Virus record (IMG/VR): IMGVR_UViG_3300035660_000034
Location: 1-39,099 of that record
Source of the DNA: a virus
DNA: 39,099 nt
Reading direction: 5' to 3' (one strand)
Shown here in pieces: positions 1 to 39,099 of the stretch. Both the position numbers and the translations under genes were made by a program. Positions within the stretch are counted from its first letter, which is position 1, and every line of letters begins with the position of its first letter. The notes beneath the pieces are model-generated. The model did no database searches and was not told where the DNA came from. It was given only the letters and a program-made list of their open reading frames with translations.

Positions 1-530
1 GCGTTCGGCTTCAAGAACGCGACCCAATGCGTCTGCGCCTTCTTCCCGCTGCGGTGCCCGTATAGCGGTTTCTCTGGCGTCAGCGCCAGCACTTCTCGCA
101 ACGGTATTTCCGCCTCGCACCACTTGAAGACAAGCGTTCCGCCTGGTCGCAGGACGCGGAAGCACTCCGCGAACCCTTGCCGCAGATCGTCGCGCCATGT
201 GTCGGCAAGCAGCCCGAAATCCCATGCGATTCGCCCGGTCGCCCCAGCTCCCTTGTTGAAGTGCGGCGGATCGAAAACGACGTGCAGAAACGTGTCCGCA
301 GGAAACGGCATGTTGCGGAAGTCCGCCATCATGTCGGGGGCAACCGTCTTCGGCGTCCGACCGATCGTGCCCGGTGTGCCTACGTCAATGATCCGCGTGC
401 CCTGCCGATTGTCCACGTACAGCGCCCTTGCGTCGTGCTGGTCAAACCAGAACATCCGCGATCCGCAGCAGGCGTCCAGCACAGGCGGAAAAGCCGAACC
501 AGACGGTGGAGCATATTCGCTACCGTTCAA
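1..530 (-). CDS. SAM-dependent methyltransferase, C-terminus cut by window edge
   Basis: Class I SAM-dependent methyltransferase-like protein, probably acting on DNA. Near the N-terminus it has a DACCGSRMFWFD segment, resembling a SAM-binding motif. Mid-protein it has VVFDPPHF, a DPPx-type catalytic motif, followed by a FRVLRPGGTLVFKW strand typical of these Rossmann enzymes. The start is TTG at 528-530, because AAGGAGGT lies just upstream and an in-frame TGA excludes a longer start. It overlaps the end of the 89-residue gene by 11 bases. The 3' end runs into a GCCGAAC box at 3-9, the same arrangement as the attC-like site beside the truncated copy at 1610-1680. Substrate is unknown. Family assignment is fairly secure; the specific target is not. 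Confidence 0.85.
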   Translation of the reverse strand, partial: MNGSEYAPPSGSAFPPVLDACCGSRMFWFDQHDARALYVDNRQGTRIIDVGTPGTIGRTPKTVAPDMMADFRNMPFPADTFLHVVFDPPHFNKGAGATGRIAWDFGLLADTWRDDLRQGFAECFRVLRPGGTLVFKWCEAEIPLREVLALTPEKPLYGHRSGKKAQTHWVAFLKPN

Positions 531-550
531 TGCTCACCTCCTTGTTCTGC
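493..550 (+). other. attC-like recombination site (site 1)
   Basis: Imperfect palindrome with attC architecture. The outer box GCCGAAC (493-499) faces GTTCTGC (544-550) with 6 of 7 bases complementary. Spacers are CAGAC and TCCTT. The inner box GGTGGAGCAT (505-514) pairs with ATGCTCACC (530-538) leaving one extra G on the left arm, like the extrahelical base of attC sites. It covers the end of the 89-residue gene and the TTG start and ribosome binding site of the methyltransferase. Identification rests on geometry, not on a search. Confidence 0.6.
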
Positions 551-789
551 GCTTCCTGCCGCTTGAGCATCTCGAAGCCCTCGCGGACGACGGCCTTCAC
601 CAGGTCCATTGCCTCGCCCCGTGTCATGCCGGGCTTGACGGGCAGCTTGGTCATTTGCAGGGCCACCCATTCAACCGGGTCAATGATCTCGGCGGCCATC
701 TCCAGAAACGTGTCTGAGGCGAATGTGACGACATGTCTGCCAACAATCCGCCGCACCTTACGGGCGGCCCGTGGCGTTTTCGTTTTCAT
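520..789 (-). CDS. Hypothetical protein, 89 aa
   Basis: Small basic-then-acidic protein that I do not recognise. The N-terminus is rich in K and R (KTKTPRAARKVRR), followed by an amphipathic, mostly helical body. The ATG at 787-789 is preferred over the longer reading frame because GAGG lies 8 bases upstream and the upstream part overlaps the 67-residue gene. The last residues, QNKEVSIER, are encoded by attC-like site 1. They resemble the ending PNAEVSRER of the Mom-like gene, which also ends in such a site. This suggests the tail comes from the recombination site rather than from the protein family. Confidence 0.7.
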   Translation of the reverse strand: MKTKTPRAARKVRRIVGRHVVTFASDTFLEMAAEIIDPVEWVALQMTKLPVKPGMTRGEAMDLVKAVVREGFEMLKRQEAQNKEVSIER

Positions 790-799
790 TTGTCGGTCC

Positions 800-1003
800 T
801 CAGTTGCCTGGCAGCAGTAGGTAAGTCTGAGTCGGTTTGTCCGGGCGCTTGTCCTGAATCCAGCCGTCCGGGCGCGGCTCGCACTTCTCCTCGATCTTAA
901 TTTCTTTGGCATCCAGCAAGACTTGCTCGCTACAGCAGCGGTATGCAACCTGCAAGCCCTGGGGCTGCATCTGTAAAAAAGCAATCAGTTCGGCTACGGT
1001 CAT
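800..1003 (-). CDS. Hypothetical small phage protein, 67 aa
   Basis: Short protein starting MTVAELIAFLQMQPQGLQVAY. This pattern (a helix, then a 'how many percent are valued' type strand) is common in small uncharacterised phage early proteins. Two adjacent Cys and a C-terminal stretch of polar residues are visible; no known catalytic motif is seen. GGAG sits 4 bases before the ATG. The start lies 20 bases after attC-like site 2, as the first gene of a cassette would. It is 10 bases upstream of the next gene in the same operon. Function unknown. Confidence 0.75.
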   Translation of the reverse strand: MTVAELIAFLQMQPQGLQVAYRCCSEQVLLDAKEIKIEEKCEPRPDGWIQDKRPDKPTQTYLLLPGN

Positions 1004-1023
1004 CTCATTTCTCCAATGTCGGC

Positions 1024-1084
1024 GCCTAACCCGTCGGTCAACCTCGCCCTTCGCTACGCTCGCCGGTTATCTCAACCGTTCGCA
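1024..1084 (+). other. attC-like recombination site (site 2)
   Basis: Outer boxes are GCCTAAC (1024-1030) and GTTCGCA (1078-1084), with 4 of 7 complementary. The left box fits the RYYYAAC consensus, and read on the minus strand it is a canonical GTTRRRY. Spacers are CCGTC and TCAACC, the 5/6 lengths usual for attC. Inner boxes GGTCAACC and GGTTATC pair with one extra C on the left arm. It sits exactly at the 3' end of the 141-residue gene, whose stop codon is inside it. Confidence 0.55.
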
Positions 1085-1497
1085 TACGGATCAAGGCCAA
1101 GGTGCTTCATGTCGCGTTCGTACTGCTGGCGGACCTGCGCGGCCTCTCGGTCCCGGCACGCCGGGCAGTACCCGCTCCGCACGGCGTTCTCAAAGTCGGG
1201 GTGCGTGGTGCCGTATGTCATGTGTTCGGTTCCGTCCGGCGCGAGTCGGCGGATTTCAGACGGCGCCACGCAGCCCCGGCATACCGGCTCGTCGGGGAAC
1301 GCCTCCCATATCTCAACGCTGCTCACCGTGCCGCAGATGTTCCCGCGTTGCGCCAGCAGAGCGCGGGAGGCGTCATTTTCGCTGGCCAGTCCGCGCACGT
1401 ACTTGACCCGCCGACCGTCGCGGTGCGCGAAGACGACGATATGCGTCCGCTCCGGTGTCGGCGGCCAGATCGAAGAAATGCGAACAATCTCTTCCAT
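1072..1497 (-). CDS. Putative zinc-binding protein, 141 aa
   Basis: Unrecognised protein with two CxxC pairs (VCRGC near residue 84 and YCPAC near residue 119) that could bind one zinc ion. The N-terminal half has alternating strands including RTHIVVFAHRDGRRVKYVRG. The ATG at 1495-1497 is chosen because GGAAGGT precedes it; the longer in-frame reading would cross attC-like site 3. The gene is bracketed by attC-like sites 2 and 3, with the stop codon inside site 2, so it has the layout of a mobile gene cassette. No enzymatic motif seen. Function unknown. Confidence 0.75.
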   Translation of the reverse strand: MEEIVRISSIWPPTPERTHIVVFAHRDGRRVKYVRGLASENDASRALLAQRGNICGTVSSVEIWEAFPDEPVCRGCVAPSEIRRLAPDGTEHMTYGTTHPDFENAVRSGYCPACRDREAAQVRQQYERDMKHLGLDPYANG

Positions 1498-1562
1498 GCT
1501 ACCTTCCCTCCGCGCTTCGTGCATGATGATGTCCCTCCCATTGACAATCTGGATCGAAGCCA

Positions 1563-1616
1563 GCCGAACAAGAGCATGGAGCGCGACTCGCTCGCGGCTC
1601 ATGCTCGACGTTCGGC
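1563..1616 (+). other. attC-like recombination site (site 3)
   Basis: The best-formed site. GCCGAAC (1563-1569) and GTTCGGC (1610-1616) are perfect complements. Spacers are AAGA and TCGAC. The inner box GCATGGAGC (1574-1582) pairs with GCTCATGC (1597-1604) with a single extra G on the left arm. The centre is GC-rich and can pair further. The total of 54 nt is close to the shortest known attC sites. It lies between a methyltransferase remnant and the start of the 141-residue gene. Confidence 0.65.
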
Positions 1617-1680
1617 TTCAAGAACGCGATCCAGTGCGTCTGCATGGTCTTGCCGCTCTTGTGCCCGAAAAGCGGAGGTA
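1610..1680 (-). pseudogene. Remnant of a second methyltransferase gene, 3' end only
   Basis: The minus strand reads PPLFGHKSGKTMQTHWIAF followed by LKPN, which aligns with KPLYGHRSGKKAQTHWVAF plus LKPN at the end of the methyltransferase at 1-530. The nucleotide match is visible from 1609 onward against the first ~65 bases of the window. Only about 25 codons remain, with no start codon or catalytic motif, so this is not functional. It runs directly into attC-like site 3. Confidence 0.75.
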
Positions 1681-1767
1681 CTGGAGACAACCTGAAGGGG
1701 GCCAAGGCCGGTCCAGCGTCTAAATCTCCTATCCCAAACCCACGTTCATCCCTATCAAAAGCCTAAT

Positions 1768-1880
1768 GGCCATTCTTTCGCGTTCCTTGCGGTCCAGCAT
1801 GGCCTGTTCGCTGAAACCGCCCCAACATACCGGCGGCCCCGAGATAGCCCCGCAGGAGCGAACGCTGCGCATTGGCGGCC
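1768..1880 (-). pseudogene. Fragment of the internal virion protein gene
   Basis: On the minus strand this 113-nt stretch matches 26964-27075 of the glycine-rich virion gene with about six substitutions and one single-base insertion. The insertion breaks the reading frame. There is no start or stop belonging to it. It is a displaced piece of a late gene inside the early operon, inverted relative to its source. Confidence 0.85.
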
Positions 1881-1897
1881 ATAATCTGAAGTGGGGG

Positions 1898-2749
1898 TCA
1901 TATCAATTCTACCCCGAATTTATCGGTTTTTTGTTTCTCGCATTGTGCATTAGGTTTATCTTCGGCATCATCTGGTTCTTCGCCCCGCAACGACTTCGCC
2001 ATCGGAGAGTTCCCGAATCCCATGGATTCGAGTTGCGCGAGGTCGTCCTGCACCGAGGACTGGGCCGGCACCATGGGCAAAACTGGATGGCGCCGTTCCC
2101 AGGTCCGGACCGCGGCATGCCAGTTCTTCATCGGGTTTTTACCGATGAGCCAGCCTTTGGATTCGTAGAAGTCCCGAAACATCTGCGCGTCAACCGCGTT
2201 TTTTCGTTCCAAGCAGTAGGCTTTTATTTCTTCGAGATTTGGTTTTTTGAAGACAGCACTCCCCTTGGGGGGAGCTTTAATTTTAGGCAGTTTTAAAATT
2301 AAAGCGGGGGGGCAGTTGTTGGCAAGGGGCAAGGGGCAAGGGGCAAAGGGCAAAGGGCAAGGGGCAACGGCGGGACTAACATGTCTGGACTTGTCTGGAC
2401 TTGTCGGAGACATATTTCCTTCATAAACTGAGAGCCTGTTGCGACTTAGGTACTTTTGGACACCGCCGTCAGCATGGCCTTTCCAATCGTGAATGACGAG
2501 GCGGACTTGTTCGGACTTGTCGAGCCACCGACAGTCAGTAAGGGCGGCGATCAGTGTGGTGGCGTCCTTGTCCCAACCGATACCCCGCGCGATGTCGGCG
2601 TCGGTAAACCTGCCGATGTCCCCCCTGGGGGTATATTTAGCTGCCCAATGCCAGAGGGCTTCAAGAATACCCACGGCTTGGTACTTGGGAATTTTGAGTA
2701 CATCCATCAAGGCGAGAGTTTTGGGGTGTTCTGGAGTTCCCCTCTTCAT
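1898..2749 (-). CDS. Replication initiator / replisome organiser-like protein
   Basis: A 283-residue protein likely to bind the phage origin and recruit the host helicase. The N-terminus (MKRGTPEHPKTLALMD, then LEALWHWAAKYTPRGDIGRF and a GWD segment) and the LVIHDWKGHAD motif match winged-helix phage replication proteins. The C-terminus has FRDFYESKGWLIGKNPMKNW, typical of such proteins. The middle is a low-complexity Pro/Leu-rich linker encoded by copy A of the composite repeat (2232-2417), with ACAAGTCC iterons inside the gene as in lambda O. The ATG at 2747-2749 has GGGAGGT upstream. Longer in-frame readings are rejected because they run through the endonuclease gene's 3' end. Confidence 0.8.
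   Translation of the reverse strand: MKRGTPEHPKTLALMDVLKIPKYQAVGILEALWHWAAKYTPRGDIGRFTDADIARGIGWDKDATTLIAALTDCRWLDKSEQVRLVIHDWKGHADGGVQKYLSRNRLSVYEGNMSPTSPDKSRHVSPAVAPCPLPFAPCPLPLANNCPPALILKLPKIKAPPKGSAVFKKPNLEEIKAYCLERKNAVDAQMFRDFYESKGWLIGKNPMKNWHAAVRTWERRHPVLPMVPAQSSVQDDLAQLESMGFGNSPMAKSLRGEEPDDAEDKPNAQCEKQKTDKFGVELI
2232..2417 (-). repeat. Composite origin-like repeat, copy A (inside the initiator gene)
   Basis: Read on the minus strand: two ACAAGTCC iterons, a run of CCCCTTG/CCCTTTG heptamers, a C-tract, then a perfect 12-bp inverted repeat GCTTTAATTTTA / TAAAATTAAAGC with an 8-nt loop, then a short C-tract. Two further ACAAGTCC copies lie at about 2505-2522. Copy B (9707-9909) is nearly identical in the opposite orientation and has one more 21-nt iteron unit. 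Iterons plus an AT-rich palindrome inside an initiator gene resemble a lambdoid origin. Confidence 0.75.
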
Positions 2750-2844
2750 TGCGGCATTACCTCCCTCTCCATTCCAGTTCGGGCCTGGCTCGTTCGGCGG
2801 CGCCTCCGGCGGCGCCTGCGGGCAACCGCGGGCGGGCGAATGTT

Positions 2845-3195
2845 CTACATCTTGCCCCAGCAGACGCCAGAGATGTTCCCGCAAGCGCACCGCAAAATGG
2901 AAAACGACTGTAGGTCCCGGATGCAGGTTGCCCATTCCTGCGTAGCATAACGCAGGACATGCCAACCCATCATTTCAGCCATCCGGTACTTCTCCATATC
3001 GGCCAGGTATCCTTTCCCCCGGACGTGCCGGCCGCGGCCTCGGCGCCCACCCCAAATACCGCCCTCAATCTCGACGGCGAGTTTCTGGTAAGGCCAGGCA
3101 AAATCGAAGCGCCATTTTCGAATCTCATGGAACCTATATTCGGGAATGGGTCTTTGGATCCCGGCGGCCTCGAAAACTTCAGGTGTGAGTTCCAC
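2845..3195 (-). CDS. PD-(D/E)XK-like endonuclease
   Basis: A 116-residue protein resembling small phage Vsr/VRR-type nucleases. Visible signature: HEIRKWRFDFAWP, then LAVEIEGG, then a GRHVRGKGY loop and DMEKYRMAEMMGWHVLRYA. The Asp of RFDF and the Glu pair of EIEGG are the likely metal ligands; the usual Lys after the Glu pair is not obvious. A resolvase or repair nuclease role would fit its place beside recT and the replication gene, but that is inference. Start is GTG at 3193-3195 with AAGGA upstream. The last ~12 codons contain an 18-nt stretch identical to the start of the late gene at 19839, so the C-terminus may be altered. Confidence 0.8.
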   Translation of the reverse strand: MELTPEVFEAAGIQRPIPEYRFHEIRKWRFDFAWPYQKLAVEIEGGIWGGRRGRGRHVRGKGYLADMEKYRMAEMMGWHVLRYATQEWATCIRDLQSFSILRCACGNISGVCWGKM

Positions 3196-3526
3196 GTTCC
3201 CATCCTTTCAGGGCAGTTATTAAGTAATCCTTAATAACTGTCGGGTGTGAGGTGTAAACCGCGCAAACCTCGCCACTCACGCGGAATCTGTTTTCCTGTG
3301 CGTCGTCTGTATCCTCGGAAACTATGACCTCGGCATCTTTGCCTCCGACTATCGAGTAATCCGCGTTGAAGGCCGCGTTGAAGGAATCGGCCCATTCGGC
3401 CCATTTCTCAGCGGCGGTTTCCGCTGAAGGAGCCAGTATGATGTGGCCGTCTTCCTTCTTCTGTCCAGGGCGCCACACGCGCCAAGCAAAAAGTCCGGCC
3501 GCCATCTCCCCATGTCTCGCCTCCAT
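3179..3526 (-). CDS. Hypothetical protein, 115 aa
   Basis: I do not recognise this protein. It is acidic, with a WRVWRPGQKKEDG turn near the N-terminus, a helix AETAAEKWAEWADSFNAAF, then strands ending in KDYLITALKGW. It looks like a small soluble early protein. The start is ATG at 3524-3526, overlapping the stop of the 266-residue gene as TAATG with GGAG upstream, which points to translational coupling. Its 3' end overlaps the GTG start of the endonuclease by 17 bases. A perfect 11-bp inverted repeat lies within its last codons. Confidence 0.7.
   Translation of the reverse strand: MEARHGEMAAGLFAWRVWRPGQKKEDGHIILAPSAETAAEKWAEWADSFNAAFNADYSIVGGKDAEVIVSEDTDDAQENRFRVSGEVCAVYTSHPTVIKDYLITALKGWERGTHT
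3214..3240. repeat. Perfect 11-bp inverted repeat in coding sequence
   Basis: CAGTTATTAAG and CTTAATAACTG separated by 5 bases. It lies in the last codons of the 115-residue gene, just upstream of the endonuclease start. It could be a protein-binding site or an mRNA hairpin controlling the next gene; the sequence alone does not decide. Confidence 0.7.
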
Positions 3527-4326
3527 TATAATTTTTCTCCTATCCTTTCCTCGATCCATGAAAGTTGCATGACTCGTTCGGCAACATGCGCGGCCCGTGC
3601 TCTTTCATCCTCTATGGATGAAGCGCGTTCTGCCGCAGCACATGTGGCCATATCCGCCGCCAGCACTGCCGCATGGGTCACCTCTCTGCTCGCTACTCGT
3701 TCCGCCACTCGCTCCGCTCGTTCCGCCCATGTACTTCCGCGAGATCGTTCCGCACACCAGCGCGCATAAGCAATCATATCTCCACGGTCCCATCTCAATT
3801 TTCGCGTGAATCTGAACGACCGGCAGAAAAAATCCCCGGCCGCATCCTTTAGTTCGCGAGGTTCAACCTCCCATAATTCGGTTCCACACCACTTAGACAC
3901 CTGCTTGGCGGACAGGACAGAAAATGCATTTCTGCTCGGAATCAGACTGCCCACAATATCCGGTTGCCATCCATCCATGACATAACTCCCATATCCATAG
4001 ACTGGCCATCCGCCCGCCGTCCATTTGTAGTATTTCATCATCGCGCGCCGCCGCTCAAGTGCGTTGGATGTCCGGTTCAATGCGTATTGGATTTTCGCGT
4101 CCATGCCAAGAAGATTGTGGACTACGTCTTCCGGCGTGGTCGGGCGGCACATGGTCTCGACGACACGCCCCTTGACCTCGCCCCAGCAGATGTCCGTCAC
4201 GTTGTCATCCCATCCGTCCTCGGCATCGTCGCGGTCCATGTCCAGCGCCTTCTCGGCGCGGGCCTTGGCTCCTGCTGGCGTCTCGTGAAACTTGAAACCG
4301 CCTTCGTGGTCGTAGCTGAAGAACAT
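3526..4326 (-). CDS. Hypothetical protein with Ala/Glu-rich C-terminal helix, 266 aa
   Basis: Unrecognised overall. The N-terminal ~75 residues (MFFSYDHEGGFKFHETPAGA, then an acidic helix, VTDICWGEV) look like a small stand-alone phage protein family. The middle (about 100-190) is Trp- and Tyr-rich and may be a separate domain. The last ~70 residues are a repetitive Ala/Arg/Glu helix (AERAERVAERVASREV), which probably forms a long helix or coiled coil. The ATG at 4324-4326 has GGAG upstream. The gene sits between recT and the 115-residue gene in the same operon, 35 bases after the recT stop. Function unknown. Confidence 0.7.
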   Translation of the reverse strand: MFFSYDHEGGFKFHETPAGAKARAEKALDMDRDDAEDGWDDNVTDICWGEVKGRVVETMCRPTTPEDVVHNLLGMDAKIQYALNRTSNALERRRAMMKYYKWTAGGWPVYGYGSYVMDGWQPDIVGSLIPSRNAFSVLSAKQVSKWCGTELWEVEPRELKDAAGDFFCRSFRFTRKLRWDRGDMIAYARWCAERSRGSTWAERAERVAERVASREVTHAAVLAADMATCAAAERASSIEDERARAAHVAERVMQLSWIEERIGEKL

Positions 4327-4361
4327 GCTCACTCTCCTTCCGTGCGCGACCCCATTCCCGA

Positions 4362-5219
4362 CTATCCCAGCGGGACCTGTTCGTCCCCGGCGCCCCACTC
4401 CTTATCGAATCTCTTTTTCAACTCGGCGTCCAGAGTCAGATTATCCGGAACGTTCGCCAACCTTTGCGTAAGCGTTTCTCCTGCTGATAGTTTTCGTTCT
4501 TCGGCTTTCCATTCGGCCTCCTGGGCTTCCTCGATACTTATGGCTTGGTCCAGAGCCGGCGAGAGTTGAAGCATCTTGCAGATAATGCGAATCGGTTTGG
4601 ATTTTGCCATGGCTTCCCAACCGCCCACGGCCTGCCAGGGGCTGAACTTGCCTTTTTTCTCGGCCATGTTCATCCGGCGCCGTTCTTCGATTTCCTCGAA
4701 CGTCATCACGTGGAACACCGGAGGGCCACTCTTTAGGTTGCACAGTGCCCAAACATACGTAACCTGCGCGTCTTTTTTGAATTTTGGTTTATGCCTCAAG
4801 AACGGCGTTGTCCCGTATTCAAATTCAAACTCATCTCCCGCCGTCACGATACCAGCCGTGAACGATGCCACCCGGTCGCTCATGTATGCCAGGTGCATCA
4901 GACCGCGATAGCCGACTTGATAGCAGACCTTGCCTTCGCGCGGGATCAGATAGGCATGGCCCAAATTCTTTTCAAGGCTTAGCCCCACGATTGCCGCATT
5001 CACGGCGGCCACGCAGAGACTGGTTCTGTCGAGTTCGAGTAGATATTGATTGTCGTTGCAGACGTTGATGAGGTTCTGAATGAATTTGGCCACGGCATCG
5101 TCTGACCCCAGTATGACCCGAAAGCGAGTCATCCATTCAGGAGTGAAAGTGGCTTTAATGGCGCTTGCGATGACATTCGGGCTGGGCCTCCAGGTTTCGT
5201 CAGGCCACGTCGTCGTCAC
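4362..5219 (-). CDS. recT: RecT-family single-strand annealing protein
   Basis: A 285-residue protein that coats and anneals single-stranded DNA in phage recombination. RecT signatures are clear: LSLEKNLGHAYLIPREGKV, then QVGYRGLMHLAYMSD and FEFEYGTTPFLRHKP, followed by YVWALC and FSPWQAVGGWEAMAKS-type segments. It pairs functionally with the YqaJ exonuclease at 8374-9267, although several genes lie between. The start is GTG at 5217-5219 with AGGAGG 7 bases upstream. The last 11 codons are a copy of a segment from the exonuclease gene (35 identical bases), so the natural C-terminus has been replaced or extended. Confidence 0.93.
   Translation of the reverse strand: MTTTWPDETWRPSPNVIASAIKATFTPEWMTRFRVILGSDDAVAKFIQNLINVCNDNQYLLELDRTSLCVAAVNAAIVGLSLEKNLGHAYLIPREGKVCYQVGYRGLMHLAYMSDRVASFTAGIVTAGDEFEFEYGTTPFLRHKPKFKKDAQVTYVWALCNLKSGPPVFHVMTFEEIEERRRMNMAEKKGKFSPWQAVGGWEAMAKSKPIRIICKMLQLSPALDQAISIEEAQEAEWKAEERKLSAGETLTQRLANVPDNLTLDAELKKRFDKEWGAGDEQVPLG
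4363..4397. repeat. 35-nt direct repeat, copy in recT
   Basis: Identical over 35 bases to 8882-8916 and read in the same frame (GAGDEQVPLG) in both genes. Here it forms the end of recT and supplies its TAG stop. In the exonuclease gene it continues into the conserved YYLQCQHN segment, so the exonuclease copy is probably the source. Confidence 0.9.
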
Positions 5220-5241
5220 GGTCAACCTCCTCTTGTTCGGC
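5220..5241 (+). other. Possible half attC-like site upstream of recT
   Basis: GGTCAACC at 5220-5227 and GTTCGGC at 5235-5241, separated by 7 bases. They resemble the right half of the attC-like sites. No matching left half is found nearby. It lies between the stop of the Cys-rich gene and the recT start and includes the recT ribosome binding site. Weak evidence. Confidence 0.25.
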
Positions 5242-5250
5242 TTGATGCTT

Positions 5251-6003
5251 CTAGCCCGCGCATCCAGTGCGTCCTTCCGCCGACGCCTTGCGTTCAGCCG
5301 CAGCGCGGTTGCGTGCGCAGGTCTTGGAATCCACCGGGTAGTGCAAGTCTCCATCTTTGGGGGACACGTTTACACCGTGTGCCGAGTCCCACAGTATGCG
5401 CACCACCCGCACTTGTAACGGTGGCAGGTATCCGACCCAGTGCGCTCCGCAGTTACAGTACCAAGAGACGTGTTCCAGCGAACTGGCGTCAGCCGGTCGC
5501 GTTGGTTGTTGAGTTTGAGCGTCATTGGCGGCTGACTCCCGCCGCTGAGTTCCGCCGTTGGAACGACGCGCCATGTCCCCGTCAACAACCACCTCCTGCG
5601 TTGGCGTGAGGTTTCCGGCCCAGCCGGAGAAACACGCCAGCACAGGAATCCCCGCTCGCTCTACCGCGTCCATTGCCGCCCGGCGCGGCGGCGAGTCGAA
5701 TCCTTCCGGCAGTTGTGCGTCCATCGGCACGACAATTTTGCAATCCCATATCTTGTACTTCATCGCCAGCGGCGTCATGCAGCCACCGTCCCCTCCGCAT
5801 TCCTCGCAGTCTGGGCCGCACTTGCGGCGCGCGGCGGGCACACATGTCCGCGTGCAGTTGTCGCACGGCATCAGGTCGGGCGCTTCGCATCCGCACGATT
5901 CGTTACACAGTCCAGTTGCGCCCACGCGCTTCAGGTGTTCCCCCACGACGTCTTGGACGGTGGCGTTGGTTGCCGAGTTCGGAGGCTGTTGGTCGCTGGT
6001 CAT
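5251..6003 (-). CDS. Cys-rich hypothetical protein, 250 aa
   Basis: Unrecognised, but its segments look like a conserved phage family. A Cys cluster at about residues 33-75 (GLCNESCGCEA, PCDNCTRTC, KCGPDCEECGGDGGC) probably binds two or more zinc ions. It is followed by an ordered domain with IVVPMDAQLPEGFDSPPRRA and GIPVLACFSGWAGN. The C-terminal third has YCNCGAHW and is polar. The ATG at 6001-6003 follows GGAGAGAG and overlaps the upstream gene's stop (CCATGA). It is directly upstream of recT in the operon. Function unknown. Confidence 0.75.
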   Translation of the reverse strand: MTSDQQPPNSATNATVQDVVGEHLKRVGATGLCNESCGCEAPDLMPCDNCTRTCVPAARRKCGPDCEECGGDGGCMTPLAMKYKIWDCKIVVPMDAQLPEGFDSPPRRAAMDAVERAGIPVLACFSGWAGNLTPTQEVVVDGDMARRSNGGTQRRESAANDAQTQQPTRPADASSLEHVSWYCNCGAHWVGYLPPLQVRVVRILWDSAHGVNVSPKDGDLHYPVDSKTCARNRAAAERKASAEGRTGCAG

Positions 6004-6209
6004 GGCCGCTCTCTCCTATTGTTCGACTTCAGAAGCGACCGCACAAACGCGACCGCCTTGACATGCCGATTGACGAATTGTTTCTTGTTTCCGTGATACC
6101 ATCCGCCGTATGCGCTGGCTTCGGCGATATTGTTCGCCTCCAGGTGCATAAGCGCGTGAGCGAGATTCGCCTTCTCGTCTCGAGTGAATCTCCTCTTATT
6201 TTTATCCAT
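6000..6209 (-). CDS. Hypothetical basic protein, 69 aa
   Basis: Small basic protein, mostly helical (DEKANLAHALMHLEANNIAEA), with a C-terminus rich in Lys, Arg and Asn. The ATG at 6207-6209 is preceded by GGAGGAGAG. It overlaps the next gene by four bases. The ending KSNNRRERP is encoded by GTCGAAC-containing DNA that resembles half of an attC-like site, but no other half is seen. Function unknown. Confidence 0.7.
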   Translation of the reverse strand: MDKNKRRFTRDEKANLAHALMHLEANNIAEASAYGGWYHGNKKQFVNRHVKAVAFVRSLLKSNNRRERP

Positions 6210-6263
6210 CTCTCCTCCGTAGTCACCGGCCCGGCAGATGCGTGTAAACAAAACAGTGCTCTC

Positions 6264-6500
6264 CTAAGCGTCGCACACGCCGGGCTTGGGGGTTATGGTG
6301 TCCACCTCCTGCCTCCTTCCGGATTGCCGGAAAGTTTTAATTCTCATTAATTTATTAATGTGAAATAGTGCAGACCGAGCAGCTGAGATTGTATAATTAT
6401 TGAATCCCCCGTTTTCTATTTCAGGTTGATGTAGAGCTCCTATATATTCCAAAACCTGAACTGTATTTTTAAAAGAAAGTATGGGGTCTTTTAGTCTCAT
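6264..6500 (-). CDS. Hypothetical protein, 78 aa
   Basis: Unrecognised small protein with a helix LSFKNTVQVLEYIGALHQPE, a polar turn and a second helix SAARSALFHINKLMRI. The ATG at 6498-6500 has GGAGAGGAG upstream and overlaps the stop of the Maf-like gene (ATGA), so it is translationally coupled to it. By eye this gene and the Maf-like gene are richer in A and T than their neighbours, suggesting they entered the operon together. Confidence 0.7.
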   Translation of the reverse strand: MRLKDPILSFKNTVQVLEYIGALHQPEIENGGFNNYTISAARSALFHINKLMRIKTFRQSGRRQEVDTITPKPGVCDA

Positions 6501-8377
6501 GATTTCTCCTCTCCAGGTTTGAAATCCGCCCAGAACTCCATCAACCTTTTCCGCATCTTCGGCCACATGCTTTTAAGTGCGGCCAATTTATCTGTGTGCA
6601 ATGAAGCCTCTTGATAGAAATCTTGAAGCAAATAATCAAAAACGCCTCGCCCGTGAAAACCTATAAAGTCATCGAATGCCGGACGATTGAGTATGCAATC
6701 AGCCAAACTCGGTAACCAATACCGGGATTCTGAATGGAACGGCGGCGTGTCTTTCCATCCTCCTCCTAAGCATTCCCACTCCAAAGATGAAACTCGGTTC
6801 CCGGTATTTTTTATCTTCGCCAGTCCGCACAAATTGTTTACTGACAGTACGGGATTTCTCTTCACCCATTCCTCGAATTCCAGAAGATATGTAACGAACG
6901 CCGGCCGCGTAGGATGTTGTTTTCCGTCATTCCCCAGCACCGAGGATTCCCATTTTACGGCGGCCGCAGACTCTCCAGTCAAATTGCGATAGAGCTTTTG
7001 CGTCTCCTCCGGCATGCCCTCGCAGTGAGTCTTTGTGCCCTTGAAAGCGAAATCGAATCCAAATAGGTTGAGTTCGCTGAATCCCATAAACTTCGCGAGT
7101 TCACATGCGGTCCCACCCACAAACGGCATTCTCTCCATCGTCTCCATGTTATGACAGGCCACCAAAGTTGGAGGCCAAATCCAATAAACCCAGTCAGCCG
7201 GACGGTATTTCCCCCAGTTGGGGTGTGCGTTCCCGGCCACAACGAAACCTTGTTTTGGATTCGGCGTCCGGTCTCCCTGGGTTGCCATCTCAAAGCAATC
7301 GAGTTCGCTGTCAACACAAACCGTTGACATGGGGACAAGCCCATTTTTTAATAGAAACGGGACCGCCGTATCAACCGCGATTATGAAAGCCCGGTCTGGA
7401 ATAAGCTTTGCGCTTTCTTCCAATGTCGGACCTGAACCGCAAATGCAAACTGACCCGCGATACCTGTCCTTTAATTTTCCAACGTGATTGTCCCACTGGC
7501 CGTCGCTGAAATTTTTGATCAGGTTTCTCGTCCATTCATCTCGTTTGATATTCAGGGTAACTGTGTAACTGCGTTCGGCGGTGAAGGTGTTGAAGACATA
7601 TAGACTGAGTTCCTCATTTATTTTGGACAACGCAATGGCCGGAAGCGTGGCCTTGATTGAGATTACATTCAAGCATGGTTGCCCAACAAAGAGAGCCTTC
7701 AACTGTTTTCGTATTGTGGAAGGTGATTTGTCGCCGATGATGAAATACGCGCGCCCGTCAGTTAAAATTCTAGTCAACTTGCGGGCATTCATGGCCGCCA
7801 GGAAAATAGGGGCTTCGGGTTCAATAACCAGTAGCCGCGAGGAGTGATGCAGTTTGGAAAGGATTGTCTCGGCCAGATACCCACAACCGAAGCCGAATAG
7901 GACGAAGAGTTGATTTCTGGGGAATTTATTATCCTTAAGAGTTTCCTCAGCCCACTCCGGCGGAGTCGCCTTGAGGCTCTCCGGGTTCACATGTTCAGTC
8001 AGGATGTTGGTCGGATAGCCGGGCGGATAACCTATGGTCAATACGGGATAACCTCCAACATTTTCTATTCGGACGGATTCAACGGCCAGGCGCGATTTAA
8101 AGGCATCAAATTTGCCATGGATTCGGCCAGTCTGAATCCCGGCATTCAGGAGTTCACAGTTTTTCATTTTGCGCATCTCCTGATTGTTTTGCAGCCAGTT
8201 CGAGCGATACATCGCGCTGCCGCACTTTTGGCAGCGCACGTTTGCCTTTGGGTGCGTCGGGCGCTTGCATTCGAGCATCCCGTCGCACCACGAGTTCCAG
8301 CATCGCCCAACTATGCGGTCCAGCGACACAGCGCCGGCCGCCACCATTTTGCTGGCGTCAGCAAAGCCGCGCGTCAT
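6497..8377 (-). CDS. Maf/DUF115-type glycosyltransferase-like protein with N-terminal zinc ribbon
   Basis: A 626-residue protein. Residues ~310-360 carry CICGSGPTLEESAKLI, then FIIAVDTAVPFLLKNG and STVCVDSE, the core of the MptE-like/DUF115 fold in motility accessory factors (Maf), which transfer nonulosonic sugars to flagellin. Residues ~155-215 (LFGFGCGYLAETIL, LLVIEPEAPIFLAAM) match the preceding Maf domain. Residues 26-52 hold Cys pairs (C26-x4-C31, C49-x2-C52) that look like a fused zinc ribbon; a second possible start at Met71 has AGGAG before it. The first ATG overlaps the exonuclease stop as ATGA. Target unknown: host surface, flagellin or virion proteins. Domain call fairly sure; role inferred. 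Confidence 0.85.
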   Translation of the reverse strand: MTRGFADASKMVAAGAVSLDRIVGRCWNSWCDGMLECKRPTHPKANVRCQKCGSAMYRSNWLQNNQEMRKMKNCELLNAGIQTGRIHGKFDAFKSRLAVESVRIENVGGYPVLTIGYPPGYPTNILTEHVNPESLKATPPEWAEETLKDNKFPRNQLFVLFGFGCGYLAETILSKLHHSSRLLVIEPEAPIFLAAMNARKLTRILTDGRAYFIIGDKSPSTIRKQLKALFVGQPCLNVISIKATLPAIALSKINEELSLYVFNTFTAERSYTVTLNIKRDEWTRNLIKNFSDGQWDNHVGKLKDRYRGSVCICGSGPTLEESAKLIPDRAFIIAVDTAVPFLLKNGLVPMSTVCVDSELDCFEMATQGDRTPNPKQGFVVAGNAHPNWGKYRPADWVYWIWPPTLVACHNMETMERMPFVGGTACELAKFMGFSELNLFGFDFAFKGTKTHCEGMPEETQKLYRNLTGESAAAVKWESSVLGNDGKQHPTRPAFVTYLLEFEEWVKRNPVLSVNNLCGLAKIKNTGNRVSSLEWECLGGGWKDTPPFHSESRYWLPSLADCILNRPAFDDFIGFHGRGVFDYLLQDFYQEASLHTDKLAALKSMWPKMRKRLMEFWADFKPGEEKS

Positions 8378-9267
8378 GTCGCATGCTCCTTATCTGGGAT
8401 GATGCAGAGGGCTTTACCGCGGCGCTCTATTATGCCACCATCAACCCTCCAGCCTTTACCTTCAGCCAGGGCCAGACGGATTCTGTTTTTCAGGTCCTCT
8501 AAATTGGCTTCTTCGGATTTGAAGTTTCCATAGGTAAGGATGGCCTGCCGGGCCAGCCAGTGATGCTCCGGTGGGACGATTACTCTGTCACCCTTGATAT
8601 TGCTATAGACCTTGATGAGCATGTGCTTCTTCTTCTCCTCGCAACTGCCAGCGAGGTCAGCCAGAAATTTCACCGCGGCCTCTTTTTCTGGACCTTGGGA
8701 CGCCAGGGCTTTTTTAATGGATTCGATTTTTCCCCAGGCCTGCCGAGCGGCCACCACGATTTGAATCTGGATTTTACGGTTTTCCTCAATTTGGTAAATC
8801 CGTAGGTCAGTACCCAATAGGACCACGAGGTCCCAATTTTGTTTATTCGTGACCAACATATTGTGCTGGCATTGGAGGTAATATCCCAGCGGGACCTGTT
8901 CGTCCCCGGCGCCCCAATGCCGTAATTGATGGAACCCTGCGAGTTTAAATTCTATCCCATACTCGTACTCGTCCGCGACCGCCCATCCATCGGGGTGACT
9001 GATCAGAAATTTATACGTTTCGTGGCGGTAAAGTTTATCGCCCTCCAGCCTCACGCGGAGGCCGGTCTTGAATTCATAGGCTGCGGCCAGGTCATCCTCC
9101 AGTAATTTGCCCAGCAGCATATTGATGGTCTGTGCGCGCGGCGGAAGCAAACCGAGTTTCCCGGCGATGACATCGTATTCGGTCTGGAATTCTGAGCATT
9201 CAAACGGCGGCAGAGCCGCTATCTGCGAGGCTCCGATACCGGTGAGATGGTCAGCGGATATGCTCAT
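8374..9267 (-). CDS. YqaJ-type viral recombinase exonuclease
   Basis: A 297-residue 5'-3' exonuclease of the YqaJ (lambda-Exo-like, PD-(D/E)XK) family, the partner of RecT in double-strand-break recombination. Motifs in order: GASQIAALPPFE near the N-terminus, GKLLEDDLAAAYE (first acidic residue), LISHPDGW (catalytic Asp), GIEFKLAG (the ExK motif), then YYLQCQHNMLVTN. Start is ATG at 9265-9267 with AAGGA upstream, overlapping the secreted-protein gene by 17 bases. The 35-nt segment 8882-8916 is shared with the end of recT. Confidence in family is high. Confidence 0.92.
   Translation of the reverse strand: MSISADHLTGIGASQIAALPPFECSEFQTEYDVIAGKLGLLPPRAQTINMLLGKLLEDDLAAAYEFKTGLRVRLEGDKLYRHETYKFLISHPDGWAVADEYEYGIEFKLAGFHQLRHWGAGDEQVPLGYYLQCQHNMLVTNKQNWDLVVLLGTDLRIYQIEENRKIQIQIVVAARQAWGKIESIKKALASQGPEKEAAVKFLADLAGSCEEKKKHMLIKVYSNIKGDRVIVPPEHHWLARQAILTYGNFKSEEANLEDLKNRIRLALAEGKGWRVDGGIIERRGKALCIIPDKEHAT
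8882..8916. repeat. 35-nt direct repeat, copy in the exonuclease gene
   Basis: Identical to 4363-4397 in recT, same orientation and frame. In this gene it lies between the ExK catalytic motif and the conserved YYLQCQHN segment. Confidence 0.9.
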
Positions 9268-9616
9268 TCTTAAATCCTTCGAGTATTCTTGAACTTGGCT
9301 CGATGCAAAGTTCGTCATGCAATAAAATCCAGAAGCATGTGACCTTCAGTGCGGCCGGGTCTTTTGCTTTAAGGGAATTCCTATTATCGAAAAACCAGTC
9401 GTAGGAAATGTCCTGGAGCCGGCGACCATCGCCAGTGGAGGGACAGGCGAGACGGGTTGTCGCCTGACTCCAGGACTCATATTCTGTATCGGGGATTTTG
9501 TTTTCGGCAAGCCAATTCTTGGCGTCTTGCAATAATTTGGGCCTGTACTCAAGCCAGAGATTCTCTTCTGATAGAAGAGAAAAGGAAAGGAATAACAGAA
9601 TCAAAGGTAGGTGCAT
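9251..9616 (-). CDS. Putative exported protein, 121 aa
   Basis: First gene of the leftward operon. It begins MHLPLILLFLSFSLLSEENL, a hydrophobic stretch that would act as a signal peptide or membrane anchor, then a soluble polar domain with several Trp and Cys residues (TTRLACPS, FFDNRNS, CFWILLHDELC). The ATG at 9614-9616 follows GGAGGG; the longer in-frame reading would enter repeat copy B. Not recognised. An early exported phage protein could alter the host envelope or block superinfection, but nothing in the sequence proves this. It overlaps the exonuclease start. Confidence 0.65.
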   Translation of the reverse strand: MHLPLILLFLSFSLLSEENLWLEYRPKLLQDAKNWLAENKIPDTEYESWSQATTRLACPSTGDGRRLQDISYDWFFDNRNSLKAKDPAALKVTCFWILLHDELCIEPSSRILEGFKNEHIR

Positions 9617-9650
9617 GCGTCCCTCCACGCAATTCCCGAGACCGAGAGGA

Positions 9651-9678
9651 ACCATACAATACTTTTTTGCTAAGGCAA
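9651..9678 (-). promoter_or_regulatory. Possible promoter for the leftward operon
   Basis: On the minus strand TTGCCT (9678-9673), a 16-base spacer, then TATGGT (9656-9651), about 35 bases before the ATG of the exported-protein gene. Each box matches the sigma-70 consensus at four of six positions. The stretch upstream is AT-rich. Position is sensible; motif quality is modest. Confidence 0.3.
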
Positions 9679-9706
9679 GGAAAAAATAAAAATTTTCCAT
9701 TGACAA

Positions 9707-9909
9707 ATATATCTCCGACAAGTCCAGACATGTCTCCGACAAGTCCAGACAAGTCCAGACATGTTAGTCCCGCCGTTGCCCTTTGCCCTTTGCCCCTTGC
9801 CCCTTGCCCCTTGCCCCTTGCCAACAACTGCCCCCCCGCTTTAATTTTAAAACTGCCTAAAATTAAAGCTCCCCCCCCCAAGGGGTGTGTTGTTTTCAAA
9901 AAACCAAAT
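9707..9909 (+). repeat. Composite origin-like repeat, copy B (divergent intergenic region)
   Basis: Same order as copy A but on the plus strand: three ACAAGTCC iterons within CTCCGACAAGTCCAGAC units, a tract of CCCTTTG and CCCCTTG heptamers, a C-tract, the same perfect 12-bp palindrome GCTTTAATTTTA / TAAAATTAAAGC at 9839-9870, and a C-rich end followed by TTTTCAAAAAACCAAAT. It lies between the divergent early and late operons and codes for no convincing protein. It could be a second origin, a regulatory array, or both. Confidence 0.75.
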
Positions 9910-9913
9910 TTTT

Positions 9914-9952
9914 GTCGTTGACAAAATTTGTCGGTGTTGTATGTTGAACACC
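9914..9952 (+). promoter_or_regulatory. Candidate late promoter with overlapping operator-like palindromes
   Basis: TTGACA at 9918-9923 is a perfect -35 box. With a 16-base spacer TATGTT (9940-9945) could be the -10 box, placing the transcript start at or next to the ATG at 9953. TTTTGTC gtt GACAAAA forms a palindrome over the -35 box, and GGTGTT (9933-9938) with AACACC (9947-9952) a second one over the start. Either could bind a repressor or activator. Confidence 0.45.
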
Positions 9953-10225
9953 ATGAAATCTCCCGTGGAACGTCTGCCAGCCACGGAAGTCCAGAACTGC
10001 CTGAGTGAGATCCAGGCATATCAGACAAACTCGCCGTCAGAAACAGTCTATAAATTAACCCTAATGGCTATCGTGACGGAACTCAATAAAGGCAGGTCGT
10101 CCAGTTTCCCGGCTCTCATCAAATCAATCCTGACGGGTAAACTCCCACAACTAGGCGGTTCCCGCCGGCAATCCCCCGACATCAGCAATCTTGCGCGCCA
10201 GGCGCAGAAGAAGGAGTCAGCATGA
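9953..10225 (+). CDS. First late-operon gene, hypothetical, 90 aa
   Basis: Unrecognised helical protein (ATEVQNCLSEIQAYQ, VYKLTLMAIVTELNKG), with a basic C-terminus SRRQSP...ARQAQKKESA. Its position and size would suit a small terminase subunit or a regulator, but no motif supports either. The ATG at 9953 has no ribosome binding site. An ATG at 9941 is in frame too but lies in the proposed -10 region. The stop overlaps the next start as ATGA. Confidence 0.65.
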   Translation: MKSPVERLPATEVQNCLSEIQAYQTNSPSETVYKLTLMAIVTELNKGRSSSFPALIKSILTGKLPQLGGSRRQSPDISNLARQAQKKESA

Positions 10226-10584
10226 ACAGATTTAATTCCGGCATCCTGATGCGCGATTATAATAACATCGCTATTGACGAAGCCACCGCAATGATATGCG
10301 AAGACAACAACACGCCAAACATATCTCCGATTTTGACTGTTTCTGACGTTCCCATTATCAAATTTGTGGCTCCCGCCAAGGCGCGCGCCATGGTGTTCAA
10401 GTCATCGCAGACATTGCGATATGGAGAGAACGCCACCCTTGACGGCAGCGCCACCGGCAAAGGCTACATGAAGGCCGCTGCGGCAACGATTACCCGCGTA
10501 CCAATCGGTCCGGCCGGAGTGCTCTACATGCGGGCCGACAGCACGGCCGGCGTCGTTGATTTCTACTTTGAACTTCTGACGTGA
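10222..10584 (+). CDS. Hypothetical protein, 120 aa
   Basis: Unrecognised. Mostly beta-type sequence (PILTVSDVPIIKFVAPAKAR, VPIGPAGVLYMRAD, VVDFYFELLT), which suggests a small structural or capsid-associated protein rather than an enzyme. AAGGAG lies just before the ATG, and the gene overlaps the preceding stop. Eight bases separate it from the small Cys gene. Function unknown. Confidence 0.7.
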   Translation: MNRFNSGILMRDYNNIAIDEATAMICEDNNTPNISPILTVSDVPIIKFVAPAKARAMVFKSSQTLRYGENATLDGSATGKGYMKAAAATITRVPIGPAGVLYMRADSTAGVVDFYFELLT

Positions 10585-10592
10585 GGTGAACC

Positions 10593-10763
10593 ATGGACGG
10601 CAAATGCAAGAAATGCGCGTTTTGGACGAAGATTGATGACGGAAAAGATAACGGATACTGTCGTCGCTTCCCTCCTGTTTTCCCATTCGGTTCGCCGTCA
10701 CTCCCAGGAAATCCAGTCACCGACGAGAAGTATGTCTGTGGAGAATTCAAGGAGAAGCCATGA
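10593..10763 (+). CDS. Small Cys-rich (zinc-ribbon-like) protein, 56 aa
   Basis: Begins MDGKCKKCAFWTKIDDGKDN and continues with YCRRFPP and YVCGEF. The four Cys residues (CxxC, YC, VC) could bind one zinc ion. Small proteins of this pattern are frequent in phage genomes but have no known role. GAGGTGA precedes the ATG. The stop overlaps the next start as ATGA, so it is part of the operon. Confidence 0.75.
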   Translation: MDGKCKKCAFWTKIDDGKDNGYCRRFPPVFPFGSPSLPGNPVTDEKYVCGEFKEKP

Positions 10764-11002
10764 TTGAATTTGGCGAGCTCTTTAAATCCTTCGGACCAGT
10801 TGCCGCCTTTCTTATTTTCTTTGTTTGGCGGGACGCCAAACGCGAGGACTCGCTGGTGATGAAACTCTCCGAGTTAGAGAAGGGCCGGGTGGACGACCTC
10901 AAGGGCGTAATTGCGGAAAATAGTTCCGCAATTACGGAAAATAGCTCCGCGTTGATGCGCGTGGCGGCAGTCATTGAAAACTGTAAGGAGAGAAACAGAT
11001 GA
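10760..11002 (+). CDS. Putative holin (BhlA/UviB-like), 80 aa
   Basis: One N-terminal membrane segment (FGPVAAFLIFFVW at about residues 11-23), followed at once by charged residues (RDAKRED) and a long amphipathic helix with repeated NSSA. This matches the layout of BhlA/UviB-type phage holin-like proteins, which permeabilise the membrane at lysis. It overlaps both neighbouring genes by four bases. A role as scaffold for an unknown lysis enzyme is possible. No endolysin is recognised nearby, so the lysis role is inferred from size, topology and position. Confidence 0.55.
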   Translation: MIEFGELFKSFGPVAAFLIFFVWRDAKREDSLVMKLSELEKGRVDDLKGVIAENSSAITENSSALMRVAAVIENCKERNR

Positions 11003-11289
11003 GCGACTTCAAGGAAACGAAGGAACTGGCAGTGGGGCTTCGCATTCTGGCCGTGAAGGCATACCAGGCAAAGAAAGAAAACCCAACCGCCAGTCCTCAG
11101 TCTTTGGTGAAGGCGCTTTTCGAGAAGGTTATGTCCGACCCCGTGGCGATCATTGCCATTGAGTCCGCCGCGGGCAACATCGGGGATGTGGTGCTGGAGT
11201 TCAAAACGGCGAACGCCACGCAGCGTCTCCAGTTACTCGCGTTTGCATTTGCCGAGGGGCTGAAGGCGCTCGACGAGATTCAGCCGTGA
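10999..11289 (+). CDS. Hypothetical helical protein, 96 aa
   Basis: All-helical protein (LAVGLRILAVKAYQAKKENP, SLVKALFEKVMSD, TQRLQLLAFAFAEGLKALDE). No known motif. It starts within the last codons of the holin-like gene (AGGAGAG upstream) and overlaps the next gene by four bases. The location inside the lysis-type cluster hints at a lysis or head role; this is only positional. Confidence 0.7.
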   Translation: MSDFKETKELAVGLRILAVKAYQAKKENPTASPQSLVKALFEKVMSDPVAIIAIESAAGNIGDVVLEFKTANATQRLQLLAFAFAEGLKALDEIQP

Positions 11290-11531
11290 GTTGGATTGCG
11301 GTTGTGGTGGAGGCTTTGGGTCGCCTCCTCAAACTCATCTTCGGCATGGACAAGCCGGGGGAAACGGAGGTAGCCCATGAAAAGCCCAAGACTCCTGTTG
11401 ATAATCGCGGTGATGATATCCTGTTGGCTGAGCTTGGGTTGCGGCCTGACGCTGGGGCCAACGGTGGAGACGCGGTACGTAGTGATTCATCCGGGCCGGC
11501 CGCTGGAGGTGCTGGAAAATCAGACCATTGA
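11286..11531 (+). CDS. Small membrane protein overlapping a lipoprotein gene, 81 aa
   Basis: Starts with GTG overlapping the previous stop (GTGA). The N-terminus WIAVVVEALGRLLKLIFGM is an amphipathic membrane helix, and the rest is polar and probably disordered. From 11377 the lipoprotein gene is encoded in another frame inside it, an arrangement like Rz/Rz1 spanin pairs. However, it lacks the coiled coil expected of an Rz protein. The second half may simply be a by-product of the overlapping frame. Confidence 0.5.
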   Translation: MSWIAVVVEALGRLLKLIFGMDKPGETEVAHEKPKTPVDNRGDDILLAELGLRPDAGANGGDAVRSDSSGPAAGGAGKSDH

Positions 11532-11640
11532 TGGCCGGGTGCTTGATGGCAGCGGTGAGGCAGTCAAACAGGACATCGGCGGATGGGTAGCGATGCCGGC
11601 AGACCATTGGGAGGCGGTGAAGCGTCGGCTCGAAAAGTGA
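11377..11640 (+). CDS. Lipoprotein, candidate outer-membrane spanin-like protein, 87 aa
   Basis: Begins MKSPRLLLIIAVMISCWLSL and then GC: a signal peptide with an LSLGC lipobox, so the mature protein would be lipid-anchored at Cys22. The mature part is short (about 65 residues), with a conserved-looking end GWVAMPADHWEAVKRRLEK. Position among lysis genes and the overlap with 11286-11531 suggest an Rz1-type o-spanin, but the mature part lacks Pro richness. GGAGGT lies 6 bases before the ATG. The lipobox is clear; the spanin role is inference. Confidence 0.75.
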   Translation: MKSPRLLLIIAVMISCWLSLGCGLTLGPTVETRYVVIHPGRPLEVLENQTIDGRVLDGSGEAVKQDIGGWVAMPADHWEAVKRRLEK

Positions 11641-11804
11641 GGCCGAACGATTACTGTCCATGTGGCAGTGGGGAGAAGTTCAAGCGGTGCTGTGGATTGA
11701 ACAATGAGCAAAGCCCGAGAGAGAAACATTTGGGGGCGCCAACCCACAGCATCGCAGGATGCGGATGTGGAGGTGGTGGACAAACGCTGCCGCCTGGACC
11801 TTAA
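11637..11804 (+). CDS. SEC-C zinc motif mini-protein, 55 aa
   Basis: A GTG start overlaps the lipoprotein stop (GTGA). The first 22 residues, RPNDYCPCGSGEKFKRCCG, are a complete SEC-C zinc-binding motif, as at the C-terminus of SecA. The rest is a Gly/Cys-rich tail that overlaps the start of the terminase gene by about 100 bases, so its real end is uncertain. It may be a zinc domain working with the terminase, or the remnant of a larger protein. Confidence 0.55.
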   Translation: MRPNDYCPCGSGEKFKRCCGLNNEQSPREKHLGAPTHSIAGCGCGGGGQTLPPGP

Positions 11805-13572
11805 ATTCTTGGTGCAGCACATTCTCCACGCCGGGCAGGACGAATACAAACGGGCGCTCGGCGCGTTCCATGATTTTTTCTTCGACTTTCTGCGCCTCGA
11901 AGAACTGAGGGGCATGCCTAAGTGGGCGCGGCATTCAGTGCTCTCCGACTATCTTCCCGAAAAACTCGATGACGGCTGTTGGCCGGAGCGCTGGATATGG
12001 TTCCCGACCTTGGCCGCGAAACCCGTGGTGCAGGACGGGCCCACCTGCGATCTCTCGCGCGATTTCCATGATGGCAAAATGCTGACTGAGGACCGGGCCG
12101 GTATCCTCTTCCGGATAGCCGGGAACGGACGGTGGAAGTACGATCTTCTTCCCCGCGGCCTGCTCAAGACGAGCATCGGCAGCCGCGCATTCGCCATACA
12201 GGAAATCATCCGCGACCCCAGTGTGAGAATACTCATCCGATCCGGGGAGGAGGACCTTCCCGCGAAGATACTCAACTACGTTCGCGCCGTGTTTGAGTCC
12301 AACGAAACATTCACGCAACTGTATGGTCATCTCACCCCGGATCGGCATGAGACTGAGTGGAACCGCACCGCGCTACAGGTGCGGACCGAAACAAGACGCG
12401 GCGCGGACCCCACCCTATCGGCATTCGGCATTCGATCGAACGTGACCGGCGCACACGGGGATGTGATATTGTTGGACGACATAGTGACAAAACAGAACGT
12501 GGACCAGCAGTCCGCGGTCAGGGAGAAAATCAGGGAGGCCGCGTTCGTGGGGGATCGCGGTTTCCGCCTGTTGGGCCACGGCACACTCTACCGGGAGGAT
12601 GATGCGCATTCGCTGTTCATCCGTCCCGGCGGCGGCGGCTACGACAACACGTCTATCATGGTGGCCAGCGTTCTGGACAGTGACGGCCGATCAATCTGGC
12701 CGGAATGGCTGGTCGAGCGAGAGATAGCGCTCAAGCGCAGCATGGTGGGTAATGACAGCTTCTGGTTTTCGCAAATGTGGAATAATCCATACCTGGCCGC
12801 CAAGGGCGGCTTTGCTCCGGAATGGATTACCTATTACGATGGGCGCCCCGAGGATATTGCCCGCGATAAGCAGTTGGATATCCTCATCACATGCGACCCC
12901 AACTGCGGCAAATCCACTCAGGCGGATTTTACCGGCTGTGTGTGCCAGGGGCAGACCCCGGACGGGCAGAAGCGCTACATCCTGGATGGGTTTCATGAAC
13001 GTTTGGACGAGACAGATTTTCCGATGCAGTTCATTTCTCTGTGCGCCAAATGGCAGGAAATCGCCAACAAGACCGGCACGTCGTTCAGGTGCGGAATCGA
13101 GCGCGGCAAGTTCCTGAACTCGTACCGGACGGCGCTGGAATACGAGATGCGGAGCCGATCCCGCAGTTTCCATGTCATGGAACTCATGCATGGAAACCGG
13201 CCGAAAGAGGAGCGCGTCGCAAAACTTTTCATCCCCTATAGCCATGCCGCGATTCTATGGCCTCGGCAGTTGGAGCGAATCAATACCGACGGCCGGAGAT
13301 ATGACTTGGTGGACCACCTCAGGAACGAGTTCTACAAATATCCCGCATGCCACGTGGACCTGCTTGATGCGGAGGCTTATGGCGAGGAAATCCTGCGGCC
13401 GCTGGTAATGTCAGCCGCGCCGCCGGCCGCCGCCGGGTGGGAACGTGAGGAGCACTACAGGCGAAACAATACGCCGATTAAGCGCGGACCTGGTGGCGGG
13501 CGCTATGTCCCGGCCGGAGTCGCGGCCGCGGCGCGCGAGGGAATCTACCATAGAACCGGAGTCAGACGCTGA
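11704..13572 (+). CDS. terL: Terminase large subunit
   Basis: A 622-residue DNA-packaging motor. The ATPase part has a Walker A-like PRGLLKTS (residues 150-157) and Walker B VILLDDI (254-260). The C-terminal nuclease part begins with DILITCDPNCGKS (first metal Asp at ~398), continues through the RYILDGFHE strand, and shows acidic residues near VDLLDAEAYGEE. The loop replaces the usual Gly of PRGxGKS with LL. The ATG at 11704 has no ribosome binding site; GTG at 11767 with AGGA upstream is an alternative start. The stop overlaps the portal start. Confidence in function is high. Confidence 0.92.
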   Translation: MSKARERNIWGRQPTASQDADVEVVDKRCRLDLKFLVQHILHAGQDEYKRALGAFHDFFFDFLRLEELRGMPKWARHSVLSDYLPEKLDDGCWPERWIWFPTLAAKPVVQDGPTCDLSRDFHDGKMLTEDRAGILFRIAGNGRWKYDLLPRGLLKTSIGSRAFAIQEIIRDPSVRILIRSGEEDLPAKILNYVRAVFESNETFTQLYGHLTPDRHETEWNRTALQVRTETRRGADPTLSAFGIRSNVTGAHGDVILLDDIVTKQNVDQQSAVREKIREAAFVGDRGFRLLGHGTLYREDDAHSLFIRPGGGGYDNTSIMVASVLDSDGRSIWPEWLVEREIALKRSMVGNDSFWFSQMWNNPYLAAKGGFAPEWITYYDGRPEDIARDKQLDILITCDPNCGKSTQADFTGCVCQGQTPDGQKRYILDGFHERLDETDFPMQFISLCAKWQEIANKTGTSFRCGIERGKFLNSYRTALEYEMRSRSRSFHVMELMHGNRPKEERVAKLFIPYSHAAILWPRQLERINTDGRRYDLVDHLRNEFYKYPACHVDLLDAEAYGEEILRPLVMSAAPPAAAGWEREEHYRRNNTPIKRGPGGGRYVPAGVAAAAREGIYHRTGVRR

Positions 13573-15635
13573 TGATGACGCCAGAGCCGACTCCAGCCAT
13601 GCAATCCGCTGACGGCATGCAGACCGCATTTCAGGCGGCTCCGATCAGTCGCGAGGAAGTGCAGGCCGGCGCCATTGATCGGAATTTGAATTCCGACAAG
13701 CTGGCGGACATTTTGAAATACTTCACCTCAACGTTCGAGGCGTACAAAAATGCCCGAACTGCCGAGGAGGATGGCTGGACTCTCAGCAGCGACCTCTACG
13801 ATGGCGATTACACGGAGGCTGACTGGCCATACAGCAGTCGGTATGAAATCCGGGAGGTGTTCCGTCAGGTCGAGGCGCTCGATGCCTTGACTCAACAAAT
13901 GCTTTTCGGCAACCGGCAGTACTTCAAATATCAGCCGCGGTTTGAGGATTTTGCGGACGACGCCAACGCGGCGACGCACATAGTCCACTGGCAGTTGCGG
14001 CAATTCCGGCTGAAGGAACAATTGCGACGTTGGACGAAGGCCACGATTAAATTTGGAACATCCTATATCTTCTACGGCTGGTCGAAATACAAGTCGCAGA
14101 AAATCCTAGGGCCGAATTTTCAGGATATTGAAACCGACTCTGAAAAGCGCAACACGCCGCTGACTTGGCAGGGCGGGCCTTGCCTCGAATGGATGAACCA
14201 CAACAGCATCTATTTCTGGCCTGAGATAATGGACGACGGCCAACAGCCGTATGCGTTTATTTATGAGCGCGTGACTTCGCAATATCTGATGTCTTTGGTG
14301 CGCGAGGGCAAACTCGATGAATCCGCGGTAAAACAGGCGCTGAACAAAAACCGAGGAAGCGGAATAGCGGAATTGAATTGGGCCGGCGGAGGCAGGGGGC
14401 CATTTGAAGAGCGCGCCGATGAATTCGATTTGGTGTGGTGCTACACGGCCAGCGGATGGCTGTACGCCCGGGTAGGCGCGGACACCATCGCGGCCGCGCG
14501 CATGCACCCCTACGAGGCCATTCCCATTTTTGCCTTGAAAAACTATCCTCAGGAAGGCCGCCATTACGGCATCTCGGAACCGATGATTCTGGCCGCCAGC
14601 CAGGCCCTGCTGCGTGATTTGGCTAGTATGTGGGTGGACAGCAACCACTATAACAATCAGCCGATGTGGCTGATCAAGGACTACTTGAAAAAGCAGTTTG
14701 AGAATTTGCCTTTCCAGCCGGGGCAGACCATCCCGGTACAGCAGATGGAAGACGTGATGCCGCTGCGCTCCAACAACGCGGCGTTCAATCTCCAGCAAGG
14801 CATCGAATTCGTGCGCCGGTTCATGACCATGGAAACCGGCGTGACGGATGAGGTCACTGGGCAGGGCAGCCGACATCGAACCGCGACCGGACTGCTCAAT
14901 CTTCAGCGAGCCGCGTCGGCCCGGATTGAGCTAAAGGTGCTGGATTGGGTGGACACGTTCGAGGCCGTTTACGCGAAGCTCTACAACCTGAACGGGCGGT
15001 ATCTCGACAGCAGTATAGCCATGCAAATTCAGGGGCTTGACGGGCGCGAGGTTTTTGGGCGCTACGACAACACGGTATTCGATCCGGACGTGGACGTTGA
15101 GATTGTGCTTCCGCAGCATTGGGAAGACCCGGGCGTGAAGCAGCAGCGGTTCATGTTGCTTTACAACCTGGCGCGGCAAGACCCGATGATAAACAAGGCT
15201 TATGTCTTGGAGGAACTGGGGAGAGCCTTTGAATTGCCCAATCCGAAGAAATTGTTGGTGATGCCTGCCCGCTCAGAGCAGGACGCGCTGGAGGAGATCG
15301 CGGATATTACGCTGCACGGCATGATAGCCGACCCGTATCCGACTGACGACCATCAGATTCACGCCAACATTCACCAGATGTTCGAGACTTCTCCTGCCGC
15401 CGCGGCGCTGCCCGAAATGTCACTCCGGAATCACCAGAGGCATTTGCGGATTCACATGCGGTACCTGCAACAGATTCAGGCGTTACCGCAGTACGCGGGG
15501 GGCGGCGGCGGGCCGCAGGAGGGCGGAGAGAATTTTCCGGCCGAAGAGGGCGCAAACATCAGGGCTGAAGGGCAATTTGACAACGCCGGGCGCGGCGCGG
15601 CGCAACAGGCCTCCGTGGGGATGGCGGCGCAATGA
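13572..15635 (+). CDS. Portal protein
   Basis: A 687-residue protein directly after the terminase, the size and place of a podovirus-type portal, forming the ring through which DNA enters the head. Visible features: an N-terminal domain (DGWTLSSDLYDGDYTEADWP), a long central region with LRDLASMWVDSNHYNNQP and TMETGVTDEVTGQGSRHRTA (the region that forms the wing and clip in such proteins), and a Gly/Pro-rich C-terminal tail. Stop and start overlap on both sides (ATGATGA and CAATGACG). Confidence 0.88.
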   Translation: MMTPEPTPAMQSADGMQTAFQAAPISREEVQAGAIDRNLNSDKLADILKYFTSTFEAYKNARTAEEDGWTLSSDLYDGDYTEADWPYSSRYEIREVFRQVEALDALTQQMLFGNRQYFKYQPRFEDFADDANAATHIVHWQLRQFRLKEQLRRWTKATIKFGTSYIFYGWSKYKSQKILGPNFQDIETDSEKRNTPLTWQGGPCLEWMNHNSIYFWPEIMDDGQQPYAFIYERVTSQYLMSLVREGKLDESAVKQALNKNRGSGIAELNWAGGGRGPFEERADEFDLVWCYTASGWLYARVGADTIAAARMHPYEAIPIFALKNYPQEGRHYGISEPMILAASQALLRDLASMWVDSNHYNNQPMWLIKDYLKKQFENLPFQPGQTIPVQQMEDVMPLRSNNAAFNLQQGIEFVRRFMTMETGVTDEVTGQGSRHRTATGLLNLQRAASARIELKVLDWVDTFEAVYAKLYNLNGRYLDSSIAMQIQGLDGREVFGRYDNTVFDPDVDVEIVLPQHWEDPGVKQQRFMLLYNLARQDPMINKAYVLEELGRAFELPNPKKLLVMPARSEQDALEEIADITLHGMIADPYPTDDHQIHANIHQMFETSPAAAALPEMSLRNHQRHLRIHMRYLQQIQALPQYAGGGGGPQEGGENFPAEEGANIRAEGQFDNAGRGAAQQASVGMAAQ

Positions 15636-16048
15636 CGAATGAATTTTTGGCTAATCCATTCTCGGGATTGAAGACCGGCAAGAGCGAAGAGACGCGCGCC
15701 GCATTGGAGGAATGTGTCCGGCGTGGACGCGATGTTCAGATGTTGGCGACGCTTCCGGCATGGAAGGCTGTTATGGAATTCCTGGACGTAGAAAAACAAT
15801 CCATGATGCGACACATGATTGAGGATACCGCGTTTCGGACCGATGGCGCGGCCCTCGCGGAGATGCAAGCGGGCGTGAAGGCCTGCGACAAATTGGCGCG
15901 GATCATTGACATCATCGTGGATGTCGGGCGACGTGCCGAAACCGAACTCAGAAAAGGGGAAAAACGTGGCACAGCCAGCGGCGGTTCAACCTCAGGGCCA
16001 GGCACAGCTTCCAGCAAGCCCAGCAGCATCGGCTCCGCCGGTCTCTGA
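15632..16048 (+). CDS. Hypothetical protein between portal and scaffold, 138 aa
   Basis: Helical protein (ETRAALEECVRRGRDVQMLA, KAVMEFLDVEKQSMMRHMIE, DKLARIIDIIVDVGRRAETE) with a low-complexity Gly/Ser/Thr tail. The tail reads in another frame over the beginning of the scaffold gene. Proteins of this size at this position are common in podovirus head operons, but their role is unclear. It overlaps the portal stop by four bases. Not recognised further. Confidence 0.7.
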   Translation: MTNEFLANPFSGLKTGKSEETRAALEECVRRGRDVQMLATLPAWKAVMEFLDVEKQSMMRHMIEDTAFRTDGAALAEMQAGVKACDKLARIIDIIVDVGRRAETELRKGEKRGTASGGSTSGPGTASSKPSSIGSAGL

Positions 16049-16796
16049 ACCTGTTGTACAACCTGAAGCGCCGGTCGCGGCCGCGGCAGTAGCAGGCGAA
16101 GGCGAAGGTGCAGTGGCAGGCGAAGGCGAAGGCGAAGGTGCAGTGGCAGGCGAAGGAACTCCGGCCAGCGAACCTCAGGTTGTGCAACCTGGCGCGGGCA
16201 GGAGTCCCGAAGACGAGGTTAGGGAGAAATTGGCTCAGGAAGCGCTAATTACGCGGCATATGGCTGCTCGGAATCCAGTCATCAAACAGATGCTGGAGGC
16301 CGAATTCGGCAAAATGCAGGCGTCGGCGAATCCGCAAGCCACTGGTCGTCTCGAAGTGAAGTTGCAGGCGCAGCGCCTGATTGAACAGGGCAAGCACCTC
16401 GAAGCGCAAGAACTCCTGGCTGACCAACGGATACGTGAGTTGGAGGTCAAACTGGGTGAAGAGCGCAGAGAAGCGGATGCCCGGCAGGCGTTGGCTCAGG
16501 AACAGAGGCAGTTTTTTGCAAAAGTCGGGCAAGTCCCACAACCCATTCTCGCCAAGATGCGCGAGCTCTATGAGCAGAAATACAACATGCCATACGAGCA
16601 CGCGTATAAACTGGCAAAGGCGTTGTTGGCCGAAGAGCAGCCCCGACAAACTGCCGCTAATCCTCCTGGACGGCCCGCCGGGAATACCGGCAAGGCTCCT
16701 GTCTCGCAACCTCGACACCTCAGACAGAATGAATTACCCGCCGATGAGGCGGCGTACTTGGACAATGAAATCAGGCAGAGACGCCTGGGAGGATAG
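15966..16796 (+). CDS. Putative scaffolding protein
   Basis: A 276-residue protein directly before the capsid gene. The N-terminal ~75 residues are Pro/Ala/Gly-rich and disordered, with a repeated AVAGEGEG. The centre (~80-200) is a charged coiled-coil helix (EVKLGEERREADARQALAQE). The end is basic and polar. This is the usual composition of a phage head scaffold, which directs capsid assembly and then leaves. The GTG at 15966-15968 follows AAAAGGGG. A longer TTG reading from 15906 overlaps the previous gene and has no ribosome binding site. Confidence 0.75.
   Translation: MAQPAAVQPQGQAQLPASPAASAPPVSEPVVQPEAPVAAAAVAGEGEGAVAGEGEGEGAVAGEGTPASEPQVVQPGAGRSPEDEVREKLAQEALITRHMAARNPVIKQMLEAEFGKMQASANPQATGRLEVKLQAQRLIEQGKHLEAQELLADQRIRELEVKLGEERREADARQALAQEQRQFFAKVGQVPQPILAKMRELYEQKYNMPYEHAYKLAKALLAEEQPRQTAANPPGRPAGNTGKAPVSQPRHLRQNELPADEAAYLDNEIRQRRLGG
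16091..16156. repeat. Low-complexity tandem repeat in the scaffold gene
   Basis: GGCGAA hexamers and a longer unit (GCAGTGGCAGGCGAAGGC, partially repeated) encode AVAGEGEG in tandem. Variable copy number by strand slippage is likely. The encoded part is a flexible linker, so changes would be tolerated. Confidence 0.75.
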
Positions 16797-16799
16797 ACC

Positions 16800-18002
16800 A
16801 TGGCAGTCCCGATCGCAGGAAACAACGCCTACAGCGTTGTCAGCGGGCAGACAAAAGTCGCGAATGCGCCCAGTTACACGCACATTCCGCCATACCTCGA
16901 CAAGTACTTGAACCTGTCGGAAGGTCTGGCGCCGCTCACCACGATCCTTGAGCGCGCCAATCGGCTCAGGGAGGTCAGGAACACGTACTTCTTCCACCTC
17001 GAAGCGGATGAACTACCGACCAGCGCGACGAACTCCGCCACAGCCGTTTCGTCTTCGGCGGTGACGTTCAATTTGGCGAGCGGACATGGTATCCGTGTCC
17101 GGGCCGGCGACATCCTGATGAATCCCAGCGGCGGCGAGCAAATGACGGTGACGGGCGTGGCCAGCGACACGGTGACTGTTGTGCGCGGACACGGTACCTC
17201 GTCCGCCGCCGCGATTGCCGCCAGCGCGCAGTTGCAGATTCTCCCGATGTCCGACACGGAAGGCAACACGGCGCCCGAGGGCCTGAGCAACACGCCTTCT
17301 CAAAAGATCAACTACATGCAGATCGAGAAGGAAAGTATCGAGTTGAGCCGCCGCCGCAAGAACCTCGCGGAATACGGCCCCAACACGAAACTGGAGGAGA
17401 AGGCGAAAGCGTACACCCGAATGGCACGCAAAACCGAAATGGCGCTGCTGTTCGGCCGGCTCGACGCCGGTGCGAGCAACGGCGGGCGTCCCACCACGGG
17501 CGGGCTGCAATACTGGTGCTCCAGCAACTTGAAGAACATCGGCTCCGCGGCGCTGACCGAGAACGCCTGGAACCAGTGGCTTCAGATGCTGTCGGAATAC
17601 AATCAGGGCGAGTCGCTCCTGATCGTGGCCGGCGACAATGTGCTGGGGTATCTCGATACGTTCATGCACGACCGAGTGCAGTACACCCCCGGAGACACGA
17701 TTTTTGGGGTACAGGTCAAGCGGGTCCGAAGTACGTTCATGCCAGACGTATCCATAATCAAGCATGGCATGTTGAGCAATGCCTGGGATGGGAGCGGAAC
17801 CTGGGCCGGGTATGCGTTCGCCATCAACCTGAAGTATTTGGGCATGGCGCACCAGCCCGACGCCAACATGGCGTGGCGCGAGGACATTGGCGCCAACGAC
17901 CTTGACGGCGAAAAAGGCTACTGGCTCAACGATTTTGGCGTCTGGGTGGGCAAGGAACGCTGCCATGGCATTCTGTACGGCGTGAGCGATCCGTTTGCGT
18001 GA
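16800..18002 (+). CDS. Major capsid protein (SU10-like, HK97 fold)
   Basis: A 400-residue protein following the scaffold. Features of SU10/DUF5309-type capsid proteins: a charged early helix with NRLREVRNTYFFHLE, an inserted beta domain at about 75-150 (GHGIRVRAGDILMNP, TVTGVASDTVTVVRG), then KINYMQIEKESIELSRRRKN and KTEMALLFGRLDAG, and a C-terminal part with YTPGDTIFGVQVKRV. It should form the icosahedral shell. The ATG overlaps no neighbour; a short gap with GGAGG precedes it. A strong hairpin follows the stop, as is common for highly expressed capsid genes. Confidence 0.85.
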   Translation: MAVPIAGNNAYSVVSGQTKVANAPSYTHIPPYLDKYLNLSEGLAPLTTILERANRLREVRNTYFFHLEADELPTSATNSATAVSSSAVTFNLASGHGIRVRAGDILMNPSGGEQMTVTGVASDTVTVVRGHGTSSAAAIAASAQLQILPMSDTEGNTAPEGLSNTPSQKINYMQIEKESIELSRRRKNLAEYGPNTKLEEKAKAYTRMARKTEMALLFGRLDAGASNGGRPTTGGLQYWCSSNLKNIGSAALTENAWNQWLQMLSEYNQGESLLIVAGDNVLGYLDTFMHDRVQYTPGDTIFGVQVKRVRSTFMPDVSIIKHGMLSNAWDGSGTWAGYAFAINLKYLGMAHQPDANMAWREDIGANDLDGEKGYWLNDFGVWVGKERCHGILYGVSDPFA

Positions 18003-18014
18003 TTTACGGTGTGA

Positions 18015-18040
18015 GGGGGCGTCGGCGATCCGGCGCCCCC
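18015..18040 (+). terminator. Strong hairpin after the capsid gene
   Basis: GGGGGCG pairs with CGCCCCC, and an inner CGG/CCG extends the stem to about 11 pairs with one wobble and a 4-base loop. There is no run of T afterwards, so it is not a classic rho-independent terminator. It may act as a partial terminator or protect the upstream mRNA. Confidence 0.6.
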
Positions 18041-18066
18041 CGCCATGGATTTAAGGAGACCGACAC

Positions 18067-18450
18067 ATGCGAGTTGAAAAGGAACCGCAGGACGCTGGAG
18101 TGAATTTGATCAGCATCTATCCGCGTCTGAGACTATCCCTGGGGCTGTCAAAGGAAAGAGACCGAGACGGCAACATTGTTGAGCGGAGTCGGGAAAAGTC
18201 GTTTGCCGATAACGCAATGGTTATTGGCACCGACGATTTCAAAAACGTCCAGAAGAACGCATGGTATCGCATTCATTTCTGGGAGTTGGGTGATTTCCGC
18301 GACAGCCTGGCCGGGAAGAACGGTTCCGACCTCAAACGCACCGCCGATGTATTCCTTAACGAGCTTGAACGCATACGGGCAACGAAGGACCTGCCCAGTT
18401 TGGTCAAGCGCGACGTGGCCATTTCAGTAGGGGAATCTGTCACCCCGTAA
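18067..18450 (+). CDS. Hypothetical head protein, 127 aa
   Basis: Follows the capsid gene, with AAGGAG before the ATG. Sequence is mixed (NLISIYPRLRLSLGLSKERD, FKNVQKNAWYRIHFWELGDF, TADVFLNELERIRATKD). I do not recognise it; place and size suggest a minor head protein. The TAA stop sits in the loop of a CCCCG/CGGGG hairpin, and the same frame stays open for 26 more codons to a stop that overlaps the next gene's ATG. Confidence 0.7.
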   Translation: MRVEKEPQDAGVNLISIYPRLRLSLGLSKERDRDGNIVERSREKSFADNAMVIGTDDFKNVQKNAWYRIHFWELGDFRDSLAGKNGSDLKRTADVFLNELERIRATKDLPSLVKRDVAISVGESVTP

Positions 18451-18531
18451 CGGGGAGAAACGAGGGAGCGGGTTGCCACGACGGACTACTACATTCCTCT
18501 GTATGCCGTCGGAGATTTGACTGGCGAATGA
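18443..18531 (+). other. Hairpin around a stop codon and an in-frame 26-codon extension
   Basis: CCCCG-TAA-CGGGG puts the stop codon in a three-base loop. Beyond it the same frame continues RGETRERVATTDYYIPLYAV then GDLTGE, ending at a TGA that overlaps the next ATG (ATGA). No usual start codon exists in this stretch, although GAGGGAG lies at 18461-18468. Either stop readthrough or a non-standard start could produce the peptide. Confidence 0.4.
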
Positions 18532-19262
18532 GCGCGACAGGATTGAATTCCGGGGGCTTCCTAAACGAGTCCCCGGAATTTCAAAGAAAGGCGGTGGAAT
18601 TCAATGAACGGCTGGCCGGCATTCACACACGAGGCCCGGACAATTGCGGGCCTGGCGGGCCGGTGGATTTGCGGCCGTTCCAAATTGGATATGACAATCA
18701 GTTCTATTATCGCAAATGGATACCGGAGCGGCAGATTTGCGCCTGGTTCCCATTTCGGTTATTGCGGTGGGAGGATGGCATTCCGGTATGTGTCATCCCG
18801 TTTGAGAAGTTGTCCGTGCGTGACCGTGTGGGTTGCGCCGAACTTGGGATAGAAATGAGGAGGAAGTCAAGCATGCTTTACGGGGATGTCCTGACGGAGA
18901 ATCAGGTCTTTGCGGCACTTGACAAAGAGACCTACAAGTTCAGCGCCGCGGTGCGATTGAACATGGTCCGAAGGGTGCAGAAGCTCCAGAATTGTTGCCA
19001 AGCGTTCGAGAAGGCGCGCGAGGGCATTGCCCGCGATTGCGGAGTTCTCGGCAAGGAGAAGAAGGATTGTTCTCCCGAGTCATGGAAACAATTCGAGGAC
19101 GGCGTGAACGTCCTCATCAACACGGAGTCCGGCATTAAGGAAAAGAAGTGGAAGCCGGAAGACTTGCAACTGAACGTCAATCAAATCCCCGTGGGCATTC
19201 TGGCGTTCCTGCTCGAGAGCGAAGAAAAAACCGAAGCGGCCGAAGAGGCCAAGGAGAGTTGA
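18528..19262 (+). CDS. Hypothetical virion protein, 244 aa
   Basis: Unrecognised. It has an N-terminal Gly/Pro-rich region (GPDNCGPGGPVDLRP), a Tyr/Trp-rich core (YDNQFYYRKWIPERQICAWF), then long charged helices with several Cys and a C-terminal Glu-rich helix. This suggests a structural or assembly protein of the head. The start overlaps the preceding stop (ATGA). Four bases separate it from the next gene. Function unknown. Confidence 0.7.
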   Translation: MSATGLNSGGFLNESPEFQRKAVEFNERLAGIHTRGPDNCGPGGPVDLRPFQIGYDNQFYYRKWIPERQICAWFPFRLLRWEDGIPVCVIPFEKLSVRDRVGCAELGIEMRRKSSMLYGDVLTENQVFAALDKETYKFSAAVRLNMVRRVQKLQNCCQAFEKAREGIARDCGVLGKEKKDCSPESWKQFEDGVNVLINTESGIKEKKWKPEDLQLNVNQIPVGILAFLLESEEKTEAAEEAKES

Positions 19263-19265
19263 AAC

Positions 19266-19772
19266 ATGATGCGGATTAGCGACGGTGTGGCGTTGGAGGC
19301 TCCGAATTGTCCGGGCAAGGGGAAAATTCCTGTCCTGCTTCACCAGGATTTGAACTCCTGCAACCCGTCCGGCACGGATGCCGAAAACACTAAGTCTGTG
19401 GCGCTTGCCGCGGACTTTATGAACAAAGGCCCGTTTGCCAGCCTGCGTGTGCGGGCCTGGGGCCGCACGGGGGCGAACGGCAACAACAAGACTGTCCGGA
19501 TTCTGTTGGGGACTACGGCCTGCTACACCACGGGCGCCGTGGCGGCCAACAACAAGGACTGGCTCATCGAGGTCGAGATCAGGCGTCTGACACCCTCGAC
19601 GCAGAACATCATCTCGAAGGGCGGATGTTTCAATAACACCGCCATCCTGCCGGGCGCCAGAGTTGCGGGCGCAGTTGACCTGTCGGCGGCATCGAGCATC
19701 AACCTTGAGTTGACGGCGGCTACAGCGGCCACCGACATCACGGTGGACGGCTTCGAGATCGAGGCATTCTAG
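19266..19772 (+). CDS. Putative virion decoration-type protein, 168 aa
   Basis: Beta-rich protein with few charged residues (SLRVRAWGRTGANGNNKTVR, LLGTTACYTTGAVAANNKDW, SSINLELTAATAATDITVDG). The composition resembles small beta-sandwich virion proteins that decorate capsids or tails. No catalytic motif seen. It is followed by a strong hairpin. Identification by composition and place only. Confidence 0.6.
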   Translation: MMRISDGVALEAPNCPGKGKIPVLLHQDLNSCNPSGTDAENTKSVALAADFMNKGPFASLRVRAWGRTGANGNNKTVRILLGTTACYTTGAVAANNKDWLIEVEIRRLTPSTQNIISKGGCFNNTAILPGARVAGAVDLSAASSINLELTAATAATDITVDGFEIEAF

Positions 19773-19788
19773 GCATTCCAGGTTAATT

Positions 19789-19822
19789 CAACCCGGACGA
19801 CCAGCGCAGGCCGTCCGGGTTG
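19789..19822 (+). terminator. Perfect 11-bp hairpin in the late operon
   Basis: CAACCCGGACG pairs perfectly with CGTCCGGGTTG around a 12-base loop. It stands in the only sizeable gap of the late operon, between the beta-rich gene and the tail adaptor gene. It has no T-run, so it may be a weak terminator, an RNA-processing site, or a protein-binding site. Confidence 0.65.
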
Positions 19823-19838
19823 GACAAAGGGGCAGATC

Positions 19839-20825
19839 ATGAACTATGCGGCCGCCCAGGAACATCTCTGGCGTCTCTTGGGGAAGCACGATTCCAATGG
19901 ACGCCGGGATTATATGGTGGAGCAGGTGCGCGAGGCGGTCAATGCCGCCGTGGACCGGCTAAAAAATGAAGGCCGGGAACTGCTGTACGACATTCGACAG
20001 GGCACAGTGTCGTTGGTTTCGGGTACCAGCACCTACGACCTCGATGATTTTTGCCTGATGCCGATTACGTTCTACACCGTGAGCGGCAATTCTCCGGGGG
20101 AATTGGAACCTATCATCGGAAGCGAAGTTGACGCTTTGGGATTGCGCAGCCCGTCGCTCTATCAGATAACGGGGTCCGTCTATCATTTTACCTGGAAGGA
20201 ATTCAGGCAAACAGCCTCAAAATCAACCACGTCCAACATCAGCGGGACGGCGATAACGCGAACCAGCGGAGACAGTTTCGCCGCGACCGATGTTGGCAGG
20301 CGCGTCCGGATAAACGGGGAGCGTCCGGATTATACGGTGGCTGCATACGTCAGCACCGATGCCGTAACGCTCTCACGGTCATACGTGGCGCGACGCACGG
20401 GTGAGGCGGTCAGTTCCGATACAACGACGGCAACAGCCGCAACAGTGGAACTAAGCCCGCCACCCGTGCGTCAACTTGAAATTGTGCCGGCCTGTCAAAC
20501 CAGCCTGACGCTCTACTACAAATACATCCGTCAATGGCCGTACTTGCTGGGAGACAGCGAGGTGCTGCCGGTGGAACAGCGCTGGGACGAGGCTGTCATT
20601 GATTTGGCGTATGCGGAAATCATGAAGTGGACGGAGAACCATGAGGCCGCCGACCGCGCCGAAGCGCGCGCGCAACGCTGGCTGACGAAGATGAAGGAGA
20701 TAGAGCAGACCGCCGGACGGCCGCCGCGGCTCATGTATCGCAGTCCTATCCGGGACGGGCCATACCCGAAGGAATCCCAGTCTATGGTTCGAGACACCTA
20801 CAGGAGGGGGAGGCCGTGGAGATAA
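19839..20825 (+). CDS. Putative tail adaptor / tubular protein, 328 aa
   Basis: Likely head-tail adaptor of podovirus type. The N-terminal helices (AAAQEHLWRLLGKHD, VREAVNAAVDRLKNEGRELL) and a strand TYDLDDFCLMPITFYTVSG are of the gp11/tubular-A style. An inserted beta domain (~120-200) has Ser/Thr-rich repeats. The C-terminal helices (WDEAVIDLAYAEIMKW) resemble adaptor ends. Position before the nozzle-like genes supports it. The first codons share 18 identical bases with 2862-2879. Function inferred. Confidence 0.65.
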   Translation: MNYAAAQEHLWRLLGKHDSNGRRDYMVEQVREAVNAAVDRLKNEGRELLYDIRQGTVSLVSGTSTYDLDDFCLMPITFYTVSGNSPGELEPIIGSEVDALGLRSPSLYQITGSVYHFTWKEFRQTASKSTTSNISGTAITRTSGDSFAATDVGRRVRINGERPDYTVAAYVSTDAVTLSRSYVARRTGEAVSSDTTTATAATVELSPPPVRQLEIVPACQTSLTLYYKYIRQWPYLLGDSEVLPVEQRWDEAVIDLAYAEIMKWTENHEAADRAEARAQRWLTKMKEIEQTAGRPPRLMYRSPIRDGPYPKESQSMVRDTYRRGRPWR

Positions 20826-21643
20826 AGCAAGGACAGGGCGTGGTGGCATTCCTGGTTGGACCAAAAAAGCACATTCTGCCGGTGACGGCCATGCTGCTAT
20901 CTGTCAGCAAAAACTGGTTCGGACCAATCACGGTTGGGGTGGAAGACTGGTTTGATACCGCATGCCTGCGGCATTGGATAGAACTCAACCTGAACGTGGA
21001 CATCGTTTATTTGAAGGGCCTGCCTGCCGCCGATAACCTGAAAATGCAATGGTGCCAGCAGAATCTTCCGCTGGTATCGCCTTACTCCGGGACACTGTTC
21101 CTGGACTCCTATTGCGTGGCGCTGAAACCGGTGGCATGTCTATTCGATTTCGCGCGAGACTCGGATTTGGCGACAGTCCGGGAATACTGCCGCACACTGG
21201 AGCGCGCCGTCAAGCGCGACGCCTTGGGCTTATGGGAGAAGGCGCCGACGGATTACAGCCATCCGCCGACAAGAATACCGCCGGCCGACATACCGGACGC
21301 GCCGTGGCTGCGCAAGTCGCTTATGGTGATCAACGACAGCGCCAAGACGAGGCAGTTATTCAGTGAATCCGCCGATCCCTATTGGCTGGAGATGAATCTG
21401 GCCAGGCTCGGAATCAATTGGTTCGAGATGCCCGACATCGTTTGCGATCGGCGGCTGGTCATAAATCAGCATGACCAGATCGTCGAAGAGAGCGGAACGT
21501 GGAATGATAACGCAATCGTGGTCTGGAAACCTGGCTGGGGCATGCGGAGAGTGTTGGCCGCCCGGCATCCCGAGATGCTGGATATAGCCGAGAAAATGAC
21601 GTTGGACCTCCAGTTGAAGAACGTCCCGAAGCATAGGTTTTAA
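20816..21643 (+). CDS. GT-A fold glycosyltransferase-like protein (GT8-type)
   Basis: A 275-residue protein inside the tail module. The N-terminal half looks like a Rossmann-type nucleotide-sugar domain (VVAFLVGPKKHILPVTAML, FGPITVGVEDWFD). GTLFLDSYCVALKP at about 97-110 sits where the DxD metal motif of GT8 enzymes lies, but it reads DSY rather than DxD, so activity may be changed or lost. The GTG start follows AGGAGGGGG and overlaps the adaptor gene by 10 bases. It might glycosylate tail or capsid proteins. Fold likely, activity uncertain. Confidence 0.6.
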   Translation: MEIKQGQGVVAFLVGPKKHILPVTAMLLSVSKNWFGPITVGVEDWFDTACLRHWIELNLNVDIVYLKGLPAADNLKMQWCQQNLPLVSPYSGTLFLDSYCVALKPVACLFDFARDSDLATVREYCRTLERAVKRDALGLWEKAPTDYSHPPTRIPPADIPDAPWLRKSLMVINDSAKTRQLFSESADPYWLEMNLARLGINWFEMPDIVCDRRLVINQHDQIVEESGTWNDNAIVVWKPGWGMRRVLAARHPEMLDIAEKMTLDLQLKNVPKHRF

Positions 21644-21645
21644 AA

Positions 21646-22374
21646 ATGAGCGAAGAGCATGTTCCTTATGGGACGCAGTGGGGAGGACTCAACCGCAAGG
21701 TTGATCCTGTTGATATATCTCCGGAGCAGGGCCAGGACGCCGATAACTGCTTTTTCTTCGAGGATAAGGTTGGCCTTTTGGGCCCGAGGCGAGGGAAAAC
21801 AAAAGCCGGAGTGGAGGCATATACCATCCTGGGTATTTGCCCCTATCACCCGACGAATGGCGACGGTGGACAGATTGTCGCCAGTGGGGATTCAGTCTCC
21901 ACAACCATCAATGTCTACACCGGGAATTCCGCGCTCTATACCAGTACGACTCCCGGAGGCTCCGCGAGTTCGGCCAGTGGGGCGCCGGTGGAGAAAAACA
22001 AATACCACACGCTGGGCGATGTTTTGCAGCAGGGCGCATTGACGGGCGCCTGGCATGACCTGGTGACGCAACTCAAGACCAACACATGGACAAAGATTCA
22101 GTTGGTATTCACAGTGGAAAATCTCGATTCCACAGAGAGCCTGATAATGACGCTTGAAGTTAAATTCTCGGACGGCACCATTCAGGAACTCGAAGTTTTT
22201 AACGCGGATCAAAAACTCAATCTGGCTTGTTCAGAGTTACAGCTGATCGGCGAGGGGACGCCCACCGCCGCGAAAACCATTGTCAGTGTCAGAGCGAGCG
22301 CCGCGAGCGCGGACGCGGATTTTGTCGTGACGGCCGATGAGGCCAGGTTCTTGCTTGCATTCGAGGCCTGCTGA
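21646..22374 (+). CDS. Tail protein, N-terminal nozzle-like part, 242 aa
   Basis: Begins with GTQWGGLNRKVDPVDISPEQ and GQDADNCFFFEDKVGLLGPR, the pattern seen at the start of podovirus nozzle or tubular-B-like proteins. The remainder is a beta domain with a LEVFNADQKLNL segment. It overlaps the next gene by one base, and the next gene continues with nozzle-like beta-propeller sequence. The two may be separate halves of what is one protein in other phages. Confidence 0.6.
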   Translation: MSEEHVPYGTQWGGLNRKVDPVDISPEQGQDADNCFFFEDKVGLLGPRRGKTKAGVEAYTILGICPYHPTNGDGGQIVASGDSVSTTINVYTGNSALYTSTTPGGSASSASGAPVEKNKYHTLGDVLQQGALTGAWHDLVTQLKTNTWTKIQLVFTVENLDSTESLIMTLEVKFSDGTIQELEVFNADQKLNLACSELQLIGEGTPTAAKTIVSVRASAASADADFVVTADEARFLLAFEAC

Positions 22375-24359
22375 TGGCTACCAGCCTGTCCGGATTGTTT
22401 CCGAATACCCGCGTTCGCTTTCTGCGATACAACGAATGCTGGTATGCCTTCAATGGCCGGGATCCGCTTTACCGGTTCGACGGCGCCGACTGGAACTCCG
22501 CCGGCCTGACGAAGCCCACCGCGGCGACATGGGCGGTGGCGAATACCGGGGGCGGCACGGAACTCACGGCCAGCAGCACCTACCACTACTACGCCACCGC
22601 CGCGAACACAAAGATTCCAACGGCGGATGGTCGTTACGTGGAGAGTATCCCCCGCTACATCGGGAGCATCACGACTCCGGCCGGCGGGGGACGCGCGGCC
22701 ATCACCTTGCCGACAACGCACGCCGACAGCCAGACCGACAAGTTCATCATTTACCGCAACAAGGCCGGGTATCTCGACACCGACCAGACCGACGAGGAAC
22801 AGGAATTTTGGAAGGTCGGCGAGGTCGCCAAAGCCACCGGTAGTTACACCGATAGCACGGCGGATGATTCACTGTCCACGATTCAGTTGAATTTCCTGGC
22901 GGAGAAACCTCCATGTGTCAAGTACATGGCGCTCTTCGGGAACCGGTTGTTCGGATGCCGTTTTATCCCTTACACCACCGGGACGGCGACGGCCAGCGGG
23001 ACCGCGGTAACGTTCGCCGGGGGCGCCAGCATTCCAGCCGGCGTGGTGGGATGCTATTTCCGGAAGAAGGGCGAAGCGAAACGATACACGATTACGGCCC
23101 GGACCAATTCCACCAGCATTACCATTGACCAGTCATTCGTCGGGACACTCAGCGCCGGGGCCTACGAAATTTTCAGAGACACGGCGGAACTGCTGTTCTC
23201 GGAATACGACGCCATCGAGGCCTGGGGGCGCGAGGGAGAGGCATATCGCAACAAATTGATGATCGGCGGACGCGGTAGCCAGATAGAACTCACAGGTTGC
23301 TACGCCGCCCATGGCGCGCTCTACGTGTTCACATTGGAATCCGTCTACCGGTGTTACGGCAAAGGTTCGCAGAACGATTTAATCCGCTGCACACCGGACC
23401 CCATCATTCAGGGTGTGGGGTGCGTGAGCTCAGATACCGTGGTACAGGTTGACGACACTCTCTATTGGTTGAGCCTTCAAGGCCCTGTGGCTTACAATCC
23501 GAGTATGGACGCCAAGACCGCGCGTGTCGGGATGGCCTTGGGTCCGGAGTTCTTGACGGAGTTGAACTTCGCTGAAATCGAAAACTGCGTGGGCGGATAC
23601 AACCCTGAAACGCAGTGCATCAAGTGGGCGGCGCCGGCGACCGGAGAAACAGTCAACGGTAAAATCTACGTCTACCATATCCCGACTCAGACCTGGTGGC
23701 TGGAATCAGATTGGGAGCCCTTGTTCTATTTCCAGGACTTCGACTCCGACAGCAGGCAACGGCTTTATAGCGTCATGGGAAGGCATATCTTCATCGAGGA
23801 CGACGGGCATGTTGATGGTGTGCCATCCGGCACAGTCTCTGGCGTGGTGTCGGTGGTCTCGGGACTGACGGTGCAGGATTCCACGGCTTCCTTCTATGTC
23901 GGCGATTACGGACTGGAGGACAGGTTCGTTCATTTCTGGCGCGGCACGACTTTCCTTGGAACCCGCCAGATCGCCAGCAACACCGCGACCGTGCTCACGC
24001 TTACCAGCGCCGTCAGCGGCTTGGTCGCCGGCGATACCTACATCATCGGGCCGGTCAGTTGGACCTGGCGGACGAAGATGTTTGAACTACCTGACAGGAA
24101 TGCAAGGAACATGGAGATGCACTGCAAGTTCGCGTTGCAGGGCGAATCTCCGATTACCCAAATTTTCCTGCGGGATTACGTGAATGGCACCGCACAGTCC
24201 AGGTATCGGCAGGATGTCAGAACCGAAGGCAAGACGTTCCCGATTCACGCCAGCGGCCAGGAATACGAACTCGAAGTTCATGGTCATACCAGTGGGCAGC
24301 AGGTGGCTATCCGTTCCCTCACGCTTGAGACTCTGGCTCAGCGAAGGGAGAAGCCGTAA
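22374..24359 (+). CDS. Tail nozzle-like beta-rich protein, 661 aa
   Basis: Large beta-rich protein likely at the tail tip. Repeating strand motifs are visible (RFLRYNECWYAFNGRDPLYR, YMALFGNRLFGCRF, GALYVFTLESVYRCYGKG, DTLYWLSLQGPVAYNP, KIYVYHIPTQTWWLES), like blades of a propeller, as in P22 gp10 and T7 gp12 nozzles. Two Ser/Thr-rich insertions (about 205-250 and 485-565) look like small Ig-like or carbohydrate-binding domains. Overlaps both neighbours by one base. Role from family resemblance and place. Confidence 0.65.
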   Translation: MATSLSGLFPNTRVRFLRYNECWYAFNGRDPLYRFDGADWNSAGLTKPTAATWAVANTGGGTELTASSTYHYYATAANTKIPTADGRYVESIPRYIGSITTPAGGGRAAITLPTTHADSQTDKFIIYRNKAGYLDTDQTDEEQEFWKVGEVAKATGSYTDSTADDSLSTIQLNFLAEKPPCVKYMALFGNRLFGCRFIPYTTGTATASGTAVTFAGGASIPAGVVGCYFRKKGEAKRYTITARTNSTSITIDQSFVGTLSAGAYEIFRDTAELLFSEYDAIEAWGREGEAYRNKLMIGGRGSQIELTGCYAAHGALYVFTLESVYRCYGKGSQNDLIRCTPDPIIQGVGCVSSDTVVQVDDTLYWLSLQGPVAYNPSMDAKTARVGMALGPEFLTELNFAEIENCVGGYNPETQCIKWAAPATGETVNGKIYVYHIPTQTWWLESDWEPLFYFQDFDSDSRQRLYSVMGRHIFIEDDGHVDGVPSGTVSGVVSVVSGLTVQDSTASFYVGDYGLEDRFVHFWRGTTFLGTRQIASNTATVLTLTSAVSGLVAGDTYIIGPVSWTWRTKMFELPDRNARNMEMHCKFALQGESPITQIFLRDYVNGTAQSRYRQDVRTEGKTFPIHASGQEYELEVHGHTSGQQVAIRSLTLETLAQRREKP

Positions 24360-24892
24360 TGGATATTCACCGAGACCAGGAATCTCAACCGCGCGAATTG
24401 GTGGGCGCCGAAGGGCCTTTGAAGCAAAAGCCCGACGGCACGTTGTTGGTGGAACTCGCCAGGCCGGGCTATTGTGGTGGTGTGACTCCGGTGGCGGATA
24501 CCGCCTTGGCGGCCGCAATAGCTTCGATGAGCACCGCCATTGTGACGGAACTTGGAGACGATGACAGCGCCGCGAATAGGCTCAGTTCTGTTTCTCTGGT
24601 GAGTGCGGTTTCGATTACGACGGTTTTCACCATACCGGCCGGCAGCAATTACAGCGGCGGTAAGGTCATCATCACGCCGACGACCAATGCGGACTCAGAG
24701 ATTTACGTCTATCATGTGCCGGTGAGTGGAACCGCCGGGACGAGCAACGCGATTTTCTACGGGACCATCAAGGCCGGATGGGGACCGATCATCATGGAGA
24801 TTGGGCGACTTCAGGCTGGCGAGGCCGTGGCGGCGCGAGTGGCCAGCGGCGGGGCAGGCACGGTGACGCTCTACGGGAGGCTTGAGACATGA
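24359..24892 (+). CDS. Hypothetical tail protein, 177 aa
   Basis: Beta-rich protein upstream of the tail fibre gene. N-terminal residues are polar (DIHRDQESQPRELVGAEGPL), then Ala/Ser/Thr-rich, then strands VFTIPAGSNYSGGKVIITPT and EIYVYHVPVSG. No recognised domain. Overlap with the neighbouring genes by 1 and 4 bases suggests it works with the nozzle or fibre, for example as a connector. Confidence 0.65.
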   Translation: MDIHRDQESQPRELVGAEGPLKQKPDGTLLVELARPGYCGGVTPVADTALAAAIASMSTAIVTELGDDDSAANRLSSVSLVSAVSITTVFTIPAGSNYSGGKVIITPTTNADSEIYVYHVPVSGTAGTSNAIFYGTIKAGWGPIIMEIGRLQAGEAVAARVASGGAGTVTLYGRLET

Positions 24893-26361
24893 AGCCTCTT
24901 GCATGGCTGGGCAATCTCTATAGTGCGATTGCGGCCGCTGTCAGCGCGCATGTGGCGGTAAGTGATCCGCATACACAGTACCAGAAGGAGAGCGAGAAGA
25001 GCGCGGCCAGCGGATATGCCAGCCTGGACGGTAGCGGGAAGGTGCCTACGGCGGAACTTCCATCCTTGCCGGTGGCGGCACACGCCAGCACGCACAACGC
25101 TGGTGGCGGGGATGCCATGGCGATAGACGCGGCTGCGGCGACCGGGAGCCTGCGGACGTTGGGGACCGCCGCGACGGCGGCCTGCGCGGGGAACGACAGC
25201 CGCCTGAGCGATTCACGCACTCCAACGGCACACGCCAGCACTCACAACGCGGGCGGCGCTGATGCCATAGACGCCGTTGTAATCCGCAGCGTGAACGATT
25301 TCCGGCTGACACTGGAATCTGGCGTGGCGGTCAGCACCACGGATCAACTCGCGAAGACCACAATCTATCTCACTCCATGTATCGGAAAACAGATCGGGCT
25401 ATGGGACGGCGCCAACTGGAAGATACGTGAAACCGCAGAACTATCACTCGGCGTGACGACTACGCGGACAGGTACAACATCTAATGGCAGTGCAGTCATT
25501 ACTGCGCTGGCAAAGACGACCGACCTTGTAGTCGGCCAAGCCGTAACTGGAACCGGCATCGCAGCCAACAGCGTTATCGCCAGCATTGATTCGGCGTCAC
25601 AGGTAACGCTGGATAAGAACGCAACGGCGGACGGCACAGGAATCAGTTTGACATTTAAATGTCCGGCGACAAAGTGTTACGATTTATTCGTCTTGGATAT
25701 TTCGGGAACGCCAACCCTGGTATATGGCCCCGTTTGGACTAATACAACTACGCCTGCGACGCCGACAACGCAGAAAGATGGTGTAGATGTATTAAGCGGA
25801 GCCTTTAGTATTGGTGGAACGTCCTATGCGGAGGGACGGCTACGTCATGTTGGTTCTCTCATGACGACAACGACTGCGGGCCAGACAGAAAGCTCTGGTG
25901 CCAATAGATTTTTCAGCAATCGCTATAATCAAGTGCCTCTACAGATTAAAACACGTGAGCCTATAGATCAATGGACGTATGGGACCGCCACATGGCGTGA
26001 AATCAACGGTGGCACAACCTCAACTAGGTTTAATTTTATCGCATGTCGAGCAGATATATATATTCATGCTATATGGAACTTCTGGGCCTTTGGAACCAAT
26101 GCGGCTTTTGGGTCTGAGGCTCTCGGTTTGGATAGCACAACTACACCGACGAGCATTTTAGCTGGTGGGGCGGCCGGTGTGTATGCAGCAATAGGTGTAA
26201 TAGGAGAATCATCAATTCCACTTACGCAGCAAGTGGGTTCTAGGGGTGCTCATTACGTGGCATGCATGGAAAAAGCATATGTGGGAACATTTACGGGAAT
26301 TGGAGATAATGGCGATCCGACAACAATCGAAAGTGGTCTAAACGGATTTGTGATGGGATAG
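24889..26361 (+). CDS. Tail fibre / receptor-binding protein, 490 aa
   Basis: Tail fibre. The N-terminal ~125 residues contain two copies of a known fibre motif, AHASTHNAGG followed by DA, with AGNDSRLSDSRTPTAHAS between them. The middle is Thr-rich (GTTSNGSAVITALAKT). From about 25670 the sequence becomes clearly richer in A and T by eye, covering the C-terminal ~220 residues, which presumably bind the host receptor. This suggests that tip was exchanged from another source. It overlaps the gene before by four bases. Confidence 0.8.
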   Translation: MKPLAWLGNLYSAIAAAVSAHVAVSDPHTQYQKESEKSAASGYASLDGSGKVPTAELPSLPVAAHASTHNAGGGDAMAIDAAAATGSLRTLGTAATAACAGNDSRLSDSRTPTAHASTHNAGGADAIDAVVIRSVNDFRLTLESGVAVSTTDQLAKTTIYLTPCIGKQIGLWDGANWKIRETAELSLGVTTTRTGTTSNGSAVITALAKTTDLVVGQAVTGTGIAANSVIASIDSASQVTLDKNATADGTGISLTFKCPATKCYDLFVLDISGTPTLVYGPVWTNTTTPATPTTQKDGVDVLSGAFSIGGTSYAEGRLRHVGSLMTTTTAGQTESSGANRFFSNRYNQVPLQIKTREPIDQWTYGTATWREINGGTTSTRFNFIACRADIYIHAIWNFWAFGTNAAFGSEALGLDSTTTPTSILAGGAAGVYAAIGVIGESSIPLTQQVGSRGAHYVACMEKAYVGTFTGIGDNGDPTTIESGLNGFVMG

Positions 26362-26372
26362 GAGAGATGGGC

Positions 26373-26606
26373 ATGATAGATGTTGCGGGAACATTGCGCC
26401 GGCGGTTGCTGGCGGCAGGCATACAGATACAAAATGTAAGTATCGGCGCCCGGACTGACAAAAAGACTTGGACGGTTGACCCGCTGAAATCGCAAAAACT
26501 CTCGGAGAATATCATTGCGGCGTTTGATATTACCGCACCGGATGAGATGGTAAACGCAGAGATAGTCGCCCTGGAAAAACGGATTGAGGCACTGGAGCAG
26601 AAATAG
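26373..26606 (+). CDS. Small protein after the fibre gene, 77 aa
   Basis: Short protein MIDVAGTLRRRLLAAGIQIQ with a C-terminal coiled coil (NAEIVALEKRIEALEQK). It may be a fibre chaperone or a trimerising partner, as such coiled coils often follow fibre genes. AGGAG lies nine bases before this ATG; an ATG six bases earlier is in frame but too close to the ribosome binding site. Function unproven. Confidence 0.65.
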   Translation: MIDVAGTLRRRLLAAGIQIQNVSIGARTDKKTWTVDPLKSQKLSENIIAAFDITAPDEMVNAEIVALEKRIEALEQK

Positions 26607-26616
26607 GAGGTTGACC

Positions 26617-27651
26617 ATGTACGGAACGGCGCTTTACGGCGGCGGGATGCCGGAGGGGAAATACGGGGCAAGCGGAGAATCCCAGGCTGGAGGCGGGGGC
26701 GGCAGTGGTTTGGGGGGATGGAGTGGCGCACTCCAGGCCTTACTCGACAAACAGATGGCCGAGAACGAGAAGGTAGGGGCGGAGAATCGAGCGAACTGGG
26801 GAGAAGCGCTGAACTACGCCAAGGGCCAGCCGCAACGCTTCGCGGCGGACCCCCTGACTCAGGGCGCCCGGGCATTATCCCAGCGTCTCCTCAACGATCC
26901 CGAGGCCATAAACGACCGTACCCAGCAGTTCATCATCAACAGGGCCAGCAACCTCACCAATGCGGCCGCCAATGCGCAGCGTTCACGCCTGCGGGGCGAT
27001 CTCGGGGCCGCCGGTATGTTAGGCGGTTCCAGCGAACAGGCCATGCTGGACCGCATGGAACGCGAAAGAATGGCCCGTCTCATGGGCTTGACCTCAGACC
27101 TTGAGATTCAGCGCGCGAACCAGAGGAACCGCGACATCATGGCAGCGAGTGGAATGGGCGCACAACGTGCAATGGAACAGGCTGGCCAGGAGCAGGCGCT
27201 CTACAGTGAGTGGATGCGGAATTTGCCGATGTACCAGCCGACGGACATGAGCGGTTACGGCGCGCTTTATGCCGCGCAGATGGGCGGCATGGGCGGCGGT
27301 ATGGGCGGCGGTATGGGCATGGGGGGTGGCGGGGGCGGAGGAAGACGCGAACTTTCGCCGGGATTTGGGGGCGGGTTCGGGCAGGAGCAACCGGAACGGC
27401 CGGGGATCAGCGGATGGGGCTTGAATGCTGGTGCTCGATATCCGCAAACTGCGGGAGAATGGGCAGCGAGTTTGGGCATGACACCCTTGAATGCCGGTGC
27501 CGCCAGAAGTTATGCGCCTCAATCTGAATCTGATTGGCAGAACACGCTTTTTGGCGGTGGTGGAAGCAATTCGCTGTATGGACCGCAGAGTCAGAATCCA
27601 TTTGGAGGAACGCCCTTTGGCGAAGCAAGTCCGGCGGAAAATTGGTATTGA
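26617..27651 (+). CDS. Glycine-rich internal virion (ejection) protein, 344 aa
   Basis: First of three ejection-type genes. The N-terminal half is helical and Ala/Arg-rich (NEKVGAENRANWGEALNYAK, NLTNAAANAQRSRLRGDLGA, QAMLDRMERERMARLMG). The C-terminal half is very rich in Gly and Met (GGMGGGMGGGMGMGGGGGG), then Gly/Ser/Asn-rich. This composition fits podovirus internal core proteins that are ejected into the host. AGGAGG precedes the ATG. A 112-nt piece of it (26964-27075) is copied in inverted form at 1768-1880. Confidence 0.65.
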   Translation: MYGTALYGGGMPEGKYGASGESQAGGGGGSGLGGWSGALQALLDKQMAENEKVGAENRANWGEALNYAKGQPQRFAADPLTQGARALSQRLLNDPEAINDRTQQFIINRASNLTNAAANAQRSRLRGDLGAAGMLGGSSEQAMLDRMERERMARLMGLTSDLEIQRANQRNRDIMAASGMGAQRAMEQAGQEQALYSEWMRNLPMYQPTDMSGYGALYAAQMGGMGGGMGGGMGMGGGGGGGRRELSPGFGGGFGQEQPERPGISGWGLNAGARYPQTAGEWAASLGMTPLNAGAARSYAPQSESDWQNTLFGGGGSNSLYGPQSQNPFGGTPFGEASPAENWY

Positions 27652-27666
27652 GAAAAGAGGTGAACC

Positions 27667-29223
27667 ATGCCGTTCCTTGTTCCCGCAGCGCATACCAGAG
27701 TTGGCGAAGTCGCGGCGGATGTGATTTTGAGACAGCGTGCCCTTGATATTCAGGCCGCGCAGCAGGCCCAGCAGGCCGAAGAGGTCAGTCAGCGCATGGC
27801 GATAGAGTCCATGAGGATTGACCAGGCGCGGCGCGAGGGCGCCCTGCAACGTCAGTTTGAACTCGATAAGGCAAAGGCCGACTGGGCGGCGCGCGGCGCG
27901 GAGGCTAAGGCCGACTGGGCGGCGCGCGGCGCGGAGGCTGAAGCGCAACGCCAGTTCACCTCGGGTTTGGAGGGAACACGGGGAAAGCGCGAAGACGAGC
28001 GAACGGAACGGCAAAATGTAATCGCCCAAAAACAGTTCGATGCGAACTGGAAAATTCACAAACAACAATTGGACGAGACTATAAAGCACAATGAATTAAC
28101 TCGCCAACAGCAAAATCAGGACAAAGAAGACCGAAAACGGAATGAAATTTACAGTGCGGCGATGGTCGAGGCCGAAAATGTTTCCCCCGATTCTTTGCCG
28201 TTGAATATTCTACAGGCGCGTTGGCTGGATCGCGGATTGTCAGAACAGCAACTATCCTCTCTCTCCGCAGTCAATAATCAAAAGAGGGCGTTGGAATCCA
28301 AACGTCTGTCAAACGAGCTTTTAGCGGCGGCCCAATCCGGAACGTTGGGTGAGGCCGGACTGAAGAGATTGCGGCAATTAGGTCTGGCTCCAGAACTCAT
28401 AGCCAGCGCCGAGGCACAGGATACGTTGATTGCCAATAAAAGAAAAACGGAGCAGGCATTATTGGAGCAAGGACAATACTTCAAACAATTAAAGGCCACG
28501 AAAGGAAATCCGGCGGGGAGAGCCGAATTGGCGAAGGAGTTTCCTGTTATGACGGAACAGGCCAACAGAAATATGGCGCGAATGAGATTGGATTTACTGA
28601 ATAAAGCGGGGCGCCAATCCGATACCGTCGAGGGCAAGGCATTGGCGCTCCAATCGGCGTTGGATTCTCTCAATAATGAAAAATCCCAGGAAGCTATTGA
28701 AAACCAATTCATTGTTTTTGATGAACTAAAAGACTTAATTACCACCGATATAAATAATCTAACCGCCCTTGGAGAAGAACAGAAACCTTTTGCGACCATC
28801 CCTAAAGGACAACCGGGTGCCGGAGAACTTATAAATCCAGTTACTCCGCCTTTTGCAGTAAGAGAAGGGCGTCTCAATCGAGGTCTATTCCTAAATCCCA
28901 AAGGCGAGGAATTCTTCAGGCGGAGAAACATGCCGATTCCTATAGGAGGATTTTTGCCTCGGAGAGGAGGAGTCCCAGCCGGACTTATTGACATCAGATA
29001 CGGCGTTAATCCCCAGGCATTTACTCCTCAGGCGGAGGCCGCCCGACAACAAAGAAGTAATGTCCTGGCCGCTCAAATGTCGGAGAACATCAGGAATTCC
29101 GGAGCCTCTCCACAGGGAAAAATAAAGGCGGCGGATAATTTAGGATTGAAGATGGAAGATGTTTTATCGCCTGACGAAATGAATCAATACACACAGGAAT
29201 ACTGGAGGACCGCGAGACCATGA
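27667..29223 (+). CDS. Coiled-coil internal virion (ejection) protein, 518 aa
   Basis: Second ejection-type gene. Residues ~15-170 are a long charged coiled coil rich in Gln, Ala and Glu (QAAQQAQQAEEVSQRMAIES), with an 11-residue tandem repeat KADWAARGAEA. The rest is helical with Gln/Arg-rich turns. Similar to middle ejection proteins of T7/P22-type phages in size and place. GAGGTGA lies before the ATG. It overlaps the 1728-residue gene by four bases. Confidence 0.7.
   Translation: MPFLVPAAHTRVGEVAADVILRQRALDIQAAQQAQQAEEVSQRMAIESMRIDQARREGALQRQFELDKAKADWAARGAEAKADWAARGAEAEAQRQFTSGLEGTRGKREDERTERQNVIAQKQFDANWKIHKQQLDETIKHNELTRQQQNQDKEDRKRNEIYSAAMVEAENVSPDSLPLNILQARWLDRGLSEQQLSSLSAVNNQKRALESKRLSNELLAAAQSGTLGEAGLKRLRQLGLAPELIASAEAQDTLIANKRKTEQALLEQGQYFKQLKATKGNPAGRAELAKEFPVMTEQANRNMARMRLDLLNKAGRQSDTVEGKALALQSALDSLNNEKSQEAIENQFIVFDELKDLITTDINNLTALGEEQKPFATIPKGQPGAGELINPVTPPFAVREGRLNRGLFLNPKGEEFFRRRNMPIPIGGFLPRRGGVPAGLIDIRYGVNPQAFTPQAEAARQQRSNVLAAQMSENIRNSGASPQGKIKAADNLGLKMEDVLSPDEMNQYTQEYWRTARP
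27874..27939. repeat. Tandem repeat of 33 nt in the ejection gene
   Basis: Two identical 33-nt units encode KADWAARGAEA twice in a row. Recent duplication by slippage is likely, extending the coiled coil by one and a half heptads. Confidence 0.9.
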
Positions 29224-32200
29224 CGCCTTTCCCCAGTTCCATTCCCGAACAAAGCGGAGAAGGATGGGACGAGAAAATCGCGCAGACCCCGCCGGATCGC
29301 GGCGTCTTAGGCACGGCCTATGACTGGACCTTAGGCTCGGCCCCGGCTCGCGGATTGTTTTGGGTGCTGGATCTGCTCGGCCGTCCCGTCCGGACATTCC
29401 TGCATACTGGAAGTCTAGGCCAAGCCGCAGAATCTGTCTGGAATGCTGAAGCCGCCGCGTCCACTCAAGACCTGCTCGATGATGTGAACCGGGCAACCGG
29501 CTGGAACATGGGACATTGGGGCACCCCGGACGGACAGGCAGATTGGGGCGATGTCGGAGATTTCTTCGTAAATCTGGGGGTTGGCATCGGCACTGATCCT
29601 TTATCATTAGGTGGCCCGGGTTTACTGAAGTCAGGCATGTCGAAGTTAGGAATCCGCACGGTCAGTGAAAGTCGCGCCGCACTGGAAGCCGCGAACGGCG
29701 CTTACCACACGACACGCGAGACGTTGTTGGCGGCGGGCATTACCGACGAAGCGGCGGCGCGCGCCGCCGGGAAACTCAACGAATGGCGGCTGGCGGGAAT
29801 CAGCGACGAAGTGCGGCGGGGAGGCGGCGCCGCTCTGGCGGATTTGGCCGAGCCGTTGCGGGTTGCCAGACACGAAAAAAACGCGCTCGCAAAGCAACTT
29901 GAGGAGCTTGAAAGCGTCAAGCTTACGCCTGACGGCGCGGTCCAATACAACAAAACGGCACAGGCCCTGTCCGAGTCGGAAACTTCGTTGGGTAACTTGC
30001 GGGGCCAAGCGAATTTGGCGACACAATCGGGCAATATCGAAACCGCCGATACGCTCGCCCGCCATCTCAATGAACAGATTGCGGCTGGGGGTAGGGCGGC
30101 GCCGGGAGCGTTTTACACCACGCTCGACGACGTGCTACCGAACTGGCGGGACGTGGAAAAATTAGCCAAGAGCACAACCAGCGAAGGCGAATTCCTCGAT
30201 TGGATGCGGAACACACCTCCTCCGCCTGGGTGGCGAACGCCAATGATGGATGATTACCGGAAGGCCATTGACGATGCGCAGAAAAAACTGGTCAAGGCGA
30301 AGATCGAAGTTTGGTTTGGCCGAACGGATGATCTCGGAAACGTAATCATCGAGGGTGTACAGGATAGGCTGGGTCGGTTGGGGTTGGGGAGCACTCTGGC
30401 CGAACGCGTGAGACTGGGGCAACAGGGCTGGCTTAACTTCTACAAACATCCCCTTGCGTCAACACCCGCCGCCACGTTCAGCGGAGGAGATGCCGGCCTG
30501 AAAATTATCAAATGGACCGGCGACGGATACGAAATCGCGCGGAAAACGTTGGGCTCCACATCGTATGGCCGATGGCTGGGCGAGTCCATAGATAAGGCCA
30601 GGCGTTTTTTCATCAATCCCAACACCTCCGAGAGTATCGCCGGGATGAAGCAGGTCAGCGATGCCGTGGGGCTGAATGCCGTCCGGGACATGAGCGCCAG
30701 CATCAGGCACGTACATGATATCCTGGCCGAAAATAAATTCACTGAGGAAATGATCTCCGACACTCTCACGGTCTGCGGGTACACGAAGGTTAACGGCGCC
30801 ATGGCATCCGCCGCCCGCCAGGCGGCCATGGAGAGCATATCAGCGGCGGCGGAGAAGCGGGGTTTGGGCGGGATAAAAGCCGCTGAAATCGTGGACGAAA
30901 CGGCGCGTGTCTTCACTGAAACCAATGATCGAATCCTGGCATTCACAAACCAACACGGAGTCAGACTGGAAACGCTGGGGGAATTCAAACGCAAATGCCT
31001 GGAGGCGGCCAGGAATCAACTGGACGACGTGGATAAAAAATTAGCCGAAAGCAAGCACGCCAAACAGGAATTGGATCGCGCCGCGGTGGCATATTCCGAC
31101 GCGGTAAAGGGAGACGTATCGGACGTTATGTCCGCACAGCGAGCCGCCGCCGAGGCCACTGAAATCCAGGCTCATAATTTCCGGGCCGATGCCCGCGCCG
31201 CGACCATTGATGGCTGGTCCATTACTGATAAAAAGACAGGCTCCCGGGCGGCGAAGGCGGTTGACAAATTAGCCGCCTACGATGCCGGATACAATCGGAG
31301 CCGATGGTCGGATGTTCCGCCTGGCGCGGCGCCGGATACTCAGTCGGTGTCCCGCTACATGGCTGAATGGTGGGAGCACAATGCTCTGGGGTTGTCGTAT
31401 AAGGACCGCCTGCTGCTGATCAAGGGTGGCCCGGATGCTCTGCCGGTGTTGCGGCGGTTCCTGCCGCCGGAACTACGCGAGAGCCTGAATAGGTATGAGC
31501 GCCTGAACTTGGATATTAGTAGTTTCTCTCCCGCCGGCATGAGGCTTAAGGGGACGTTCGTGGACACGGAGGAGTTCCGCCTGTCCGCCCGGCGCGAGTC
31601 GTTCGCCAAATATCTGAAAGACCCGAACGCGGTTGACGCCGGCGTCAAGCCCGCCTTCGAGTACATGAAGGGCCAGATTGAATCACTCGCCGACAATGGC
31701 GCCACAGTGCCCGGAGTCGGCCACCAGAAAGTCCCGATGGTAAACCGAAATGCCGCCATCGGCAAACCCTGGGGGCTGACCCGCGAGGAATGGAATGTCA
31801 GGGTGGCGAAACGCGCGGCCGACGCCGGAGCCAGGGGCGTTCCGGATGTGGCGGTTACTGAGGCGGAGCACTACCAGATCGTAAAGACGGCGGCGGCGGA
31901 GGGGCACGTAATCCCGCCTCGGGTTCTGAAATCCTACGCCGACATGCCGGACATCCCGCAACTCACTGAGTTAAGTGAGAAGAATCTACTGAACACCAAA
32001 CCGGGAGAGGCGCGCAGCGCCGTTGACGCGCTGGCCGACGCCAGGCTGAAATACAAAGCCGCGGCGGAAAATGTCAGACTAACGGGAACATTTGCGAGCG
32101 CCGAAAAAATGGCGCAGTATAAGAAGTTGGTGGATGACCTGGAAAATATCGTGGTCAACGATCCATGGCACGTTACGTTGCGCCTGAGTGAAGACGCCTC

Positions 32201-34406
32201 AAAGCTGATGTGGGACGACGGCGGACGCCGGGGACTGGAGAAGGCCGCCTCTTTTCATAACGCCGCTGAACGTGAATTCCTGGAGTTGGGGAGAAGCCTC
32301 ACTCCTCAGGAATGGAATACACTCATGCAGACGGAGCCGGAACGCGCCGCCCGCATGTTGGTGACCGCCGGTTACGGCCCGGCGAAAGACCTTTCCGTAA
32401 AAGATTTGCTGCGCGCTTGGCATCCCGACGAAGTGGATTTTGCGGCAATCGCCAAACGCTCCGGGAAATCTATCGAAGAAGTGCGGCGCATGTCTATCCC
32501 TGAGCGCCTGACGTACTATCAAGAGGCGTATGCGAAAGTCTGGGATGAGAAGCCGGAAGTGCTGCTGGCGACCAACCTGGCGGCGGCGGCGAAAGGTGTT
32601 CAGCGCCACGAGTTCGTATCGGGAATTAAGCGCTTATTCGCCAAGCCGATGAAATTAACGCCCGCCAGCGAGGCCGAATTAGACCTCATAAAAAACGCGA
32701 AGCGGGTCAGAAAATGGCTTCAGGGTGGCAAAGAAGACGCCGGAGTGGTGTCCGACATCCTGTCGCTATGGCGCGACAAGTTCCGAACCGTCGCCCCCGG
32801 CTGGCTTCCGGGCGAAGCGCTAGACGAAAGCCTCGCGGGTTACGTGGTGAAGGAGGAGACCTTCCGGCAGGCCAGTCAATACATGCGCTCGATGCACGAC
32901 ATGACGTGGGCGAAAGGATTTTTTGCCGATCTCAACATGGTCGTAAATCTTGGGAAGTCCATGCAACTGTCATGGACTGGTTCCATTATCAGGGACGTAC
33001 TCGGGAATAAATACTTACGCGCCCTTAATGGCGGCATCCATCCCGAGACCACCATGCAGTCCCCGGCGCTGTTGAAAATAATGATGTCGGGCGGTAACGC
33101 GGAAAAGCTGAAGGACATATCAATTACGGTCGGCGGGAAACGGATGGCCGGAACTGAATTCCATAACATGGCGACCCACTACGGGCTAATGGGAACGACT
33201 GAAGTTTTTGAACTCACTGAGCGCATCGAGCAATCTGCTCGCAGGGGCGCCACCGTCCGGATGGCGCAGAACATTTCCCAGGGAATCCCGACCGGCGCCG
33301 CAATGGCGGCGGGATTAGGATTGGCGGGCGTGCCCTTTGCGCCTCTGGTTATTCCGCTCGCGGTGGCCGCCGCCGCCAAAGGCAAGGTCATCAATCTCCA
33401 GAAGGCGCGCGAGTTCATGTCGGAACTGGATAGGCTATCCATGTTCCACGCTCGTTTGGCGCATGGCGACACCCCGGCAGAGGCCGTCAACAAAACCATC
33501 TCCACCCTCTACGACTACTCCACCGTGTCGCCGTTCGTGGAGATGACGCGCCGGACGGGGTTGATACCCTTCGCCACGTGGTCGAGCAAAAATATCCCGG
33601 CGGCGATCGAGCTCCTGTTTACGCGGCCCGGAACCTACGCGGCATTCCTGCACGCGAAGCGCGCGGCCGAGACCGGCATCCCCGGTATGCGCCCGGAAGA
33701 CGTACCCGAATATATCAGGAAGCAATGGAATGTGATCATCGGTAGGAAACCAGACGGCACAGTGATATACCGGACGCTGGAGAATGTGCTTCCGTCCGCT
33801 GATATAGCCGCGGTGGAAGACCCGATCCGCTTCATGGCGCAGGCCCTGGGCCCACTGCCGCAGGCGTTGCTGGCCATGGGGAATTACGATCTCTACAACC
33901 GGAAGGTGATTGAGGAATTCAACGGGCAATATGACATCATGCGCCTGCCGGGATTGCCAGACATGCCCGTCCCTGTGCGGACGAAGAAGGGCATCGAGAT
34001 AATGATCGGCCGGCCAATGACCATGCTGGAACAGTACGCGAAATTAAGTGATGAGACTGCGCCTGGCGCCGACGAGAAAAAAATATCGAGTTCCAATTCT
34101 ATCATCAATGCTCTGACAGGTATCTCACCTGCCACGTATAGCCAGCGCGGCGAGTGGCTACGGCAGGTGGGCCGGGAGGAGAAGGAGATATCCGCCATGC
34201 GGCAGGCCGCCACCAGATTCAGGCGGCGAGGTCGGCCAGACCTGGAGGCGGACTTGTTGCAAAAGGCTGATGAGCGGGAAGCCGCGCTTCGGGGAGGACG
34301 CTTGGCTCCGGCATACCAAGAGTCTAGGCGATTACGGAATATCCGGAGTACTGAGACCAAGCAGCGCCGGAAAGAACTGCGTGAATCCAACTACGAAGTG
34401 GAGTGA
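29220..34406 (+). CDS. Giant internal virion / ejection protein, 1728 aa
   Basis: The largest gene and last of the late operon, in the place of T7 gp16 or P22 gp16-like ejection proteins. No lysozyme or peptidase motif is seen. The middle is helical and polar with many Ala-rich segments. Residues ~1358-1387 (GAAMAAGLGLAGVPFAPLVI, PLAVAAAAKG) are hydrophobic and could insert into the host membrane. The C-terminus is basic (RRRGRPDLEADLLQKADERE). It probably leaves the head with the DNA and helps form the channel through the host envelope. It ends 37 bases from the convergent minus-strand gene. Confidence 0.75.
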   Translation: MTPFPSSIPEQSGEGWDEKIAQTPPDRGVLGTAYDWTLGSAPARGLFWVLDLLGRPVRTFLHTGSLGQAAESVWNAEAAASTQDLLDDVNRATGWNMGHWGTPDGQADWGDVGDFFVNLGVGIGTDPLSLGGPGLLKSGMSKLGIRTVSESRAALEAANGAYHTTRETLLAAGITDEAAARAAGKLNEWRLAGISDEVRRGGGAALADLAEPLRVARHEKNALAKQLEELESVKLTPDGAVQYNKTAQALSESETSLGNLRGQANLATQSGNIETADTLARHLNEQIAAGGRAAPGAFYTTLDDVLPNWRDVEKLAKSTTSEGEFLDWMRNTPPPPGWRTPMMDDYRKAIDDAQKKLVKAKIEVWFGRTDDLGNVIIEGVQDRLGRLGLGSTLAERVRLGQQGWLNFYKHPLASTPAATFSGGDAGLKIIKWTGDGYEIARKTLGSTSYGRWLGESIDKARRFFINPNTSESIAGMKQVSDAVGLNAVRDMSASIRHVHDILAENKFTEEMISDTLTVCGYTKVNGAMASAARQAAMESISAAAEKRGLGGIKAAEIVDETARVFTETNDRILAFTNQHGVRLETLGEFKRKCLEAARNQLDDVDKKLAESKHAKQELDRAAVAYSDAVKGDVSDVMSAQRAAAEATEIQAHNFRADARAATIDGWSITDKKTGSRAAKAVDKLAAYDAGYNRSRWSDVPPGAAPDTQSVSRYMAEWWEHNALGLSYKDRLLLIKGGPDALPVLRRFLPPELRESLNRYERLNLDISSFSPAGMRLKGTFVDTEEFRLSARRESFAKYLKDPNAVDAGVKPAFEYMKGQIESLADNGATVPGVGHQKVPMVNRNAAIGKPWGLTREEWNVRVAKRAADAGARGVPDVAVTEAEHYQIVKTAAAEGHVIPPRVLKSYADMPDIPQLTELSEKNLLNTKPGEARSAVDALADARLKYKAAAENVRLTGTFASAEKMAQYKKLVDDLENIVVNDPWHVTLRLSEDASKLMWDDGGRRGLEKAASFHNAAEREFLELGRSLTPQEWNTLMQTEPERAARMLVTAGYGPAKDLSVKDLLRAWHPDEVDFAAIAKRSGKSIEEVRRMSIPERLTYYQEAYAKVWDEKPEVLLATNLAAAAKGVQRHEFVSGIKRLFAKPMKLTPASEAELDLIKNAKRVRKWLQGGKEDAGVVSDILSLWRDKFRTVAPGWLPGEALDESLAGYVVKEETFRQASQYMRSMHDMTWAKGFFADLNMVVNLGKSMQLSWTGSIIRDVLGNKYLRALNGGIHPETTMQSPALLKIMMSGGNAEKLKDISITVGGKRMAGTEFHNMATHYGLMGTTEVFELTERIEQSARRGATVRMAQNISQGIPTGAAMAAGLGLAGVPFAPLVIPLAVAAAAKGKVINLQKAREFMSELDRLSMFHARLAHGDTPAEAVNKTISTLYDYSTVSPFVEMTRRTGLIPFATWSSKNIPAAIELLFTRPGTYAAFLHAKRAAETGIPGMRPEDVPEYIRKQWNVIIGRKPDGTVIYRTLENVLPSADIAAVEDPIRFMAQALGPLPQALLAMGNYDLYNRKVIEEFNGQYDIMRLPGLPDMPVPVRTKKGIEIMIGRPMTMLEQYAKLSDETAPGADEKKISSSNSIINALTGISPATYSQRGEWLRQVGREEKEISAMRQAATRFRRRGRPDLEADLLQKADEREAALRGGRLAPAYQESRRLRNIRSTETKQRRKELRESNYEVE

Positions 34407-34443
34407 TCTCCAGGCGGCCGGTGAAGGCGGGTGTTACTCCGGA

Positions 34444-34468
34444 TCATGGTCGAACCTCCCCTTGGGCG
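34444..34468 (+). other. Possible half attC-like site at the early/late junction
   Basis: On the plus strand GGTCGAACC, then TCCC, then CTTGGGC. The pattern is like the right half of site 4 (GGCTCACC, TCCGC, GTTGGGC), and it encodes the end of the PPCQ gene. No left half is seen between it and the late operon. Weak evidence. Confidence 0.25.
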
Positions 34469-35133
34469 GGCCGCGCTTGACGCGCCAAACGTAGAAGAAC
34501 GTCGCGGAAGGCAACGGGCGTGGCATTGCGTATTCTGGTTTTATCTTTGCCCCCGACCATTGCCAGTATGCCAATTCGCCTGGCCCTTTCGTATCCGTGC
34601 TTTGCCAGTGCCTTCGGGTCAATGCGCTGTTCCCCAATGGTCCAATCCAGCTCTAACGGTTTTTGCCCTCCGATGTATAGAAGCCATGTGCCTTTTCGTG
34701 CAATGTGGCCATAGTTTCCTTGCTCGACGTAGCAGGTGTAAGCGTGGCTTACACTGCTTATTTTTATCCACCCGTTGCCACGCCCTGGCTTTTGTATTCC
34801 GAAGTGTCCCCATGCGTGCGAGTCGGCAGGGTGTTCCAGTACTCCGCCAAAATCACGAATTGATTTCAGCGCAGACTCAAAGCATCCGCCGTCGTCGCCC
34901 ATCTTGAACCGGTGCGGCTTCCTGGTGCTACCATGCCAAAACCTGCCCCACCGCTGGCACGGCGGATGCGCCACGACCGGATGCGGCCCACGGTACAACC
35001 GTGCGTCCCGCTTTATATCCCAAGGATCAACACCAGGCAATCCGAAATAGCAACCGTCCGTCTCCACGAATAGGGCTGCAACAGGCGCGAAAATCGTCGA
35101 ACAATTCGGTCGAGCCAATTCGCTATCGCTCAC
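34444..35133 (-). CDS. PPCQ-motif DNA cytosine-methyltransferase-like protein, 229 aa
   Basis: Contains AHPPCQRWGR (residues ~54-63), like catalytic motif IV of cytosine-C5 DNA methyltransferases (PPCQ, Cys nucleophile), and FGGVLEHPADSHAW, where motif VI (ENV) would be. The FxGxG SAM-binding motif at the N-terminus is not seen, so this may be a diverged or partial enzyme, or another family with a similar loop. The GTG start at 35131-35133 follows GGAGGT, all inside attC-like site 4, and overlaps the Mom-like gene by 11 bases. Last gene of the operon before the convergent late operon. Confidence 0.5.
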   Translation of the reverse strand: MSDSELARPNCSTIFAPVAALFVETDGCYFGLPGVDPWDIKRDARLYRGPHPVVAHPPCQRWGRFWHGSTRKPHRFKMGDDGGCFESALKSIRDFGGVLEHPADSHAWGHFGIQKPGRGNGWIKISSVSHAYTCYVEQGNYGHIARKGTWLLYIGGQKPLELDWTIGEQRIDPKALAKHGYERARRIGILAMVGGKDKTRIRNATPVAFRDVLLRLARQARPAQGEVRP

Positions 35134-35153
35134 GGCTCACCTCCGCGTTGGGC
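35096..35153 (+). other. attC-like recombination site (site 4)
   Basis: GTCGAAC (35096-35102) and GTTGGGC (35147-35153), the latter a canonical GTTRRRY. Spacers are AATTC and TCCGC. The inner box GGTCGAGCC pairs with GGCTCACC leaving one extra C on the left arm, as in known attC sites. It contains the stop of the Mom-like gene and the ribosome binding site and GTG start of the PPCQ gene. Confidence 0.65.
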
Positions 35154-35656
35154 CTACGAATCGCCAGCGCGAAACGGTGCTTGCTCACCCTTGGCCTTCG
35201 CTCGACAACGGCGTCCGCTGGCATGTTGCCCCGCCGTCCGTACTTCTGCCCGGTCCTCGCGTCGTAGTAGTCGCAACGTGGGGACTTGCGCTCATCATCC
35301 GTGCGACCATCCTCGCGCCAGTTGGCGGCCCGGTAAATCGTTCCCTTGTGTCCGGCGCTCGGATCGGCGTAGCTGACCAGGTTGCAGACATCCGGGCGGT
35401 GTTGCCTGATCCATTTCACGCTCTGCGCGATCAACCACGTTTCGGCGTTCTGCGGCACCTCGTCCAGCAGGTACAGCCGCGCAAGCTCCCATGTCTTTCC
35501 GCCGTAGCGGACATCGGACTCGCGGGGCGGGGCGGAGTAGATCACGCACCCTATCGGGCGCGTGTCTCGCAGCATCGCCAGCGCCAGCAGGACAATGGCC
35601 GGCCGCTTGTGCAGGTAGTGCGCCCTCACGAACCCGTCAACGGCGGTCACGCTCAC
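35123..35656 (-). CDS. Mom-like DNA-modification acyltransferase
   Basis: A 177-residue GNAT-fold protein resembling phage Mu Mom, which adds an acetamido-type group to adenine in DNA and protects it from restriction enzymes. Matching segments: TWELARLYLLDEVPQNAETW, LIAQSVKWIRQHRPDV, then LVSYADPSAGHKGTIYRAAN. The GTG at 35654-35656 has no good ribosome binding site, and the frame is open upstream without a usual start, so translation may depend on coupling or an activator, as Mu mom needs Com. It ends PNAEVSRER in attC-like site 4. Target base unproven. Confidence 0.8.
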   Translation of the reverse strand: MSVTAVDGFVRAHYLHKRPAIVLLALAMLRDTRPIGCVIYSAPPRESDVRYGGKTWELARLYLLDEVPQNAETWLIAQSVKWIRQHRPDVCNLVSYADPSAGHKGTIYRAANWREDGRTDDERKSPRCDYYDARTGQKYGRRGNMPADAVVERRPRVSKHRFALAIRRPNAEVSRER

Positions 35657-35684
35657 CGACTCAACCCGGCAGGCTTTCCGCCAT

Positions 35685-36242
35685 TCAGAATCGAAGAGAG
35701 GCCCAAGCTTCCCACGCCGTGCGCCCTATGCGCGCCGGCGGCGCGTACTTGAGATCGAATCCTGGGTTCTTGACGTAGCACCAGAACGCATCCGGCTTTG
35801 TCTGTTTCTCCCACGGGCGGCGGTCTTCCTGCGCCTGAATTGTCACCGTCCACCCGCAGGACGTGAGATCGCGCACAAGCCGCCAGAATTGACGGTGCGA
35901 GTACCCGTTCAGGTCGTAATTGCATCGGCCAACAAGAGGCTTCATGCTAACCACGCGCTTCACTTTACGCCTCCTTCGTCGGCCGGGCGTGATACCAAGT
36001 ATACGATCCGCCTCGGCCCGGTCGCTGTCCTGCGCGGCCGCTGGAAGGTCCGCGTATCGCGTCGTCATCTGGCGCTGCCATCTGTCGGCGGCCCATGCAG
36101 GAATCGTTAACGTCCCGTCATCGTTGCGCGTGGATTTGCTGAAGAGATGCCGCATCCATCCAGCCCATGCCTCGTGGGCGTATTCTGCTAGTGACTCTCG
36201 GACGTCCATTCCGCTTTCGCGGCTGAATGCTGATTTAGTCAC
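35685..36242 (-). CDS. Hypothetical protein, possible two-part fusion, 185 aa
   Basis: The N-terminal part (VRESLAEYAHEAWAGWMRHL, KSTRNDDGTLTIPAWAADRW, DSDRAEADRILGI) matches a common small phage protein pattern. A basic linker (PGRRRRRKVKRV) joins it to a second part beginning MKPLVGRCNYDLNGYSHRQF. The two may be separate genes fused in frame. The GTG at 36240-36242 follows GGAG. It ends 29 bases from the Mom-like start. Function unknown. Confidence 0.65.
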   Translation of the reverse strand: MTKSAFSRESGMDVRESLAEYAHEAWAGWMRHLFSKSTRNDDGTLTIPAWAADRWQRQMTTRYADLPAAAQDSDRAEADRILGITPGRRRRRKVKRVVSMKPLVGRCNYDLNGYSHRQFWRLVRDLTSCGWTVTIQAQEDRRPWEKQTKPDAFWCYVKNPGFDLKYAPPARIGRTAWEAWASLRF

Positions 36243-36244
36243 GT

Positions 36245-36373
36245 TTATTCTCCATCGTTTAGGAAGCGTCCCACCACAAACCAAACGCACTCGCCCACGA
36301 GCACGTTGCACCAGTAAACGGCCACCGCCGCGATGAGCAGCAGACAAATTCCACTGAATCCCTCGCAGGACAT
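36245..36373 (-). CDS. Small membrane protein, 42 aa
   Basis: Starts at ATG 36371-36373 after GGAGGAGGCCCC. Reads MSCEGFSGICLLLIAAVAVY and then WCNVLVGECVWFVVGRF: a single membrane segment at about residues 8-20 plus a second hydrophobic stretch, with four Cys residues. The stop is just before the GTG of the 185-residue gene. Too short for family recognition. Possible inner-membrane effector. Confidence 0.65.
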   Translation of the reverse strand: MSCEGFSGICLLLIAAVAVYWCNVLVGECVWFVVGRFLNDGE

Positions 36374-36384
36374 GGGGCCTCCTC

Positions 36385-36651
36385 CTATCGTGCCGACTCA
36401 ATTGCATCGGCATTGATCTCCAGCAGTTTACCGGTCTCGTCGTCAAAATGATTGCACTCCTGACGCTCCTCCTCCAGGAGAGCGATCAGGAAATCGGACG
36501 CCTCAAACAGTACAGGGCACTGGCACTCCTCCAGCGCGCGCTTCACGCTGTCAATCAATTCCCCGTACCGCTCGTATCGCCGGCTGCATACCGGGCAATC
36601 CGGCGGTGTAATGCTCCCGCCGACCATCTCCGCTCCGCATCCGCACCGCAT
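36385..36651 (-). CDS. Small zinc-binding protein, 88 aa
   Basis: MRCGCGAEMV at the N-terminus and DCPVCSRRYERYG form two Cys pairs likely to bind zinc. The remainder is acidic helix (IDSVKRALEECQCPVLFEAS, FLIALLEEERQECNHFDDET). ATG at 36649-36651 with AAGGGGGT upstream, overlapping the previous gene's stop (TGATG). Function unknown. Confidence 0.7.
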   Translation of the reverse strand: MRCGCGAEMVGGSITPPDCPVCSRRYERYGELIDSVKRALEECQCPVLFEASDFLIALLEEERQECNHFDDETGKLLEINADAIESAR

Positions 36652-36857
36652 CACAGACCCCCTTTCTCATGGAGGCGGTCTATCTGTTCCGCCTCGTCTC
36701 CAGGCATCACGGACGTTTTCGCGGCCCCGATCTCGTAGGCGATCCGCCCCAGGCGCTCGAACGACGCGCCCACGGACTCCCGCGGTATCGCTCCGGTATC
36801 TCGCAGGCAAATCAGCGTGTCCCACAGCGCGTATAGGTCGTCGTCGAGGTCCCGCAT
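36651..36857 (-). CDS. Hypothetical acidic protein, 68 aa
   Basis: Small acidic protein (MRDLDDDLYALWDTLICLRD, SFERLGRIAYEIGAAKTS) with no known motif. AAGGAG lies before the ATG. The gene overlaps the zinc-protein start. It is preceded on its own strand by a GCGGGCG/CGCCCGC hairpin at 36874-36896, which could affect its expression. Confidence 0.65.
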   Translation of the reverse strand: MRDLDDDLYALWDTLICLRDTGAIPRESVGASFERLGRIAYEIGAAKTSVMPGDEAEQIDRLHEKGGL

Positions 36858-36873
36858 GTTTTTCTCCTTACTC

Positions 36874-36896
36874 GCGGGCGGCTGTCGCTCGCCCGC
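36874..36896 (-). promoter_or_regulatory. GC hairpin upstream of the 68-residue gene
   Basis: GCGGGCG and CGCCCGC form a perfect 7-bp stem with a 9-base loop in the short gap between the coiled-coil gene and the 68-residue gene. No T-run follows, so it may be an attenuator or protein-binding site. Confidence 0.5.
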
Positions 36897-36901
36897 AGCC
36901 T

Positions 36902-37450
36902 CTAAATCTCACGAATGTACGCCACCGGTTGAATGACGCCGGTATCCGCGGCCTGCTTCGCCACCATGGCATCACACGCGATGGCGGAATGCAGTACGTC
37001 GGTGGGTTTCCAGGCGAACTTTACCTTGGCGCCGAGGTTCAGCAGGGCAGTCAAGATTTCCTCCGGCAGTTTTTGCCCGTCAATCACTACTGCACAGGCC
37101 GGCCTGAAATATGTCTCGAATTTCTCGCCGAACTTTTGGCGTAGGTCGGTCTCACACGTCGCGGGAATGGCGGCATAACGGTTTTCCGTCGTGTACCTGC
37201 ACTCGCCGAGTTGAACCGAGGAATAGGGTTTCCCGTCGGCCTGACTCCGCTCGCGCCGATACTCCTCAGCTATCGGCTTCAACTGCTCATCGATGCCTCT
37301 CACCCGGGCATCGAGATCCCCCATCTGCTGCTTCAGTTTCGGCCGTTCGGCGGCCATCTCCGCCAACTCTCCGACTAGCTCCAGCGTCAGCGATTCTGTC
37401 GCCGTCTTTGTCGCCACCGCCGCCGCCTTCAATCGCTCAAGCGTATTCAT
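36902..37450 (-). CDS. Coiled-coil protein, possible Gam-like, 182 aa
   Basis: N-terminal ~80 residues form a strong coiled coil (LVGELAEMAAERPKLKQQMG, DLDARVRGIDEQLKPIAEEY). A smaller globular part follows with GKPYSSVQLGECRYTTENRY and EKFETYFRPACAVVIDGQKL. Coiled-coil phage proteins next to a ligase could protect DNA ends like Mu Gam, but no specific motif confirms it. ATG ATG at 37453/37450, overlapping the ligase stop. Not recognised with confidence. Confidence 0.6.
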   Translation of the reverse strand: MNTLERLKAAAVATKTATESLTLELVGELAEMAAERPKLKQQMGDLDARVRGIDEQLKPIAEEYRRERSQADGKPYSSVQLGECRYTTENRYAAIPATCETDLRQKFGEKFETYFRPACAVVIDGQKLPEEILTALLNLGAKVKFAWKPTDVLHSAIACDAMVAKQAADTGVIQPVAYIREI

Positions 37451-38043
37451 CATCGTCCCTCGCCGTACCTCACCTTGAACCACTCCGGGTTGGCCAAGCA
37501 CGCGCTCAGACCGCCCTTCAGTCCGGAGCTTGCCTTCCGCACCACTACTCCCTCGACATCCGGGTTACTCAGGCCGTGGATGTAGAGGTCCACCATGCCG
37601 GGATTCTGAATGGTCTCCGCCCATTCTATCCCGGAGGGTTTCAACGGCAGCCATGCGTGTTGCATGGTGTGCCCCAGCAACACCGAACGTTCCCCGAAGG
37701 GCGTCCGGCCCAGCCATTGCCCCTCGTACATCAGGATATCGAAGGCTATCAGCCGATGCTCACCGCCCTTCTTGCGAGGGCCAACCCATTCGCAGTCAAT
37801 GGCCAGCGGCAGGTCCGGCCAGCTCATCATCCGCCAGGCCTCCATCACTTCGGCAGGCATGGCCTTTGCCGCGGCGCCGCTGCGTTTAGCCTGCCAGACC
37901 CAACCGCCATCGCAGAGCCATCCGGTCCGGCGGTAGCCATCCCATTTCAGTTGCGCCAGCCACGTGCGCGCCGGCGCCCTGTCCAGCTCACGCAGAAAAT
38001 CCAGCGAGACTGGGCATGGATCGTCTGGCCAGTGGTAGATCAT
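37450..38043 (-). CDS. Minimal ATP-dependent DNA ligase (nucleotidyltransferase domain)
   Basis: A 197-residue protein with the ligase motifs: KWDGYR (33-38, the lysine that takes AMP), DCEW (83-86, motif III), EGVVVRK (164-170, motif IV) and WFKVRY (188-193, motif V). The usual C-terminal OB-fold domain with motif VI is absent, because the protein ends soon after motif V. It may need a partner, act on nicks poorly, or be a remnant. The ATG overlaps the WD40 stop (ATGA). Confidence 0.85.
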   Translation of the reverse strand: MIYHWPDDPCPVSLDFLRELDRAPARTWLAQLKWDGYRRTGWLCDGGWVWQAKRSGAAAKAMPAEVMEAWRMMSWPDLPLAIDCEWVGPRKKGGEHRLIAFDILMYEGQWLGRTPFGERSVLLGHTMQHAWLPLKPSGIEWAETIQNPGMVDLYIHGLSNPDVEGVVVRKASSGLKGGLSACLANPEWFKVRYGEGR

Positions 38044-38558
38044 TTGCGCACTTCCTTCCCGGTGCTCACGTCCCAGAGGCGGATGGTCCTGTCTCCACTT
38101 CCAGAAGCCAGCGTCCGGCCGTCAGGAGAGAAACTGACGGACCAGACCCAACCGTCATGCCCTTCGAATTTGCGCACTTCCTTCCCGGTGCTCACGTCCC
38201 AGAGGCGGATGGTCCTGTCATCACTTCCTGAAGCCAGCGTCCGGCCGTCAGGCGAGAAACTGACGGACGAGACCCAGGAGCTGTGCCCTTCGAATTTGCG
38301 CACTTCCTTCCCGGTGCTCACGTCCCAGAGGCGGATGGTCCTGTCTCCACTTCCAGAAGCCAGCGTCCGGCCGTCAGGAGAGAAACTGACGGACTGGACC
38401 CAACCGTCATGCCCTTCGAGTTTGCGCACTTCCTTCCCGGTGCTCACGTCCCAGAGGCGGATGGTCCCGTCATCACTTCCTGAAGCCAGCGTCCGGCCGT
38501 CGGGAGAGAAACTGACGGACGAGACCCTAGCATCTGCCGTCATCTGCTCTCGTGTCAT
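38040..38558 (-). CDS. WD40-repeat protein with four near-identical blades
   Basis: A 172-residue protein that is almost entirely WD40 repeats of 42 residues: VSFSPDGRTLASGS, TIRLWDVSTGKEVRK and EGH..WV, four times, the last ending right after GKEVRK. The differences lie at a few positions only: the residue before SVSF (S, Q, S, W), DD or GD after GS, G or R next, and DG or SS before WV. Such a propeller usually has seven blades, so four would need to assemble into oligomers. Start ATG 38556-38558 with AAGGAG upstream. Host-derived scaffold or decoy is a guess. Very unusual for a phage. Confidence 0.88.
   Translation of the reverse strand: MTREQMTADARVSSVSFSPDGRTLASGSDDGTIRLWDVSTGKEVRKLEGHDGWVQSVSFSPDGRTLASGSGDRTIRLWDVSTGKEVRKFEGHSSWVSSVSFSPDGRTLASGSDDRTIRLWDVSTGKEVRKFEGHDGWVWSVSFSPDGRTLASGSGDRTIRLWDVSTGKEVRK
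38043..38530. repeat. Tandem 126-nt repeats of the WD40 gene
   Basis: Nearly identical units begin at 38043, 38169, 38295 and 38421, each 126 nt (42 codons). Units 1 and 3 share silent and coding differences from units 2 and 4 (TCA GGA AGT GAT versus TCT GGA AGT GGA), so the array was built by duplicating a two-unit block. Copy number is probably unstable. Confidence 0.9.
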
Positions 38559-38677
38559 GGTTTTCTCCTTGTCGCCCGCAACTCTGTCTGGACATGGAGT
38601 GGCTGGAAGCCTCCGGGCGGCCGGAGTCTCTCCAAGTCTTCGACCTCTTGGCCTTCGACGGCCACCTCCCACCATCG

Positions 38678-38914
38678 CTATTCATAGGTCACCGAACTTT
38701 CGGTCCGCTCGGTCGGCAGGCAGTCCTTTGTGATCGACCGCAGCTCGTCCAACTCACAGAACAACTGGAGTGTCAGTAGTGGCTTGCCGGATTCCCGCTC
38801 GATGGCTTCCACCAGCACCGTAGAGAACTCCAAGCCACCCACGGATTCGGGGGGATAGTCTTTCCGCGTGATTTTTACTTTCGACACGCGCCAAACTTGC
38901 AGGTTCGGACCCAT
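38678..38914 (-). CDS. Hypothetical protein, 78 aa
   Basis: Mixed protein with strands VSKVKITRKDYPPE and TVLVEAIERESGKPLLTLQL and an acidic C-terminal half. Not recognised. AAGGAGG lies before the ATG, directly after a stray WD40 fragment. It sits between that fragment and the WD40 gene. 119 bases with nothing recognisable separate it from the WD40 start. Confidence 0.65.
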   Translation of the reverse strand: MGPNLQVWRVSKVKITRKDYPPESVGGLEFSTVLVEAIERESGKPLLTLQLFCELDELRSITKDCLPTERTESSVTYE

Positions 38915-38937
38915 CGTTTGCCTCCTTTTTCATCTGG

Positions 38938-39012
38938 GCCGTCAGGAGAGAAACTGACGGACTGGACCCAATCGCTATGCCCTTCGAATTTGCGCACTTC
39001 CTTCCCGGTGCT
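38938..39012 (-). pseudogene. Stray WD40 repeat fragment
   Basis: 75 nt that read STGKEVRKFEGHSDWVQSVS plus FSPDG on the minus strand, in register with the repeats of the WD40 gene 400 bases away. There is no start codon; the frame begins right after a TAA of the membrane gene. Its SDW is not found in the intact array, so it is not a simple copy of one unit. Confidence 0.85.
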
Positions 39013-39018
39013 AATCCG

Positions 39019-39099
39019 TTAGAAGCGCAAAGAATTCCAAAGGCGCACCAACGCCACCAACGGCGGAATGGCGACAATCGCCACCGCCACGAACGGCAA
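39019..39099 (-). CDS. C-terminal end of a small membrane protein (cut by the right edge)
   Basis: On the minus strand, starting at the window edge: LPFVAVAIVAIPPLVALVRL followed by WNSLRF and TAA. A continuous hydrophobic segment ending in a short positively charged tail points to a small membrane protein. Its start is outside the window. Confidence 0.5.
   Translation of the reverse strand: MPFVAVAIVAIPPLVALVRLWNSLRF

Follow-up and report, generated by a model that had tools for sequence, protein, structure and literature searches.

Probable integron attC sites in a phage operon, with cassette genes in the opposite sense to the sites

Clusters of attC sites without an integrase (CALINs) have been described in 17 phages, where they carry methyltransferase cargo (Qi et al. 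2023, PMC9892861), so the presence of attC in a phage has a precedent. IntI1 recombined five of the six virulent-phage attC sites tested in that study, which proposes off-target homologous and illegitimate recombination as the source of the phage CALINs. The CALINs of TJE1 (Tetrasphaera), P12002L (Polaribacter), PH101 (Pseudoalteromonas) and MW202573 (Caudoviricetes) described there resemble the locus studied here, with attC, no intI and methyltransferase cargo. The consulted parts of that paper mention one phage whose attC run in divergent directions; a general inversion, a phage IntI clade or an attI common to phages is not reported there. The new part here is that the genes run in the opposite sense to attC. 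A search of the open-access literature, a scope that leaves aside preprints and most subscription journals, gave no matching description.

The window is the whole stretch analyzed, a 39,099-base linear virus record (IMGVR_UViG_3300035660_000034). Its plus strand carries terminase, portal, capsid and tail genes, and this structural module is flanked on both sides by minus-strand genes, including those for RecE-like and RecT-like proteins and a replication initiation protein. The minus-strand direction of the genes on both arms is consistent with the original prediction that the sites belong to an early operon. Searches of viral contigs with the window terminase and with a Cys-containing gene (1072-1497) returned zero relatives, and the window portal had no match among 15 related records, which leaves the whole phage without a close relative for comparison. 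Positions 2250-2325 (plus) and 9819-9898 (minus) hold inverted copies of a sequence of about 75 nt, each containing the hairpin GCTTTAATTTTA-8-TAAAATTAAAGC, and the 7.5 kb block between them carries the RecE-like and RecT-like genes. A WD40 beta-propeller gene at 38040-38675 (minus), built of near-identical tandem repeats, is odd cargo for a phage; a partial WD40 repeat lies at 38932-39020, close to the right end of the window.

Four plus-strand sites, S1 (493-550), S2 (1024-1084), S3 (1563-1616) and S4 (35096-35153), lie where they had been predicted and are very probably attC. Each has R''/R' boxes (RYYNAAC...GTTNRRY), 8/7 L boxes with one unpaired base, and spacers of about 5-6 nt. The layouts are GCCGAAC-CAGAC-GGTgGAGC-19 nt-GCTCACC-TCCTT-GTTCTGC for S1, GCCTAAC-CCGTC-GGTcAACC-21-GGTTATC-TCAACC-GTTCGCA for S2, with spacings close to those of attC_aadA1, and GTCGAAC-AATTC-GGTcGAGC-19-GCTCACC-TCCGC-GTTGGGC for S4. 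The extra base is on the plus-strand left arm in all four sites, while R pairing is imperfect in S2 and S4. The predicted IntI cuts fall between 544 and 545 (S1), 1078 and 1079 (S2), 1610 and 1611 (S3), and 35147 and 35148 (S4). A further R box at 3-9 had been proposed; this R' box, GTTCGGC on the plus strand (S0), belongs to another attC or an attI cut by the left edge of the window. The box is real: from there, 3-68 and 1610-1675 match at 82%, and each is the 3' end of a methyltransferase gene. Its predicted cut is between 3 and 4, with the window edge at 1 limiting the view.

An attC covariance model, the check called for by the original prediction, was built from only 12 bacterial attC, taken from class 1 plasmid cassettes and from arrays on contigs binned as Rokubacteria. 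S1-S4 are its top four full-length matches in the window, all on the plus strand, with 34.5 bits for S3 (E 2e-6), 30.1 for S4 (2.4e-5), 25.1 for S1 (4e-4) and 20.4 for S2 (5.6e-3), these E-values being rough; the next full-length match has 11.5 bits. Rfam gave no match. A hairpin match at 20700-20734 was dismissed, as it is without R boxes and inside a structural gene. As free ssDNA, the bottom strands of S3 (z -5.5) and S1 (z -3.1) fold better than shuffles, but those of S2 and S4 fold no better.

Cassette A consists of a DNA methyltransferase gene (3-530, minus; phrog_954, E 2e-59) with relatives in viral contigs of up to 85% amino acid identity. Its TTG start at 530, inside S1, is inferred; the gene caller chose ATG 455. 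Cassette B holds a gene with no family match (520-789, minus), called by the coding model and with its stop codon inside S1, and a small gene (800-1003, minus) with a weak match to phrog_5861 (E 9e-4) and a coding score of about zero. Cassette C is the Cys-containing gene of 141 residues (1072-1497, minus; an ORF call with no family match), described by the original prediction as zinc-type and bracketed by two sites; it does lie between S2 and S3. The remnant 3' end of a second methyltransferase copy (1610-1722, minus) meets S3 at the R' box, and its 1610-1675 part matches not only 3-68 but also 588-653 of viral contig L236 (85%). At S4, the gene at 34444-35133 (minus; phrog_12600, E 2e-62) has a GTG start within the site, behind an S4-encoded Shine-Dalgarno sequence; the methyltransferase query also brought in contig L009, where a homologue of this gene is 40% identical. 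The adjoining Mom-like DNA modification gene (35123-35656, minus; PF25680 Mom, E 1.3e-24; phrog_1384, E 5e-28) has its stop inside S4. The cargo is mainly DNA modification genes, methyltransferases and Mom.

With three sites within 1.2 kb and no intI in the window by tblastn, the array corresponds to a CALIN, on a contig incomplete at the left. It differs from a canonical cassette, where a single gene and the attC after it share one sense, all window cassette genes being opposite, and from a complete integron, where intI and attI lie beside the array; both of these are present in related phages. The window array is very probably an inverted CALIN, a type common among phages.

The original prediction treated the opposed sense of genes and sites as a puzzle for attC. 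The opposition is seen, but it does not argue against attC, since it is usual in the phage contigs examined. Loci around the window methyltransferase and around intI were scanned with the covariance model. At the methyltransferase loci every viral attC is on the strand opposite to the methyltransferase gene, and at the intI loci nearly all attC are on the strand opposite to intI, mostly on its 5' side. Genes were called with a hexamer-trained caller plus homology anchors, because longest-ORF calls picked the incorrect strand at certain loci, such as L004. By these calls, 137 cassette genes in phage arrays are opposite to attC and 10 are in the same sense, a count that takes in the window, MW202573 and PH101. 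Of the 35 phage contigs with a majority, it is opposite in 34 and the same in one (TJE1), whereas bacterial controls have 6 opposite and 32 same (subsets 1:15 without L086, 2:8 and 3:9); the control set is small and the phage contigs are not independent lineages, so that more weight is placed on the ratio than on p-values. Verrucomicrobiota integrons have few detectable attC and are a weak control.

Opposite sense is the rule in the phage arrays sampled. MW202573, re-examined here, has the same inversion as the window, which the consulted parts of PMC9892861 do not state, and PH101 has two genes opposite and one the same. Genes opposite to attC that are anchored by homology (Pfam/PHROG) include DNA methyltransferases (L004, L019, L113, L143, L082 and L233), an acetyltransferase (L143) and an RNA ligase (L019). 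Portal, terminase, capsid or tail genes are present on several of the main contigs. The same-sense exceptions in phages are the TJE1 array and one weak site in Virus Rctr41k. L086, binned as Betaproteobacteria and with an inverted array, was rejected as a bacterial counterexample because its tail tape-measure gene marks it as phage. L233 is likewise a phage contig in a bacterial genome bin (Betaproteobacteria), with at least six inverted attC sites.

Positions 3-546 of the window, from the S0 cut to the S1 cut, align with 125-653 of L236 at 70% identity, and the alignment stops at the S0 cut. L236 has an attC near-identical to S1, though scoring only 15.7 bits, preceded by DNA unrelated to the window; the window edge blocks the comparison on the other side of the cassette. 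The shared segment is thus a gene cassette in the wider sense, one between two R' cuts in differing contexts. Together with the model scores, its ending at both predicted cut points supports the original prediction that integron attC bound cassette-like genes; the gene itself is only 70% identical there. L101 and L103 share a 91% identical methyltransferase that ends at the R' cut and are otherwise unrelated. Such boundaries suggest that cassettes have moved between phages.

The S1 attC is almost unchanged at window 493-550, L236 122-178 and L089 3254-3309, with genes behind it that are 70% identical or unrelated. In L089, a contig binned as Verrucomicrobia, it is 98% identical over 56 nt and lies before a different gene, whose coding frame also begins inside the S1-like attC. 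An attC that is more conserved than its gene, or shared without it, is unexplained by simple cassette transfer; selection may act more strongly on the S1 site, or on its translation start, than on the cargo. Adjoining the S1-like attC in L089, at 1449-3090, is a DNA methyltransferase with a neighbour that is possibly its restriction enzyme; an attC-like site lies downstream of this pair, which has normal sense. In L236, the sequence CAAGCAATTATCC after the methyltransferase cassette (648-670) resembles the predicted attI of L139/L140 (CAAGAATTATCC), on a contig without intI.

Integron integrases are encoded by two of the loci retrieved with the methyltransferase query, and 47 viral loci with relatives came out of a profile search; intI is present on more than 20 of the inverted-array phage contigs. 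The TIGR02249 cut-off of 265 bits is reached by four of the five phage IntIs tested, the fifth falling short by 4 bits. When 67 IntIs are placed in a tree, a single clade with 100/100 support unites 21 from phages and is separate from the 32 bacterial sequences sampled; other phage IntIs are placed elsewhere. The phages have in common an attI-like sequence, approximately RYYNAA/C A n TGATTA, 34-75 nt before the intI start codon. Conservation is 0.12 bits per position to the left of the predicted cut (essentially random) and 0.61 over 20 positions to the right, a contrast partly built in since the motif was defined after viewing the sequences. Alignments of L103 with L104 and L106 are independent of the motif and start at the predicted attI cut; the L104-L106 alignment starts about ten bases before it. 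The order attC-attI-intI in the phages is the usual one, and only the cassette genes are flipped. In L234 (KX853513, Virus Rctr41k), the genome of a phage from a methane-oxidising culture, the protein annotated xerD (4680-5678) is integron-integrase-like; with a single weak same-sense site, the genome was rejected as an example of an inverted array.

Overall, these sites are probably integron attC, and the genes between them phage gene cassettes that are inverted relative to attC and exchanged by an integron integrase. Such an enzyme would recognize the bottom strand of attC in its folded form and cleave within the R' box (bottom strand AA/C), and each segment between two R' boxes would be excised and inserted. 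Exchange of modification cassettes would let phages swap protection against host restriction. The original prediction was right that the window has no integron integrase, but a host source is one of three options rather than a necessity, because related phages encode intI and the window edge cuts the array: the enzyme could come from the host, from a co-infecting integron, or from a gene beyond the left edge. The attI-like motif was searched for in the window and is absent near the array.

The alternative that survives best, though it appears unlikely, is a relic CALIN, in which a single event of illegitimate or homologous recombination brought in attC cassettes from a bacterial integron that are now static, the inversion being accidental. 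Arrays with window-type sites may indeed be static, because none of 12 records of phages with such short sites has intI, as the window has none; the source proposed for phage CALINs in PMC9892861 fits this history as well, as does the near-identical attC in the contig binned as Verrucomicrobia. However, an accident would not yield the same inversion in 34 of the 35 contigs with a majority. L236 and the window share exactly one cassette, and the intI-bearing phages differ up to the attI cut, both of which speak against a static relic.

Since the gene is inverted, attC is at its 5' end. The minus strand of S1 reads AAGGAGGTGAGCATTG, a Shine-Dalgarno sequence and start codon; this reverse strand holds AAGGAGGTGA and the TTG start, so the first residues of the cassette A methyltransferase, NGSEYAPPSGSA, would be encoded by the site. 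The minus strand of S4 likewise reads GGAGGTGAGCCGTG, also with a Shine-Dalgarno sequence and start codon. The reading frames pass the R'' box into the methyltransferase from S1 and into the 34444-35133 gene from S4, and the genes before them stop, at 520 and 35123, within the same sites as these starts. The last methyltransferase codons (KPN) form the S0 R' box. Counted across every site, 17 of 101 have an in-site start with a Shine-Dalgarno sequence, compared with 4 of 101 on the opposite strand, and as this enrichment is only moderate the claim of in-site starts is limited to the named examples. Translation from the starts in S1 and S4 is suggested by these frames. The cassette would then carry its own ribosome-binding site and start codon and be read in the phage minus-strand operon without its own promoter.

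The start signals in S1 and S4 could also mean that conservation partly serves translation, and hairpins at gene junctions (terminators, REP-like repeats or translation-start structures) might resemble attC by convergence. This appears very unlikely, since the sites match attC in their model score, their R-box consensus, their 8/7 L boxes and the unchanging orientation of the extra base, and arrays of the same design adjoin intI in viral contigs. Chance inverted repeats in GC-rich DNA can be set aside almost entirely: a loose scan yields many weak look-alikes, but in about 800 kb of shuffled sequence a separate geometric scorer found nothing as high as the 11.5 that S1, S3 and S4 each reach or exceed (S2 was left out because its R boxes pair poorly), and the four sites are the best full-length model matches, all on one strand.

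Beyond exchange by an integrase at this locus, a wider reading is favoured on balance, if less firmly. Phages may own a distinct kind of integron, with its own IntI clade, attI and flipped cassettes that have attC as 5' leader, and with a cassette pool apart from that of bacterial integrons, from which DNA modification genes are shuffled among unrelated phages; phages lacking intI, like that of the window, may share this pool in trans. An attC that encodes a gene start is not simply usable by a bacterial integron, and the phage and bacterial cassette pools may therefore be partly separate. Phage accessory regions are very mosaic and the responsible enzymes often unknown, so site-specific swapping offers a testable mechanism, one that would swap single anti-restriction genes at defined cut points. 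It bears on the origin of integron cassettes and their attC, and the same chemistry operates in antibiotic-resistance integrons.

Like the phages, class 1 and chromosomal bacterial integrons have the attC design, a TIGR02249-type integrase, attI directly upstream of intI, and attC pointing away from intI. Unlike them, the phages have cassette genes toward intI and attC 5' rather than 3' of the gene. A recombination site that supplies a start codon and ribosome-binding site is known from attI1 of integrons, which encodes the translation start of ORF-11. There the start lies in attI and serves the first cassette, whereas in the phages it would lie in the reversed attC, part of the cassette itself. 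TJE1, with normal sense, is unlike the window. The Treponema integrons (PMC3607928) resemble the phages in having intI and cassette genes in one direction, but their intI is transcribed toward attI, whereas the phages have the usual intI/attI layout with the cassette genes flipped relative to attC.

Follow-up and report, generated by a model that had tools for sequence, protein, structure and literature searches.

A candidate replication origin within the initiator gene of a phage, with an inverted second copy between divergent gene blocks

Does the replication initiator gene of this phage carry, in its own code, the origin at which the initiator would act, and what could be the role of the inverted copy of the same repeats that stands several kilobases away? 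The stretch of DNA analysed here (the window) comprises an entire virus record, which is 39,099 bases long and is classed as linear. Leftward genes occupy the part between the left end and about 9.6 kb, rightward genes the part between 9.95 and 34.4 kb, and beyond 34.4 kb the genes are leftward again. The leftward block contains rep, recT and a gene for a YqaJ-type exonuclease, and the rightward block contains the terminase, portal and capsid genes. A gene is probably truncated by the left end of the record; one coding stretch is also present in two diverged copies, at 1-60 and 1608-1668. The first-pass annotation had placed a lambda-type origin at 2232-2417, within the initiator gene. The features of the leftward block that bear on this proposal are as follows.

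1898-2749, minus strand: replication initiator gene rep, 283 aa, ATG start, assigned by PHROG matches
2408-2749, minus strand: code of the Rep N-terminal domain, a probable winged helix and presumed iteron binder (relatives 47-56% identical)
2087-2266, minus strand: code of the Rep C-terminal domain (FKKPN...GWLIGKNPMKNWH), a presumed helicase or loader contact, with tblastn-confirmed relatives
2503-2520, minus strand: iteron pair 1, two copies of ACAAGTCC at 10-bp spacing, within the N-terminal domain code
2387-2404, minus strand: iteron pair 2, two copies of ACAAGTCC at 10-bp spacing, in the linker (gene nt 346-363)
2321-2367, minus strand: heptamer tract (TTGCCCC)6.7, 95% match, in the slot where relatives have 5- or 6-bp tandem tracts
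2274-2305, minus strand: AT-rich inverted repeat, candidate unwinding element, with two perfect arms of 12 bp (2274-2285 and 2294-2305) separated by 8 nt
4362-5354, minus strand: RecT single-strand annealing protein (PF03837, E 4e-26), between the two putative origin copies
8374-9318, minus strand: YqaJ/RecE-like exonuclease (PF09588, E 2e-16; phrog_434, E 7e-37), between the two copies

Residues 3-95 of Rep match phrog_9474 ("replication initiation protein", E 7e-23), and residues 162-221 match phrog_15768 (E 8e-22). The AF2 model of the N-terminal domain has a pLDDT of 91, and its fold matches are weak; they are winged helices, including the RepA_N initiators 4pt7, 4pql, 5kbj and 4pta, at Z scores of 4.2-5.0, below the level of a specific match. 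The C-terminal domain has no Pfam family, no sequence match in the PDB and no significant fold match, and Rep as a whole matched no family in Pfam, including PF06970 (RepA_N). Similarly, no sequence match of Rep to the lambda O and RepA_N models was detectable, the PHROG matches being to other families, and neither domain has a significant fold or sequence match to a characterised initiator. Among the other genes of the window, no helicase or loader gene was recognised, and the Rfam search gave no match. Since the scanned window proteins include no recognisable reverse transcriptase or invertase, template/variable repeats and programmed inversion are without support. Elsewhere in the window, three coding regions drew attention in their own right: a Mom-family protein (35123-35656, minus strand; PF25680, E 1e-24), possibly a DNA-modification gene; a 626-aa protein (6497-8377, minus strand) that has an MptE-like domain (PF01973, E 2e-20), matches Maf glycosyltransferase weakly and is unusually placed, within a phage recombination block; and a tandem repeat of a 126-bp unit (38042-38527; 3.9 copies, 91% match), which by eye resembles WD40 repeats on the minus strand (DRTIRLWDVSTGKE).

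In the window, ACAAGTCC occurs 8 times, compared with 0.78 expected, and counts of 8 or more were reached in 0 of 100 shuffles. Four sites lie on the coding strand of rep (2387, 2397, 2503 and 2513), three lie in the second copy described below, and the eighth is a single site at 34250. The first-pass annotation had counted four iterons in the gene, which agrees with the above, and two in the repeat, where three are found (9718, 9739 and 9749). In addition, two of the four iterons of the gene lie inside the interval 2232-2417, and the other pair lies outside it, 116 bp upstream, in the code of the N-terminal domain. The CCCCTTG heptamer tract was recovered as described, and the feature reported as a perfect 12-bp AT-rich palindrome does have perfect 12-bp arms, which an 8-nt spacer makes an inverted repeat and not a palindrome. 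In stability, the AT-rich stretch at 2273-2305 falls in the lowest 0.1% of the window's 30-mers, although it is short; over 50 or 100 bp, the stability at 2273 is unexceptional.

To what extent these repeats follow from the protein was assessed by synonymous recoding, in which the protein was kept and the codons were redrawn from phage usage (n = 5000). Four copies of ACAAGTCC arose in 0 of 5000 recodings (mean 0.18, maximum 3), the heptamer score was 34 compared with 18 in the best of the 5000, and the period-10 score was 14 compared with 12 in the best recoding. The 12-bp inverted repeat was absent from the 400 recodings scanned for such repeats. The repeat periods of 7 and 10 are, moreover, not multiples of three. 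Because shuffles and recodings fail to reproduce them, the iterons, the heptamer tract and the AT-rich inverted repeat reside at the DNA level and are not due to chance, which confirms the earlier claim of repeats in the replication gene. We infer that the linker peptide is mainly a carrier of DNA information.

The most unusual part of the arrangement, left unspelled in the first-pass annotation, is the inverted second copy, whose features are listed below.

9709-9909, plus strand: second copy of the rep linker, in inverted orientation and in a noncoding context, containing an additional 21-bp iteron unit
9718-9756, plus strand: three ACAAGTCC iterons (9718, 9739, 9749)
9776-9822, plus strand: heptamer tract
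9838-9869, plus strand: AT-rich inverted repeat
9662-9711, no strand assigned: AT-rich flank beside the iterons, with a stability in the lowest 0.03% of 50-mers in the window
9918-9945, plus strand: promoter-like site TTGACA-16-TATGTT, directed toward the rightward genes and away from the second copy

The second copy is 96% identical to the rep linker (E 1.7e-80 over 177 bp), with about 180 bp repeated, and it is located where the leftward and rightward gene blocks diverge, in the gap between them. It is unlikely to be an assembly artefact, given that substitutions and two indels distinguish the copies. In one relative, L153, the rep region is duplicated exactly and in tandem over 1.3 kb (9268-11550), and an N stands at the joint; this is probably an assembly error. 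The codons for FKKPN, which is conserved at the protein level in the family, are present in the second copy, and the rep gene is therefore its likely source. The promoter-like sequence was found once, with 1.0 expected by chance. The cumulative GC skew, which had been suggested as a check on the origin, does reach its minimum near the second copy (10506, about 0.6 kb away), but it was dropped as independent evidence because skew tracks gene direction, which flips there. In relatives, no convincing second copy was found within 10 kb (138 loci), and none was found in 19 near-complete viral records; because no examined relative has one, the argument for a role of the second copy comes from analogy and from the fact that it has been preserved. 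The second copy could be a further origin of the phage or its main one.

Based on the results presented above, a theta-type origin probably lies in the linker code of rep, and the derived inverted copy would act as a second origin or as a fork barrier; the in-gene origin itself is likely and is of a known kind. On the other hand, the intergenic copy alone could be the working origin, with the copy in rep serving autoregulation or persisting as an ancestral site without a role. This would suit the three iterons in one array there, the much stronger AT-rich flank, the adjoining promoter-like site and the nearby skew minimum, but relatives have their iterons in the gene without an intergenic copy, and the gene copy keeps its repeats beyond the needs of the protein, so we consider it unlikely. 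We also doubt that the intergenic copy is an operator at which bound Rep switches the divergent promoters, with no role as an origin: it does lie between divergent gene blocks, with the promoter-like site just to its right, yet the whole module was copied, including the heptamer tract and the AT-rich inverted repeat and not the iterons alone, and a promoter-like site of this kind is expected by chance. Improbable, finally, is that the inverted pair is a by-product of recombination, either a recent neutral duplication or arms that flip the 7-kb block. The 96% identity, the inverted orientation, the position flanking the recT and exonuclease block, and the polarity from gene to gap (the copy includes codons of the family-conserved F-K-K-P) would all fit such an event; however, the copy is placed at the sole functional gap between divergent blocks, a flip would split rep, and the boundaries of the copy coincide with those of the origin module.

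The putative in-gene origin layout is not confined to this phage. Through the C-terminal domain, tblastn-confirmed relatives were found in at least 568 viral-contig stretches and at least 120 genome stretches, and 80 of each kind were kept for comparison. When each locus is ranked by repeated 8-mers, the 240 bp that precede the C-terminal domain fall within the top 5% of that locus for 99 of 161 rep genes, where chance would give approximately 8 of 161. In 152 dereplicated linkers, the periods 10, 11 and 22 are enriched 10-14-fold and the period 20 is enriched 7-fold over windows of their own genomes; over synonymous recodings of the 152 rep linkers, the enrichment is 4.5-6.2-fold for periods 10, 11, 20 and 22 and 1.5-2-fold for periods 6, 12, 18 and 24. 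The iterons of this group are found about 80 bp before the domain, and their sequence differs member by member. A reading frame for a P-loop ATPase comes after rep in 30 of 124 loci, compared with 4 of 115 in which one comes before it. A search for relatives in viral contigs through the terminase or capsid protein found none. The layout recurs across many relatives with differing iteron sequences, and in-gene sites prove to be the rule among relatives of Rep, whereas the second copy is not.

Through the N-terminal domain, relatives of 47-56% identity were found at 13 loci, and the linkers of this group have repeats at 10-11 bp. GAC-N2/3-GTC sites at 10-11 bp spacing are present in the window and in L174, L175, L176 and L177, and they are rare elsewhere in each genome; in L173, GGC-NN-GCC is repeated at 10-bp spacing. 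Iteron pair 1 also has counterparts: L243 has the same pair at the corresponding position, and L176 has a similar one. Because the GAC..GTC motif was defined after viewing those sequences, an independent scan of viral contigs for GACAAGTC-NN-GACAAGTC was made, which returned 24 loci compared with approximately 20 by a very rough estimate of chance; they include the known L176 contig and L243, a new N-terminal-domain relative with the pair at the homologous place. One iteron core may recur across unrelated phage initiators. The exact 19-base iteron pair was not found in viral contigs. Also among the 24 loci, L225 and L240 (with a DnaT-like end, e.g., in L225), L237 and L247 contain genes that by eye resemble phage initiators with other types of domain, with GACAAGTC-type pairs and, in several, a hexamer tract after them.

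Short tandem tracts form the other part of the layout. A 6- or 7-bp tract follows the iterons in 9 of 12 N-terminal-group genes and is found in 1% of control windows; in the C-terminal group, 6-bp tracts are present in 24% (control, 0.4%) and 5-bp tracts in 7% (control, 0.2%). Where a hexamer tract stands alongside iterons, it lies between them and the C-terminal domain in 12 of 12 cases. The sequence and the peptide of the tract vary among relatives (PEPE, SVSV, HTHT, KDKD and ALAL in the initiator group), and so does the strand in L175, where the CCAGAG hexamer tract common in relatives is on the opposite strand (gene nt 389-409; GGCTCT, encoding ALALAL). The 6-bp tracts, at 1.5-2-fold above recodings, are mostly explicable by dipeptide linkers, but the strand switch in L175 hints at a DNA-level role, and the 5- and 7-bp tracts argue for one. 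It is conceivable, as a tentative proposal, that in-gene origins of this large group of phage initiators are bipartite, with helically phased iterons followed by a 5-, 6- or 7-bp tract whose period is kept and whose sequence, peptide and strand vary, and that the tract would be a strand-specific element for single-strand recognition or helicase loading, present in this phage as a heptamer version in two inverted origins. Such an element would be comparable in kind to the DnaA-trios or the DnaD recognition element, both of which PMC10201434 names. That all these repeats are low-complexity coding sequence or slippage without a role in replication is very hard to credit, for although linkers are often low in complexity and the 6-bp tracts of relatives are just 1.5-2-fold above recodings, none of the periods 7, 10 and 11 is divisible by 3, independent relatives also have the GAC..GTC core, and synonymous recoding, which fails to reproduce the repeats, rejects a protein-driven or low-complexity source.

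For the preferred reading of an in-gene origin with a derived inverted copy, we infer the following course of binding, unwinding and helicase loading. The N-terminal domain would bind the GACAAGTC sites on one face of the helix, as the 10-bp phasing suggests, and the bound complex would put strain on the neighbouring heptamer tract and on the AT-rich inverted repeat, so that these open. Recruitment of the replicative helicase by the C-terminal domain, directly or via a loader, would follow. An origin segment of about 180 bp would have been copied, inverted, into the gap between the divergent blocks, where it probably forms a second, possibly the principal, origin. Alternatively, the second copy may be an initiator-bound fork barrier, as proposed for SPP1 oriR, which would start recombination-dependent concatemer synthesis with the phage RecT and exonuclease.

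If this is true, origins could be read straight from thousands of uncultured phage genomes, by going from the initiator gene to the phased repeats of its linker. The GAC..GTC core common to relatives of one DNA-binding domain would offer a testable protein-site code, and the short-period tract beside the iterons would be a new sequence element of phage origins. In addition, the inverted second copy would provide a natural test of paired origins switching the replication mode in phages; the paired-origin mode switch in SPP1 is a model and not a settled fact.

By its layout, the window phage resembles lambda, the RepA_N plasmids and SPP1. In lambda ori, as here, the iterons lie between the codes of the N- and C-terminal domains of the initiator, followed in lambda by an A-rich stretch, and their position in the gene is nearly equal (annotated nt 349-433 of lambda O; nt 346-363 for the linker pair of the window); an AT-rich stretch, though short, also adjoins the iterons here (2273-2305). 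On the other hand, lambda has four 18-bp iterons, whereas the window has 8-10-bp sites in two pairs at 10-bp spacing, homology of Rep to O is not detectable, and the window has a second, inverted copy. The earlier proposal of a lambda-type origin accordingly stands for the in-gene layout of DNA-binding domain, iterons, low-stability tract and C-terminal domain, which relatives support, and is unsupported for homology to O; because Rep has no detectable sequence match to lambda O, "lambda-type" is an analogy.

In pSK41-type RepA_N plasmids, the N-terminal domain binds four Rep boxes central in rep, and the linker is origin-encoded (PMC5703833). The phage shares with them putative binding sites inside rep, and RepA_N structures are among the weak fold matches of its N-terminal domain; unlike them, it has no PF06970 sequence match, and the fold match is too weak for assignment. 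The phage initiators with the phrog_15768 C-terminal domain, e.g., that of Porphyromonas phage005b, where a DnaC-like loader gene adjoins the initiator gene, have the same C-terminal domain and in-gene repeats, but their N-terminal domains and iterons differ, and a second copy was not found in them. The inverted second copy and the heptamer tract are what set the present in-gene origin, as a candidate, apart.

The closest known arrangement appears to be that of SPP1, in which oriL lies inside the initiator gene 38 and oriR is noncoding, with similar repeats and an AT-rich element; according to one proposal, forks would stall at oriR when gp38 is bound there, and recombination-dependent replication would begin (PMC6316719, PMC3485210). 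Likewise, the window has two related copies, one within the initiator gene and one noncoding, a likeness at the sequence level between putative origins, and its genome also encodes an annealing protein and an exonuclease (here RecT and YqaJ), which may take part in a theta-to-sigma transition. The copies are inverted and 7.3 kb apart here, compared with a distance of 12-13 kb in SPP1. Because the inverted copy, with its three iterons, its stronger AT-rich flank and its position near the skew minimum, may be the main or a second origin, this phage would stand closer to SPP1 than to lambda.

Follow-up and report, generated by a model that had tools for sequence, protein, structure and literature searches.

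Why should a phage carry, among its recombination genes, an ORF resembling the Maf proteins, which transfer CMP-activated nonulosonic acids to Ser/Thr residues of flagellin and tolerate several donors (PMC11339370)? The question is raised by the virus record IMGVR_UViG_3300035660_000034, a stretch of 39,099 bases (hereafter, the window). An ORF scan of the contig found terminase, portal, major head protein, and internal virion protein genes, and the contig is therefore regarded as that of a tailed, podovirus-like phage. The first-pass annotation had described a full-length Maf-type gene with a zinc ribbon fused to its start, and had considered the gene AT-richer than its neighbors, unusual for a phage, and suggestive of transfer.

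Gene neighborhood of the Maf-like ORF

The ORF in question occupies positions 6497–8377 on the minus strand, begins with ATG, and encodes 626 amino acids, comprising a Cys-rich leader and a Maf-like body of 556 aa that runs from Met71 (6497–8167, minus strand). It belongs to an early leftward operon in which the early genes are rep, recT, and exo. Its placement between the exonuclease and recT genes was confirmed by family matches of both neighbors: a RecE/YqaJ-type exonuclease upstream (8374–9318, minus strand) and a recT ORF downstream (4362–5354, minus strand), for which the likelier start is a GTG at about 5219, preceded by GAGGAGG. The gap of ~3 kb from exo to recT holds the leader, the Maf body, a 78-aa ORF (6264–6500, minus strand) whose start overlaps the Maf stop (ATGA) and whose GC content is the lowest, a short ORF, and a GC-rich, Cys-rich ORF of 250 aa (5251–6003, minus strand) lying between Maf and recT. 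Neither the 78-aa ORF nor the 250-aa ORF gave a family match. No nonulosonate-synthesis or other sugar gene was recognized among the window ORFs scanned, and no flagellin gene was found near the Maf-like ORF.

We compared this arrangement with 58 other viral loci in which a related exonuclease and recT lie on one strand. The two genes are directly adjacent in 56 of them, and the place of the Maf-like gene is thus a cargo interval, absent from most other phages. In another viral contig (L002), two different exonuclease genes of the same type (24–974 and 3718–4725) are about 2.7 kb apart, the second directly before recT.

Several repeats were observed in the window. A near-identical inverted repeat (2237–2417 and 9705–9909; 147 nt at 99%) contains tandem GGGGCAA 7-mers and GACAAGTCCA iteron-like repeats, with one arm inside the replication-initiation gene (1898–2965, minus strand) and the other between divergent operons. 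We considered whether this repeat marks a mobile element carrying the Maf-like gene, and found the idea unsupported: one arm lies in the replication gene and both contain short tandem repeats, which makes a replication origin the likelier explanation; the pair looks like a duplicated origin. Recombination between the arms could invert the entire early operon. A 25-mer from the repeat had no exact match in viral or genome contigs. A 35-bp perfect direct repeat (4363–4397 and 8882–8916) arises because the recT ORF terminates, at its 3′ side, in a stretch of exonuclease-gene sequence read in the same frame (WGAGDEQVPLG), which is either the scar of a recombination event or a join made during assembly. 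At the left end of the contig is a 67-bp repeat (2–68 and 1609–1675; 82% alike), one copy of which lies in a methyltransferase-like ORF. The leftward group at the right end includes a Mom-type DNA modification gene (35123–35656, minus strand; PF25680, E 1.3e-24). An ATP-dependent DNA ligase-like ORF (37450–38043, minus strand; PF01068, E 3.8e-6) and a gene for WD40 beta-propeller repeats (38040–38675, minus strand; 126-bp units, 91% alike) were also found. Anything similar to the WD40 gene was seen in two phage records only (E about 1e-4), and the gene may hint at the host or at a host-derived contig end.

Family assignment and relatives of the product

An HMM search matched residues 285–446 to PF01973 (DUF115/MptE-like) with an E value of 2.1e-20 and a score of 73.6 bits, the curated cut-off being 34.6 bits. 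The corresponding core (7040–7525, minus strand) contains the motifs GSGPT, LLKNGLVP, and GFSELNLFGFD. Residues 159–453 also matched the N-terminal and central domains of the Magnetospirillum magneticum Maf (PDB 5mu5; E 1.8e-6), and these two matches bear out the Maf-type assignment of the first-pass annotation, which a missing PF01973 match would have refuted. Its description of the gene as full-length applies to the frame, which is open over 626 codons, but not to the domains: the N-terminal match to PF20157 (Maf_flag10_N) was weak (E 0.0017 with the whole protein; 3.3e-4 and 20.6 bits with the N-terminal part) and below the cut-off of 23.5, and the tail beyond the conserved core is 104 aa, versus 163 aa in L086, a canonical viral Maf discussed below. 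No similarity to the C-terminal Maf domain was detectable in the 104-aa tail, where there was no 5mu5 match past the core and no Pfam match.

The protein is 22–28% identical to Mafs. Among the 29 columns invariant in four Mafs (L086, 5mu5, and two from Paenibacillus), 21 are kept, and the retained motifs include GxGxG (162–166), EP (186–187), GxGP (314–317), LL..G..P (342–349), and G..E....G.D (432–442). The remaining eight are changed (S to T318, G to D336, and residues of a C-terminal NCSDG-like motif), and the enzyme might therefore be inactive. With the Maf_flag10 flagellin glycosyltransferases, including those of M. magneticum, Clostridium botulinum, and Geobacillus, the phage protein thus shares the central PF01973 domain with its GxGP loop, LL..G..P, and G..E....G.D, and in part the N-terminal Rossmann-like domain (GxGxG, EP). 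It differs from that group in its low identity and sub-cut-off N-terminal match, in its tail (about 163–170 aa in the group), in possessing a Cys-rich leader, and in having no recognized flagellin or nonulosonate genes nearby.

PF01973 also includes the archaeal pterin kinase MptE, a single-domain protein of about 220–240 aa with a DLD motif; in our alignment, the phage protein reads VD at that position, as do Mafs. A profile that included the phage protein reached MptE (8sd5; E 1e-6) and, weakly, the GT42 sialyltransferase Cst-II (1ro7/1ro8; E 0.04), the latter in agreement with a resemblance between the Maf core and Cst-II that has been described in the literature (PMC11339370). Both are distant superfamily relatives of the core, single-domain proteins of about 220–290 aa compared with 626 aa here, and the sequence likeness to Cst-II is weak. 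AlphaFold2 models from the single sequence and from a 4-row alignment were of low confidence (pLDDT 36 and 42), and we therefore set aside the PDB fold search as evidence; with the weak model, Foldseek ranked MptE 8sd5 third, without significance. By these sequence comparisons, the gene product belongs to the PF01973 superfamily, where it is divergent but lies closer to the Maf glycosyltransferases than to MptE.

Close relatives were not found. When the protein, its leader, or its core (the last with E up to 10) was compared by tblastn with 50,697 phage records, no relatives were detected, and pattern scans of viral and genome contigs based on the phage protein itself gave none either; neither PHROGs nor a defence library gave a match; and PF01973 was absent from 50 viral records carrying similar exonucleases. 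The only significant match in a plasmid search was a chromid of Paenibacillus, whose two Mafs of the flagellar type adjoin genes that, read by eye, resemble PseB/PseG/PseF-type enzymes. The viral-contig scan, when confirmed with a canonical Maf, yielded three relatives (L086, L087, and L088). L086 (IMGVR_UViG_3300031839_001743) is a canonical Maf of 623 aa (5mu5, E 1e-48) whose gene overlaps the beginning of a phage 5′-3′ exonuclease gene; endonuclease and metallophosphoesterase genes follow. It resembles our protein in being phage-borne, in having PF01973 and an N-terminal Maf domain, and in adjoining an exonuclease in a DNA-metabolism operon, but it has an HHS motif and a full tail, is only about 25% identical, and neighbors another kind of exonuclease (5′-3′, phrog_107). 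L087 (4337–5002) and L088 (5989–6654) are related contigs; in the structural operon of each, a short distance past portal, lies a gene for a PF01973 protein of 221 aa. These proteins are possible virion-modifying enzymes. A small methyltransferase is encoded near the PF01973 gene of L087. In UniProt, A0A6J7XC21, A0A6J5PG89, and A0A6J5L5C1, from uncultured Caudovirales phages and named after PF01973 ("6-hydroxymethylpterin diphosphokinase MptE-like"), were among the best BFVD hits obtained with the weak model, so that their likeness to our protein rests on a low-confidence structure. Given these contigs and entries, phage-borne PF01973 proteins are already known to databases, and the view that such a gene is unusual for a phage has to be softened. 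In the literature searched, we found no paper on a phage-encoded Maf.

Base composition and the Cys-rich leader

The Maf body and part of the 78-aa ORF make up a low-GC segment (6331–8187, minus strand; GC 0.475, borders approximate), which we take to be an acquired piece; GC-rich sequence resumes near 6330, within the 3′ end of the 78-aa ORF. The exonuclease gene, with a GC of 0.519, is just above this segment, and the 6.5–11.1 kb block has an overall value of 0.507. Third-position GC is 0.54 in the Maf body and about 0.79–0.80 in the leader (codons 1–67; 8177–8377, minus strand), while phage core genes average 0.71 in equal-sized windows. The earlier remark that the gene is AT-richer than its neighbors is therefore true of the Maf body and not of the first ~67 codons (0.79), and the exonuclease is itself fairly low. 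Where this segment begins and ends, neither terminal repeats nor target-site duplications were found above chance. The composition break, taken together with the normal contiguity of exo and recT, supports acquisition from elsewhere, as the first-pass annotation had suggested.

The leader ATG overlaps the exonuclease stop (ATGA), and a ribosome-binding-site-like AAGGAG (8386–8391, minus strand) lies 8 nt before Met1. A second such site, AGGAG (8177–8181, minus strand), is found 9 nt before Met71; among 41 in-frame starts, only three, Met1 and Met71 included, have a ribosome-binding motif of at least 5 nt at a fitting distance. Residues 26–52 of the leader contain five cysteines (C26, C31, C37, C49, and C52) with one CxxC (C49, C52), more than expected in 67 residues from the Cys frequency of the phage (P about 2e-4). 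The leader is a possible zinc-binding module, but its matches to Pfam zinc models (IBR, E 0.0011; Zn_ribbon_recom, E 0.019) were both below cut-off. Third-position GC changes at codon 69 (permutation p 0.0015), beside the Met71 ribosome-binding site, which suggests that leader and body are two ORFs joined in frame. The proposal of a fused zinc ribbon is therefore doubtful, and the leader probably represents a small ORF native to the phage, to which the acquired Maf ORF has been joined in frame.

Judged from this one contig, the join could be due to a one-base indel or an assembly error. Leader and Maf may be separate genes whose fusion reflects the misreading or misassembly of a single base, or else an indel of very recent date, which we regard as a serious possibility, although one short of even; it concerns the fusion only and is compatible with every other reading below. 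Support for the idea comes from the coincidence in place of the third-position GC break and the second ribosome-binding site, and from the overlap of the Met71 ATG with a TGA of the neighboring frame, an ATGA junction like those at exo/leader and Maf/small ORF. The last point is weak, however, as any ATG followed by A yields such a TGA.

We envisage a native mini-ORF, rich in GC and in Cys, behind which the phage acquired the low-GC segment comprising the Maf body and part of the small ORF; the two frames would now be continuous. Translation could then begin both at Met1, through coupling to the exonuclease, and at Met71, from the acquired gene's own site.

Donor, acceptor, and possible function

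The explanation that we favor, although we hold it tentatively and put it just under an even chance, is a joint one: the gene would be an acquired, divergent Maf whose product serves as a cytosolic protein O-glycosyltransferase that uses host CMP-nonulosonate and a non-flagellin acceptor. The GxGP loop would bind a CMP-activated nonulosonic acid of host make, and the sugar would be transferred to Ser/Thr of a folded protein. If so, the donor must be the host's, since no nonulosonate-synthesis gene was recognized in the ORFs scanned. The helical C-terminal domain of Mafs has been likened to flagellin chaperones (PMC11339370), and because this region is short and unrecognizable in the phage protein, flagellin bound in the usual manner is probably not the acceptor. 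The sugar may instead go to the Ser/Thr-rich fibre of the phage itself, or to some other protein of the host, whether at its surface or in its cytosol. The early-operon position favors action on the host.

The main competitors to this explanation differ in the acceptor. A true flagellin-modifying Maf, altering host flagellar glycans to block, for example, later phages that use the flagellum, would be in keeping with the fact that every characterized Maf acts on flagellin (PMC11339370), with the early genes (rep, recT, and exo) around the ORF, which fit action on the host, and with the known interaction of Campylobacter phages with flagellar glycans (PMC4690887, PMC7099621). We consider it unlikely, given a C-terminal region that is short and has no detectable similarity to the chaperone-like domain, and a neighborhood with neither flagellin nor sugar gene. 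Slightly better placed, but still rather improbable, is a glycosyltransferase that decorates the phage's own fibre or capsid. The best virion candidate would be the fibre-like tail protein encoded at 24889–26361 on the plus strand, in which Ser+Thr reach 21.8%, the highest value among virion ORFs, and the two phage contigs with short PF01973 genes close after portal point the same way; Ser/Thr content alone is weak evidence, however, and the Maf-like gene lies in a divergent early operon, away from the structural genes.

The gene may also encode no glycosyltransferase at all, being either cargo in decay or a phosphokinase of the MptE kind. The low identity to Mafs, the changed invariant residues, and the shortened C-terminus speak for this reading, and MptE belongs to PF01973 and appeared, non-significantly, in the Foldseek ranking. 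We judge this quite unlikely, given that the frame is open over its whole length with the core motifs kept, that the protein is nearly three times as long as MptE with an N-terminal Maf-like stretch, and that it carries the Maf pattern VD in place of DLD.

Returning to the acquired O-glycosyltransferase, a broader reading is that tailed phages recurrently take up Maf-type enzymes into early DNA-metabolism operons, where these lose or replace the flagellin-binding end and so turn nonulosonic-acid transfer toward a new acceptor, for example the phage fibre or a host takeover target, with a Cys-rich front possibly added in the present case. As a whole, we regard this scenario as a long shot.

Unexplained PF01973/Maf-type genes have thus been present already in the sequences of a few other phages. 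To our knowledge, protein glycosylation by phage enzymes has been little explored. If the enzyme described here is active, phages could add sialic-acid-like sugars to proteins without a sugar pathway of their own, and a Maf that is shortened in nature would offer a test of which enzyme region selects the acceptor.

Follow-up and report, generated by a model that had tools for sequence, protein, structure and literature searches.

The window, meaning the whole stretch of 39,099 nucleotides that was analyzed, is a linear virus record carrying genes for a large terminase, a portal protein, and RecE-like and RecT-like proteins. Two of its minus-strand genes meet in an 11-bp overlap: a Mom-like DNA modification gene (35123..35656, 177 aa) stops at TAG (35125-35123), and a gene for a 229-aa product with a PPCQ motif (34444..35133) starts at GTG (35133). 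Both codons fall within an element at 35096-35153 (site A), which on the plus strand reads GTCGAAC / AATTC / GGT-C-GAGCC / 17-nt loop / GGCTC-ACC / TCCGC / GTTGGGC. The initial annotation had described this element, with the sequence and coordinates recovered here, as an attC-like site spanning the end of the Mom-like gene and the start of the PPCQ gene, and each part of that description held. The R' box, GTTGGGC (35147-35153), fits the consensus GTTRRRY as printed in the consulted text of PMC9892861, with its G^TT cleavage point, and the crossover is predicted from the sequence at 35147/35148. The R'' box, GTCGAAC (35096-35102), is one base off RYYYAAC and pairs with R' at five of seven positions, while the arms L'' and L' form eight Watson-Crick pairs with one extra C and are set off by spacers of five nucleotides on either side.

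The Mom product is a member of the family of Mom DNA-modification proteins (Pfam PF25680, E 1.3e-24, 87.5 bits against a curated cut-off of 27.1; phrog_1384, E 4.6e-28). The PPCQ protein matches phrog_12600 (E 1.7e-62), a family of unknown function, and had no match in Pfam, NCBIfam, or PADLOC. The best Foldseek matches of its predicted structure (pLDDT 78) are C5-cytosine DNA methyltransferases, a class that includes M.HaeIII and the DNMT fold, at E 8.5e-3 with none reaching 1e-3. The methyltransferase-like label given to this gene earlier amounts here to a weak fold resemblance, accompanied by the PPCQ motif, and not to a family assignment, the protein being unlike the C5-cytosine methyltransferases in having no sequence-family match. 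A search of PDB sequences with the PPCQ profile returned one weak match, to a repeat protein, which was taken as chance.

Recognition of attC sites relied largely on a covariance model, R1, built from 23 viral attCs with the window excluded; R1 is a home-made model rather than HattCI or IntegronFinder, its training sites came from a scanner that demands pairing, and its short calibration makes its E-values rough. R1 found four sites in the window, all on the plus strand and antisense to the minus-strand genes. Site A scored highest (33.2 bits, E 2.2e-6), followed by sites at 1563..1616 (29.5 bits, E 1.9e-5; 7.8 bits on the opposite strand), 1024..1083 (23.6 bits, E 5.4e-4), and 493..550 (site B; 22.1 bits, E 1.3e-3), with the next best match at 9.3 bits (E 2.1). 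The model recognizes ordinary bacterial attCs (653 matches in 80 bacterial loci) and gave only one match at E≤0.1 on a background of 287 kb of Mom-gene loci. Across the 23 sites, covariation of arms and R boxes was 0.408, compared with 0.026-0.103 for slid structures, a score that leans on the choice of sites by a scanner requiring pairing.

Pattern searches agreed with the model. A strict architecture (5-nt spacers, eight Watson-Crick arm pairs with one extra base, and at least five R-box pairs) occurs twice in the window, at 493-550 and 35096-35153; it appeared at least once in 1.3% of 300 Markov-1 copies of the window and twice in none of the 300. A looser pattern gave three rows against a mean of 0.85 in 40 Euler shuffles (0.425 with at least five R pairs). 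A structural scan for two R boxes, 5-6-nt spacers, eight arm pairs, and one extra base returned 49 rows from the window and 101 viral loci, compared with 6, 4, and 1 in three random copies, and found textbook attC arrays adjoining PPCQ genes in loci L015, L043, and L051. Single-strand folding of 71 nt around site A showed no unusual stability (z 0.35 and 0.44 for the two strands). Sites A and B are 77% identical over 52 nt in a repeat search and so are not independent, which would suit a chance resemblance propagated by duplication of a gene junction inside one phage. Such an origin is nevertheless highly improbable, given four separate R1 matches, the roughly 1.3% chance of the strict form per window, and the recurrence of the same joints with different neighbors in L123/L275, L124, and L121. 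The site at 35096-35153 is confirmed as real and as having the architecture of an integron attC.

The attCs at 493, 1024, and 1563 cluster within 1.2 kb. Site B has an R'' box GCCGAAC (493-499) and an R' box GTTCTGC (544-550), and the R boxes at 1563-1616, GCCGAAC and GTTCGGC, are fully complementary (7/7 pairs); some of the window sites with imperfect R boxes, that is, all but 1563-1616, may be relics. All genes of this array lie on the minus strand. A DNA methyltransferase cassette gene (1..530; phrog_954, E 2e-59; PADLOC MTase_II, E 7.8e-59) starts with TTG inside site B; toward the contig edge its 3' end passes into an R' box (GTTCGGC, 3-9), where truncation has probably removed a fifth attC. 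An 89-aa gene (520..789) has its last codons, NKEVSIER and stop, inside site B, and a 67-aa gene (800..1003) starts about 20 nt after the attC at 1024-1083. Between this attC and the one at 1563-1616 lies a 176-aa ORF (1072..1602) with no Pfam or PADLOC match, whose first ATG is inside the attC, a later ATG also being possible. The 3' remnant of a second methyltransferase gene (1617..1720) ends in the R' box GCCGAAC, as the intact gene does, and is an 82% copy of window 2-68 and 84.8% identical to L124 588-653. The earlier claim that the first and third sites adjoin methyltransferase genes is correct for the first; at the third, the neighbor is the 3' remnant only (about 1617-1720).

The window, possibly a fragment, has no match to integron integrase (TIGR02249) or to a tyrosine recombinase. 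Because four attCs are present and an integrase has no match, the window is a phage CALIN, an attC cluster without an integron integrase. The PPCQ gene is probably the last cassette of the array. R1 found no attC near the Mom 5' end or the PPCQ 3' end, and the Mom gene of the window is not bracketed by attC sites. Phage CALINs have been reported in TJE1, P12002L, and PH101, and of six phage attCs assayed with IntI1, five recombined (Qi et al., 2023, PMC9892861, as far as its consulted text goes). The window resembles the CALINs described there in holding attC arrays without an integrase and DNA methyltransferase genes among the cassettes, and a phage CALIN with modification genes is therefore a kind already known. 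R1 gave no match at E≤0.01 in P12002L, although its CALIN is published; in this Polaribacter phage (L166, 37305-38816), an annotated Mom-like gene adjoins a DNA methyltransferase gene. Another phage record that contains an attC array (G028, the record of L145) encodes a 120-aa ORF (L257 1453-1815, minus strand) that opens with the N-terminal portion of an integron integrase and continues into sequence unrelated to it; read from its sequence, the ORF is an integrase relic.

Several other features of the window were recorded. Tandem 126-nt repeats encoding WD40 units (up to 97% alike) occupy 38042-38527 and 38937-39012 on the minus strand, with a further unit near the contig end past an unrelated small ORF, and a small gene with an ATP-dependent DNA-ligase domain (37450-38043, minus strand) partially matches NHEJ ligases. 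A 147-nt inverted repeat, 99% complementary (2267-2413 / 9730-9876), flanks the left arm of minus-strand genes. Beside the attC cluster lies a copied piece of a plus-strand gene, seen as two adjacent inverted repeats (93% and 96%; 1768-1880 / 26964-27075). A perfect 35-nt direct repeat (4363-4397 / 8882-8916) lies in the RecT-like and RecE-like genes, both of whose products contain GAGDEQVPLG.

The adjacency of site and genes noted earlier is correct, with an amendment: the attC and the genes have opposite orientations. In the standard cassette plan, the attC lies 3' of its gene in the same orientation, an arrangement found at none of the four window sites. The generality of this reversal was surveyed with one strict pattern, which yielded 41 stretches of uncultivated viral contigs and 88 bacterial stretches, 80 listed bacterial loci being surveyed, and flanking genes in both sets were scored with the same crude gene caller, which, judged by stop codon, found 10 of the 12 genes annotated in TJE1 but neither the Mom nor the PPCQ gene of the window. 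Among pattern-only sites, both neighbors were antisense at 33 and sense at none of the 50 viral sites, compared with two antisense and 25 sense among 98 bacterial ones. By structural scan, 120 viral sites in 39 loci gave 35 antisense loci, one sense locus, and three ties, whereas 365 bacterial sites in 75 loci gave 62 sense, eight antisense, four ties, and one unscored. These site counts include near-identical viral loci; with near-duplicates removed, the viral loci comprised 28 antisense, one sense, and three ties (Fisher p 2e-16 for 28/1 versus 8/62). Protein-seeded sets behaved alike, with all eight PPCQ-seeded loci antisense and, of seven methyltransferase-seeded loci, five antisense, one sense, and one unscored.

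The sole viral locus with sense polarity, L157, belongs to a record that, alone among 48, has an integron integrase over the cut-off (the 48 records were searched with L044, L048, L133, and L163 left out as near copies, and a second search covered 17). The published phage TJE1, whose attCs are active, also has sense polarity, so the inversion is not universal. Terminases found in 11 of 25 longer records (the union of two family searches) support the view that many attC-bearing records are real phages, and a criterion of 1 kb of shared DNA sorts the 52 attC loci into 41 groups. The viral sites are like those of bacterial sedentary chromosomal and mobile integrons in attC architecture, and in bacteria, too, the TAA of a gene often lies in an R box. 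They differ from bacterial integrons in polarity (sense in 62 of 75 bacterial loci and in one of 39 viral loci), and the window differs as well in having no integrase match.

Because the attC is antisense, it stands at the 5' end of its own gene. In this layout the R' box sits at the stop of the upstream gene and the attC precedes the gene it belongs to; in 48 of 91 cases the last base of the stop codon lies 5 nt inside the R' end (GCC TAA C). The L124 unit, with its attC on the 5' side of the gene, and the end of the L044 array, where an R' box is present and no attC follows the last gene, are both as expected under inverted polarity but not under the standard layout. It also follows from inverted polarity that the recombinogenic bottom strand is the coding strand. 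The available text of PMC9892861 describes cassettes running in the same direction, with divergent attCs in P12002L, in contrast to the window, where the attC is antisense, 5' of the gene, and overlaps both genes. Systematic inversion and attCs that overlap coding sequence on both sides look new, no paper on inverted phage cassette polarity having been found in the portion of the open-licence literature covered.

Sites A and B also carry the signals that start translation. Each contains a Shine-Dalgarno sequence (GGAGG) and a start codon; in site A, GGAGG lies in the arm and spacer and the GTG of the PPCQ gene in the loop. Site A thereby supplies a ribosome-binding site, a start codon, and leader codons to one gene and a tail to the preceding one, the last Mom codons (NAEVSRER and stop) being inside it. 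A short tail of the form N-x-EVS-x-ER, with its stop, is encoded for the preceding gene by sequence that follows the R' box. Gene starts inside an attC also occur in L113 and L107, and a leader like AVAGPVE-x-TVRP reads through the reversed arms of long-loop attCs in L126, L134, L138, L145, L149, L150, and L160. Raw counts of ORFs reading through sites in the antisense direction separate poorly (31 ORFs at 97 viral sites versus 55 at 299 bacterial sites), and the case for a translated attC is accordingly confined to what the eye finds in the sequences of the window, L113, L107, L103, L124, and L275 and to the shared leader motif.

Such joints could instead be read as mRNA hairpins for translational coupling that keep the Shine-Dalgarno sequence inaccessible before translation of the upstream gene, with the likeness to attC incidental. 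Stop, Shine-Dalgarno sequence, and start overlap with equal spacing in 493-550 and 35096-35153, and an arm pairs with the Shine-Dalgarno region. Either strand folds weakly, however, the Shine-Dalgarno sequence is placed differently in the other two window sites, the arrays that trained R1 mostly start genes 20-40 nt beyond the attC, and full cassettes end at R' boxes, all of which make coupling an improbable account of the repeat. The sequence may nonetheless have translational coupling as an additional function.

The attC reading of site A is strengthened by comparison with other phages. In a blastn comparison (E≤1e-3) with L275, a 16-kb stretch from the record of L123, the window had only two DNA matches, and both are attCs: 35100-35156 (89.7% over 58) and 489-548 (88.3% over 60). 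Apart from one of these two attC sites, the stretches had no protein-level match at 1e-5, and the genes flanking the shared attCs differ. A 55-nt copy of site A (90.9%) is flanked by different genes in L123/L275, where the upstream gene has in common with the Mom gene its attC-encoded tail (RRPNAEVSRER and stop in the window, QNTPNVEVSRER and stop in L275). Site B belongs to the one cassette shared with L124, an otherwise different phage from a 47-kb record, in which window 3-546, one attC with its methyltransferase gene, corresponds to L124 653-125 at 70% DNA identity. The visible ends of this segment lie inside the R' boxes at 3-9 and 544-550; its attC at 493-550 is identical at 53 of 54 nt, though the segment as a whole is at 70%. 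The match at the 3' end of the L124 methyltransferase stops right after GCCGAAC, a word that likewise closes the 1617-1720 remnant and the contig-edge copy.

Other phages part at the same positions. L043 and L074 have in common one cassette of attC and PPCQ gene (87%), both ends of which fall at R', and near-identical phages differ by one whole cassette (L146/L149 versus L159; L134 versus L160). L043 and L044 are 99.97% identical over 12,015 bases and separate at the last base of an R' box, where only L043 has an attC. Among 235 ends of alignments, an R' crossover is no more than 15 nt away for 39 (mean of random shifts 9.2; highest of 200, 18), and 31 are near R'' (random mean 9.9), near-duplicate loci inflating both counts; the surplus at R'' is also consistent with a change of attC beside genes whose sequence stayed the same. 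Boundaries at R' are thus seen in L124, L043/L074, and L043/L044, and for the site at 35096 itself, the evidence is a shared attC with different flanks.

These comparisons bear on a further alternative, in which the sites are attCs by origin and serve as homology handles for recombination of the RecE/RecT type, much as boundary sequences do in mosaic phages, with no integrase taking part. The window encodes RecE-like and RecT-like proteins and has no match to an integron integrase, the attCs at single-cassette differences are 96-97% identical and the L124 site 98%, and attCs shared at 88-98% could recombine by homology. Set against this are the keeping of structure across very different sequences (the covariation described above, in a leaning sample), the parting of L043 and L044 at an R' box with an attC on one side only, and the position of the L043/L074 cassette ends at R'. 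Exchange by homology alone is for these reasons unlikely, while keeping an appreciable share of the probability. Exchange at these attC sites, as such, is supported. The suggestion in the initial annotation that modification genes travel as exchangeable modules is upheld by the shared cassettes with R' ends (L124, L043/L074) and by window sites found between different genes (L275).

Loci recovered with the window's modification proteins comprised 83 for PPCQ relatives, 21 for Mom, and 20 for the methyltransferase of the 5' array. No stretch, among searched stretches of at most ~20 kb, held two of the three window genes together, and a fixed gene content and order across all relatives, which would have spoken against exchange, was not seen. 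An attC stood at the 5' end of methyltransferase relatives in five of 18 loci (L103, L107, L110, L112, and L113; E<0.01). Among 80 loci with PPCQ relatives, attCs in this 5' position were found in L043/L044/L048, L074, and L080 and, by structural scan, in L015; just upstream of Mom, an attC was found in one of 21 loci (L090). The window is unlike other viral Mom loci in pairing Mom with PPCQ, a PPCQ relative being present in none of those 21. Because most of the 80 PPCQ loci and most Mom loci have no attC, cassette carriage is one travel route of these genes and not the sole one. A search for relatives of the phage backbone gave four distant loci with the replication protein and none with a 1728-aa protein, leaving no close relatives in which gene content at the sites could be compared. 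Among named phages, those carrying a PPCQ relative (Persinger, Jess A, MW202476, and Doze) yielded one weak R1 match (L266, 17.8 bits, E 0.056) and no strong attC. Two clean viral attCs had no BLAST match in named phages, and the array neighborhood had no plasmid match. Pfam named few of 74 phage cassette proteins: three N6_N4 methylases and one Lar restriction-alleviation protein.

The element at 35096-35153 is very probably an attC that joins the end of the Mom gene to the PPCQ cassette; it is inverted in polarity and part of an integrase-less phage cluster whose genes would be swapped by a host integrase. The cassette unit then consists of an attC, a ribosome-binding site, a gene, and its stop, and a host integron integrase acting in trans would recombine the folded attC bottom strand, here the coding strand, at G^TT of R'. 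Single genes, including anti-restriction DNA-modification genes, could in this manner be inserted, lost, or swapped between phages and be expressed from the phage's own operon. We infer the supply of integrase in trans, the choice of strand, and the present-day activity of the degenerate window sites from the arrangement of these elements.

A broader proposal is more tentative, and we place it somewhat short of an even chance: that environmental phages keep their own pool of inverted attCs, in which the recombinogenic coding strand is exposed during phage growth on the lagging-strand template or in R-loops, and that the system is built for fast swapping, with the attC as a translated, in-frame joint. 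In Vibrio cholerae, moving attC bottom strands to the lagging-strand template strongly increased excision (PMC11023631, in its consulted text), and where phage genes run with the fork, inversion would presumably place attC bottom strands on that template. Given the effect of array inversion in V. cholerae, the arrangement in phages leads directly to a testable prediction about the rate of exchange. Phage CALINs were known, but had been described from few isolates; if the inversion is general, phage cassettes would form a separate population with a consistent convention rather than being just borrowed bacterial ones, and such a population, if it exists, bears on the open question of cassette origin. 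Phages could by these means trade single anti-restriction genes with base-level precision.
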